Program-made: the position numbers and the translations under genes
Origin: a virus
DNA: 34,920 nt
Strand: one strand, 5' to 3'
IMG/VR virus record: IMGVR_UViG_3300042340_000051
Span: 1-34,920 of that record
The notes under the pieces: model-generated
Databases searched by the model: none
Told to the model about the DNA's origin: nothing
What the model saw: the letters and a program-made list of their open reading frames with translations, nothing else
Shown: positions 1-34,920 of the stretch, piece after piece
Layout: each line of letters starts with the position of its first letter
How positions within the stretch are numbered: position 1 is the first letter of the stretch

Positions 1-455
1 CATAAAATAAGTTTCTTTATAGGTTTGTAGAGTAAACGAACACAGATTGCAATTAGAAGCAATACGAGCCAATTTAAGCGGCTTTTAGCCTTTGCCTTAT
101 ATTCTTCTACCTTTTCGGTTTGGATGGCTAATTTCGCCTCTAATAGCTTTATACGAGCATTATCAATAACTACCTTTTGGATAGTGTCTGTTATTCTAAT
201 GGTTTTTACTAATGTTTTAGTAAAGGAAAGCCTTAAAGTGTCGGTCTTGAGAATGTTCCGAATAATATCATTCTTTTCGTAAATAGTATCGTAAGTTATT
301 AAAGTGTCGCTTTTGGATTGGATAATAGTATCGTTGGCACAATACCCAGAATTAATGACATATTCAGCGACCTTATCCAATTTTTCTTTATCTCGTAAAA
401 CCTGTTTAACAGGATTACAACTTAAAAGAAAAATACTAATTAGAAGATATTTCAT
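1..455 (-). CDS. Lipoprotein-like lysis-region protein, 3' end beyond window
   Basis: The frame starts at the ATG at 455 and stays open for 151 residues to the window edge without a stop, so the C-terminus is missing. Residues 1-13 (MKYLLISIFLLSC) look like a lipoprotein signal with a lipobox ending LLSC, predicting lipidation at Cys13. A helical, charged, Thr/Asp-rich middle (about 45-125) leads to a hydrophobic segment near 129-144 (WLVLLLIAICV). A lipid-anchored N-terminus plus a C-terminal membrane segment would suit a one-protein spanin linking two membranes, but I do not recognise the family. It overlaps the upstream small membrane gene by 20 bases, as in a lysis cassette. The endolysin, if nearby, lies beyond the left edge. 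Confidence 0.7.
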   Translation of the reverse strand, partial: MKYLLISIFLLSCNPVKQVLRDKEKLDKVAEYVINSGYCANDTIIQSKSDTLITYDTIYEKNDIIRNILKTDTLRLSFTKTLVKTIRITDTIQKVVIDNARIKLLEAKLAIQTEKVEEYKAKAKSRLNWLVLLLIAICVRLLYKPIKKLIL

Positions 456-639
456 CGGAAAAGAAGTTTGATATAAACTTTCCGAGAACCGCAATAACCA
501 TAATAATAGTACCTACTTTGGGTTCGCCATTCAAAATAACAATACTTGCACCGAATGTACCGGCAGCAGCAAGAGAATCTCCAAACATTCTGATTCGCTT
601 TGGAGTAGGTTTGAAATACTCCTTTAACCCGAACTTCAT
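436..639 (-). CDS. Small two-helix membrane protein, holin-like
   Basis: 67 residues. A basic N-terminus (KEYFKPTPKRIR) is followed by two hydrophobic segments, about 22-38 (SLAAAGTFGASIVILNG) and 43-60 (GTIIMVIAVLGKFISNFF). Length and topology fit a small phage holin or a related lysis-region membrane protein that makes lesions in the inner membrane. Context supports this: it sits between another small membrane protein and a lipoprotein-like gene at the end of the structural operon, with 4-base and 20-base overlaps. The longer overlapping frame at 452-679 is Cys/Tyr-rich and looks like a shadow. I place it by topology and location only; no family motif is evident. Confidence 0.6.
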   Translation of the reverse strand: MKFGLKEYFKPTPKRIRMFGDSLAAAGTFGASIVILNGEPKVGTIIMVIAVLGKFISNFFSDEISSN

Positions 640-854
640 TCTCTGTCTTGTTTATTTTGTAATTGAATGGATAAAGCATTTAGTTGATTAGCGATAGTAT
701 CCAACTTTCTTGATATCTGGTCATCTTGTTTTTCTACTACCGATACACGAATCTCTAATTCTTTGAGTTTAAGAGATACCTTTACATAAATACTTATTAA
801 GCCTATTAAAATGGCTATTGCTTGTCCTACGAGAAATAAAACTAAATCGGTCAT
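636..854 (-). CDS. Small membrane protein with coiled-coil tail
   Basis: 72 residues. One N-terminal hydrophobic helix (about 4-24, LVLFLVGQAIAILIGLISIYV) is followed by a charged amphipathic region (28-70, with LKLKELEIRVSVVEKQDD) typical of a parallel coiled coil. The shape is common for phage proteins next to holins, where they may act as an accessory or antiholin-like component. It overlaps both neighbours by 4 bases (translational coupling), so it belongs to the same lysis-end transcript. The exact role is unknown. Confidence 0.6.
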   Translation of the reverse strand: MTDLVLFLVGQAIAILIGLISIYVKVSLKLKELEIRVSVVEKQDDQISRKLDTIANQLNALSIQLQNKQDRE

Positions 855-1261
855 TTTGAATCTATGAGCGTAAATAATGCCGGGTAAAATTCATCGGTTT
901 CAATACTCTCCAAATGCTCTAACTTTAAATCCGCTCCCCATAGTTCGGAAACATTTATTTCCTTTTCTGCGGTTAGCAAATCTTGAAGTTCTTTGTTAAA
1001 GTCGGAAACCTTATCGGAAGGAATTTCAATCATCCCATCCTTTTCATCTCCCCACTTTTTCCAAAGTTCTTGCTTTGCCTCTTCGTAAAGTTTAACCTCT
1101 TCGCTAACTACTTTGTTTAGTCGCTGAAGGTAAACCTTTGTCTTTAGAGACATTTTCTGTTTAAGCATTCCTTGAGTAATAACTTCTGCTTCTTGCCCTT
1201 GTTTGGTTACTCCGTTAAGTTCGTAATAGAGAGATAGTACTTCGTGCAGTTTTAAATTCAT
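851..1261 (-). CDS. Conserved helical phage protein of unknown function
   Basis: 136 residues, almost entirely predicted helix and acidic, with no membrane segment or signal. The pattern (MNLKLHEVLSLYYELNGV, then KMSLKTKVYLQRLNK) resembles a small protein I have seen repeatedly between the fibre and holin genes of Bacteroidota phages. I know no function for it; a chaperone or structural accessory role is possible. It is preceded by one copy of the TCTATTTA leader motif at 1275-1282, and its stop overlaps the start of the next gene. Confidence 0.6.
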   Translation of the reverse strand: MNLKLHEVLSLYYELNGVTKQGQEAEVITQGMLKQKMSLKTKVYLQRLNKVVSEEVKLYEEAKQELWKKWGDEKDGMIEIPSDKVSDFNKELQDLLTAEKEINVSELWGADLKLEHLESIETDEFYPALFTLIDSK

Positions 1262-1274
1262 ATAGGTTTTATTT

Positions 1275-1282
1275 TAAATAGA
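1275..1282 (-). promoter_or_regulatory. TCTATTTA leader motif, copy 1
   Basis: TCTATTTA on the minus strand, directly after the preceding gene's stop codon and 13 bases before the ATG at 1261. It is one of a family of near-identical elements in front of late genes that have their own leader. Confidence 0.4.
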
Positions 1283-1612
1283 TTATTGATTACTATTTTC
1301 ACTCCAAGGCAAAGGTAGGTTTACTATGGGTGGGTTTTTCAAGTTTTCGATTTGAGTTTCGATGTTTGTTTGCATAGCATCAACATCTAAACCAACCTCT
1401 AACCAACCGATAACATCTGCCTCTGTTAAATCGGGATAAGCCGTAAAGTCGCTTTGAGAAGGTTCTCCACAAGAATACGTTCCGTAAGTTTCTGCTTGAT
1501 AATCGCCATCAATACCTTTGTAGCGATAGTGTACTGTTTTTACAACATCTATTAACCCTTCGCTTTGCGGAGCGGTGTCAAGTTGTGAAATTGTCCAAGA
1601 AAATTGTGTCAT
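1283..1612 (-). CDS. Small conserved phage protein downstream of the fibre gene
   Basis: 109 residues. The N-terminal half reads like a beta-rich domain (FSWTISQLDTAP, then VVKTVHYRYKGIDGDY); a helical tail includes TEADVIGWLEVGLD. Similar short proteins with an FSWTI start occur after tail-fibre genes in many unrelated phages and are annotated only as domains of unknown function. A virion or tail-assembly accessory role is plausible from position, but nothing in the sequence proves it. It follows the fibre stop by 17 bases and is probably on the same transcript. Confidence 0.55.
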   Translation of the reverse strand: MTQFSWTISQLDTAPQSEGLIDVVKTVHYRYKGIDGDYQAETYGTYSCGEPSQSDFTAYPDLTEADVIGWLEVGLDVDAMQTNIETQIENLKNPPIVNLPLPWSENSNQ

Positions 1613-1629
1613 TTTATTTTGTTTTTAGT

Positions 1630-4600
1630 TTATAAACATCCTGTTTGTAAAGCATCTGAAATTACTACCCAGTTAGAGCCATCTGATTGTATCATTACTG
1701 AACTATAATCACAATATCCTTGTAGTACATAAGTGGCTGAACCATTAATAGTTTGTGATGAATTACCATCTATTGTAACCCCATAAGTAGACCCACCACC
1801 AAACTGATAAATTACATATATCCTTCCACTACAAGTGGTTGCATCGGGAAGATTTGCTGTTCTATTTGCACCTGTACAATCAAAGCCTACTGTATAATCC
1901 GTAGCGTCTAAAGTATAAGTAGCTGATTTTGTTACTAATGGCAAACGTAATGAGCCTGCAACGTGCAATTTACTATTAGCAGTAGTTGTATTTATAGCTA
2001 CATCTCCCCCACTTGTTATTCTCATTCGCTCGGTATCGTTGGTAGAAATTGCAATGGTATTAGTTGTTGGATAGAATAACCCATTACCTTGAGCTGATGT
2101 TCCTAATTCAATAGATGGCGCACCTGCTGAACCTGCATTTTGGGTTCTTATTACTCCATTAACATCTAATAATCGTGTCGGGGAAGTCGTACCTATGCCT
2201 AATCCTGTGGAGGTTAGGCGCATACCTTCTGTTCCTGAAACACTAAATATATTATTTGTAGTTCCGTTAAATGATGTAGCTGTAACCGATGAACTAAATG
2301 TAGCTGCACCTGTTGAGGCAAAAGATAAAAAAGAAGATGAACCTCTTTTGATTGCTATACCATCATTATTTCCGCCTACTTGTGTTGTTAAGTAGTAAGG
2401 ATTATTTTGTGTTCCATCACCTAATTGTAATTCTCCATAATTACCTGCTCCTGTTCCACCTATTGTTAGTTTTCTACTTGAAGAACCTAATACATTTAAA
2501 TCTCCCGTAAACCTACCCGTTCCACTCACATCAAGTTTATACCCATTATCACTTGTTCCCCCTACCGCCAAATTACCTGTACTAAATAAGGTCATAGCTT
2601 GTGTAAAGGTTATGGCATTACCTGCTGTGCCTTGTGGTGCTTGAAACCATTTATATACATTATTTTCTAACACATATTTAGCAGCAGGTGCAGTAAATGT
2701 ATAAATATCATTAGTATTATTATTGTATGCGTTAGAATAAAGAATAACACCGTTTGCCAAATTATTAAAAAATGCAAAAGAACCTCCAACTCCATTACTA
2801 CCATTACCTCCTTGTATTGCTTTATAATCACTTCCCCACGCACTCGGTGTTACTCCTAGTCCTAAATTACCAGATGAATTAAGAGTTAAACTTGCCGTTG
2901 TAAATGTTGTTCCCCCTTGTGTTGTTGAACGTGCAATAGTTAATGATTCATCTGCTAATGATTGTGCTGCTATACTATAAGCATATTTTCCACTTCCTGT
3001 TCTTAACCAAATAACACTCTCTGTGTTTGCAGATACAACATCCCCAATAATTAATCTTGAATCTCCAGTCCCTATATGTGCATTACCATTTACATCCAAC
3101 TTATATGCAGGACTTGAAGTACCCAAGCCTAAATTACCAGAGGCATCTAAACGCATCTTCTCGCTATTGTTATTGCTAAAGATGAGTGGCTGATTTGTAG
3201 CGGTATATAAATAAGCAGCACCATTGCCTTGCAATAATTGTAAAGCACCGCTTGTGTTCCCAACTTTTATTGAAACATTTGATGCACTATTATCATATAC
3301 ATCTAATTTTTCTGCTGGACTTGAAGTACCCAAGCCTAAATTACCAGAGGCATCTAAACGCATTCTCTCTGTTGCAGCAGTAGAAAATTTTATTAATCCA
3401 TCAGCTTTTGTATTGTTTAAATTAGCTTCCCCATTTCCTAACATTTCTAAAACTAGATAATCTGAATTAATTGCATTTGCACCATTAGGGTCTAAAACTA
3501 ATTGTGTTGCTCTTGAAGCAGCCGTTGCAGAAGCAGTATTATAAACCAACAACCCTGAATTATTTGCTGCCGTAGCATCATTTGATTGTGATTTAAATGA
3601 TAAACTATTTGATGCAGTTCTAACGTCTAATGTTGCGTTGGGGGAAGAAGTACCAATACCCAAGCCAGTAGAGGTCAAACGCATTTGCTCGGAGTTATTA
3701 ACCCTAAAAGTGATATTATTAACATCGTCATGCCCACTGATAGTAATACCATTTTTATAAGATATTCCTGCACCAAGAGTTAAACTTGTAGCATCGTAAT
3801 AAGTAGTTAAATACCCAACATTTGAATTATAAGATAAATTAACTCCCCCTGCTCCAGTTCCCCAATTATCTCCAGAAATTGTAAATATATTTCCGTTATT
3901 ATCGGTTTGTAATGCACTATTTCCTATTGCACTAGAACTTGTAAACTTGGGGATATAGTTGGTAGTACCACTTCCGGAAACACCACCTAATCCAGCCAAT
4001 GTATAGTTAGGAATGTTTAATGTATTAGAAACTAAAGTAGCTGCACCACTTGAACCGGTAGTGGTTAAGCTCGTAATTCTATTCGTATACGCCGTATCCC
4101 AGTTTGTTTGAGAAGCGGTTGTCGGTAAAGAATAACCACTCGCAAAAGATAAGGTTAAAGTACCCGAAGAAGTTACTGGAGAGTTAGTTACCGAAAATCC
4201 AGTAGGAGCAGAAAGACCAACCGAAGTTACTGTACCGGTATTCGCATCGGTATCATTTACCCACGTTGTTCCGTTATATTTTAAAACTTGTCCGTTAGAA
4301 GGAGAAGTAATTGTTACATCACTTAATTGAGTCAAAGAATAATCTCCTTCCGTTGCTACAACCGCTCCGGTTCTTCCGAATACGGAAGTTACGGCATCGG
4401 TATTATCGTCAGTCCAAGAAGCAGTTACAGTTCCGCCATCTTGTTGCGTTAAAGTCAAAGTTTTAGTAGTAGTTCCGGTTACGGCTGCACTATTAATTTT
4501 ATCATTATAAGCCGAATCCCAATTAGCTTGACTTGCCGTAGTAGGAATAGAATATCCGCTTTGTAAACTAACCGCTAACGTACCGCTTGAAGTAATAGGA

Positions 4601-5073
4601 GTTCCAGATACAGTTAATCCGGTAGGTACAGTCATAGCCACCGAAGTAACAGTACCTACATATTGGTCGGTATATTGAGGAATGTTTAAAGTATTTCCTA
4701 CTAAAGTCGCTGCACCACTTGTTCCGGTTGTTGTTAAAGTTAAAGTACCTTGACCGCCAATATCAGCTAAAACTTCCGCTCCTGTTCTGTAATTAACAAC
4801 ATTACTTGCATTTAAAGTCAAGAACTTTGTTTGAGTAGTAGCTGCATTCGCTACACTCGTTAAAGTCAAATTATTGCTAAAGGTCTTTGCACCGCTAATT
4901 GTTTGCGTAGTAGATAAAGTAACAAAGCCATCAGCGATATCGGTTTCAATAATTGTCGCTAATGCCGTTACAGTCGCTTTATAGGAATATCCCGAAGAAG
5001 GGTCTCCAACTAAAATTAAGTCGCTTAAACTTGGGGTTCGGGTTACGAGTTCGTTTATCTTTTTGTTAGCCAT
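1630..5073 (-). CDS. Tail fibre / host-recognition protein with repeats
   Basis: 1147 residues, the largest gene here and very rich in Thr, Ser, Gly and Asn. The N-terminus (MANKKINELVTRTPSLSDL) is a start I associate with Bacteroidota phage fibres and probably attaches to the tail. Two related blocks around TVTSV..PTG..VS..P(I/V)TSSGTL precede a long shaft built from many copies of a unit like MRLDASGNLGLGTSSP followed by a KLDV-type strand. The last 120 residues (TYTLDATDYTVGFDCTG onward) form a different beta-rich domain, the likely receptor-binding tip. I see no peptidase-S74 chaperone signature. The repeats make the gene prone to internal recombination. It ends the structural block, just before the lysis genes. 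Confidence 0.85.
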   Translation of the reverse strand: MANKKINELVTRTPSLSDLILVGDPSSGYSYKATVTALATIIETDIADGFVTLSTTQTISGAKTFSNNLTLTSVANAATTQTKFLTLNASNVVNYRTGAEVLADIGGQGTLTLTTTGTSGAATLVGNTLNIPQYTDQYVGTVTSVAMTVPTGLTVSGTPITSSGTLAVSLQSGYSIPTTASQANWDSAYNDKINSAAVTGTTTKTLTLTQQDGGTVTASWTDDNTDAVTSVFGRTGAVVATEGDYSLTQLSDVTITSPSNGQVLKYNGTTWVNDTDANTGTVTSVGLSAPTGFSVTNSPVTSSGTLTLSFASGYSLPTTASQTNWDTAYTNRITSLTTTGSSGAATLVSNTLNIPNYTLAGLGGVSGSGTTNYIPKFTSSSAIGNSALQTDNNGNIFTISGDNWGTGAGGVNLSYNSNVGYLTTYYDATSLTLGAGISYKNGITISGHDDVNNITFRVNNSEQMRLTSTGLGIGTSSPNATLDVRTASNSLSFKSQSNDATAANNSGLLVYNTASATAASRATQLVLDPNGANAINSDYLVLEMLGNGEANLNNTKADGLIKFSTAATERMRLDASGNLGLGTSSPAEKLDVYDNSASNVSIKVGNTSGALQLLQGNGAAYLYTATNQPLIFSNNNSEKMRLDASGNLGLGTSSPAYKLDVNGNAHIGTGDSRLIIGDVVSANTESVIWLRTGSGKYAYSIAAQSLADESLTIARSTTQGGTTFTTASLTLNSSGNLGLGVTPSAWGSDYKAIQGGNGSNGVGGSFAFFNNLANGVILYSNAYNNNTNDIYTFTAPAAKYVLENNVYKWFQAPQGTAGNAITFTQAMTLFSTGNLAVGGTSDNGYKLDVSGTGRFTGDLNVLGSSSRKLTIGGTGAGNYGELQLGDGTQNNPYYLTTQVGGNNDGIAIKRGSSSFLSFASTGAATFSSSVTATSFNGTTNNIFSVSGTEGMRLTSTGLGIGTTSPTRLLDVNGVIRTQNAGSAGAPSIELGTSAQGNGLFYPTTNTIAISTNDTERMRITSGGDVAINTTTANSKLHVAGSLRLPLVTKSATYTLDATDYTVGFDCTGANRTANLPDATTCSGRIYVIYQFGGGSTYGVTIDGNSSQTINGSATYVLQGYCDYSSVMIQSDGSNWVVISDALQTGCL
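3110..3156. repeat. 47-bp exact direct repeat in the fibre gene, copy 1
   Basis: Identical over 47 bases to 3317-3363. On the coding strand it encodes MRLDASGNLGLGTSSP, one unit of the shaft repeat. Identity at nucleotide level, beyond protein similarity, points to a recent duplication or gene conversion. Confidence 0.9.
3317..3363. repeat. 47-bp exact direct repeat in the fibre gene, copy 2
   Basis: Second copy of the repeat at 3110-3156, offset by 207 bases, which is exactly 69 codons, so recombination between the copies would keep the reading frame and change shaft length by 69 residues. Confidence 0.9.
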
Positions 5074-5099
5074 TGTATTCTTTTATCTATATAGAAATA

Positions 5100-5552
5100 T
5101 TAACTCGGATATGCATAGGTGGTGGGAACTTGACATCTGTTAGCCGTATAAGGCAATTCAATAGAAATATCCGCTCTAACTCCCGCAAGTAAATCCGGAG
5201 TATCCTCGGTAAAGAAAGTCAAAGAAGCACTTAAACCTTCATCAAAATCAAAGTTATTGTATCTTAATTGTGCGATAATATCTTGACAGATTTCTAATTG
5301 GTCACTCAAAACTTCCGTTTCGTTAGTGTCCTCTGGTAGCATTCTATCAAAGAAATATAAAGAGAAATTCAACGTAACATCTCTCTCGCCTACTGAACCA
5401 CCGGTTAAATCAAAGAACAATGAAGGATAAATATTCTCCGTTCCCCTTGATAGGTAATCCGACAAGTCACCGAAGTAAACGCTTTTTATCTGCTTGTGTG
5501 CGTTCCCTAGATTTGTTATCTGCGTTACCACTTGGTTTAATGTCAATGCCAT
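5100..5552 (-). CDS. Virion protein, tail-completion-like
   Basis: I start this at the ATG at 5552 (MALTLNQVVTQITNLG), giving 150 residues; the upstream ATG at 5624 would add a Lys/Ile-rich stretch overlapping the previous gene. The protein mixes helix and strand (YPSLFFDLTGG, then DVTLNFSLYFFDRM, then SASLTFFTED), a pattern seen in tail terminator or completion proteins of the gpU type. Position after the portal and connector-like gene and before the fibre fits a head-tail joining role. This is inference from fold feel and position, not from a named motif. Confidence 0.55.
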   Translation of the reverse strand: MALTLNQVVTQITNLGNAHKQIKSVYFGDLSDYLSRGTENIYPSLFFDLTGGSVGERDVTLNFSLYFFDRMLPEDTNETEVLSDQLEICQDIIAQLRYNNFDFDEGLSASLTFFTEDTPDLLAGVRADISIELPYTANRCQVPTTYAYPS

Positions 5553-5608
5553 TTTCTTGTTTTTGTAAGTAAAGCCGTAGCTTTTTTTGATTTTTAAGAG
5601 AATAGGTT

Positions 5609-6199
5609 TTATTCGCCACAACAACGATTTATATTACCTTGATATTTTTCTTCAAAACTCTTGCCTCTACAACAATCGGAATCATCCAACCAAATCGAAG
5701 TAGTATAGGCTTGTCTTTCGGGAACCATCGTATCGTAAGTAGAACCCGGATTGTTATATTCTGGAAAAGTATTAAATCCACTTCTATCAATTAAATACTT
5801 AACTAATCTTTGTTTGTAGAACTCGGCTCTTGCTCTATATCTATCCGCTACATCAATAATCTCCGCAGCCGAAGGATTCTCTTGCCCTTCTCCAGATTTA
5901 CGAACCATTCCCTTATTATAGAATTGATAACTCAATCCCATAGGAAGTTCACTCATTACATAATAAACGAGTGTCGGTGTTATGTAAGTATCTAAAAGGC
6001 TCGTTTCAATTTGTGTCAGATTGTTATTAGCAATCCCATCTTGTAACCTTTCGTATAACGCAGTTCCCAATGCAGGAAGGATATACATATCTTGTGCGGT
6101 TAAGATTTCTGGATTAACCAATTTTTCATCTACGTTATTGTGAAGTCCGGTTCTGTCTTTAATAGTATCTACTGAAATAAAAAGTATATTCCTGCTCAT
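5609..6199 (-). CDS. Head-tail connector-like protein
   Basis: 196 residues, mostly helical, with an N-terminal segment (MSRNILFISVDTIKDRTGL) and a central helix pair around LPALGTALYERLQDGI. It resembles a conserved Bacteroidota phage family found next to portal genes and probably acts as an adaptor between portal and tail. The C-terminus carries two Cys pairs (DCC near residues 174-176 and RCC near 192-194), which could bind metal or form disulfides. It lies 3 bases from the portal gene and shares 16 bases with the longer form of the next ORF. Confidence 0.55.
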   Translation of the reverse strand: MSRNILFISVDTIKDRTGLHNNVDEKLVNPEILTAQDMYILPALGTALYERLQDGIANNNLTQIETSLLDTYITPTLVYYVMSELPMGLSYQFYNKGMVRKSGEGQENPSAAEIIDVADRYRARAEFYKQRLVKYLIDRSGFNTFPEYNNPGSTYDTMVPERQAYTTSIWLDDSDCCRGKSFEEKYQGNINRCCGE

Positions 6200-6202
6200 T
6201 TC

Positions 6203-8170
6203 TTATTTTTTAACTACAACTTTTGAAACCCATCTATGTCTGCAAGAAGGAGAATGAATACCATTTGGCATTGTCCACCAACCGCCACCTCTATCGAATA
6301 CTGAATATCCTAATCTACGAGAAAGCGTTTCTATTTCCGTTCTTGACCAAAACTTATCTAATCCCATTACTCGTTGGCAAAAAGGTCTTGATGGGTGTGC
6401 ATTAGAATCCCTTTCCCCATAAGATACTTCTGGCTTCCACTCGTAAGCGTAACGAATTAAAAATGTTCTTTTGATAGGCTTATCAATAATTTCACTTAAA
6501 GGTTTTAATAAAGTAGGTAAACCTGTTTTAGTATTTATTTTTAAATAATCTAACTCTATTAATTTATTTATTCTTTCTTGAATAACAACTAAATCTTCTT
6601 GTAATGCTTTTGCGATATCCTCTGCAAGTATGTTCTTATTGGTAGCAATAACACTCAAGATTTTTTTATCTAATGTATCATCTACTACTTCAGCGAACAT
6701 TTGCATTTCTTCATCCGCACTAAATACTTGTCTTGTTGCTAATACAGAAAAGTTTTCAGTCTTTTCTCCGTATTCATCAAACATAGAAATAACGGAATCA
6801 ACATCGCTAAATCTTTGCTCATAAGTATCATCACCTAACCAAGTGTTGATTGCTTCATCATCTAATCCGTACCCACTTTTTAACATTTGGATTGCTTGGT
6901 CTCTAGTAATCTCGCCTTTGTTGTATTTACGAATTATTCGTTGGAAGTTTTGCCACTCCCGACCTTTCATTCCTTTTAGATGCTCATTAATTAAACCTTG
7001 TTGCGTAGGTTCAACAGGAGTTTGATATTTAGTCATATCAACACCTATCTTCTCAAGTATCCACTCTTTAGGAGCAAATTGAGAAATAATACTTTCGCTA
7101 AACTCAAAGTTAATCGGCTCTACCGGCTTAATATAAATTTCAGTAGTAACTCCGTTTATTTCAGCCAACGAATTAAAGATATCCTCTAAATATTGCTGCT
7201 TATCATTTACATAAGTATTCTTAAATACTTCGTAGCCATCTCTGATTTCTGAACGAGTACCTAAAGAACCCTCAACTAAAATACCAAACAAAGAAGGAGT
7301 AGTTATCTGATGCCCTGCAAAAATGTTCTGCTGAATCATTGTATCTACTCTTCCGAAATCTTCTTTAGTTAAATCACTCGCCCCTAAATCATCAACCGCA
7401 GGTTTCTTGGCTATATCTTGAACAAAAGAAAGAATAAACTTCTTACCATCCGAACCGCTAAATCTTTCGGTAAATCTTCTTTCAATATTTCTCTTTTCAT
7501 CTGGTGTCGGTTCTCCGTTAGGTAAAGTAATAAGTTTACTTGCAGAAAACCCTGTTTGTGCATTACCCAAGACGTGCTTGGAAACCTCAACATCACTTTC
7601 AATATAATTTAACGCACCTATGTAACCCGGTAAAGCGTAAGTATCTAAACCCGGTCTGTATTCTTTAATGTAAAGAATCTGCTTACCTTCTCTTAAATCT
7701 TTATTGTAACCTAACACAACTTCCGCTTCGGCTTTTCTATCGTTCCAATCTTTAATCCAATATTGAGTATTGTCTTTGTTAGAACGAACCTTTGTGTAGT
7801 CTATATGGCTTATAGAAGCGATTTGACCGCCTATCTTACTCCAAACAATCTCCATATAAGCACCACCGAAAACCTCAATATCAATCGAAACTTTGCGTGT
7901 AACATCAATCAAAGATTCGTAAGGATTGGCATTGTTAATAAACTCTTCGGCTTTAACATCATCCTCTTTTGCTGCCCATCCGTTACCTGTTATGTAATTG
8001 ACTTTACCTTTTACAATAGCATTATGTTTCGCACTCTTATTGTATAGGCTTAAAAGGTAATTAGGGTAATCGTTCTTATCTCCGAACTCAATATACCCAA
8101 CTCCTTTCTTTTCCCTGTATTCGGGTTGCTTTGCTTCTGCAAATGTTAATATAACTAAATTATCCATCAT
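6203..8170 (-). CDS. Portal protein fused to a winged-helix segment and a MuF-like domain
   Basis: 655 residues. Residues 1 to about 400 are the portal, the dodecameric ring at the capsid vertex through which DNA passes (motifs such as GNGWAAKEDD, LPGYIGALNYIE and GSLGTRSEIRDGYEVF). Residues about 500-548 (LDKKILSVIATNKNILAEDIAKAL and following helices) look like a helix-turn-helix or winged-helix unit. Residues about 565-650 (SRPFCQRVMG, RGGGWW, CRHRWVSK) match the Cys/His-containing C-terminal part of MuF-type minor head proteins. Portal and MuF proteins are usually separate neighbours, so this is a natural fusion. It overlaps the upstream gene by 4 bases. Confidence 0.85.
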   Translation of the reverse strand: MMDNLVILTFAEAKQPEYREKKGVGYIEFGDKNDYPNYLLSLYNKSAKHNAIVKGKVNYITGNGWAAKEDDVKAEEFINNANPYESLIDVTRKVSIDIEVFGGAYMEIVWSKIGGQIASISHIDYTKVRSNKDNTQYWIKDWNDRKAEAEVVLGYNKDLREGKQILYIKEYRPGLDTYALPGYIGALNYIESDVEVSKHVLGNAQTGFSASKLITLPNGEPTPDEKRNIERRFTERFSGSDGKKFILSFVQDIAKKPAVDDLGASDLTKEDFGRVDTMIQQNIFAGHQITTPSLFGILVEGSLGTRSEIRDGYEVFKNTYVNDKQQYLEDIFNSLAEINGVTTEIYIKPVEPINFEFSESIISQFAPKEWILEKIGVDMTKYQTPVEPTQQGLINEHLKGMKGREWQNFQRIIRKYNKGEITRDQAIQMLKSGYGLDDEAINTWLGDDTYEQRFSDVDSVISMFDEYGEKTENFSVLATRQVFSADEEMQMFAEVVDDTLDKKILSVIATNKNILAEDIAKALQEDLVVIQERINKLIELDYLKINTKTGLPTLLKPLSEIIDKPIKRTFLIRYAYEWKPEVSYGERDSNAHPSRPFCQRVMGLDKFWSRTEIETLSRRLGYSVFDRGGGWWTMPNGIHSPSCRHRWVSKVVVKK

Positions 8171-8544
8171 CGTACTATAAATGTGTTATTTGGTTGGTGT
8201 TTCGTATATGTAAATGAAGTAGATTCATTAAGCCTCATTATGCCTGTTTCGATTAATCCGGTAGCGTTGGCAGGGTTTGTATTCGTAGTAGAAGTTTGCT
8301 CGTAGATTTGATATTCCCACTCCCCAGAATCTTGCGTTCCAAAATAAGTATTTGTAACTATTGAGAATTGATTAAACCTATCCTTAAAAGCGGAAGTATC
8401 GGCTGCATTTAGGATAACAAATTTAACCTCTATATTTGAACCCCTATGCGTAAAAACGAATAAATAATTAGGTGCTGATAAGGTCTGCTTCTCCTTTAAA
8501 GTAAGGATAATCTGACTCGTTGCACCCTTTGTTAAATATATCAT
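8167..8544 (-). CDS. Virion-module protein upstream of the portal
   Basis: 125 residues, predicted beta-rich (MIYLTKGATSQIILTLKEK, then NYLFVFTHRG, then WEYQIYEQTS). I recognise this type from head-tail regions of Bacteroidota phages, where it is usually left as hypothetical; a head decoration or connector role is possible. Its start is preceded by a TCTATTTA motif exactly 5 bases before the ATG, and a strong terminator lies just upstream, so it probably begins a new transcription unit with the portal. Confidence 0.5.
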   Translation of the reverse strand: MIYLTKGATSQIILTLKEKQTLSAPNYLFVFTHRGSNIEVKFVILNAADTSAFKDRFNQFSIVTNTYFGTQDSGEWEYQIYEQTSTTNTNPANATGLIETGIMRLNESTSFTYTKHQPNNTFIVR

Positions 8545-8549
8545 ACTAC

Positions 8550-8557
8550 TAAATAGA
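8550..8557 (-). promoter_or_regulatory. TCTATTTA leader motif, copy 2
   Basis: TCTATTTA on the minus strand, 5 bases before the ATG at 8544 and just downstream of an intrinsic terminator, so it may be involved in restarting expression of the portal unit. Confidence 0.4.
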
Positions 8558-8574
8558 TAAATCTTGGATTTTTA

Positions 8575-8608
8575 CAATAAAGAAAAAGCCACCCCAAAAG
8601 GGATGGCT
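8575..8608 (-). terminator. Intrinsic terminator after the tail-tube-like gene
   Basis: Read on the minus strand, a 9-base stem (AGCCATCCC with GGGGTGGCT, one T-G wobble) closes a TTTT loop and is followed by TTTTCTTTATT. This is a textbook rho-independent terminator. It lies 34 bases past the stop of the gene at 8642-9154 and before the portal unit. Confidence 0.85.
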
Positions 8609-8641
8609 AATCTACCTACCTATAACGAACCACGAAAGCTA

Positions 8642-9154
8642 TTATGAAGTAAGACCTGCGATGATGCTACTATTAACTTCGGGAGCAAGTTGTTTCTCGC
8701 CACCTGTGAAAGTTAAAGTATATCCATTGCGGTCTCCTTGAGCAGTTCCCGTAGCCGCAGTTCCACCTGTTACATCTAATCCTGCTACGCGACCTAACAA
8801 CCAATATTTATCGTTAGCATCTTGAACAACAGCCATCAGAGTAGCTTGAGCAAGAAGCAATATCTCATTACGAGTATTTGCTTGGAGTTTGTTAAGAACA
8901 ACAGAAAGTTCTTGAGCATAAAACACAGTTCCGTTCTCAACAGAAGCGGTAACAGTTTCAGTCAAGGCACCTGTATTCTTAACCAACTCATATTTGTAGA
9001 ATACTTTATTCGCTGCTTTAGTAATAGTAGAAACGATACCAGAAGCCTCGGTAATTGCAGTCACGTTTGCGTGATTGATTAACCATACCGCTTTAATACC
9101 GCCTAAACTATCCTTACAATCGAGTGTGTACCCTTGGGTTAAAGCACAAGGCAT
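8642..9154 (-). CDS. Major tail tube-like protein
   Basis: 170 residues beginning MPCALTQGYTLDCKDSLGG. It is beta-rich with a long central helix (around LNKLQANTRNEILLLAQATL) and a C-terminal GDRNGYTLTFTGGEK segment. In related Bacteroidota phages this protein follows the major capsid protein. Size, position and independent termination (hairpin before, terminator after) fit an abundant virion protein, most likely the tail tube. A head decoration protein is the main alternative. Confidence 0.5.
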   Translation of the reverse strand: MPCALTQGYTLDCKDSLGGIKAVWLINHANVTAITEASGIVSTITKAANKVFYKYELVKNTGALTETVTASVENGTVFYAQELSVVLNKLQANTRNEILLLAQATLMAVVQDANDKYWLLGRVAGLDVTGGTAATGTAQGDRNGYTLTFTGGEKQLAPEVNSSIIAGLTS

Positions 9155-9176
9155 TTTATTAAGTTTTATTAGTTAA

Positions 9177-9206
9177 GAGTGGGTAACCCCGAAAGATTAC
9201 CCACTC
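9177..9206 (-). terminator. 10-bp perfect hairpin between capsid and tail-tube genes
   Basis: GAGTGGGTAA pairs perfectly with TTACCCACTC across a 10-base loop. It starts 7 bases after the capsid stop codon. No clear T-run follows on the minus strand (TTAACTAATAAAAC), so it may be a leaky terminator, or an mRNA-stabilising or processing hairpin that sets capsid transcript levels. Confidence 0.65.
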
Positions 9207-9212
9207 GTTTAA

Positions 9213-10154
9213 TTAGATAATGAAAGAAGCAATCTCATCCAAGAAGGCAACATTCACGCCCATCTTGAACTCGCTTACGAAACGAACTTGGTCAGCCTCT
9301 TTAGCATAGAAAAGTTCGAAACGCTCTTCTTCATTAAGAAGGTCAGTTCCCAAGAACATATTGCTCAAACGGATAGCATAAATCTTATTTACACCGTTCA
9401 AACCGGGAGTTGCTACAACTTTAATCGGAGTACCGGGTAAGAAGAACTCGCTATCAGCCTTACCATCGAAAGCATAGTTGAACATATTAGCGTTCTTCAA
9501 TGCGATTGTATAAGTACGGAAAACATCTTGACCACACCAGATAGTCATATCATCTTTTGCTACAACAGTTGCAGGGATTGCTTTGTAAAGAGCATCGAAG
9601 ATAGCAACTACGTTAGCAGTAGTGATTGCAGTTGCAGTACCACCGTAATAAGTAGCGTTGTTAGCTTCTACCGCAGAAGTACCAACCAAAGTAACCAAAC
9701 CTTGGAATTTGTTTAGGTTAACGTTTGCACTTCCTGTTGAACCTTGCCAGATAGCAGTTTCAAGTTGCGATGCAATACGAGCCGCTTTCTTGTCTGTATA
9801 GTCAGAAGCGAAAGCGATTGAATCGTAGCGGCTTCCCTCTGGTAAAGCCTTCTGCAAATATTTTGCTTCGAGGTCTTTAGGGCAAAGAGATTCGTTTACT
9901 TTAATCTTACCAACAGTTACAGTACGCTGCGTGAAAGTAGTTGAACCACTTGCGTTGAAACCGCAAGAGCCACCTGCTTGGAAGATAGCGTCAGTGTCCA
10001 TAATGTTGATAGTCTCGGCAGATTTTACACCTACCATTACATTTCCTTGACTCTTAATCAAAGAAGCGGTTTTACTTCCGAGTACGGAAGAAGTTACCAA
10101 TAGAGCTTCATTCTCTTTGGTATAATTTGCTAATGCTGAAACATCAAAAGCCAT
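9213..10154 (-). CDS. Major capsid protein
   Basis: 313 residues (MAFDVSALANYTKENEALLV). Features include a helical N-terminal arm, an FNASGSTTFTQRTVTVGKIK strand region, a long central helix (DSIAFASDYTDKKAARIASQLE) and a C-terminal half with YAIRLSNMFLGTDLLNEEERF. The organisation fits an HK97-fold capsid protein of the type common in Bacteroidota phages. Context is strong: the scaffold-like gene lies immediately upstream, the XkdF-like protease one gene before that, and a dedicated hairpin follows. It would self-assemble into the icosahedral shell around the scaffold. Confidence 0.8.
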   Translation of the reverse strand: MAFDVSALANYTKENEALLVTSSVLGSKTASLIKSQGNVMVGVKSAETINIMDTDAIFQAGGSCGFNASGSTTFTQRTVTVGKIKVNESLCPKDLEAKYLQKALPEGSRYDSIAFASDYTDKKAARIASQLETAIWQGSTGSANVNLNKFQGLVTLVGTSAVEANNATYYGGTATAITTANVVAIFDALYKAIPATVVAKDDMTIWCGQDVFRTYTIALKNANMFNYAFDGKADSEFFLPGTPIKVVATPGLNGVNKIYAIRLSNMFLGTDLLNEEERFELFYAKEADQVRFVSEFKMGVNVAFLDEIASFII

Positions 10155-10182
10155 TGTTATTAAATTTTAAGTTTTTAAAAAT

Positions 10183-10758
10183 TTATTTTGCGTAATTAGA
10201 AAGAAAACGAGAGATTTTGTCGTTTTTAGATTCGAAATGCTTTGTGAATTGCTTTGGTTGAGTAGGAGCAACTGAAGGAGTTTTAGTAAGTTCGATAACT
10301 ACATCTGTAAGTTCAGAAATAGCTTTTGAGAACTTATCGTTCATTTGAGCAATATTCTCGCTCATTTTAACTTCAGCTTCTTTCTTGTAACCTTTTAAAG
10401 CCTCAAGTTGTGCTTCCATTTCAGCAACCTTCTTCTTCATTAATTCAACTTCAGATTCTGGTGCTTCGATTTCAACTTCAACTTCTGGAACTTTAATCTC
10501 AAGGATTGTGCCTGTTTCATCTAAAACGATAACAGAACCATCAGCAAGAGTATGCTCTCCGACAGGAGCAGGAACTTCATTCCCGGCTTCATCTAAAAGA
10601 GTAACCTTACCGCCAACCTCAAGTTTATCAACCATAACTTTAACACCACTCGCTAAAACATATTCAGCGAAATTGGCTACGGCAACTTCGGGAGCAACAA
10701 CTTCTTGTTGTTCAGCGAACATCGCCTTGATTTTTAATAATGCTTCTTGTGGAGACAT
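10183..10758 (-). CDS. Capsid scaffold-like protein
   Basis: I start at the ATG at 10758 (MSPQEALLKIKAMFAEQQE), 191 residues; the frame extends upstream to 10842 but would read through the leader palindrome and terminator. The protein is acidic in the middle (VEVEIEAPESEVEL) with a predicted coiled coil from about residue 105 to 160 (LMKKKVAEMEAQLEALKGY) and a basic C-terminus. That is the usual architecture of a scaffolding protein, cleaved or expelled during maturation. It lies between protease and capsid genes, as expected. Confidence 0.7.
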   Translation of the reverse strand: MSPQEALLKIKAMFAEQQEVVAPEVAVANFAEYVLASGVKVMVDKLEVGGKVTLLDEAGNEVPAPVGEHTLADGSVIVLDETGTILEIKVPEVEVEIEAPESEVELMKKKVAEMEAQLEALKGYKKEAEVKMSENIAQMNDKFSKAISELTDVVIELTKTPSVAPTQPKQFTKHFESKNDKISRFLSNYAK

Positions 10759-10772
10759 AAAGAATTTACCCA

Positions 10773-10780
10773 TAAATAGT
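10773..10780 (-). promoter_or_regulatory. CTATTTA leader motif, copy 3
   Basis: ACTATTTA on the minus strand, 14 bases before the scaffold ATG at 10758. A related TCTATTTG lies at 10800-10807, so this leader holds two versions flanking the palindrome at 10784-10797. Confidence 0.4.
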
Positions 10781-10783
10781 AAA

Positions 10784-10797
10784 CACTTACGTAAGTG
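10784..10797. promoter_or_regulatory. 14-bp perfect palindrome in the scaffold-capsid leader
   Basis: CACTTACGTAAGTG is a perfect, gapless inverted repeat in the short leader between the protease terminator and the scaffold start. The lack of a loop makes a protein-binding operator more likely than an RNA hairpin. It could be the control point of the scaffold-capsid unit. Confidence 0.5.
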
Positions 10798-10804
10798 ACC
10801 AAAT

Positions 10805-10834
10805 AGAAAAAGGGGAGTGTAGAAACACCCCCCT
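10805..10834 (-). terminator. Intrinsic terminator between protease and scaffold side
   Basis: On the minus strand AGGGGGGTGT pairs with ACACTCCCCT (one G-T wobble) around a TTCT loop, followed by TTTTCTATTT. The structure is a clear intrinsic terminator located just past the stop of the gene at 10858-11742. It isolates the scaffold-capsid unit from tail and protease transcription. Confidence 0.85.
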
Positions 10835-10857
10835 TCAAACAAAACTATGAAAACTAA

Positions 10858-11742
10858 CTATGAAACCTCTTTTAGAATATCAATGATGTCTTGCATCATC
10901 TTCTCTTCCTTCGATTGAGTTTTGTAATTAAATATCCCCTCAACCGAAAACCCTTGTACTTTGCCATCCTTAATCATCTGCCAAACTTCATCGTTCTCAA
11001 CTTTGAAAGAACCAAACCAACTACCATCCTTTACATCTTCAAAACCCTTCATCGGTTTTATCCCTCTGTTTTCATCTACTATCCAACTCTCAAACATTGT
11101 TACCCCATCCATTACTTGACCGGAATCGTGCATCAAATTTACGTTATTTTGGTAACCTTTCTTAAAGTATTTTTGAGCAATCTTTTTAATAGTATCTTTA
11201 GTAAAAACAACATAGTATTCCCCATTGGCATCGTTTCGGTAAATAGGAGTATCGGCTAACATCAAAGCACCGGAAATAATCCTTTCCTCTTCATCTTGAA
11301 TGGCAAACTTTTGTTTTTCTATTGAGTTTATTTTAGCCTCTGCCCAACTCAAAGCACTTGCTCCACCCCACGCATCGTACATTAATTGCCCACACCCATC
11401 TCCATAACCCTTTGAACTCTGTGCGTTCTCTTTGTGTCTTGAAAGGAAGGAGTACATTCTTTTTATTGTCTCAAAAGAAATCGGTTCTCCGTTTGCTAAT
11501 TGATTGGCTCTTTGCTTACCAACAGGAGTACCGCAAGAACCCCATCCGTTTTCATCTGCCCATTTTAAAGCAGCCTTTGCGTTGTTACTAACTGAATCTG
11601 GATAATCGGAATACGAATCTTGAAACGCTAAAAATGATTTCTCAATCGCAGGTCTATCAACTAATGCGACAAAATCCACTTCGACATTTGATTCTAAATC
11701 TTCAACTATATCTAATCGGTATATTGGTAATTCTTTTTCCAT
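10858..11742 (-). CDS. XkdF-like prohead protease with an inserted domain
   Basis: 294 residues. The N-terminus (VDFVALVDRPAIEKSFLAF, about 22-40) and the C-terminal half (NLMHD with His205, FESWIVDE, and GFSVEGIF with Ser266) match XkdF-like serine proteases related to peptidase family S78, which mature the procapsid. Between them, residues about 47-137 form a separate module with YPDSV, GSCGTPVGKQRANQLA, RMYSFLSRH and MYDAWGGASALSWA, seen in other phage head proteins and of unknown role. His and Ser look like the catalytic pair. The gene is preceded by a TCTATTTA motif and followed by a terminator. Confidence 0.8.
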   Translation of the reverse strand: MEKELPIYRLDIVEDLESNVEVDFVALVDRPAIEKSFLAFQDSYSDYPDSVSNNAKAALKWADENGWGSCGTPVGKQRANQLANGEPISFETIKRMYSFLSRHKENAQSSKGYGDGCGQLMYDAWGGASALSWAEAKINSIEKQKFAIQDEEERIISGALMLADTPIYRNDANGEYYVVFTKDTIKKIAQKYFKKGYQNNVNLMHDSGQVMDGVTMFESWIVDENRGIKPMKGFEDVKDGSWFGSFKVENDEVWQMIKDGKVQGFSVEGIFNYKTQSKEEKMMQDIIDILKEVS

Positions 11743-11747
11743 AACTA

Positions 11748-11755
11748 TAAATAGA
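11748..11755 (-). promoter_or_regulatory. TCTATTTA leader motif, copy 4
   Basis: TCTATTTA on the minus strand, exactly 5 bases before the protease ATG at 11742, the same spacing as the copies at 8550 and 18478. Confidence 0.4.
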
Positions 11756-11757
11756 TT

Positions 11758-13413
11758 TTAACTTAATCTTGCAGCCCTATTGATTCTTCTTATTCTTTCT
11801 TGTGAGTTAGTGACGTCACTTTCAACAACATAGGCTCTATTTGTTGCTGAACCTAATTCTTGAATGGCTTGTGCATTTAATACAGTAGGACTTGATTGTA
11901 TAAATTGCCCCGGTGTAATAGGTGCAGCAGCAGGTGCCGTAGTGTTATCGCTAACTCCTTTTGAACCCGGTGGCGGTGGTATTTTAGTTCCAATAATTTT
12001 TCTTACATTTAATAATCCCGCAAGAATAACTGTACCCGCAGCAATTGCTCCAAATGGTGGTGCATAAGTAGCCAATGCTTTGTTCGCTCCCGCATAAGTA
12101 TCAACAGTAGCTTGAGCAATAGATGCAGCTTTTCCTGCAATTGTATTTCTTCCAACGGCATCAGCAATAGTACCTAATGCTCCAGAAATAATTTGTGCTT
12201 TTGTTTCCGCTGCTGCTTCATCTCTTTTCTTTTCTTGTTCTTTAGATTGTTTATCAAATAAATCAAGTTCAGCTTGTGTTGCTTTTCTATCTGTTAATTT
12301 TTGTCTTTCAAGTTCACGAATTTGTTGAAATCTTTTTTCTTGTTCTTTATATGATAAATTACCAGATTCAATTTCAAAACTTAATAAAGATGAATATTGG
12401 TCTCTTGCTGATTGTAAGTTATTAGCAGTAATAACAGATAAAGCCTTACTAACTTCTTGTGCAGATGAAACTTGATTTATTAAGTTTTTTCTTGTATTTA
12501 ACGCTGCTTCTGCTTCGGCTTCTTCTCTTCTTTTTTTATCTGCTTCAGCTTGTTCTTTTTCAAACTTTCTTAATTCATCGCGTGTATAAATAAGCAAAGC
12601 CCTTCTTGATTCTAATTGCCTTTCTAATCTTTTCTTTTCTTCGGCTTCTTCTTCTTCTTGTCTTTTTTTCCTTTCCTCTGCTGCTTTTTCTGCTGCCGCT
12701 TTTCTCTTATCTAATTCTTCTTGCTCAATTTTAGTTACTTCTTTTGTGCCAGATATAAATCTTTTGTTGGCATCATCATACCTTTTCCCAAAACCTGTAA
12801 CGGCTTCTTTTGCACTATCCCAAGCACCAACAAAATCTCCTTGTAATAACTTACCTACCGCTTGTCCTAAAGTACCAATACCTTGAATAAATGAAGTAAT
12901 CGCTGAATAAGCAACACCAAACCCTTGTGTTACATAAGGTAAAGCCTTTGTTGCTAAATCTATAAAAGCATCAAAGACAGGTTCAATAGCTGCAAATATT
13001 CCATTGAATATTCTTTCAAATCCTATTAGTAAAGGTTGTAGTTTTTTAGTTGCCCTTTCTGATTGAGCAAAAGCAGCAATCAAACCACCTAACGCAGCTA
13101 CAAACAAACCAATTCCGGTAGCTTTCAATGCTCCACCAAAACTTTGAGTAGATACTTTTAACCTATTTAATGCACCACCAACTTGACCAAGAGGACCCGG
13201 TGCTGAAGCTAATTGGTCAACCCAATCTCCTGCGGCTTGTTTACTTCCTTTAAGTTTATCTTCTAAATCATCAATCTGATTCGTGAGTTTAACAAATTCA
13301 TCAGACCCAGCAGCAGTTTCTTTTAATTGCTTTTTTAAAGCCTTTAATTCCCCAATAGAACCTGCAACATTGGTTTTTATATTGACATTTACGCCAACTG
13401 TCTCGTTTGCCAT
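11758..13413 (-). CDS. Tail tape measure protein
   Basis: 551 residues. The N-terminus (VGVNVNIKTNVAGSIGELKALKKQLKE) is a coiled-coil start typical of tape measures. Hydrophobic helices occur at about 95-117 (FGGALKATGIGLFVAALGGLIAAF) and 125-190. A long Glu/Lys/Arg/Ala-rich helix spans about 235-310 (KAAAEKAAEERKKRQEEEEAEE), and the end includes PPPGSKGVSDNTTAPAAAP. It sets tail length; at about 0.15 nm per residue the tail would be near 80 nm. It overlaps the upstream small gene by 25 bases. Unusually, it is transcribed before the head genes. Confidence 0.85.
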   Translation of the reverse strand: MANETVGVNVNIKTNVAGSIGELKALKKQLKETAAGSDEFVKLTNQIDDLEDKLKGSKQAAGDWVDQLASAPGPLGQVGGALNRLKVSTQSFGGALKATGIGLFVAALGGLIAAFAQSERATKKLQPLLIGFERIFNGIFAAIEPVFDAFIDLATKALPYVTQGFGVAYSAITSFIQGIGTLGQAVGKLLQGDFVGAWDSAKEAVTGFGKRYDDANKRFISGTKEVTKIEQEELDKRKAAAEKAAEERKKRQEEEEAEEKKRLERQLESRRALLIYTRDELRKFEKEQAEADKKRREEAEAEAALNTRKNLINQVSSAQEVSKALSVITANNLQSARDQYSSLLSFEIESGNLSYKEQEKRFQQIRELERQKLTDRKATQAELDLFDKQSKEQEKKRDEAAAETKAQIISGALGTIADAVGRNTIAGKAASIAQATVDTYAGANKALATYAPPFGAIAAGTVILAGLLNVRKIIGTKIPPPPGSKGVSDNTTAPAAAPITPGQFIQSSPTVLNAQAIQELGSATNRAYVVESDVTNSQERIRRINRAARLS

Positions 13414-13673
13414 AATAATTTAATTAATTTAAAAGCATCATTCCAAGTAGAGGGTGTAACATATTTTACTTTTACCCTTTTGTCTTTCAGTAGTAAGGTG
13501 TTATTTGTAGGCAAATATTGAGATAGTGAAACTTTGTTTTGTGCTTCTACGATTGACTTTTCTTGCTTTAAAGAATAGATATTCAATAAACCAGAAATAG
13601 CATTATAGCTAATCGAAATACTTTCGTTAGATACAATAAAGTTTTGTTGTATTTTTTTAATATTTAAATCCAT
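13389..13673 (-). CDS. Small tail-module protein of unknown function
   Basis: 94 residues between the 726-residue tail protein and the tape measure, with a 25-base overlap into the tape measure and a 1-base overlap with the upstream stop. The sequence has alternating hydrophobic strands (FIVSNESISISYNAISGLLNIYSL) and a basic RVKVKYVTPSTWNDAFKL segment. No motif identifies it. Tight coupling suggests a stoichiometric tail-assembly partner. Confidence 0.5.
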   Translation of the reverse strand: MDLNIKKIQQNFIVSNESISISYNAISGLLNIYSLKQEKSIVEAQNKVSLSQYLPTNNTLLLKDKRVKVKYVTPSTWNDAFKLIKLLWQTRQLA

Positions 13674-15853
13674 TATTCGTATGTTAATTCAATTACTCGT
13701 AAAAATTCACATTTAGTGCTTTCGGGGTTCGTAGGGTTGTAGTCAATAACTTTATTTAATCTCCACAAAGCACCATCAATATAAATTAGCTTTGAGAAAT
13801 CTAAACCATAGATGTCGGTTATCTTTAAATAGAGATAGCACATTAAAAGTTTAGAATCCTTATCGGTTATTTCTGCAACGTAATCACTCCAGAATCCGTT
13901 AAATAAATTAGCCGAAGGATAACTAACGCTCAAAGAAAAATATAGTTCTTTTGGCACACCGAAGTTTATATCAGAAGTAGGAGCATCGGGGTCATCTAAA
14001 TGCCCTGCATAACCATAACTTGTTAGACCTGCACCTATGTTTTGGTTACCATCTTTAATATGCCAAGTTGTTACATCATTAACTTTGCGAACTTGCATTA
14101 TTCGAATGTTATGGTCTACCGGGTCCTCTGATTGTGTGTTTTGAGTATTAGATAACTTAAAGATTGTTGGGAATACTTTATCCTCTCCAGAATAACCGAC
14201 TAATGGAGTAGCTGAAAATATTACTTCAGAAGTTTGTTTATCAGTTGCAAAATCATATCCTGTATCTTCAATATGGTCAGCATAACCTTGAGCATAATGT
14301 TTTGAATAATCCTCATTGTAATAATCAGTATCCGGTTTATATTTAAACTCAAAGAATCTTCCGTTTAGTTCAGACATCGGCTTTAATTTAAAAGCCTTCT
14401 TTCTATCTACTTTTGCAGTCCAATCTAAATGTGAGGCAGAGTAATCATCTAATAAAAGAAGGTCTGTATTATCAATTAAAAGTTCTTCTTCAAGGTCATT
14501 AACTTGTAAGAAGTGAGCAGTAGTAGTATAGAAATCTATAAATGGAATAATCTTTAAATGCTTATCTCTTGTTGTATCTTCTACAATATAAAGATTAAAC
14601 ATTTTAATAATAGAAGAAATAAAATCTCTTTGAAATATCCCTTTTGGTACAGATTGATTAACCTCAAGCATATCGTCTATAACAAAATCAACAGGAATTA
14701 AACCAGGTGTTTGAATCTTAACTAATCCTTGTCCGATTTGAACGATTAATTCAAAATCACTTGCAATATCTTGTCTAAATCTAAAAGAAACTATATCATT
14801 CGTATTTAAAGTAATATTTCCAGTAACTTTTAATTCAAATACAATTGGAGTATTAGAGGATGAACTTTCCCAACTATGCGTACCAATAACAGTTCCGTTT
14901 ACTAATACGTCAAAATGAAAAGGAATAGAACTATTCTTTTGCCAACTTAATCTAATATCTGTTTGGTATTGCCCAGAAAAACTTGTACCTGTATATGTAA
15001 ATTGCGTAAATGCTCCGTTGGGTGTATAGTTTTGTGTTAATTCAGAAATAGATAAGGGAAATAATTTAGAAGTTCCATCTAATTCCGTAAACGTATAACT
15101 TGAGTTTCTACGTTGGAAATTGTAATTTTTTAATCTTGAGAATGACTTTTGATTATTGGGAATTATTAATCTTTTAAATAAGTTTGAATTTAAAAAATCC
15201 CCTTCCCAAGTATAACCAGAATTGGTAATAATCTTATCAAAATATTCCCTAACAAATAAAGCCGGTCTCAATGCTTTATATAACCAACTTCTTTTCGGAT
15301 GGTTATTATCTGGGTGTGAAACTTGACCATAATCAATAAGTGGGTAATAATACCCCATTCCCGATGCCGTTGTACCCGATGCTTGTTGCCAAGAATTTAC
15401 AATATTATTATAACTCCATTGATGGTCATAACTGCTAAAATCTAAATTTTCAAGTTTTAGATTATTTAAAGCCGTAATAAAACCGCCTAATTCACCGAAA
15501 ACCGCACACTCGTATTCTATCGTTCCTCTGTCAATGGTTATCTCTAAAAGCCTTATAATGCCTTTAAATACTTGAATCTTGTCTACATATATAACACAAC
15601 TTGCTGCTTTGGCTGCGTTAAAGTTGTAACCCACATTATCTGCTGAAGGGTTGTAGAAGTTGCTTGATGTGAACTCAAAAGTATGTCCGAATATTTTGTT
15701 GTTGACTGCATTACCGGGTAGGATTATTGTTTTAGAAAAGTTAGTATTTCGTGAAGCAAAATCTTGTATATCATCAATAGCATACGTGAACTCCGATGAT
15801 AAATCTTTGCTTAAATCTAACCTAGTATCTTCAATGTAGATTTCAGTTATCAT
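13673..15853 (-). CDS. Large tail / baseplate-like protein
   Basis: 726 residues, beta-rich throughout. The N-terminus (MITEIYIEDTRLDLSKDLSSEF, then FSKTIILPGN) and a central receptor- or ring-like region (around ELTQNYTPNGAFTQFTYTGTSF) resemble large tail proteins that Bacteroidota siphophages carry beside the tape measure. A distal-tail or baseplate hub role is likely. Near the C-terminus FSKLIYIDGALWRLNKVIDYNP is typical of proteins that measure position on the tail tip. It overlaps the 404-residue gene by 4 bases, so the two are probably translated together. Confidence 0.65.
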   Translation of the reverse strand: MITEIYIEDTRLDLSKDLSSEFTYAIDDIQDFASRNTNFSKTIILPGNAVNNKIFGHTFEFTSSNFYNPSADNVGYNFNAAKAASCVIYVDKIQVFKGIIRLLEITIDRGTIEYECAVFGELGGFITALNNLKLENLDFSSYDHQWSYNNIVNSWQQASGTTASGMGYYYPLIDYGQVSHPDNNHPKRSWLYKALRPALFVREYFDKIITNSGYTWEGDFLNSNLFKRLIIPNNQKSFSRLKNYNFQRRNSSYTFTELDGTSKLFPLSISELTQNYTPNGAFTQFTYTGTSFSGQYQTDIRLSWQKNSSIPFHFDVLVNGTVIGTHSWESSSSNTPIVFELKVTGNITLNTNDIVSFRFRQDIASDFELIVQIGQGLVKIQTPGLIPVDFVIDDMLEVNQSVPKGIFQRDFISSIIKMFNLYIVEDTTRDKHLKIIPFIDFYTTTAHFLQVNDLEEELLIDNTDLLLLDDYSASHLDWTAKVDRKKAFKLKPMSELNGRFFEFKYKPDTDYYNEDYSKHYAQGYADHIEDTGYDFATDKQTSEVIFSATPLVGYSGEDKVFPTIFKLSNTQNTQSEDPVDHNIRIMQVRKVNDVTTWHIKDGNQNIGAGLTSYGYAGHLDDPDAPTSDINFGVPKELYFSLSVSYPSANLFNGFWSDYVAEITDKDSKLLMCYLYLKITDIYGLDFSKLIYIDGALWRLNKVIDYNPTNPESTKCEFLRVIELTYE

Positions 15854-17064
15854 CTGAATTGAGAGTTTATATTATTGCTTATTTCAATGTCAAGTTCTAA
15901 ATTATATGTCTTATCTGCGTAACGCTTTTTCTCTGTCCAAGTATTTGTGCTTATCTGAATAGGAAGGAAATTATTTCCTCTTTCAAGATATACTTCTGGA
16001 GAAGCAGTTAATTGTTTAACCCACAAATAATCTACATAACTTAACCAATCAGAGATTAACCTATATGTCAATTTTTGTCTAGTAGCAAATTGATTATAAC
16101 CACCATACAAAACACCATAAGAATTTGCCCTACTCATTGATGCATCATACACTCCATCGTTATAGCCGTATTCAAAACCTTCAAACAAACTCTTTTCTAC
16201 GTTTCTTGTTTGTCTATTAACTGCGGTAAAATCCATCGTATCATAACCACCAAGAGCATTTAAGAAATGTAAAGTAACTACATCGTTCTGCGTACAATTT
16301 AAATACACTCTTGCGGTGTCTCTTAAATTTCCTGCAATCTTTATTTTAACATCATAATAAACAGTAGTGGAAGTAATTATTGATGAAGCAATATAATCGT
16401 TAATTGCTCGTGGAGAAATGTCTAACAAAGCGAAGTCCTTAAAACTTACCCCTGCTCCTGTGTAGTTTGTTGTTGTACTTCCGTTGTAAACAGAAACATC
16501 AATAGAGTGTGTTTTAGTAGTATTCTCCGCATCCGATAAAAAGGAAAGGAATAAATACCCTGTCTGTAATCTTTCTTTGTTAAAGTAGATATTGGCATAG
16601 TCACGATTTGATAAATAAATTCCTTGGTATTGTGTTTCGTATTCTAACGGAGTAAGATACATCGGACTTGTCGGAGTGTAAAGATAATCTTGAACGTAGT
16701 TATAGGCTCTCTTTGTGCTTGTAGCTAAATTTGTGTATGTAGTTCCATCGTACTCTTCTCCGAATTTAATTTCAAAATCTACATAAATATCTGAACCTGT
16801 ATAAGAGAAAGCCGAAGGGGTTACGATGTCTGGTTTAAAATATGATGCCCAATAGTTTCTTATTATTGAAGAAACATTAAATATACCTTTTGTTGATACA
16901 GGTTGTGGATATGATTTTAACCTTGCCACGAGATTGCCACCTACGTAAACATCACAAACATATTTAAAGTTTGTTTGCAAGTTATTATTTGAACCTACCA
17001 CATACCATAACGGAGCGTGTAGGCTTGAATAATTATCCGGTGAACTATTGATTACTATTGCCAT
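15850..17064 (-). CDS. Tail protein, partner of the baseplate-like protein
   Basis: 404 residues, beta-rich with many aromatic residues and no signal. The N-terminus (MAIVINSSPDNYSSLHAPLWYVVGS) and segments such as STKGIFNVSSIIRNYWASYF and YNLELDIEISNNINSQF recur in tail genes of Bacteroidota phages just upstream of the larger tail protein. A distal-tail-like ring component is a reasonable guess. It overlaps both neighbours (20 bases upstream, 4 downstream), showing a continuous tail operon. Confidence 0.6.
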   Translation of the reverse strand: MAIVINSSPDNYSSLHAPLWYVVGSNNNLQTNFKYVCDVYVGGNLVARLKSYPQPVSTKGIFNVSSIIRNYWASYFKPDIVTPSAFSYTGSDIYVDFEIKFGEEYDGTTYTNLATSTKRAYNYVQDYLYTPTSPMYLTPLEYETQYQGIYLSNRDYANIYFNKERLQTGYLFLSFLSDAENTTKTHSIDVSVYNGSTTTNYTGAGVSFKDFALLDISPRAINDYIASSIITSTTVYYDVKIKIAGNLRDTARVYLNCTQNDVVTLHFLNALGGYDTMDFTAVNRQTRNVEKSLFEGFEYGYNDGVYDASMSRANSYGVLYGGYNQFATRQKLTYRLISDWLSYVDYLWVKQLTASPEVYLERGNNFLPIQISTNTWTEKKRYADKTYNLELDIEISNNINSQFR

Positions 17065-17725
17065 AATTTCCCCCTATTTGTAGCGTTATTTGTTTGCCTA
17101 ATATTTTTGCTAATCCATTTACAAAATCTTGACCAAAAGCGAATGCTATTGCATCATCAAAGAATAATGTTCTTTTCAAACCTTTCTTTTTTATTCCTGT
17201 GGCTATTGCATAAGCTAAACTTCTTTTATTTTCAGCCTCGCTAACCATTTTAGTTAATCTTGCTCTTTTTTTTCCGAGTTGACTTTTATTAACATTAGCC
17301 TCATATTTATCTCTAATTCTATTTTTGTTTATCCAAGAAAATATGTTAGCTGCCATTTTCCTATTTGGAAAAGCACTTTTAAATGTATATTTCGAATTTG
17401 GAGTTCCTGATATAAAACCCCTTACCCCTTTATTCACATAATCATAATATTCTGAAGCCGGATTATCTTTACTATATCCAACTGTTATAGTATAACCATT
17501 ATTATTTTCTGTAACACTAAAACCTAAATCTTGTAAATTTCCAGAACTAACTAAATTATATTTTATTATATTATCGTTTGCTCTTTTTAAAAATGCCTCA
17601 ATAGATACACGAAGGTATTTATCAACCCCAATTAGATTGACTTCCTCATATTCTTTAGAACCCGGAACTACGTTTTCTAAACCTGCAAATACTTCATCTA
17701 AATTCTGTTTGCTACTTTTTGCCAT
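17045..17725 (-). CDS. Tail-module protein of unknown function
   Basis: 226 residues, basic, with helical ends and a central strand region (NLQDLGFSVTENNNGYTITVGYSK). The middle segment YYDYVNKGVRGFISGTPNSKYTFKSAFPNRKMAANIFSW recalls, in part, HK97 gp10-type neck or minor tail proteins that work at the head-tail junction. The match is weak. It overlaps the frameshifted gene's end by 14 bases and the next tail gene by 20 bases. Confidence 0.5.
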   Translation of the reverse strand: MAKSSKQNLDEVFAGLENVVPGSKEYEEVNLIGVDKYLRVSIEAFLKRANDNIIKYNLVSSGNLQDLGFSVTENNNGYTITVGYSKDNPASEYYDYVNKGVRGFISGTPNSKYTFKSAFPNRKMAANIFSWINKNRIRDKYEANVNKSQLGKKRARLTKMVSEAENKRSLAYAIATGIKKKGLKRTLFFDDAIAFAFGQDFVNGLAKILGKQITLQIGGNYGNSNQ

Positions 17726-18472
17726 ACGCTTTTTTTAGTTCTTCTGCTTCGTATTCGCTTTTCGATTTAAGATATGCCAAGTCATTAAGGAATTGGAGCG
17801 TAGGTAACTCATAAGCCTCTTCAAGCGTGATTCTTTCGAATGCAGCAACCAATTCGGTTTGGTATATCCATCCATAATACTGCATAAAGACTGATGAACC
17901 GCTTCGGCTTGATATCTCGTTAGTTTGTTCTCCATCATCTCCCGAATCAAATAATCCTTCGAACTCTTTATCCAATTTCTGTATACTTGATAAAAAAAAA
18001 CCACGCTTCCGAGGACTTGCGTTATTGGTGCTTCTAAAATGTCTTGTGAGTATTGTTCGTGTTTACTTGCATCGTACTTATCTACTTTCCAACCGAATAA
18101 GGTTTTCCTCATCGGCATAACCATACAAGCAGCTATTCTGTGAAGGTTAGCGTTTACATCTTTTCCGAAGTGTTTAGTTTCTATGTAACGAGCCGCAGGA
18201 ATCTTACGTACATCGTAGATACACTTGTAACGCTTTCCTTTAAGTTTTATGAACTTCTCTGGTTGTGGCTTTAGTTCTTCGTGGATAAAAGAAATAGCCT
18301 TTAAAAGCGGGTTTAAATCGCTTATAGGTAAGGAATCTATTTCGTGTTCCGTTAAGCCGGTACAAATAGAAGCAGCACTTATTGCCAAATCTAAATCAGT
18401 AACATCTTTACTTTTTAGGAAAAGGTCATTGAGTTGTTGCCATTGAAATACGTTAAGGTCTTTCCAAGTCAT
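17712..18472 (-). CDS. Putative tail assembly chaperone made by -1 frameshifting
   Basis: Two overlapping frames probably form one gene. Frame 0 (18472-17735, 245 residues) starts MTWKDLNVFQWQQLNDL. At 17992-18000 the coding strand has nine Ts giving the classic T TTT TTT slip site (G GTT TTT TTT TAT). A -1 slip there yields about 158 shared residues, then an acidic linker (KEFEGLFDSGDDGEQ), then YYGWIYQTELVAAFERITLEEAYELP and an end at 17712. The last 60 codons look coding in the -1 frame and not in frame 0, which acquires rare Arg codons. Lambda G/GT-type tail chaperones use the same device. Alternatives are a homopolymer sequencing error, or a separate gene from the ATG at 17975. Confidence 0.6.
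17992..18000 (-). other. T9 slippery run, candidate -1 frameshift site
   Basis: Nine consecutive Ts on the coding strand contain the heptamer T TTT TTT in the right phase for a -1 slip joining the two overlapping frames of the tail-chaperone-like gene. I found no obvious stimulatory pseudoknot by eye. Confidence 0.6.
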
Positions 18473-18477
18473 ATCCT

Positions 18478-18485
18478 TAAATAGA
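18478..18485 (-). promoter_or_regulatory. TCTATTTA leader motif, copy 5
   Basis: TCTATTTA on the minus strand, exactly 5 bases before the ATG at 18472, in the 30-base gap after the terminase large subunit gene. Confidence 0.4.
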
Positions 18486-18502
18486 AAAAACCTTTAGTTT
18501 GT

Positions 18503-19654
18503 TCAAGCGAAAGAATACTTCCCTTGTCCTGTATTTCGTGAGTAGTGTTGCCAAGCAAGAGCCAAAGACATTACGCAGTCATCGTGAAAGCCTTGCGGTG
18601 CTGAATAGCGAACCCCGGTAGCGGTGTATTGGTATTCAAATATTTCGAGTTCTTCAGTTATGTGTCCTTGTGGGAAGGTTATCTTTCTTTGTTGGATAGC
18701 CGAAGCGAGACCTTCCATTAATTGTTGCTTTGAGGTCGAACTAAATTTAAACCCACTTACATTTAAGCCATCCCTTTGCAAGTCCTCGAAGATTGGGTCT
18801 CCCGCTCCTGTTGAATCTATTAACATTGGAATTTTAGGTAGGTTGTTAATAACCTGCTTTGTCTGTCTCCAATCCTTTTGAAACCTATCAAAGTAACAAA
18901 CAGAGCCGTTTTTATCCAAGCCTATGATTACAGTAAAGTCAACCGACTTCGCCAAATCAATACCAAACGCAATAGGAGCCTCGTGGCTGACCTCAAATGT
19001 GCATTGCTTGATATAACTACTCCCAAAAGGATTAGAGGCATTTTCGGCAGGATTAGCCATATATTCTTGCTCAAAGACAACTTCGGGAAGTTGAAGCCTT
19101 GCATCATCTATTTCCGTCTTATCGATATAGGGATTATCATAAGTGGTAAACTTAAACGATTCCCAATCTGGTTCGCCAGATTTAAGGAATAAAGAGTAAA
19201 AGAAGTTCTTACCTTTTGGTGTAGAGATAAACAAGGCTCTTCCTTTGTAGTCGGTTAAGGTAGGTCGGATTGAGTTTAACCATCCGTTTTCAAGGTCAGG
19301 AATAAACGAGGCTTCATCTATAACCCCGAAGTGAAACTTCCTACCTCGTAGGTTATCTAATCGTTCCCCTGTAAAGAAGTAAACCGCTCCCCCATTTGGG
19401 AATTTAATCGATAGTTCAGATTTATTAGATTCAAAGGGAACTGCTTTACTTAATTGGTCAAAAAAGACTCTTGCCAAATTGTAGGTAGGGGTAACATAGA
19501 AAACCTGTTTACCTTGTAAGGCATTGACTATTATTTCTATTTGCGAAAGTTCCGATTTACCAAACCTTCGCCCCGCAAGTACAACCCTAAACCTTGATTG
19601 AGAATCAATAATAGCTTGTTGGTTGATATGTGGAGTAGGTAACTCAATTCTCAT
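18503..19654 (-). CDS. terL: Terminase large subunit
   Basis: 383 residues; ATPase-nuclease motor that packages DNA through the portal. Walker A is AGRRFGKS (27-34), Walker B with catalytic Glu is VIDEAS (111-116), and the coupling motif is ISTP (143-146). The RNase-H-like nuclease half has GIDLAKSVDF (Asp233), LIDSTGAGDP (Asp280) and HDD (357-359), the expected acidic triad. All key residues are present although the protein is shorter than many large terminases. It overlaps the small-subunit gene by 4 bases, a coupled stop-start. Confidence 0.95.
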   Translation of the reverse strand: MRIELPTPHINQQAIIDSQSRFRVVLAGRRFGKSELSQIEIIVNALQGKQVFYVTPTYNLARVFFDQLSKAVPFESNKSELSIKFPNGGAVYFFTGERLDNLRGRKFHFGVIDEASFIPDLENGWLNSIRPTLTDYKGRALFISTPKGKNFFYSLFLKSGEPDWESFKFTTYDNPYIDKTEIDDARLQLPEVVFEQEYMANPAENASNPFGSSYIKQCTFEVSHEAPIAFGIDLAKSVDFTVIIGLDKNGSVCYFDRFQKDWRQTKQVINNLPKIPMLIDSTGAGDPIFEDLQRDGLNVSGFKFSSTSKQQLMEGLASAIQQRKITFPQGHITEELEIFEYQYTATGVRYSAPQGFHDDCVMSLALAWQHYSRNTGQGKYSFA

Positions 19655-20025
19655 AGAATGGTTTTCCCATTTACAAATACTACTTCTATTCTTGAATCAG
19701 AACTAACTTGTTGCGTTTCTTTTGGTTTGCCAATAGACCTCGTTATTAATGTTTCCAAGTTATACAAACTACCTTTCTCTAAACCTTTTAAAACCGCTTT
19801 AGCAACTGTTCTTTCAAGAGCAGTATTTGTTTCATTATCAATGATTTCTTGAAGTTCGGATTGTGTTAAAGCGACAATAGCCATCATAGTATCCACAATC
19901 TCTCTATTGGTATAACCTACTTCAGACAAATGAGATATAACCTTACGAGGCGCACCATCATAATTCCTTCTTACATCGTACCCTTTTTTAAAAGGTTTTA
20001 AGTTCTGTTCATTAGCCATAGTCAC
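19651..20025 (-). CDS. Terminase small subunit-like protein
   Basis: 124 residues (or 122 from the second Met at 20019). The basic N-terminus (LKPFKKGYDVRRNYDGAPRK) and helices with a helix-turn-helix look (VGYTNREIVDTMMAIVALTQSE) suit DNA recognition. The middle ALERTVAKAVLKGLEKGSLYNLETLITRSIGKPKE is typical of small terminase subunits in Bacteroidota phages. It would form the oligomer that marks the packaging site and hands DNA to the large subunit. It is directly upstream of and coupled to the large subunit gene. Confidence 0.7.
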   Translation of the reverse strand: MTMANEQNLKPFKKGYDVRRNYDGAPRKVISHLSEVGYTNREIVDTMMAIVALTQSELQEIIDNETNTALERTVAKAVLKGLEKGSLYNLETLITRSIGKPKETQQVSSDSRIEVVFVNGKTIL

Positions 20026-20032
20026 ACTTGTT

Positions 20033-20380
20033 TCACAGTTTATTTTTATAGTGTTCGCAAATCTTATCTATTTCGCTTTGATAATAGGTTGAGAAATCTT
20101 TATATCCTTTGTTATCTTGTTGATAGTTAAGGAATAAGATACCTCTTAATCTTTGAGAGGGTGTCTTTTGTGTATCAAGGTCTGCTTTAAGGTTGTCTAT
20201 TAGGTCGGTTTCTTCTTTTGTAAAGTATTCTGGTTTTAAAGCTAAATAGCAAAATTGTTGAGTTAGGGTAAAGAGTTCAGCCGCTTGAGTAGGGTTTAAC
20301 TCTTGTGTCCCTATTGTTAGTTTTATTGTTTTATCCTTTCGGCTTGAGATTGATTCTATTTGACCACCAATCGTTATCAT
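20033..20380 (-). CDS. Conserved phage protein next to the terminase
   Basis: 115 residues. A beta-strand N-terminus (MITIGGQIESISSRKDKTIKLTIG) precedes a helical C-terminus (LTQQFCYLALKPEYFTKEETDLIDNL, then STYYQSEIDKICEHYKN). I recall this architecture from many Bacteroidota phages but know no function. It overlaps the glycosyltransferase gene by 4 bases and sits 7 bases before the terminase small subunit. It could be a packaging accessory or an early-late regulator. Confidence 0.5.
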   Translation of the reverse strand: MITIGGQIESISSRKDKTIKLTIGTQELNPTQAAELFTLTQQFCYLALKPEYFTKEETDLIDNLKADLDTQKTPSQRLRGILFLNYQQDNKGYKDFSTYYQSEIDKICEHYKNKL

Positions 20381-21015
20381 TCGTATTCGTTTAAGAAGAT
20401 AGTATAATCGTTGTTATCGTGGTATTTTTTTGTTTCTCTTGCCCATAAGTAATCACACTTACTCAATCCTTCATCTTTCATCTTTCTATAAGGGGTGTCT
20501 TGTCCTACATCGTGTCCTATATGTTCAGACCTTAAATCGTGCAAATAGTAGTTTATGTGTCCGGTCATCTTTAAACGATAGGCATAGTCGGAATCTTGCA
20601 TTCCATAGGGATCATAAGCCTCATTAAAATATCCTATTTTTTCTATTGCTGCCATCGGTATTAAGACATTTCCGAATGAAGCATCTTGTGGGTGTATTTG
20701 TATTCCGTTAATTGTTTGTAGGGGATTGATTCCTTCTACGCAATGTATTCCGCACATTCCTGTATTGGGAATATTTAAAGCCGCTTCTACCATTCTTAAA
20801 AGCCAATTGTCTGGCATCAAAATATCGTTAGCCATTGTTACCACAGCATCAAAGGCTTTGCTTCTTGAGATTCCATAGTTCAAGGCTCGTGATATTCCTT
20901 TCATTCCTACTTGAGTAAAAGAAAAATCATACCCTGCATTAGAGAAGTTTTTGTTCTTTACTTGCTCTGTAAAGGTGTGCCTTTCGTAATCTAAAAAGAT
21001 AATATTAACGAGCAT
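20377..21015 (-). CDS. GT-A family (GT2-like) glycosyltransferase
   Basis: 212 residues. A short alpha/beta domain opens with MLVNIIFLDYERHTF; GISRALNYGIS and VVTMANDILMPDNWL (Asn63-Asp64, Asp69) form the nucleotide-sugar and metal region where GT2 enzymes have DxD; YDPYGMQDSDYAYRLK (Asp141/Asp143) matches the catalytic acidic segment of family 2 enzymes. It should move a sugar from a nucleotide-sugar donor to an acceptor that could be a virion protein, a modified DNA base or a host glycan. It overlaps the hexapeptide gene by 11 bases. Confidence 0.75.
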   Translation of the reverse strand: MLVNIIFLDYERHTFTEQVKNKNFSNAGYDFSFTQVGMKGISRALNYGISRSKAFDAVVTMANDILMPDNWLLRMVEAALNIPNTGMCGIHCVEGINPLQTINGIQIHPQDASFGNVLIPMAAIEKIGYFNEAYDPYGMQDSDYAYRLKMTGHINYYLHDLRSEHIGHDVGQDTPYRKMKDEGLSKCDYLWARETKKYHDNNDYTIFLNEYE

Positions 21016-21481
21016 TTAATCCTATTTCTTTTACAGGTACTCCTGCGTATTTATGAAAAGGTTTTAGAATAGATTTCTTACCTACAAAAGCCGAAGCACC
21101 AATCATACACCCTTCAGGTATTCTAATCTTCTGATGAATAACTGCATTTAGTCCTATGTTACAATTCCTTTCGATTACTGAATGCCCACCTACTTTTGCT
21201 CCGCAACTTATCGTGACGTTCTCGGCTAAAATAGCATCGTGACCTACGTGCGAATGTTTCATCAAATAACAATCCCTTCCTATTATTGTTCTCTTATCAG
21301 TTCCAGAATCAACAGTAACCAATCCTGTTAATCTTGCTCCGCTCATAATTAAAACTAATCCTTCAATATGTTCATACCCTTTCCATTCTGGGGGGGAACC
21401 AATAATACAATACTCCCCAATGTAAGCACCGGGTTCTATTATTACTCCGGGATAGATTATTGCGGTAGGATGAATAAACAT
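21005..21481 (-). CDS. LpxA-like left-handed beta-helix acyltransferase
   Basis: 158 residues, built from hexapeptide repeats ([LIV]-G-x4 pattern: GVIIEPGAYIGEYCIIG, GCMIGASAFVGKKSIL). HSHVGHDA (76-83, His81) corresponds to the catalytic HxAHD region of LpxA-type UDP-sugar acyltransferases. The end (KYAGVPVKEIG) resembles sugar O/N-acetyltransferases and transferases that finish with a P-x-K loop. The enzyme is probably a trimer acting on a sugar or sugar nucleotide. Location between two glycosyltransferases suggests it decorates the same glycan. Confidence 0.75.
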   Translation of the reverse strand: MFIHPTAIIYPGVIIEPGAYIGEYCIIGSPPEWKGYEHIEGLVLIMSGARLTGLVTVDSGTDKRTIIGRDCYLMKHSHVGHDAILAENVTISCGAKVGGHSVIERNCNIGLNAVIHQKIRIPEGCMIGASAFVGKKSILKPFHKYAGVPVKEIGLNAR

Positions 21482-21508
21482 TAGTTACTAACCTTTAAGA
21501 ATTTAATA

Positions 21509-21628
21509 TCATTTACCCTGCCCACGATAATTTCGTTCCTTTCGATTATGTTTATTAATTCCTTTATTAGCCTTTCCTTTTCTTCTCTTTCCGAAAGATA
21601 TCTTTCCAATAGTTCCTGATTTAGCCAT
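21509..21628 (-). CDS. 39-residue highly basic protein
   Basis: A short gene from the ATG at 21628: MAKSGTIGKISFGKRRKGKA, then a tail ending NYRGQGK. Very rich in Lys, Arg and Gly with almost no acidic residues. Closely similar tiny basic proteins ending YRGQG(R/K) are familiar from Bacteroidota phages. It could bind nucleic acid (DNA condensation in the head or RNA). It lies between two glycan genes and is easily missed for its size. Confidence 0.7.
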   Translation of the reverse strand: MAKSGTIGKISFGKRRKGKANKGINKHNRKERNYRGQGK

Positions 21629-21631
21629 AAC

Positions 21632-22639
21632 TCAACTACCATTCATTGATTGATATAATTGTTTTCTTTTATCATTTACTTTAAATAAACTAAAGTTTGC
21701 AACTGCCCATTCGAATAGTTCCAAACCCTTTTCCTGTCTATAAATAGCATCTTCGGTAACTTTTTTAATCTCCTTATACCAATCGCCTTGTTGATTAACT
21801 TGAATCATTGGCGAGTTTAAATAAGGCTCTACGTGGCTACCGATAACAGGAATCTTCTTTGAAGCAGCCTCTAAAAGTTTTAGATTAGATTTCATTGCAT
21901 TGAACTTCGTGGCTCTTAACGGAACAATAGAACAATCCGCATCGTTATAGAAATTCATATACTCCGTTACAGGAAGGAATCTTCTTACATCTCCTAACTT
22001 CAAACCACAAGTAAAGTTTGAAATCATCCGATGCCAAATTGCAGCCGAGCCTTCTCCAGAATCATCAAAGCCACAAAGTTGAAAATGAACCTTACTTCTT
22101 AAAACAGAATCAGAAGCTACTTTCTTAAAAGGAAATTGAACTAACTTAATATCCTCTTCGTGAGTTATTGAGCCTGTGTAAACGAACTTTACTTTATCGG
22201 TGTATTCTCTTACATCTGTGAATTGGTCATTACCATACGGAAGTGCGTTTGGTAGAATAGCTACGTTCGAGTTTATAGGTCTAATCTCATTCCATAACTT
22301 TTCGTTAGTACAAGTAACTAAATCTGCTTCTTTGATGTGATTGATTATTTCTTGCGTTGGATAAACACTTTCCAAAATGTGTGACCTATCCAAAATCCAA
22401 TAGTCATCTATATCGCAAATCATTTTAAAGCCGTACTTGTTTCTCTTTTCTAAAAGAGTTTCAAGAGGAATACCGGGAATAAACCTATTGAATAGAACGA
22501 TATCAAAGTTCTCTTCCAATACTTCATCCGTTAAAGTATCAGTAAAGAAAGCATACGTTTTTTCTAAATAGTAAATCGGTAGCATTAATCGGTGATAGCC
22601 AACTCCGCTTCCTTGTGTTGTTAAAACAAGTATTCTCAT
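21632..22639 (-). CDS. GT-B fold glycosyltransferase
   Basis: 335 residues. The start MRILVLTTQGSGVGYHRLML is the N-terminal Rossmann strand and Gly-rich loop of a GT-B enzyme. ICDIDDYWILDR (about 95-106) and FVYTGSITHEEDIKLV (about 172-187) open the donor half. The C-terminal FNAMKSNLKLLEAASKKIPVIGS carries the Glu-rich helix of GT4-like enzymes that binds the nucleotide-sugar. It would transfer a sugar to an unknown acceptor. It overlaps the upstream gene by 4 bases. Confidence 0.75.
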   Translation of the reverse strand: MRILVLTTQGSGVGYHRLMLPIYYLEKTYAFFTDTLTDEVLEENFDIVLFNRFIPGIPLETLLEKRNKYGFKMICDIDDYWILDRSHILESVYPTQEIINHIKEADLVTCTNEKLWNEIRPINSNVAILPNALPYGNDQFTDVREYTDKVKFVYTGSITHEEDIKLVQFPFKKVASDSVLRSKVHFQLCGFDDSGEGSAAIWHRMISNFTCGLKLGDVRRFLPVTEYMNFYNDADCSIVPLRATKFNAMKSNLKLLEAASKKIPVIGSHVEPYLNSPMIQVNQQGDWYKEIKKVTEDAIYRQEKGLELFEWAVANFSLFKVNDKRKQLYQSMNGS

Positions 22640-22953
22640 TTTTTAGGTCTGCCTCTTTTTTTCTTTACTTCTTCTATTGTGTTTTGGATAACCTCTGTTT
22701 GCACTTTCTGTTGTGCAACTTCAATATTATTCTGCGGTTGTGCATTTTCGTAAAGTACGATTAATCTTTTAAGCATATCAAATACACATTCTCCGCACCA
22801 ATAGGTTAGATGAAATTGTGCATCTAAATAATCCCGGTACATTCTTTCGTATTCTCCAAGTACATCAAACGGAATGTTACGAGTAAATCCTAATTTAACT
22901 GATTCAAAATTGATTATGTATTGCTTACAATAATCAAGGTCTTTTTGGTTCAT
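22636..22953 (-). CDS. Conserved phage protein with AT-hook-like tail
   Basis: 105 residues. A helical body (YERMYRDYLDAQFHLTYWCGECVFDMLKRL) contains a CGEC motif that could bind metal. The C-terminus is KKKRGRPKK, matching the AT-hook core RGRP that binds the minor groove of AT-rich DNA. Similar proteins are common beside late-gene regulators in Bacteroidota phages. A DNA-binding regulatory or packaging role is possible. Overlaps both neighbours. Confidence 0.55.
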   Translation of the reverse strand: MNQKDLDYCKQYIINFESVKLGFTRNIPFDVLGEYERMYRDYLDAQFHLTYWCGECVFDMLKRLIVLYENAQPQNNIEVAQQKVQTEVIQNTIEEVKKKRGRPKK

Positions 22954-23191
22954 ACAAATTATTTAAAAAGTTTTTAAAAAATGGCGATACTACTCCGGCT
23001 CCGAACATACAAACAACCGCATCAGTTACAACTTGCGGAAGCAAGAAAAGAAAAAGAGCAATCCAAGCGGTTAAACATAGGGTGCAGTTAAAAGGTTTGA
23101 AATCTAATTTCCATTTAAACGGAAAACCATTTTGAGTAATAAAGTAAAATGAAAAAAAGTTAGCTGCTAAAATAATTTCAATCAAGTTCAT
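22934..23191 (-). CDS. Small membrane protein with a CxxC motif
   Basis: 85 residues with hydrophobic segments at about 3-20 (LIEIILAANFFSFYFITQ) and 38-62 (LCLTAWIALFLFLLPQVVTDAVV), followed by GAGVVSPFF. A CTLC motif (Cys36, Cys39) lies just before the second segment. I do not recognise a function. Being the second gene from the late promoter end, it may act at the host membrane early in the late phase. Overlaps the sigma-like gene by 14 bases. Confidence 0.6.
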   Translation of the reverse strand: MNLIEIILAANFFSFYFITQNGFPFKWKLDFKPFNCTLCLTAWIALFLFLLPQVVTDAVVCMFGAGVVSPFFKNFLNNLYEPKRP

Positions 23192-23675
23192 TGTTTCTGA
23201 TTTTATATTTTAAAAGTGTCTTTGCCTTACGAATTGTTTTTAGTAAAGAGCGGTAAGGAATCTTTGTTTCTCTTGAAATTGCTAAAAGGTTTTTATTGTG
23301 TGAGTAGAGTTTTAAAAGTTCCGCTTCGTACCAATGCAAAACTTCCATTCCTTTATTTAATTTGCTAAAAATTGTTTCATCATAATCTTCTTTAACTGCT
23401 TGATATGACAAAGGTATCTCTTCGAATATTCTTCTAAATTTAAAATAAAATTCGCTTCTATTACTTTTAGCCATATTTAAAATGGTTCTAACTGTAAAAT
23501 ATTTTAAATATCCATTATTGTTCATATCAATTAACTTATCTTCATTAATCTCGCACAAAACTAAAAATACTTCTTGTAATAAATCTTCTTGAAGTTCATA
23601 CGGTTGCATTTTAGATATTGCATTTCTGATATCTTCAGAAAGATATAATTCTTGTATAATTTGATCTCTATTCAC
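23178..23675 (-). CDS. Sigma-70-like factor, likely late-gene activator
   Basis: 165 residues. Helices around LQEDLLQEVFLVLCEINEDK (about 28-47) look like sigma region 2 (core binding). The C-terminal segment, HWYEAELLKLYSHNKNLLAISRETKIPYRSLLKTIRKAKTLL, is a helix-turn-helix like region 4. Such phage-encoded sigma-like proteins redirect host RNA polymerase to late promoters. It is the first gene of the leftward structural block and divergent from the rightward operon, the natural place for a late switch. Its own start (ATG at 23675) has no Shine-Dalgarno site. Confidence 0.7.
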   Translation of the reverse strand: MNRDQIIQELYLSEDIRNAISKMQPYELQEDLLQEVFLVLCEINEDKLIDMNNNGYLKYFTVRTILNMAKSNRSEFYFKFRRIFEEIPLSYQAVKEDYDETIFSKLNKGMEVLHWYEAELLKLYSHNKNLLAISRETKIPYRSLLKTIRKAKTLLKYKIRNNELD

Positions 23676-23741
23676 TTTCTATATAAAACTACTATATATA
23701 ATTTATTCTTTATATTATACCTCTTATTCTTCTTTATATTG

Positions 23742-23760
23742 TACCCTATCCGGTAGGGTA
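23742..23760. promoter_or_regulatory. TACCCTA inverted repeat, candidate operator
   Basis: TACCCTA - TCCGG - TAGGGTA: perfect 7-base arms with a 5-base centre. It is the most GC-rich spot in an otherwise AT-rich control region, and it lies in line with a second inverted repeat. Confidence 0.5.
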
Positions 23761-23884
23761 TACTATACCTATTACATAGCTATTTCATAGCTTTTTAACT
23801 ATACCATAACTCATTGTAAACCAATAAGTTATAAAATAAGTAAAAAAAGTTACTTGTTTTTCTACTATGTATTGAAAAAGTATA

Positions 23885-23892
23885 TAACTTTG
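23885..23892 (+). promoter_or_regulatory. Bacteroidota-type -7 element for the rightward operon
   Basis: TAACTTTG matches the Bacteroidota -7 consensus TAnnTTTG and ends 23 bases before the first rightward ATG at 23916, leaving a short leader. A T-rich stretch at about 23857-23861 is at a plausible -33 distance but does not match TTTG well. This would read with the host's primary sigma factor, consistent with early expression. Confidence 0.6.
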
Positions 23893-23915
23893 CTTTATTA
23901 AACAAAACAAAAACA

Positions 23916-24191
23916 ATGAAACCACAAGCAAAACCAAACAAAATGGAAAAAATCATTAAATGGACAAGCCACAAACATCCCAATAACCCCAATTTTATGC
24001 AGGTGGTTAAGTTTATGCACATTCAAACGAAAGATGGAAAAAATACCTTGTATTGGGCTTTACAAGGAAATTCAGCAAATGATACACATTTTATTGCTGA
24101 TATAAGTTTAGAAGAAGCAAAGGCAAAATTTATGGATATAGAAATAAATGAAATTACTTTTAACGAATGGATAAAAGATAAAAACAAATAA
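23916..24191 (+). CDS. First gene of the rightward operon, unknown function
   Basis: 91 residues, no membrane segment, mixed strand and helix (NFMQVVKFMHIQTKDGKNTLYWALQG, then DISLEEAKAKFMDIEINEITFNEWIKDKN). I start at 23916 because the leader AAAAACAATGAAACCACAA is nearly repeated at the next gene (AACAAAATGAAACCACAA); the Met at codon 10 is an alternative. First position behind a host-type promoter suggests an immediate-early, possibly host-directed protein. I do not recognise the family. Confidence 0.55.
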   Translation: MKPQAKPNKMEKIIKWTSHKHPNNPNFMQVVKFMHIQTKDGKNTLYWALQGNSANDTHFIADISLEEAKAKFMDIEINEITFNEWIKDKNK

Positions 24192-24202
24192 ATCCAAACA
24201 AA

Positions 24203-24286
24203 ATGAAACCACAAATCAAACTCGGAATTGTTCTACTAATTGTAATGTATTTAGTAGGTTTACTTCAAGACATTCATTCACTTTAA
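24203..24286 (+). CDS. 27-residue membrane peptide
   Basis: MKPQIKLGIVLLIVMYLVGL followed by LQDIHSL and a stop: one hydrophobic helix with a short basic start. It has an A-rich start (AACAAAATG) and sits 11 bases after the previous stop. The ending (D/E)(I/V)HSL recurs in the membrane peptide at 24683, so the two may be diverged copies. Confidence 0.45.
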   Translation: MKPQIKLGIVLLIVMYLVGLLQDIHSL

Positions 24287-24298
24287 AAACTAACCAAA

Positions 24299-24544
24299 AT
24301 GAAAATCAGAATCCACACCTCCGCAGAAGCAGCAGAATTTTTATTACAAGAAAACAGATTATTCTCTGCACAATTCCATTCAGCAAGTAACGAAGGGAAA
24401 ATTGCTATTGATGTAATGTTCCCACCTTCCGCAGATTCAGAAAGTATAGCAATGGCTTTCTTTTTAGCAGGACAGACCTTTAATATGAAACAAGTAAAAA
24501 AAATATTTATCAATGAAAACAGTTTACCCAAAGAACCCGCCTAA
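24299..24544 (+). CDS. Small soluble protein of unknown function
   Basis: 81 residues, predicted alpha/beta: KIRIHTSAEAAEFLLQENRLF (strand-helix), then GKIAIDVMFPP and SIAMAFFLAGQTFNMKQVKKIF. No motif I can name. A-rich start, 12 bases downstream of the membrane peptide; it is followed at once by a three-hairpin intergenic element, so it may close the first early transcript. Confidence 0.5.
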   Translation: MKIRIHTSAEAAEFLLQENRLFSAQFHSASNEGKIAIDVMFPPSADSESIAMAFFLAGQTFNMKQVKKIFINENSLPKEPA

Positions 24545-24554
24545 AGATTTTAAC

Positions 24555-24670
24555 GAGTGGATAAATTATATCTACTCACTACTGAAAAGTCCATCTCGTT
24601 GAGGACTTTAATCTGAAACGAAAAGGGGGGTAATAATCTGGGTTTTGGTCAAAATGCCCCCCTAATTTTT
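24555..24670 (+). ncRNA. Three successive hairpins with terminator-like end
   Basis: The 138-base gap between 24544 and 24683 holds three hairpins on the plus strand: 24555-24577 (GAGTGGATA with TATCTACTC, 9 pairs including one G-T, loop AATTA), 24586-24609 (AAAGTCC with GGACTTT, 10-base loop) and 24624-24663 (AGGGGGG with CCCCCCT, enclosing a smaller TTTTG / CAAAA hairpin) followed by AATTTTT. The last could be a terminator or attenuator; the whole could be a small RNA or a regulated leader for the genes downstream. Confidence 0.5.
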
Positions 24671-24682
24671 AAAAATACTATT

Positions 24683-24808
24683 ATGAATCTAAAAGATAAA
24701 ATAATTCACTATCTCGTTTACGGAACTCTTTGCCTGATAGTTTACATTTCCGTATGTGTATTTTTTGAAGTACATTCACTCTATAAAAAATTTAAACAAT
24801 GGAACTAA
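24683..24808 (+). CDS. 41-residue membrane protein
   Basis: Starts MNLKDKIIHYLVYGTLCLIV and continues with YISVCVFFEVHSLYKKFKQW: one long hydrophobic helix between basic ends. Its last codons overlap the start of the annealing-protein-like gene by 10 bases, so it may serve as a leader peptide coupling translation. Function unknown. Confidence 0.5.
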   Translation: MNLKDKIIHYLVYGTLCLIVYISVCVFFEVHSLYKKFKQWN

Positions 24809-25449
24809 CCAAACCAAACGAAGCACTACAAGTTGCTTCTACCCTTCAAACCTTTGTAACAGAGCGAAAACTAACCGCCAACATTCAAGGAAAGAACTAC
24901 CCACTTGTAGAGGCTTGGCAATTTGCCGGTAGCCAATTAGGACTAATCCCAGTTGTTAGAGAAGTAAAGAATCTTTCTACCGATACCGAATTAAAGTACG
25001 AAGCAATGGTTGAAGTTATTCGCCTTACCGATTCGGTAGTACTTTCCAGAGGCTATGCGGTTTGCTCTAACAAAGAAAACTCCAAGAGAAGATTCGATGA
25101 ATACGCAATCGCATCAATGGCTCAAACAAGAGCGGTAGGTAAAGCCTATCGTAACATTCTTGCTTGGCTTATGAAAGCAGCAGGTTTTGAGGCTACTCCT
25201 GCCGAAGAAATGGATTTTATTAAAGATGAAGTCGGAGACAATAAAAGAGATGAACTACTTGCTTTATTAGAAACTTCCTCTTACGAAGGAAAGGTTCGGG
25301 ATAAATTGTATATTCGTATTACAGGCATTTTAACTAGTGATGATTACGATAGGGCATTTAAAGATTTAGCCTCTAATCAAGTATTTGATGCCATACCGAA
25401 CCCAAGTCAAAAGGACATTAACAACCACCTCAAAAAAACTATAAAATGA
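24799..25449 (+). CDS. Recombination/annealing protein candidate (Rad52/ERF-like)
   Basis: 216 residues. The N-terminal half (NIQGKNYPLVEAWQFAGSQLG, then KYEAMVEVIRLTDSVVLSRG) and the helix FDEYAIASMAQTRAVGKAYR (about 97-116), then AGFEATPAEEM, follow the beta-sheet-then-helix plan of single-strand annealing proteins of the Rad52/ERF superfamily, where a TRA-G-A helix packs on the sheet. The rest is a variable linker and short helical tail. It would pair ssDNA during phage recombination and replication. The context is supportive: NinG nuclease and an SSB-tipped protein lie just downstream. Assignment is by pattern only. Confidence 0.5.
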   Translation: MELTKPNEALQVASTLQTFVTERKLTANIQGKNYPLVEAWQFAGSQLGLIPVVREVKNLSTDTELKYEAMVEVIRLTDSVVLSRGYAVCSNKENSKRRFDEYAIASMAQTRAVGKAYRNILAWLMKAAGFEATPAEEMDFIKDEVGDNKRDELLALLETSSYEGKVRDKLYIRITGILTSDDYDRAFKDLASNQVFDAIPNPSQKDINNHLKKTIK

Positions 25450-25919
25450 ATATAGCTACCCAAACCGATTTAAGCCTATTTGAGACATCTAAAACCGAAA
25501 GGCAAGAGTTTGCTCAAGCGGTAATAAATAACGCAAAGGAAGGTCTCTTAAACCCTTTAAAGTTACATCTACAAGTAAAGTGTTTAGAGGACTTGATTAA
25601 GCAGATAACTTCTAATCCAAGTTACCGAGAACTAACCTTGGATGAAGCCTATAAATACGGGAAGACCTTTGAGCATTACAACGCAAAATTTGAGATAAAA
25701 GAAATGGGAGTTAAGTATGATTATTCAGTTTGCCAAGATGCGGTCTACAATAATCTAAAAAACAAATTGGTAGTTTTAGAAGATGAAATAAAGGCAAGAG
25801 AAAAGTTTTTAAAAACAATTCCAAGTCAAGGTTTAGAAACTTTGATTGAAGATGAAGTAGTAACCTTATACCCACCGAACAAAACATCTACAACTACAAT
25901 ATCTGTAAACTTAAAATAA
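25446..25919 (+). CDS. Conserved phage protein paired with the annealing candidate
   Basis: 157 residues, mainly helical with likely coiled coils (NPLKLHLQVKCLEDLIKQI and YNNLKNKLVVLEDEIKAREKFLK). It starts inside the last codon of the annealing-protein candidate (4-base overlap), suggesting coupled, equimolar synthesis. A recombination or replication partner is a fair guess from position; I know no function for the family. Confidence 0.5.
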   Translation: MNIATQTDLSLFETSKTERQEFAQAVINNAKEGLLNPLKLHLQVKCLEDLIKQITSNPSYRELTLDEAYKYGKTFEHYNAKFEIKEMGVKYDYSVCQDAVYNNLKNKLVVLEDEIKAREKFLKTIPSQGLETLIEDEVVTLYPPNKTSTTTISVNLK

Positions 25920-26149
25920 TGACCAGAACCGAAGTTATCACACTAACAGTATTTAATCCCGAAACAGAAATGTACGAGGATATTTCAGCAAAAGTTGAAT
26001 TTACTTTGTATGTTGGTAGGATAGAACCTTTCGAGGCTGATGAATACGATTGGAATATTTTATGGATAGAAGGTTCTGATTGGGTTGATGAACAAATCGT
26101 GGATAAAGCAATAGAAACAGATTTTGATATTAAGAGTATCTTTTACTAA
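25919..26149 (+). CDS. Small acidic protein, unknown
   Basis: 76 residues and strongly acidic (YEDISAKVEFTLYVGRIEPFEADEYDW, ending DFDIKSIFY). Starts one base into the previous stop. Acidic small phage proteins sometimes mimic DNA to block restriction or host nucleases, which is only a speculation here. No motif seen. Confidence 0.45.
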   Translation: MTRTEVITLTVFNPETEMYEDISAKVEFTLYVGRIEPFEADEYDWNILWIEGSDWVDEQIVDKAIETDFDIKSIFY

Positions 26150-26160
26150 ACCCCTGTTAT

Positions 26161-26301
26161 ATGAAAGCAAAAACACCTTCGAACATTCAGAAAGAAGGCA
26201 ATTCGTACAGAGTACGAGTTCAATCCAATGGAGTAAGAGTAAGTAAAAACTTTACTTCGCTCCGTAAGGCTTTGCAATTTAGAAAGCAGTTGCAAGGTTA
26301 A
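26161..26301 (+). CDS. 46-residue AP2/arm-like DNA-binding protein
   Basis: From the ATG at 26161: a basic protein with the core NSYRVRVQSNGVRVSKNFTS and then LRKALQFRKQLQG. Three short strands and a helix of this type make up AP2-like and integrase arm-binding domains that contact DNA. No recombinase domain is attached, so this is a free-standing module, perhaps a regulator. It ends 6 bases before the tRNA-like gene. Confidence 0.55.
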   Translation: MKAKTPSNIQKEGNSYRVRVQSNGVRVSKNFTSLRKALQFRKQLQG

Positions 26302-26307
26302 TGGGTT

Positions 26308-26376
26308 AGCCGGTTGGTGTAATTGGTAACACCTTTACTTTGTAAGGAGATGGGAGTTCGAATCTTCCACCGGCTC
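26308..26376 (+). tRNA. tRNA-like gene, probably Thr(TGT) or Gln(TTG), atypical
   Basis: Perfect 7-bp acceptor stem (AGCCGGT / ACCGGCT), D stem GTGT/ACAC with AATTGGTA loop, and TTCGAAT T-loop on a GGGAG/CTTCC stem are all clear. The anticodon arm is poor: with loop TTTGTAA the stem TTTAC/GGAGA has one mismatch and one wobble and reads TGT (Thr); with loop CTTTGTA it reads TTG (Gln). Only 1-2 bases remain for the variable loop, making it about 4 bases shorter than normal. No CCA is encoded. It may be degraded or unusually folded. Confidence 0.65.
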
Positions 26377-26395
26377 CGAATCAAAATTTAAAACT

Positions 26396-26608
26396 ATGAA
26401 TCTAAAAGTTTACAGAGAGGTCACACTTGACCGCAAGTATTATTCTGTCTATCACAATGTTGATGGAGAATACGAAAGCCTTATTAAAGTTTTTTTGTTC
26501 GATTTGGCAAATGAAGATGAAGTTTATCAAACAGTAATTAAATTCGCCAAACATTTAGAACAAGAAGGATTACCAGACAAAAAAGAATTAATTTACGAAA
26601 CAATCTAA
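26396..26608 (+). CDS. Small phage protein of unknown function
   Basis: 70 residues, strand-strand-helix (LKVYREVTLDRKYYSVYHNV, then YQTVIKFAKHLEQEGLP). It begins 19 bases after the tRNA-like gene and stops 5 bases before the next gene. No recognised motif. Confidence 0.45.
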   Translation: MNLKVYREVTLDRKYYSVYHNVDGEYESLIKVFLFDLANEDEVYQTVIKFAKHLEQEGLPDKKELIYETI

Positions 26609-26613
26609 ACACA

Positions 26614-26895
26614 ATGGAAAAACAACACAAAATCTACTGCGGGAGCGGTAAGAAAAAATCAGACACTTGGTTACAAGCCTCTATTAACTTGGATAAAATC
26701 AAAGAACATATCCAAGAGTATAATGGTAACCGATTTATCAAAGTAAATATTAATATTAAATCCGAACCAGATCAATACGGAAAGGATGTTTCTATTAGTA
26801 TTAATGATTGGAAACCGGAGCAATCTGAATTTAGACATCGCCCAGATCCAAAGTTTACACACGATAACACTCCACCAAATGACCTTCCGTTCTAA
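26614..26895 (+). CDS. Small protein with SSB-like C-terminal tip
   Basis: 93 residues. A beta-rich body (KIYCGSGKKKSDTWLQASINLDKI, then NRFIKVNINIKSEPDQYGKDVSI) runs into a flexible Pro/His/Asp-rich tail ending TPPNDLPF. Bacteroidota SSB proteins end in a similar acidic -DLPF tip that recruits replication and repair enzymes, so this may be a small ssDNA-binding or tip-mimicking protein. Neighbouring recombination genes (annealing candidate, NinG) fit. It carries the only two GATC sites of the pre-cassette early region. Confidence 0.5.
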   Translation: MEKQHKIYCGSGKKKSDTWLQASINLDKIKEHIQEYNGNRFIKVNINIKSEPDQYGKDVSISINDWKPEQSEFRHRPDPKFTHDNTPPNDLPF

Positions 26896-27269
26896 TGGCT
26901 AAACTAATTCCCCTTCCGAAATTACTCAAGAAGGCTCAAGACAAATTCAACGCTCATATCCGGGAGCGAGACAAAGAATTTGGTTGTATAAGTTGCGGTA
27001 ATGAAGTACAACAAGCAGGGCATTACTTTTCACAAGGGCAACACTCTGCTTTACGATTTGCTTTACCACACGAAGTAGCTTATTTCAATACTAACGGACA
27101 ATGTATACGCTGCAATATGTACCTATCTGGTAACCTAATAAAATACAGACAAGGACTTGTTAAAAGGTATGGCGAAGAATTTGTTTTGAGACTGGAAGCG
27201 GAAGCCGAACAACGCAAAAAGAAATGGTCAAGGAGTGAATTAGAAATAATTATAGAAACATATAAATAA
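26895..27269 (+). CDS. ninG: NinG-like recombination nuclease
   Basis: 124 residues. Cys31-x2-Cys34 (CISCG), His43 (AGHYFSQG), SALRF, Cys70-x2-Cys73 (CIRCN) and LSGNLIKYR match the metal-binding core of lambda NinG/Rap proteins, structure-specific endonucleases that act on D-loops and Holliday junctions. The N-terminal LKKAQDKFNAHIRERD helix and the GEEFVLRLEAEAE tail also fit. It is shorter than lambda NinG, lacking part of its N-terminus. Start overlaps the preceding stop by one base. Confidence 0.85.
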   Translation: MAKLIPLPKLLKKAQDKFNAHIRERDKEFGCISCGNEVQQAGHYFSQGQHSALRFALPHEVAYFNTNGQCIRCNMYLSGNLIKYRQGLVKRYGEEFVLRLEAEAEQRKKKWSRSELEIIIETYK

Positions 27270-27274
27270 AATTT

Positions 27275-27547
27275 ATGAATATTTTAGAAAAAGCAAACGA
27301 AATAGTAAATTTAAGATCAGAAGAAAAAGAAAGACAATATGGTAGTTTTTCAGAAGGAATGGTAAACGCAGCAAATTTATTTAACTGCTTAACAAATAAT
27401 AAATATAATATAAAACCAGAAGATATGTATATGTCAATAGTTGCATTAAAATTAAGCAGACAGGCATTTAATCATAAAGAAGACAATCTTCTAGACTGCA
27501 TCGCCTATTTAGCTGCACTTAATAACTATATAAATGAAAAAATATGA
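27275..27547 (+). CDS. Conserved small phage protein (DUF6378-like)
   Basis: 90 residues, all-helical: ILEKANEIVNLRSEEKERQYGS, then MYMSIVALKLSRQAFNHKEDNLLDCIAYLAALNNY. This pattern (a YGS/YGD segment, an ALKL-R helix, then DNLLD-AYLA) matches the small phage family I know as DUF6378, often found among nucleotide-metabolism genes and distantly reminiscent of MazG-type helices. It opens the AT-rich cassette and overlaps the next start by 4 bases. Confidence 0.6.
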   Translation: MNILEKANEIVNLRSEEKERQYGSFSEGMVNAANLFNCLTNNKYNIKPEDMYMSIVALKLSRQAFNHKEDNLLDCIAYLAALNNYINEKI

Positions 27548-28416
27548 AAACAGGTATTATAGGTATATTAAATAACCCAGCTACATCAATAAATTCGCAT
27601 TCTAGCGGTATGGTTAATATAGTAAAAAATTTATTTGATGCGGATGTATTATCGGAAAAAGATAATTGGGATAATTATGATCAATTAATAATTTACCATG
27701 GTCCTAATTTTAAAAAAGGTGTTTTTAATATTATAGGAGGCATTAATGAAGATGTAAAAAACAGATGCAATAAATTAATAAATTATAAAGGATTAATTAA
27801 GTCGTTGGATGGTTTTCAATTTATAGATTTTATTAATAAAAGAAAATTAAATTATTCATATAATAATTTATTTGAAGAAATAGAATTACCTGGAAAAAAT
27901 AATATAGTTATTGGAGATTCCCATTCAATATCGGCGTGGTTTAATAAAGAATATACAATAAAAAGAATTGATGGTAAAACATTGTATGGTTTTTTAAAAT
28001 TAAACTATGATTTATCAAATTATGATAAAAAAATTATATATTTTGGAAATATAGATATAAGATTTCATATATGTAGATTGAATAATCCAGAACTAGAACT
28101 AAATTTATTAATAGATAAATATTTAAATTATTGTTATAAATATAATTGTGAGATAGTTAATTTATTACCTATAGAATCTGAATCAAGAAAAATACCTGGA
28201 ACTGGATTATATAAAGGAGAAAAATATTTTGGATCAATACAACAGAGGCAGGAATTAGTTTATATATTCAATAATTCTATAAATAATTCAGGTTTAAAAA
28301 CATACAAGTGGCCAGAAAAATGGTATAACAATATAGACTATTATGAAAATAATGTTATGGAACCAAAGCAATCTGTACATATTAGACCAAAATATTATCA
28401 AAAAAATTTAATATGA
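27544..28416 (+). CDS. SGNH-hydrolase-like protein in the modification cassette
   Basis: 290 residues. IVIGDSHS (121-128) is the SGNH/GDSL block I with Ser126 as nucleophile candidate. IIYFGNIDIRFH (164-175) corresponds to the FGEIDxRxH block of a subgroup of SGNH proteins, and a C-terminal SVHIRP (His279) could supply the catalytic His. The N-terminal 110 residues form a separate alpha/beta region. SGNH enzymes hydrolyse or transfer acyl or other ester groups. Placed in front of the base-modification genes, it might add, remove or recycle a group on the modified base or its precursor; this is inference. No Walker A motif, so it is not the missing kinase. Confidence 0.6.
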   Translation: MKTGIIGILNNPATSINSHSSGMVNIVKNLFDADVLSEKDNWDNYDQLIIYHGPNFKKGVFNIIGGINEDVKNRCNKLINYKGLIKSLDGFQFIDFINKRKLNYSYNNLFEEIELPGKNNIVIGDSHSISAWFNKEYTIKRIDGKTLYGFLKLNYDLSNYDKKIIYFGNIDIRFHICRLNNPELELNLLIDKYLNYCYKYNCEIVNLLPIESESRKIPGTGLYKGEKYFGSIQQRQELVYIFNNSINNSGLKTYKWPEKWYNNIDYYENNVMEPKQSVHIRPKYYQKNLI

Positions 28417-29378
28417 ATATCAATCCTATAATATTAGATGCTTTAGACGAATACCATGAAAAGAGTTTATTAATGCAATCATTTTATTATGATAAAAATT
28501 GCATCATAAAATCAGAAGAAGAATTAAAATATTTGATCGACGATGATTTGATTTTTCATGTTCCTATATATGATATGCTAGATAGAAAATATGCTGCATT
28601 TTCTTCTTTTTTAGAAGCTATTGATAAAAAACAGAACGATCCAAAAGGAAATGGTATTAGATTTCAAGATCATCAAATTACAGAAGAAATAGATAAACTT
28701 ATGTTATTTTATTTATTTAGATTGTGTGGATCAGGTATTGATTATAAACCTGGTTCACATGGTTTTGGTAATTTTTGGATAGTTAATAGTATATTAAATA
28801 AAAGATACACAACATCCCATTGGTTAGAAGATTTACCACAAAATAAATTTAGTAATAATTCTGGTTATTTATTACCTCAATTTTCTATAGGTTTAAGAAA
28901 CTTTATATTAAAATATAGTGTTAAATTAGTTAATGAATTATACAGATATATAAAGGACGGTAATATTAATATTATAGATTTTGTAAATCATGGAAATAAA
29001 TATTTAAATGAACTAGGTTTTAAAAAACAAAAATTTGTTTTAAGTGCATTTGCCGCTGATATTGCTGAATATTTTCCTAATTATATTAGTAGAGAAAGTA
29101 TGATATTCCCAGGAACTAATGCTCAAAAATGTATAAAAGCAATATTTGGGAAATGTGATCATTTTGAGGCAATACAATTTTTGGCTAACAGGTATAATTC
29201 TATTCCATATAGTGTTGAAGATTCTAGATTATGCGATCCAGTAAGATATTTTTTAGATTATCAATCAAAGTATCATATAGCAAAAAATAATAATATAGTT
29301 TATAAAAACAATTCTAAATTAAAAAAAATATGGAACAATCAAGAATACCAAAATTTTCAATTACTTCTTCGCAAATAA
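28413..29378 (+). CDS. aGPT-Pplase / amino acid:DNA transferase candidate
   Basis: 321 residues, mostly helical. FRLCGSGIDYKPGSHGFGN (102-120) resembles the Gly-rich conserved core of alpha-glutamyl/putrescinyl-thymine pyrophosphorylases, which displace pyrophosphate from an activated 5-hydroxymethyl base in DNA and attach an amino acid or amine. The helix KQKFVLSAFAADIAEYFP (206-222), FPGTNAQKCI (232-241) and SRLCDPVRYFLDY (271-283) are further candidate conserved blocks. The neighbouring PLP enzyme and hydroxymethylase are what this role predicts. I assign it from memory of motif shape and strong context, not a search. Confidence 0.55.
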   Translation: MNINPIILDALDEYHEKSLLMQSFYYDKNCIIKSEEELKYLIDDDLIFHVPIYDMLDRKYAAFSSFLEAIDKKQNDPKGNGIRFQDHQITEEIDKLMLFYLFRLCGSGIDYKPGSHGFGNFWIVNSILNKRYTTSHWLEDLPQNKFSNNSGYLLPQFSIGLRNFILKYSVKLVNELYRYIKDGNINIIDFVNHGNKYLNELGFKKQKFVLSAFAADIAEYFPNYISRESMIFPGTNAQKCIKAIFGKCDHFEAIQFLANRYNSIPYSVEDSRLCDPVRYFLDYQSKYHIAKNNNIVYKNNSKLKKIWNNQEYQNFQLLLRK

Positions 29379-30187
29379 ATAAAGATAATATTTATACAAA
29401 AGAAGAATATCTTGAAATGGTTGATAATTTTGAGAGTAGTTTTGACGAACCAGTAGAAGAGAATTACAATGGTATTAGAGTAATTAGAGAAGATTTAATT
29501 GATGTTGGTTCAAAAGCTAGAGCTGGAGAGTATCTAATAGCTAATTGCAAATCAGATAAAATAGTATATGTTCAACCGAGATATGGTTTTGCTGGTATTT
29601 CTCTTACCAATTTATGTAAAAAATATAATAAGAAGTTAGTTTTGTTTATGCCATCTAGTAAAATTATATCTGAACATCAAGCCTATTGTATTGAGCAAGG
29701 TTGTGAATACTATTTTCATAGAATTGCGGCAATGCCTAATTTAAATAATATAGCTAAAAAGTGGTCTGAAGAAAATGACGCGTACTTTATTCCATTAGGT
29801 TTAAAACACCCTTTAGTTACGGCAATGATAATTAAAACTGCGTCAAAAATAAAAGAACCTAAAAGATTTTGGACAGCTATATCAACTGGTGTTTTAAATA
29901 GGGCATTACAAATAGCTTGGCCTAATTCAGAGGCTTGTGGTGTCGCCGTTTCTAGGAATATTAAAGATGGAGAAAAGGGAAGAGCAAATATAATTTCTCA
30001 TTATAGAGATTTTCATCAAAATTCATTAATATTGCCTCCATTTCCAAGCGCAAAAAATTATGATGCTAAAGTTTGGGAATATTTAAAAGATGGTGATCTA
30101 TTTTGGAATGTAGCAGGAGAAATAAAATCAAGTATAAATAAATTAAATATTAAATCACAAAAAAACTGGAAAAATGAAACTATCTAA
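29330..30187 (+). CDS. Fold-type-II PLP enzyme, ACC deaminase/Trp synthase-beta-like
   Basis: 285 residues. VIREDLIDVGSKARAGEYLI (51-70) carries the catalytic Lys62 in the GxKxR context of ACC deaminase and cysteine synthase-type enzymes. Alternating strand-helix units follow (KIVYVQPRYGFAGISL, LVLFMPSSKIISEHQ, FWTAISTGVLNRALQIAWP), where a Gly-rich loop binds the cofactor phosphate. In thymidine hypermodification, PLP enzymes decarboxylate or trim the amino acid attached to the base. The gene starts inside the previous one (49-base overlap). Confidence 0.7.
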   Translation: MEQSRIPKFSITSSQINKDNIYTKEEYLEMVDNFESSFDEPVEENYNGIRVIREDLIDVGSKARAGEYLIANCKSDKIVYVQPRYGFAGISLTNLCKKYNKKLVLFMPSSKIISEHQAYCIEQGCEYYFHRIAAMPNLNNIAKKWSEENDAYFIPLGLKHPLVTAMIIKTASKIKEPKRFWTAISTGVLNRALQIAWPNSEACGVAVSRNIKDGEKGRANIISHYRDFHQNSLILPPFPSAKNYDAKVWEYLKDGDLFWNVAGEIKSSINKLNIKSQKNWKNETI

Positions 30188-30476
30188 CGAATTTGATGAC
30201 ATCAGACAATGGGCAAAAGAAAGAGGAATCTATGAAAAAGGAGATCCTAAAACACAATTTTTAAAATTATTAGAAGAAACAGGCGAATTATCTAAATCTA
30301 TACTTAAATCAGATCAGGAAGAAATTATAGATGCTATTGGTGATTGCGTTGTTGTTCTTGTAAATTTATCAGAATTATGTAATTTAAATTTTGAGGATTG
30401 TGTTAATTCAGCATTTGATCAAATAAAAAATAGAAAAGGAGAAATGATAAATGGAACATTCGTCAAAAAAATATGA
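30174..30476 (+). CDS. MazG-type nucleotide pyrophosphohydrolase
   Basis: 100 residues. The metal site pattern EETGE (34-38) followed by EIIDAIGD (50-57) is the ExxE...ExxD motif of MazG all-alpha NTP pyrophosphohydrolases, which hydrolyse (d)NTPs to (d)NMP plus pyrophosphate. In phages with modified bases such enzymes can destroy the canonical dNTP so only the modified one is incorporated, and feed the resulting dNMP to the hydroxymethylase. It overlaps the PLP gene by 14 bases and the next gene by 26. Confidence 0.8.
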   Translation: MKLSNEFDDIRQWAKERGIYEKGDPKTQFLKLLEETGELSKSILKSDQEEIIDAIGDCVVVLVNLSELCNLNFEDCVNSAFDQIKNRKGEMINGTFVKKI

Positions 30477-30822
30477 TCCCAATTATTTTGGTTCTAAATT
30501 AAATTATTTTGTTTCTAATTATTGTAAAAAAACAATGGTTGTTAATAATATAGATATGATTATTAATGATTATGAAAATAAAATAATATCAATAATAGAA
30601 AGTAAACATGATAAAGAACCAGTAAGACAAGGCCAAAAATTAACATTAACAAAATTAAGACAAGTATTACCAAAGAAAGAAGATGGTTGGGTTATTAGAG
30701 TGTTAGTAATAAGAGGTAATTATCCTTATGACACGGCCACTTTAGAATCAATAGACGGTACTTATAAAAAACATGTTAATAAAAGCCAATTAATAGATTT
30801 TTTAAATGGTAAATCAATATAA
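30451..30822 (+). CDS. PD-(D/E)XK nuclease-like protein
   Basis: 123 residues. VVNNIDMIIND (30-40, Asp35) followed by KIISIIESKH (44-53, Glu50-Ser-Lys52) and GQKLTLTKLRQ is the Asp...Glu-x-Lys signature of PD-(D/E)XK nucleases. Similar compact phage proteins are known from other viruses, usually without function. In this cassette it could cut unmodified host DNA to supply precursors or discriminate against it. It overlaps the hydroxymethylase start by one base (TAATG). Confidence 0.6.
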   Translation: MEHSSKKYDPNYFGSKLNYFVSNYCKKTMVVNNIDMIINDYENKIISIIESKHDKEPVRQGQKLTLTKLRQVLPKKEDGWVIRVLVIRGNYPYDTATLESIDGTYKKHVNKSQLIDFLNGKSI

Positions 30823-31469
30823 TGTATTACAAAAAATTTGATAATGCTCAAGAAGCATTCGAGTATTACTATGATTTAATTAATAATTATGGTATTATAG
30901 TAAACAATACTAAAGTGCTTTATAATGTAGGGTTCGATATATTAAATCCAAATGATAATAATATAAGTACATCATGGAGAAAATGGAATAAAGATTACGC
31001 AGATTATGAGTGGGATTGGTATTTAAATGGAGATAATAATGCAGAAGAAATATCAAAAAAAGCAAAGATTTGGAAAAACATGATGGATGAAAATTGTAAT
31101 GTTAACTCAAATTATGGTTATCAATGGAGGAGAAATAATCAATTAAATAAAATTATTGAATTATTAAAAAATGATAAAACAACAAGAAAAGCCTCTATTT
31201 CATTATATGATGGAAAAGAAATAGATTTATACAAAAAAGATACAATATGTACTTATGCGATTAATTTTTATATCACAGATAATAAATTAAACATGCAAGC
31301 TTTAATGAGAAGCAATGATTTAGTATATGGTTTTTGTAATGATCAATATTGTTTTTCTAAATTGCAGCAACTTGTTGCAGATGAATTAAATATTGAAATA
31401 GGTGCGTATTTTCATTATTCTTGTAATATGCATATGTATGAAAAACATTATAAATTAAAAAATAAATAA
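30822..31469 (+). CDS. Thymidylate-synthase-family pyrimidine hydroxymethylase
   Basis: 215 residues. Catalytic Cys143 is in DTICTYAINFYI; the phosphate and substrate loop is RSNDLVYGFCND (163-174) and the ribose site is HMY (204-206). These match the TS superfamily. It is smaller than cellular thymidylate synthase and lacks its PCH and PFN forms, as do phage dUMP/dCMP hydroxymethylases. In a gap-free alignment Asp174 falls where thymidylate synthase has the dUMP-binding Asn, and T4 dCMP hydroxymethylase also has Asp there. The enzyme probably makes 5-hydroxymethyl-dCMP or -dUMP. Confidence 0.8.
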   Translation: MYYKKFDNAQEAFEYYYDLINNYGIIVNNTKVLYNVGFDILNPNDNNISTSWRKWNKDYADYEWDWYLNGDNNAEEISKKAKIWKNMMDENCNVNSNYGYQWRRNNQLNKIIELLKNDKTTRKASISLYDGKEIDLYKKDTICTYAINFYITDNKLNMQALMRSNDLVYGFCNDQYCFSKLQQLVADELNIEIGAYFHYSCNMHMYEKHYKLKNK

Positions 31470-31470
31470 A

Positions 31471-31914
31471 ATGAATACATCAGATCAAGCAAAACTATTA
31501 GTAGAAGAAGTTTGTAAAGAATATAATATTACTATACAAGATTTAAGAAAAAAGAAAACAGGATATCCAAAAAAAGTTGTTTATAGAAAAGATAATTATA
31601 TTAACATAGCTTCTATAAGACAAGCATTATCATATTTTATTTTTATGCATTTTCCAATGAGAATAGTTGAAATAGCTACAATTTGTGGATATCAAGATCA
31701 TTCTCCAATGAGTGCTCAAAGAAAAACAATAGAAAATTATATTAAAGTTAAAGATCCATATTTTTATCCATATTATAAAAAACTTTATAATATTGCCGAA
31801 AAATTAAATATATCAACTGAATATAAAAGAGTTATTTTACAATATGCTCCTTTTATGAGACATGAAAGTAATAACGAATTTGCTGAAAATATAAAATACT
31901 ATGAAAATGCCTAA
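31471..31914 (+). CDS. DnaA domain IV-like DNA-binding protein
   Basis: 147 residues. INIASIRQALSYFIFMHFPM leads to MRIVEIATICGYQDHSPMSAQ (63-83) and RKTIENYI. The DHS-x-M-x-A segment after a helix-turn-helix is the signature of DnaA domain IV (GRDHSTV), which reads DnaA boxes in the duplex. There is no ATPase domain. It could target the phage origin or compete with host DnaA. It is the last gene of the AT-rich island and starts directly after the hydroxymethylase stop. Confidence 0.65.
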   Translation: MNTSDQAKLLVEEVCKEYNITIQDLRKKKTGYPKKVVYRKDNYINIASIRQALSYFIFMHFPMRIVEIATICGYQDHSPMSAQRKTIENYIKVKDPYFYPYYKKLYNIAEKLNISTEYKRVILQYAPFMRHESNNEFAENIKYYENA

Positions 31915-32521
31915 GAGATTTGTTGATACTGATATCTGGGAAAAAGAATGGTTTATGTCATGCACACCAACCGAGAAATGTTTAGTTAAATATGTAAGAG
32001 ATAAATGCGACCTTGCCGGTATCTGGAAGCCTAACTTTACTTTAGCAACTTATGTTATAGGAAGCAAAGTAGATGAAGAAATGCTTTTAAATATTGATAA
32101 CGGAAATCAGTTTGAGCGTTTATCAGATGGGAAAATATTATGTATTGACTTTGTAACATTCCAATACGGAACAGAGTTAAACCCATCAAGTCCTATTCAT
32201 AGAAAAGTTATAGATTTGCTTTCCAAGTATGATGTAGAATATCAAACAAAAGAAATACAAGGTAAAGGTTTTAATAAGCCAACCGAAGAACAAGTAAAGG
32301 AAGAGATGTTAAATAAGTGGGATGATAAAACCGCCTCGCACCAAGCTAAACGATTTATTGATTACTATGAAAGTATTGGTTGGGTTGTAGGTAAGAACAA
32401 AATGAAATCTTGGAAACACTCTGTAAGCGGATGGATATCACGAACAAAAATAGAACCAACTAAAGAATCAATAGAATATAAATTAAATATTATAGGTGAT
32501 AAAAAATTAAGTGAATTATGA
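31901..32521 (+). CDS. Replication-organiser-like protein with N-terminal winged helix
   Basis: 206 residues (or 204 from the third codon, MPKRF). The N-terminal FVDTDIWEKEWFMSCTPTEKCLVKYVRDKCDLAGIW is the winged-helix start of phage replication organisers. The C-terminal motif FIDYYESIGWVVGKNKMKSWKHSVSGW (about 149-175) is shared by helicase-loader or replisome-organiser proteins of Gram-positive and Bacteroidota phages. It probably brings the replicative helicase to the origin, together with the DnaA-IV-like neighbour. Base composition returns to backbone style here, with no GATC. Confidence 0.65.
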   Translation: MKMPKRFVDTDIWEKEWFMSCTPTEKCLVKYVRDKCDLAGIWKPNFTLATYVIGSKVDEEMLLNIDNGNQFERLSDGKILCIDFVTFQYGTELNPSSPIHRKVIDLLSKYDVEYQTKEIQGKGFNKPTEEQVKEEMLNKWDDKTASHQAKRFIDYYESIGWVVGKNKMKSWKHSVSGWISRTKIEPTKESIEYKLNIIGDKKLSEL

Positions 32522-32820
32522 TTAATCAAGCATTTGAATATTTAAGACAATTTAAAAAAGTAACAAATGAAACCGAACAACTTGTTATTAAAGTATTAAA
32601 AAAAAGATATCCTGAAATTTCTATGAATGAATTAGTGGCAATATTTGAATCTGGTATAAGTGGTGATTTTGGAAAAATATATAATTTAGATCCTGAAACA
32701 ATCATTGATTGGGTTCGTAGTTATAACAATAAAAAAGGTCAAAAAAGATCATATTATGAAACCCCATTACTGACTTATGATATTAGTATTTATGATCAAA
32801 GATATCCAGAAAAACAAGAA
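32465..32820. other. Second AT-rich GATC-containing patch
   Basis: From the last codons of the replication-organiser gene to about the middle of the next gene, composition again becomes A/T-rich and three GATC sites appear within 106 bases (32689, 32747, 32794). After about 32,820 the backbone style resumes inside the same gene and no GATC follows to the window end. This looks like a recombination mosaic with a junction inside a reading frame. Confidence 0.55.
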
Positions 32821-33060
32821 GACTGGAACAAAGAAGTAAACAAAAGTTATACAGCTTATCTAAATGGGGTATCTACCAGACAAATGCACCCACATATTTA
32901 CGATAGGTTAATGGTAGATGGCAAAATACAAATGAACGCTTATCTAAAATACTACCAAGATAAAGTTGATGAAGCCAAGCAAATGATTTTAAACGATTAT
33001 TTTCAAGAGCAAAAGAAAAAAGGCTTTAGTTATATTTATTTCATAAAGAACGAAAAATGA
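32518..33060 (+). CDS. Conserved phage protein, replication region, mosaic
   Basis: 180 residues. The N-terminal half includes EISMNELVAIFESGISGDFGKIYNLDPETIIDWV, a pattern I associate with replication-region proteins of Bacteroidota phages (GDFGK followed by a W-V helix). The C-terminal half is helical (NAYLKYYQDKVDEAKQMIL). Function unknown; a helicase loader or accessory is possible. Its first half is AT-rich with three GATC sites while the second is in backbone style, so it is probably a recombinant gene. Overlaps the previous stop by 4 bases. Confidence 0.5.
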   Translation: MINQAFEYLRQFKKVTNETEQLVIKVLKKRYPEISMNELVAIFESGISGDFGKIYNLDPETIIDWVRSYNNKKGQKRSYYETPLLTYDISIYDQRYPEKQEDWNKEVNKSYTAYLNGVSTRQMHPHIYDRLMVDGKIQMNAYLKYYQDKVDEAKQMILNDYFQEQKKKGFSYIYFIKNEK

Positions 33061-33383
33061 CTTGGAAAGACCTTTCAGCAAAAGACAGGCTTGATGTATT
33101 CAATGAGATAGTTAATAACTCTTTTGTGGAGTTAAGTTTAACCTATGCCAGAGAATACGAAAAGAATCCTCGCAACTTTATTAACTGCTATACAAAGCAC
33201 AAAGGAATCAGAATGTGTTGCAATTGGATTGTCTACACCTATAAGTACATTGGAGCGTATGATGAATGCTTATTATTAGGAAAGGACTTTACAGATTGGG
33301 CAAATAGACAAAACGTAAAAGATGACCAAAAGAAACCACTCGCTGAACTGATGTTAGTAATATATTCAATATTAAGAAAATGA
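33057..33383 (+). CDS. Small conserved phage protein, unknown
   Basis: 108 residues, all-helical (TWKDLSAKDRLDVFNEIVNNSF, then MCCNWIVYTYKYIGAYDECLLLGKDFTDW). Four Cys at positions 48, 53, 54 and 69 are not in a clear metal-site pattern. Overlaps both neighbours by 4 bases, so it belongs to the same operon. I do not recognise the family. Confidence 0.45.
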   Translation: MTWKDLSAKDRLDVFNEIVNNSFVELSLTYAREYEKNPRNFINCYTKHKGIRMCCNWIVYTYKYIGAYDECLLLGKDFTDWANRQNVKDDQKKPLAELMLVIYSILRK

Positions 33384-33586
33384 TTTGTAAAGATTGTAAA
33401 AAGAATAAACCAGAAACAGAGTTTAACTTAACCGAAGGCTACCGAAGGAATCAATGTAAGTCTTGCACAAAGAAAAGTGCAAGTATTTATTTAAACCCAG
33501 AAAGTTTCTATAACTTATTTATTGGGAAAGAAAATTGGAAAGATATTTATTTTAAAAAAACTATTGTATCAAGGAAATCATTTTAA
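33380..33586 (+). CDS. Zinc-ribbon stub resembling an HNH/Endo VII N-terminus
   Basis: 68 residues. MICKDCKKNKPETEF followed by RRNQCKSC gives two CxxC pairs, the usual start of phage Endo VII/HNH recombination nucleases. After residue 40 there is no His-Asn-His core, only YLNPESFYNLFIGKENW. It is therefore either a truncated nuclease or a small zinc-binding protein in its own right. Last gene of the rightward operon; its end overlaps the convergent peptidase gene by 9 bases, with no terminator seen between them. Confidence 0.5.
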   Translation: MICKDCKKNKPETEFNLTEGYRRNQCKSCTKKSASIYLNPESFYNLFIGKENWKDIYFKKTIVSRKSF

Positions 33587-33829
33587 CTCTACCAAACGAA
33601 AACCCATCTGCCAAAGAAATCGGGCAGTTTTAGAAGATTCATTTCTGACTTTAGTCTCTGACCAATCTGGATGCTTTAAATGAAAATGCTCGTGAAGTAA
33701 ATACAACAAATACCGATACCCTCGTAACCTTTCATCAATTTCCATTTTGTTTTCATCGGTATAGGCTATTCCGTAGGCTTGTTCTTTACCTAACTTTCTA
33801 TGAACTACTTGGTGTATCTTCTTCTCCAT
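33578..33829 (-). CDS. Mini zincin metallopeptidase-like protein
   Basis: I start at the inner ATG at 33829 (83 residues), which limits the overlap with the upstream gene to 32 bases; a start at 33874 would add 15 residues. YLLHEHFHLKHPDW (43-56) contains HExxH (His46-Glu47-x-x-His50), the zinc site of gluzincin/SprT/ImmA-like metallopeptidases. An acidic residue further on (around Glu58) may be the third ligand. Very small for a peptidase, so possibly only the catalytic core. Possible targets include host regulators, as with ImmA/IrrE. Confidence 0.65.
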   Translation of the reverse strand: MEKKIHQVVHRKLGKEQAYGIAYTDENKMEIDERLRGYRYLLYLLHEHFHLKHPDWSETKVRNESSKTARFLWQMGFRLVELK

Positions 33830-34028
33830 AAAAATTAGCGGTATAGATTTCTTTAATTCCGATATGTATAACATATAAAGCCATTAGCTTAATCTGTTTG
33901 TAAATCTCTTTTTCCTCTTCATCCATCATTCCATAATCAAATTCACTCAAAGCATTGAGAGCATTAGTACACGCAGCGATATCTTCGTGAGGCGTTAGAT
34001 TAATTGGTAATTCAACTGTCTCTTCCAT
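33798..34028 (-). CDS. Small acidic protein, unknown
   Basis: 76 residues, Glu/Asp-rich (MEETVELPINLTPHEDIAACTNALNAL, then FDYGMMDEEEKEIYKQIKLMAL). Probably helical. Part of a tightly overlapping leftward operon (1-base overlap with the upstream stop). No recognised motif. Confidence 0.45.
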   Translation of the reverse strand: MEETVELPINLTPHEDIAACTNALNALSEFDYGMMDEEEKEIYKQIKLMALYVIHIGIKEIYTANFYGEEDTPSSS

Positions 34029-34222
34029 TAGTAATCTGTTTTAATACGAGGAATCCCTTTCCTTCGAGAAAATTCAATAATGTCTTTTTCTATCTCTGCT
34101 CTTGATTGCTTTCGGTATTTATCACAAAGCGGTTCGAGTATCTGAAGCCTCTCCACCGGTGTTAATACTTTCACTAATTCTTGAATCTGCTTCTTGATAA
34201 TCGGGAAATCTTTGTGTGTCAT
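34028..34222 (-). CDS. Small helical protein overlapping the upstream gene
   Basis: 64 residues (MTHKDFPIIKKQIQELVKVL, then TPVERLQILEPLCDKYRKQS). Composition and rhythm look like a genuine helical protein. Its first 101 bases lie inside the 3' end of the 91-residue gene in another frame, so this stretch encodes two proteins. Function unknown. Confidence 0.45.
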   Translation of the reverse strand: MTHKDFPIIKKQIQELVKVLTPVERLQILEPLCDKYRKQSRAEIEKDIIEFSRRKGIPRIKTDY

Positions 34223-34397
34223 ATAAGTTTTGAATTTTTTGTAAATATACTAAACCATCTAATAATTCTTCTTTAAAATGTTGCAACCATTCATCAAAAG
34301 ATAGGTCTGTTCTATCCATCGAAGTTCCGTACTTACGAAGTCCTCGTTGTTCTCTGTTCTCAAACTCCGAAATAAGTTGGTCAAGTAGTTTACTCAT
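34122..34397 (-). CDS. Conserved phage protein, nucleotide-metabolism-like
   Basis: 91 residues. LISEFENREQRGLRKYGTSMDRTDLSFDEWLQHFKEELLDGLVYLQKI (8-55) matches a small, widespread phage family with the pattern R..GL.KYGT..D, then EW..H..EEL.D...YL, which I associate with MazG-like helices. The remaining 36 residues are low in hydrophobic residues and overlap the next gene, so the C-terminus may be unstructured. Overlaps the exonuclease gene stop by 4 bases. Confidence 0.55.
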   Translation of the reverse strand: MSKLLDQLISEFENREQRGLRKYGTSMDRTDLSFDEWLQHFKEELLDGLVYLQKIQNLYDTQRFPDYQEADSRISESINTGGEASDTRTAL

Positions 34398-34920
34398 TTT
34401 ACATATTTAGAATGATATCTTCCGCATTCTTGGCATTTATATTCATCTCTTTTATTGCCAGAAGCTAAAACTCTTGTTCTCTGTTTATGAACTTTTGAAC
34501 TACCACACTCCGGGCAAGTGCTTTTTATTCCATTAGTTAAAACTCCAAAATGTGTTCTAATAGCATCGTGAGCCTTTAGTTTCTGATGCACCTTTTCAAG
34601 AATCAGAACATCTTGCATACAATAGCGAATCATTTTCTTCATTGCAGTTTCGCAATTCTTTAAAACGATATCCTTCCAAAGAGAATAATCGGTTTTAATC
34701 TTTGCCCCTACCCCTAAAAACTTGGCTATGTAATCAAGTTTATTGGAATTGAATTTAAACTTATTCTTTGAGATTTTAAAAGTATCAATAGTTGTATATG
34801 TCGGGAACATATCAATATTATGAAAGAGACACCTTGTTCTAATCCAAGGCAGGTCGAACATATCCGAGTTATGCCCTACAAGTTCGTGAGCATCGTTAGC
34901 AACTTTGATAAACTCTTTTA
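34394..34920 (-). CDS. DnaQ-type 3'-5' exonuclease with C-terminal zinc ribbon, 5' end missing
   Basis: The frame is open to the window edge. The segment before the internal Met reads HELVGHNSDMFDLPWIRTR, the Exo II motif of DEDD exonucleases (HNxxxFD). KLDYIAKFLGVGAK follows, and YCMQDVLILEKVHQKL is Exo III (YxxxD). The C-terminus adds a CPEC ... CQEC zinc ribbon. Exo I lies outside the window. Standalone phage proteins of this type probably proofread or trim DNA ends; the ribbon could bind DNA. Start of the leftward operon is beyond the edge. Confidence 0.8.
   Translation of the reverse strand, partial: KEFIKVANDAHELVGHNSDMFDLPWIRTRCLFHNIDMFPTYTTIDTFKISKNKFKFNSNKLDYIAKFLGVGAKIKTDYSLWKDIVLKNCETAMKKMIRYCMQDVLILEKVHQKLKAHDAIRTHFGVLTNGIKSTCPECGSSKVHKQRTRVLASGNKRDEYKCQECGRYHSKYVK

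Follow-up and report, generated by a model that had tools for sequence, protein, structure and literature searches.

A candidate cytosine hypermodification cassette with a dCMP-type hydroxymethylase and aGPT-like, PALP-like and SGNH-like proteins in uncultured phages

In phages such as M6 and ViI, hypermodified thymine arises through formation of hydroxymethyl-dUMP, activation by a kinase, transfer of an amino acid and PLP-dependent trimming. The cluster of Pseudomonas phage M6 encodes an ADDT protein (gp51), a PALP protein (gp52), a radical SAM protein (gp53), the 5-hmdU kinase (gp54/gp55) and a TS-family protein (gp58). In the hydroxymethylcytosine pathway of T4, the dCMP hydroxymethylase (gene 42) carries a diagnostic Asp and is joined by glycosyltransferases. 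The MetaGPA cassettes of uncultured phages contain a TS-family enzyme of the same Asp type with PRA-PH/MazG-type and dCMP deaminase genes, and their decorating enzyme is a 5hmC carbamoyltransferase (PMC8670742). An amino acid is also attached to cytosine of phage DNA in 5-carboxymethylcytosine-glycine, the product of a methyltransferase homologue acting with an amide ligase (CmoX/CmoY; PMC12783734).

The locus described here lies in a viral stretch of 34,920 nt (IMGVR_UViG_3300042340_000051, hereafter the window) and occupies positions 27,275–31,469 of the plus strand, with each gene overlapping or abutting its neighbors. The order of the core genes is DUF6378–SGNH–aGPT-like–PALP–MazG–TS. An earlier note on this DNA had recognized six overlapping or abutting ORFs, all of which are present, but it began the block one gene too late, leaving out the DUF6378 gene (27,275–27,547; 90 aa; Pfam PF19905, 45 bits). 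Our analysis agrees with its view of the locus as a base-hypermodification cassette that encodes a TS-family hydroxymethylase, an SGNH-like protein, MazG, a PLP enzyme of fold type II and, judging from the predicted structure, a member of the aGPT superfamily, and also with its remark that the gene set as a whole differs from the described pathways. Like M6, the window has an aGPT-superfamily gene followed by a PALP gene of the identical PHROG, and a TS-family hydroxymethylase close by. Unlike M6, this hydroxymethylase is of the dCMP type, SGNH and DUF6378 genes are added, no kinase or HMUDK_hel was found in the cassette records searched, and the aGPT-like protein is missed by the ADDT and HMUDK_hel profiles. 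Similar to T4, a dCMP hydroxymethylase with the diagnostic Asp is accompanied by pool enzymes (MazG or dUTPase_2, and dCMP deaminase), but the cassette has aGPT-like, PALP and SGNH enzymes in place of a glucosyltransferase. The MetaGPA cassettes share the Asp-type TS family, the MazG-type and dCMP deaminase genes and an origin in uncultured phages, whereas no carbamoyltransferase is present in the window cassette. The CmoX/CmoY product carries an amino acid on cytosine, as we propose here, but its genes are unrelated to those of the window.

The cassette is common to many uncultured phages. Of 80 related viral loci, 74 have the SGNH, aGPT-like and PALP genes together, in fixed order and on one strand, and an independent scan seeded with PALP recovered the same order in 60 of 69 loci; these two differently seeded scans confirm that the conservation of gene order exceeds chance. 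A third set of loci holds identical parts in a shuffled arrangement. DUF6378 is a core member of the cassette: homologues are found in 67/81 group-1 and 48/61 group-2 loci, and the gene overlaps the SGNH gene in the window and adjoins it in most related loci. Comparison by hhalign revealed no relation of DUF6378 to MazG-type enzymes. The MazG gene is present in 36 of the 81 group-1 loci, its place being taken by dUTPase_2 in group 2, and a dCMP deaminase gene was found in 46 loci. Six group-2 loci encode a UDP-galactopyranose mutase; in the majority of cassettes, neither a glycosyltransferase gene nor any sugar gene lies in the vicinity. Homologues of the aGPT-like protein were found neither in bacterial genomes nor in cultured phages. 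The PALP matches in bacterial genomes were confined to six MAG contigs that resemble mis-binned phage, and PALP was not found in Aeromonas, Tenacibaculum or Bacteroides phage records.

The gene at 30,822–31,469 encodes a 215-aa protein of the TS family (Pfam E 6e-25), for which the T4 dCMP hydroxymethylase 1b49 is the top PDB profile match (E 2e-33). The residue corresponding to E. coli TS N177 distinguishes the substrates of this family, with Asn177 specifying dUMP and Asp177 specifying dCMP and modified cytosine (PMC8670742). Both the catalytic Cys143 and the cytosine-specifying Asp174, which aligns with T4 D179, are present in 39/39 relatives, and the Asp is likewise found in the group-2, MAG-binned and Aeromonas 44RR/25 hydroxymethylases. 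M6 and P26218, both with thymidine-type cassettes, have Asn at this position. Five relatives additionally encode a separate, canonical thymidylate synthase. Formation of 5-hydroxymethyl-dCMP from dCMP is thus strongly supported as the predicted activity of this enzyme, and the target base of the cassette is probably C and not T, at variance with the thymine route favored earlier. The MazG protein (30,174–30,476; 100 aa; Pfam 33.2 bits against a cut-off of 22 bits) is a candidate dCTPase-type pool enzyme.

The 321-aa product of the gene at 28,413–29,378 had been proposed to be an aGPT-Pplase or amino acid:DNA transferase. Searches with its sequence against Pfam, PHROG, NCBIfam and PDB sequences gave no match apart from Pfam noise at E 0.05. 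The protein does not reach the cut-off of the ADDT profile (PF18724) in a search that recovers M6 and phiW-14, and hhalign gave no signal between its family, which includes the group-2 proteins (E 2e-29), and ADDT or HMUDK_hel. Its AlphaFold model (pLDDT 89.6), when compared with BFVD, matches an ADDT-annotated protein (E 6e-10, TM 0.74), the HMUDK_hel protein of phiW-14 (probability 0.97) and further ADDT, HMUDK_hel and aGPT-Pplase clade 1 proteins (0.93–1.00), so that the structural relation to aGPT-Pplases on which the earlier note had hinged its proposal is present in the predicted fold. A fold search of the PDB with the same model returned nothing significant, the weak top match being a DNA glycosylase (E 1.7). 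A G-T-N-A sequence (G-x-[GN]-A) and an E/D-x3-C sequence, short motifs picked by eye, are ordered as in HMUDK_hel and 44RR, and ADDT has only the E-x3-C of the two. As all sequence-profile comparisons to ADDT and HMUDK_hel failed, the assignment rests on predicted structure and short motifs; the shared all-helical fold of the model places the protein in the aGPT superfamily.

The adjacent gene (29,330–30,187; 285 aa) encodes a PALP-like protein that matches phrog_7093 (E 2e-38), of which M6 gp52 is a member. The match to Pfam PALP (15.4 bits) remains below the cut-off of 35 bits, which relatives within the family pass, and a search of PDB sequences with the PALP profile gave no matches. The predicted Schiff-base Lys (K62) and the glycine loop (G187) are conserved in 13/13 PALP sequences, including M6 gp52, supporting the assignment as a fold-type-II PLP enzyme related to gp52. 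In M6, gp52, which we take to be the PLP-dependent trimming enzyme of that pathway, adjoins the ADDT gene gp51 in the same order as the aGPT-like and PALP genes of the window.

The SGNH-like protein (27,544–28,416; 290 aa) is the most widely distributed part of the cassette. Its AlphaFold model (pLDDT 92) matches GDSL/SGNH esterases in the PDB (E 3e-4, probability 1.00, TM only ~0.4–0.5), with the O-acetyltransferase PatB among the structural relatives; a search of PDB sequences with the SGNH profile found no matches. S126, N169, D171, E211 and H279 are invariant in 20/20 diverse members, including those of Aeromonas phages, and Gly168 is mostly conserved. The model shows an SGNH/GDSL-like fold with the catalytic Ser, Gly, Asn and His. 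The same family forms the N-terminal domain of a 795–805-aa protein (phrog_17781) of Aeromonas phages 44RR2.8t and UP87 (hhalign E 8e-46 for the 795-aa protein of 44RR), the C-terminal region of which shows a weak HMUDK_hel match and HMUDK_hel-like motifs, in phages with a dCMP-type hydroxymethylase. In contrast to the window, these phages have a single fused protein and an adjoining Na+:solute symporter, and PALP was not detected. Phages of the Aeromonas phage 25 type encode SGNH relatives without aGPT or PALP, in phage 25 itself alongside a UDP-galactopyranose mutase; the SGNH protein therefore need not serve the aGPT step.

Taken with a modest leaning in its favor, our reading is that the cassette produces a hypermodified cytosine. 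The TS-family enzyme would convert dCMP to 5-hydroxymethyl-dCMP, with MazG (or dUTPase_2 in relatives) helping to remove normal nucleotides from the pool, and hydroxymethylcytosine would enter the DNA at replication, by analogy with T4. The aGPT-superfamily protein might then flip the base and move an amino acid or amine to the 5-methylene carbon, after which the PALP-like enzyme could decarboxylate or otherwise trim the attached group. The hydroxymethyl oxygen would be the target of the SGNH protein, which would most plausibly turn it into an acyl ester; as a better leaving group, this ester would stand in for the absent kinase. Alternatively, an acyl group may be taken off or put on as the last step. 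The modified product would shield phage DNA from restriction, and we infer that the final base may be new. The specific kinase-free route, in which SGNH esterifies 5-hydroxymethylcytosine and the aGPT-superfamily transferase displaces the ester to give an amino-acid or amine cytosine, would make both the base and the activation chemistry new; we offer it as a tentative and rather doubtful proposal.

Kinase activation had been counted as part of the pathway, but neither the 5-hmdU DNA kinase (PF18748) nor HMUDK_hel (PF18723) was detected in any of 20 cassette records, many of them fragmentary, in searches that recover the M6 control (1e-19 for the kinase). Since the window and many of the records are fragments, a kinase could lie outside them. 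This absence, together with that of an ADDT Pfam match in the 20 records and the Asp in place of Asn in all hydroxymethylase relatives, makes an M6/ViI-type route to hypermodified thymine (5-hydroxymethyl-dUMP, then kinase activation, amino-acid transfer and PLP trimming) quite improbable, even though the aGPT-superfamily and PALP genes are ordered as gp51–gp52 and the PALP protein belongs to phrog_7093. More room is left for an O-linked hydroxymethylcytosine, ester or sugar, that SGNH decorates or edits while PALP and the aGPT-like protein supply or place the group, with no direct amino-acid transfer. The wide distribution of SGNH, its company in Aeromonas phage 25 (a UDP-galactopyranose mutase and no PALP), the same mutase in the six group-2 loci and the kinship with PatB would suit this model, which we nonetheless consider unlikely: sugar genes are missing near most cassettes, and the retained coupling of aGPT and PALP fits transfer and trimming better. 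The poorest prospects are those of an aGPT-like protein that is a glycosylase-like nuclease or DNA-binding factor directed against unmodified DNA, in a phage making only plain hydroxymethylcytosine. The glycosylase at the head of the PDB matches and the similarity of aGPT folds to helix-hairpin-helix glycosylases point that way, but the structural matches to ADDT and HMUDK_hel proteins are strong and specific, and PALP and SGNH as invariant partners would be left unexplained.

If hypermodified cytosine is indeed the product, amino-acid-type base hypermodification would extend beyond thymine to hydroxymethylcytosine, and SGNH proteins would be an added enzyme class in phage DNA modification. 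The product of this widespread gene set would be readable by nucleoside mass spectrometry. DNA with such bases would evade many restriction enzymes, and the enzymes could yield tools for tagging 5hmC. For the cultured Aeromonas T4-like phages, the fusion of SGNH with an aGPT-like region provides a candidate enzyme for their unexplained base chemistry.

Between the MazG and TS genes, the window encodes a small, possibly PD-(D/E)XK protein (30,451–30,822). It contains a motif-like D-x11-ESK pattern, and no profile match to it was found in the libraries searched. A nuclease as core component is ruled out, because the gene occurs in only 4/81 cassettes; it is accessory to the window and three close relatives, and the pattern is conserved in all four homologues.

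The six open reading frames that the earlier note had read as a candidate pyrimidine hypermodification system, in the frame of hypermodified thymine, are present on the plus strand at 27544-31469, with neighbours overlapping or abutting by 1 to 49 bases. A DUF6378 gene (27275-27547; Pfam, 45 bits), which overlaps the SGNH gene (27544-28416) by 4 bases, is the seventh member of the block. The MazG (30174-30476) and TS-family (30822-31469) assignments are both clear in Pfam. The presumed nuclease gene (30451-30822) is present, but was found only in the window and three close relatives and is therefore accessory. No end repeats were noted in the 34,920-base virus record, which is possibly a fragment.

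By a published rule the residue at E. coli TS position 177 sets the substrate, Asn selecting dUMP and Asp dCMP; Asp is also what uncultured phages have there when their cytosine is modified (PMC8670742). Among PDB profiles the cassette TS-family enzyme matches T4 dCMP hydroxymethylase best, its D174 pairing with the Asp of the T4 enzyme. Asp is found in all 39 aligned relatives, and likewise in the TS-family enzymes of the phages from a PALP-seeded scan, of MAG-binned contigs and of Aeromonas phages 44RR and 25. The thymidine-type comparisons, Pseudomonas phage M6 and P26218, have Asn, as does a second, canonical TS in five cassette phages. For these reasons the sequences point to cytosine as the target base, against the thymine frame of the earlier note; cytosine hypermodification in a broad sense is well favoured.

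The aGPT-like protein (28413-29378) gave no meaningful sequence match in Pfam, PHROG, NCBIfam, PDB or cultured phages. Its predicted model (pLDDT 89.6) has as top structural match in BFVD a protein annotated as amino acid:DNA transferase (ADDT; E 6e-10, TM 0.74), followed by a second ADDT protein, the phiW-14 helical partner of 5-hmdU kinase (HMUDK_hel; probability 0.97) and an aGPT-Pplase clade 1 protein (0.93), with lower-ranked matches at 0.4 or less. The protein also carries G-T/P-N/G-A and E/D-x3-C, two motifs arranged as they are in HMUDK_hel. The lack of structural kinship with aGPT-Pplases that would have counted against the earlier note is therefore not what the model shows. The PLP enzyme (PALP; 29330-30187) falls under the Pfam PALP cut-off and matches phrog_7093 (E 2e-38), which includes M6 gp52, a relationship on which BLASTP and hhalign agree. 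Its catalytic residues are intact, the Schiff-base lysine K62 and G187 being kept in 13/13 members, M6 gp52 among them.

An aGPT-like-seeded scan of viral contigs gave 164 relatives, 80 of which were kept; 74 of these have SGNH, aGPT-like and PALP genes in that order on one strand. Large contigs of T4-like phages, up to 256 kb, came in with the PALP-seeded scan; here the order is kept in 60/69 loci and the aGPT-like protein, much more diverged (21-30% identity, tblastn), belongs to the same family (hhalign, E 2e-29). In MAG bins, a third set combines the same parts but arranges them differently; thus the cassette parts travel together irrespective of order. Between aGPT and PALP, 27 PALP-seeded loci (e.g. 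L118, 4923-5978) encode a second, diverged aGPT-type paralogue of ~360 aa with GTGH and E-x3-C motifs (hhalign against the window family, probability 64, E 6e-5). Further genes in many relatives are dCMP deaminase (46 loci) and dUTPase (35 loci). At L123, 5309-5977, and 12 other PALP-seeded loci, a protein of the LOG/SLOG-type "lysine decarboxylase" family (Pfam E 3e-31) is encoded between the aGPT-like genes and PALP.

In M6 and phiW-14, hydroxymethyluracil is first (pyro)phosphorylated and the group attached afterwards (PMC6449724; PMC5977210). Pfam models for 5-hmdU kinase, its helical partner and ADDT gave no match in the 20 records with the cassette that were searched, among them a 136-kb and a 162-kb contig. 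As positive controls, all three models found M6, and those for the helical partner and ADDT found phiW-14. Since the cassette records may be incomplete, such absence is likely rather than proven.

In the PDB the SGNH-like model (pLDDT 92) finds esterases of the GDSL/SGNH type as well as PatB, a peptidoglycan O-acetyltransferase (E about 3e-4 to 5e-3, TM-scores 0.4-0.5). The protein's catalytic residues are intact; S126, N169, D171, E211 and H279 are invariant in 20/20 distant members. Aeromonas phages 44RR2.8t.2 (L084, 5001-7388) and UP87 (L093, 2965-5382) encode an ~800-aa protein with an N-terminal SGNH domain (hhalign E 8e-46); its C-terminal end has HMUDK_hel matches that are weak and below cut-off (E 0.002-0.004), together with the two aGPT-like motifs. 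This fusion supports joint action of the SGNH and aGPT-type domains on the same base. A comparable kinase-plus-helical layout is found in some 5-hmdU kinases, an analogy that suggests that SGNH may replace the kinase. Hydroxymethylcytosine would be incorporated into DNA, the aGPT-like protein would transfer an amino acid or amine, PALP would trim the product and SGNH would provide activation. We lean slightly towards this route as a whole; SGNH as activator is, taken singly, a rather doubtful assignment. Speaking against a replacement of the kinase, the SGNH gene of phage 25 lies beside UDP-galactopyranose mutase without aGPT or PALP, and its role may therefore be more general than the aGPT step. 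The mutase adjoins SGNH in Tulanevirus phages (Aeromonas phage 25, L091, 776-4047) and six PALP-seeded contigs (e.g. L128, 8025-9131), a hint of sugar decoration in some lineages. In 44RR a Na+:solute symporter gene adjoins the fusion gene. Tenacibaculum phage PTm1, in whose genome no PALP was found, has a lone SGNH-family relative adjoining ribonucleotide reductase genes (L090, 8566-9585).

No description of this gene set was found in the literature searched, key reviews being outside that search; a 2021 study (PMC8056088) records bases that are unexplained in some Aeromonas phages related to the T-evens. PALP-family proteins that bear the annotation DNA modification methylase occur in Erythrobacter phage R6L (L082, 8001-8672) and Microcystis phage Mae-JY30 (L083, 7117-8705), possibly as a separate modification system; in Mae-JY30 they come after genes annotated ParB/sulfiredoxin.
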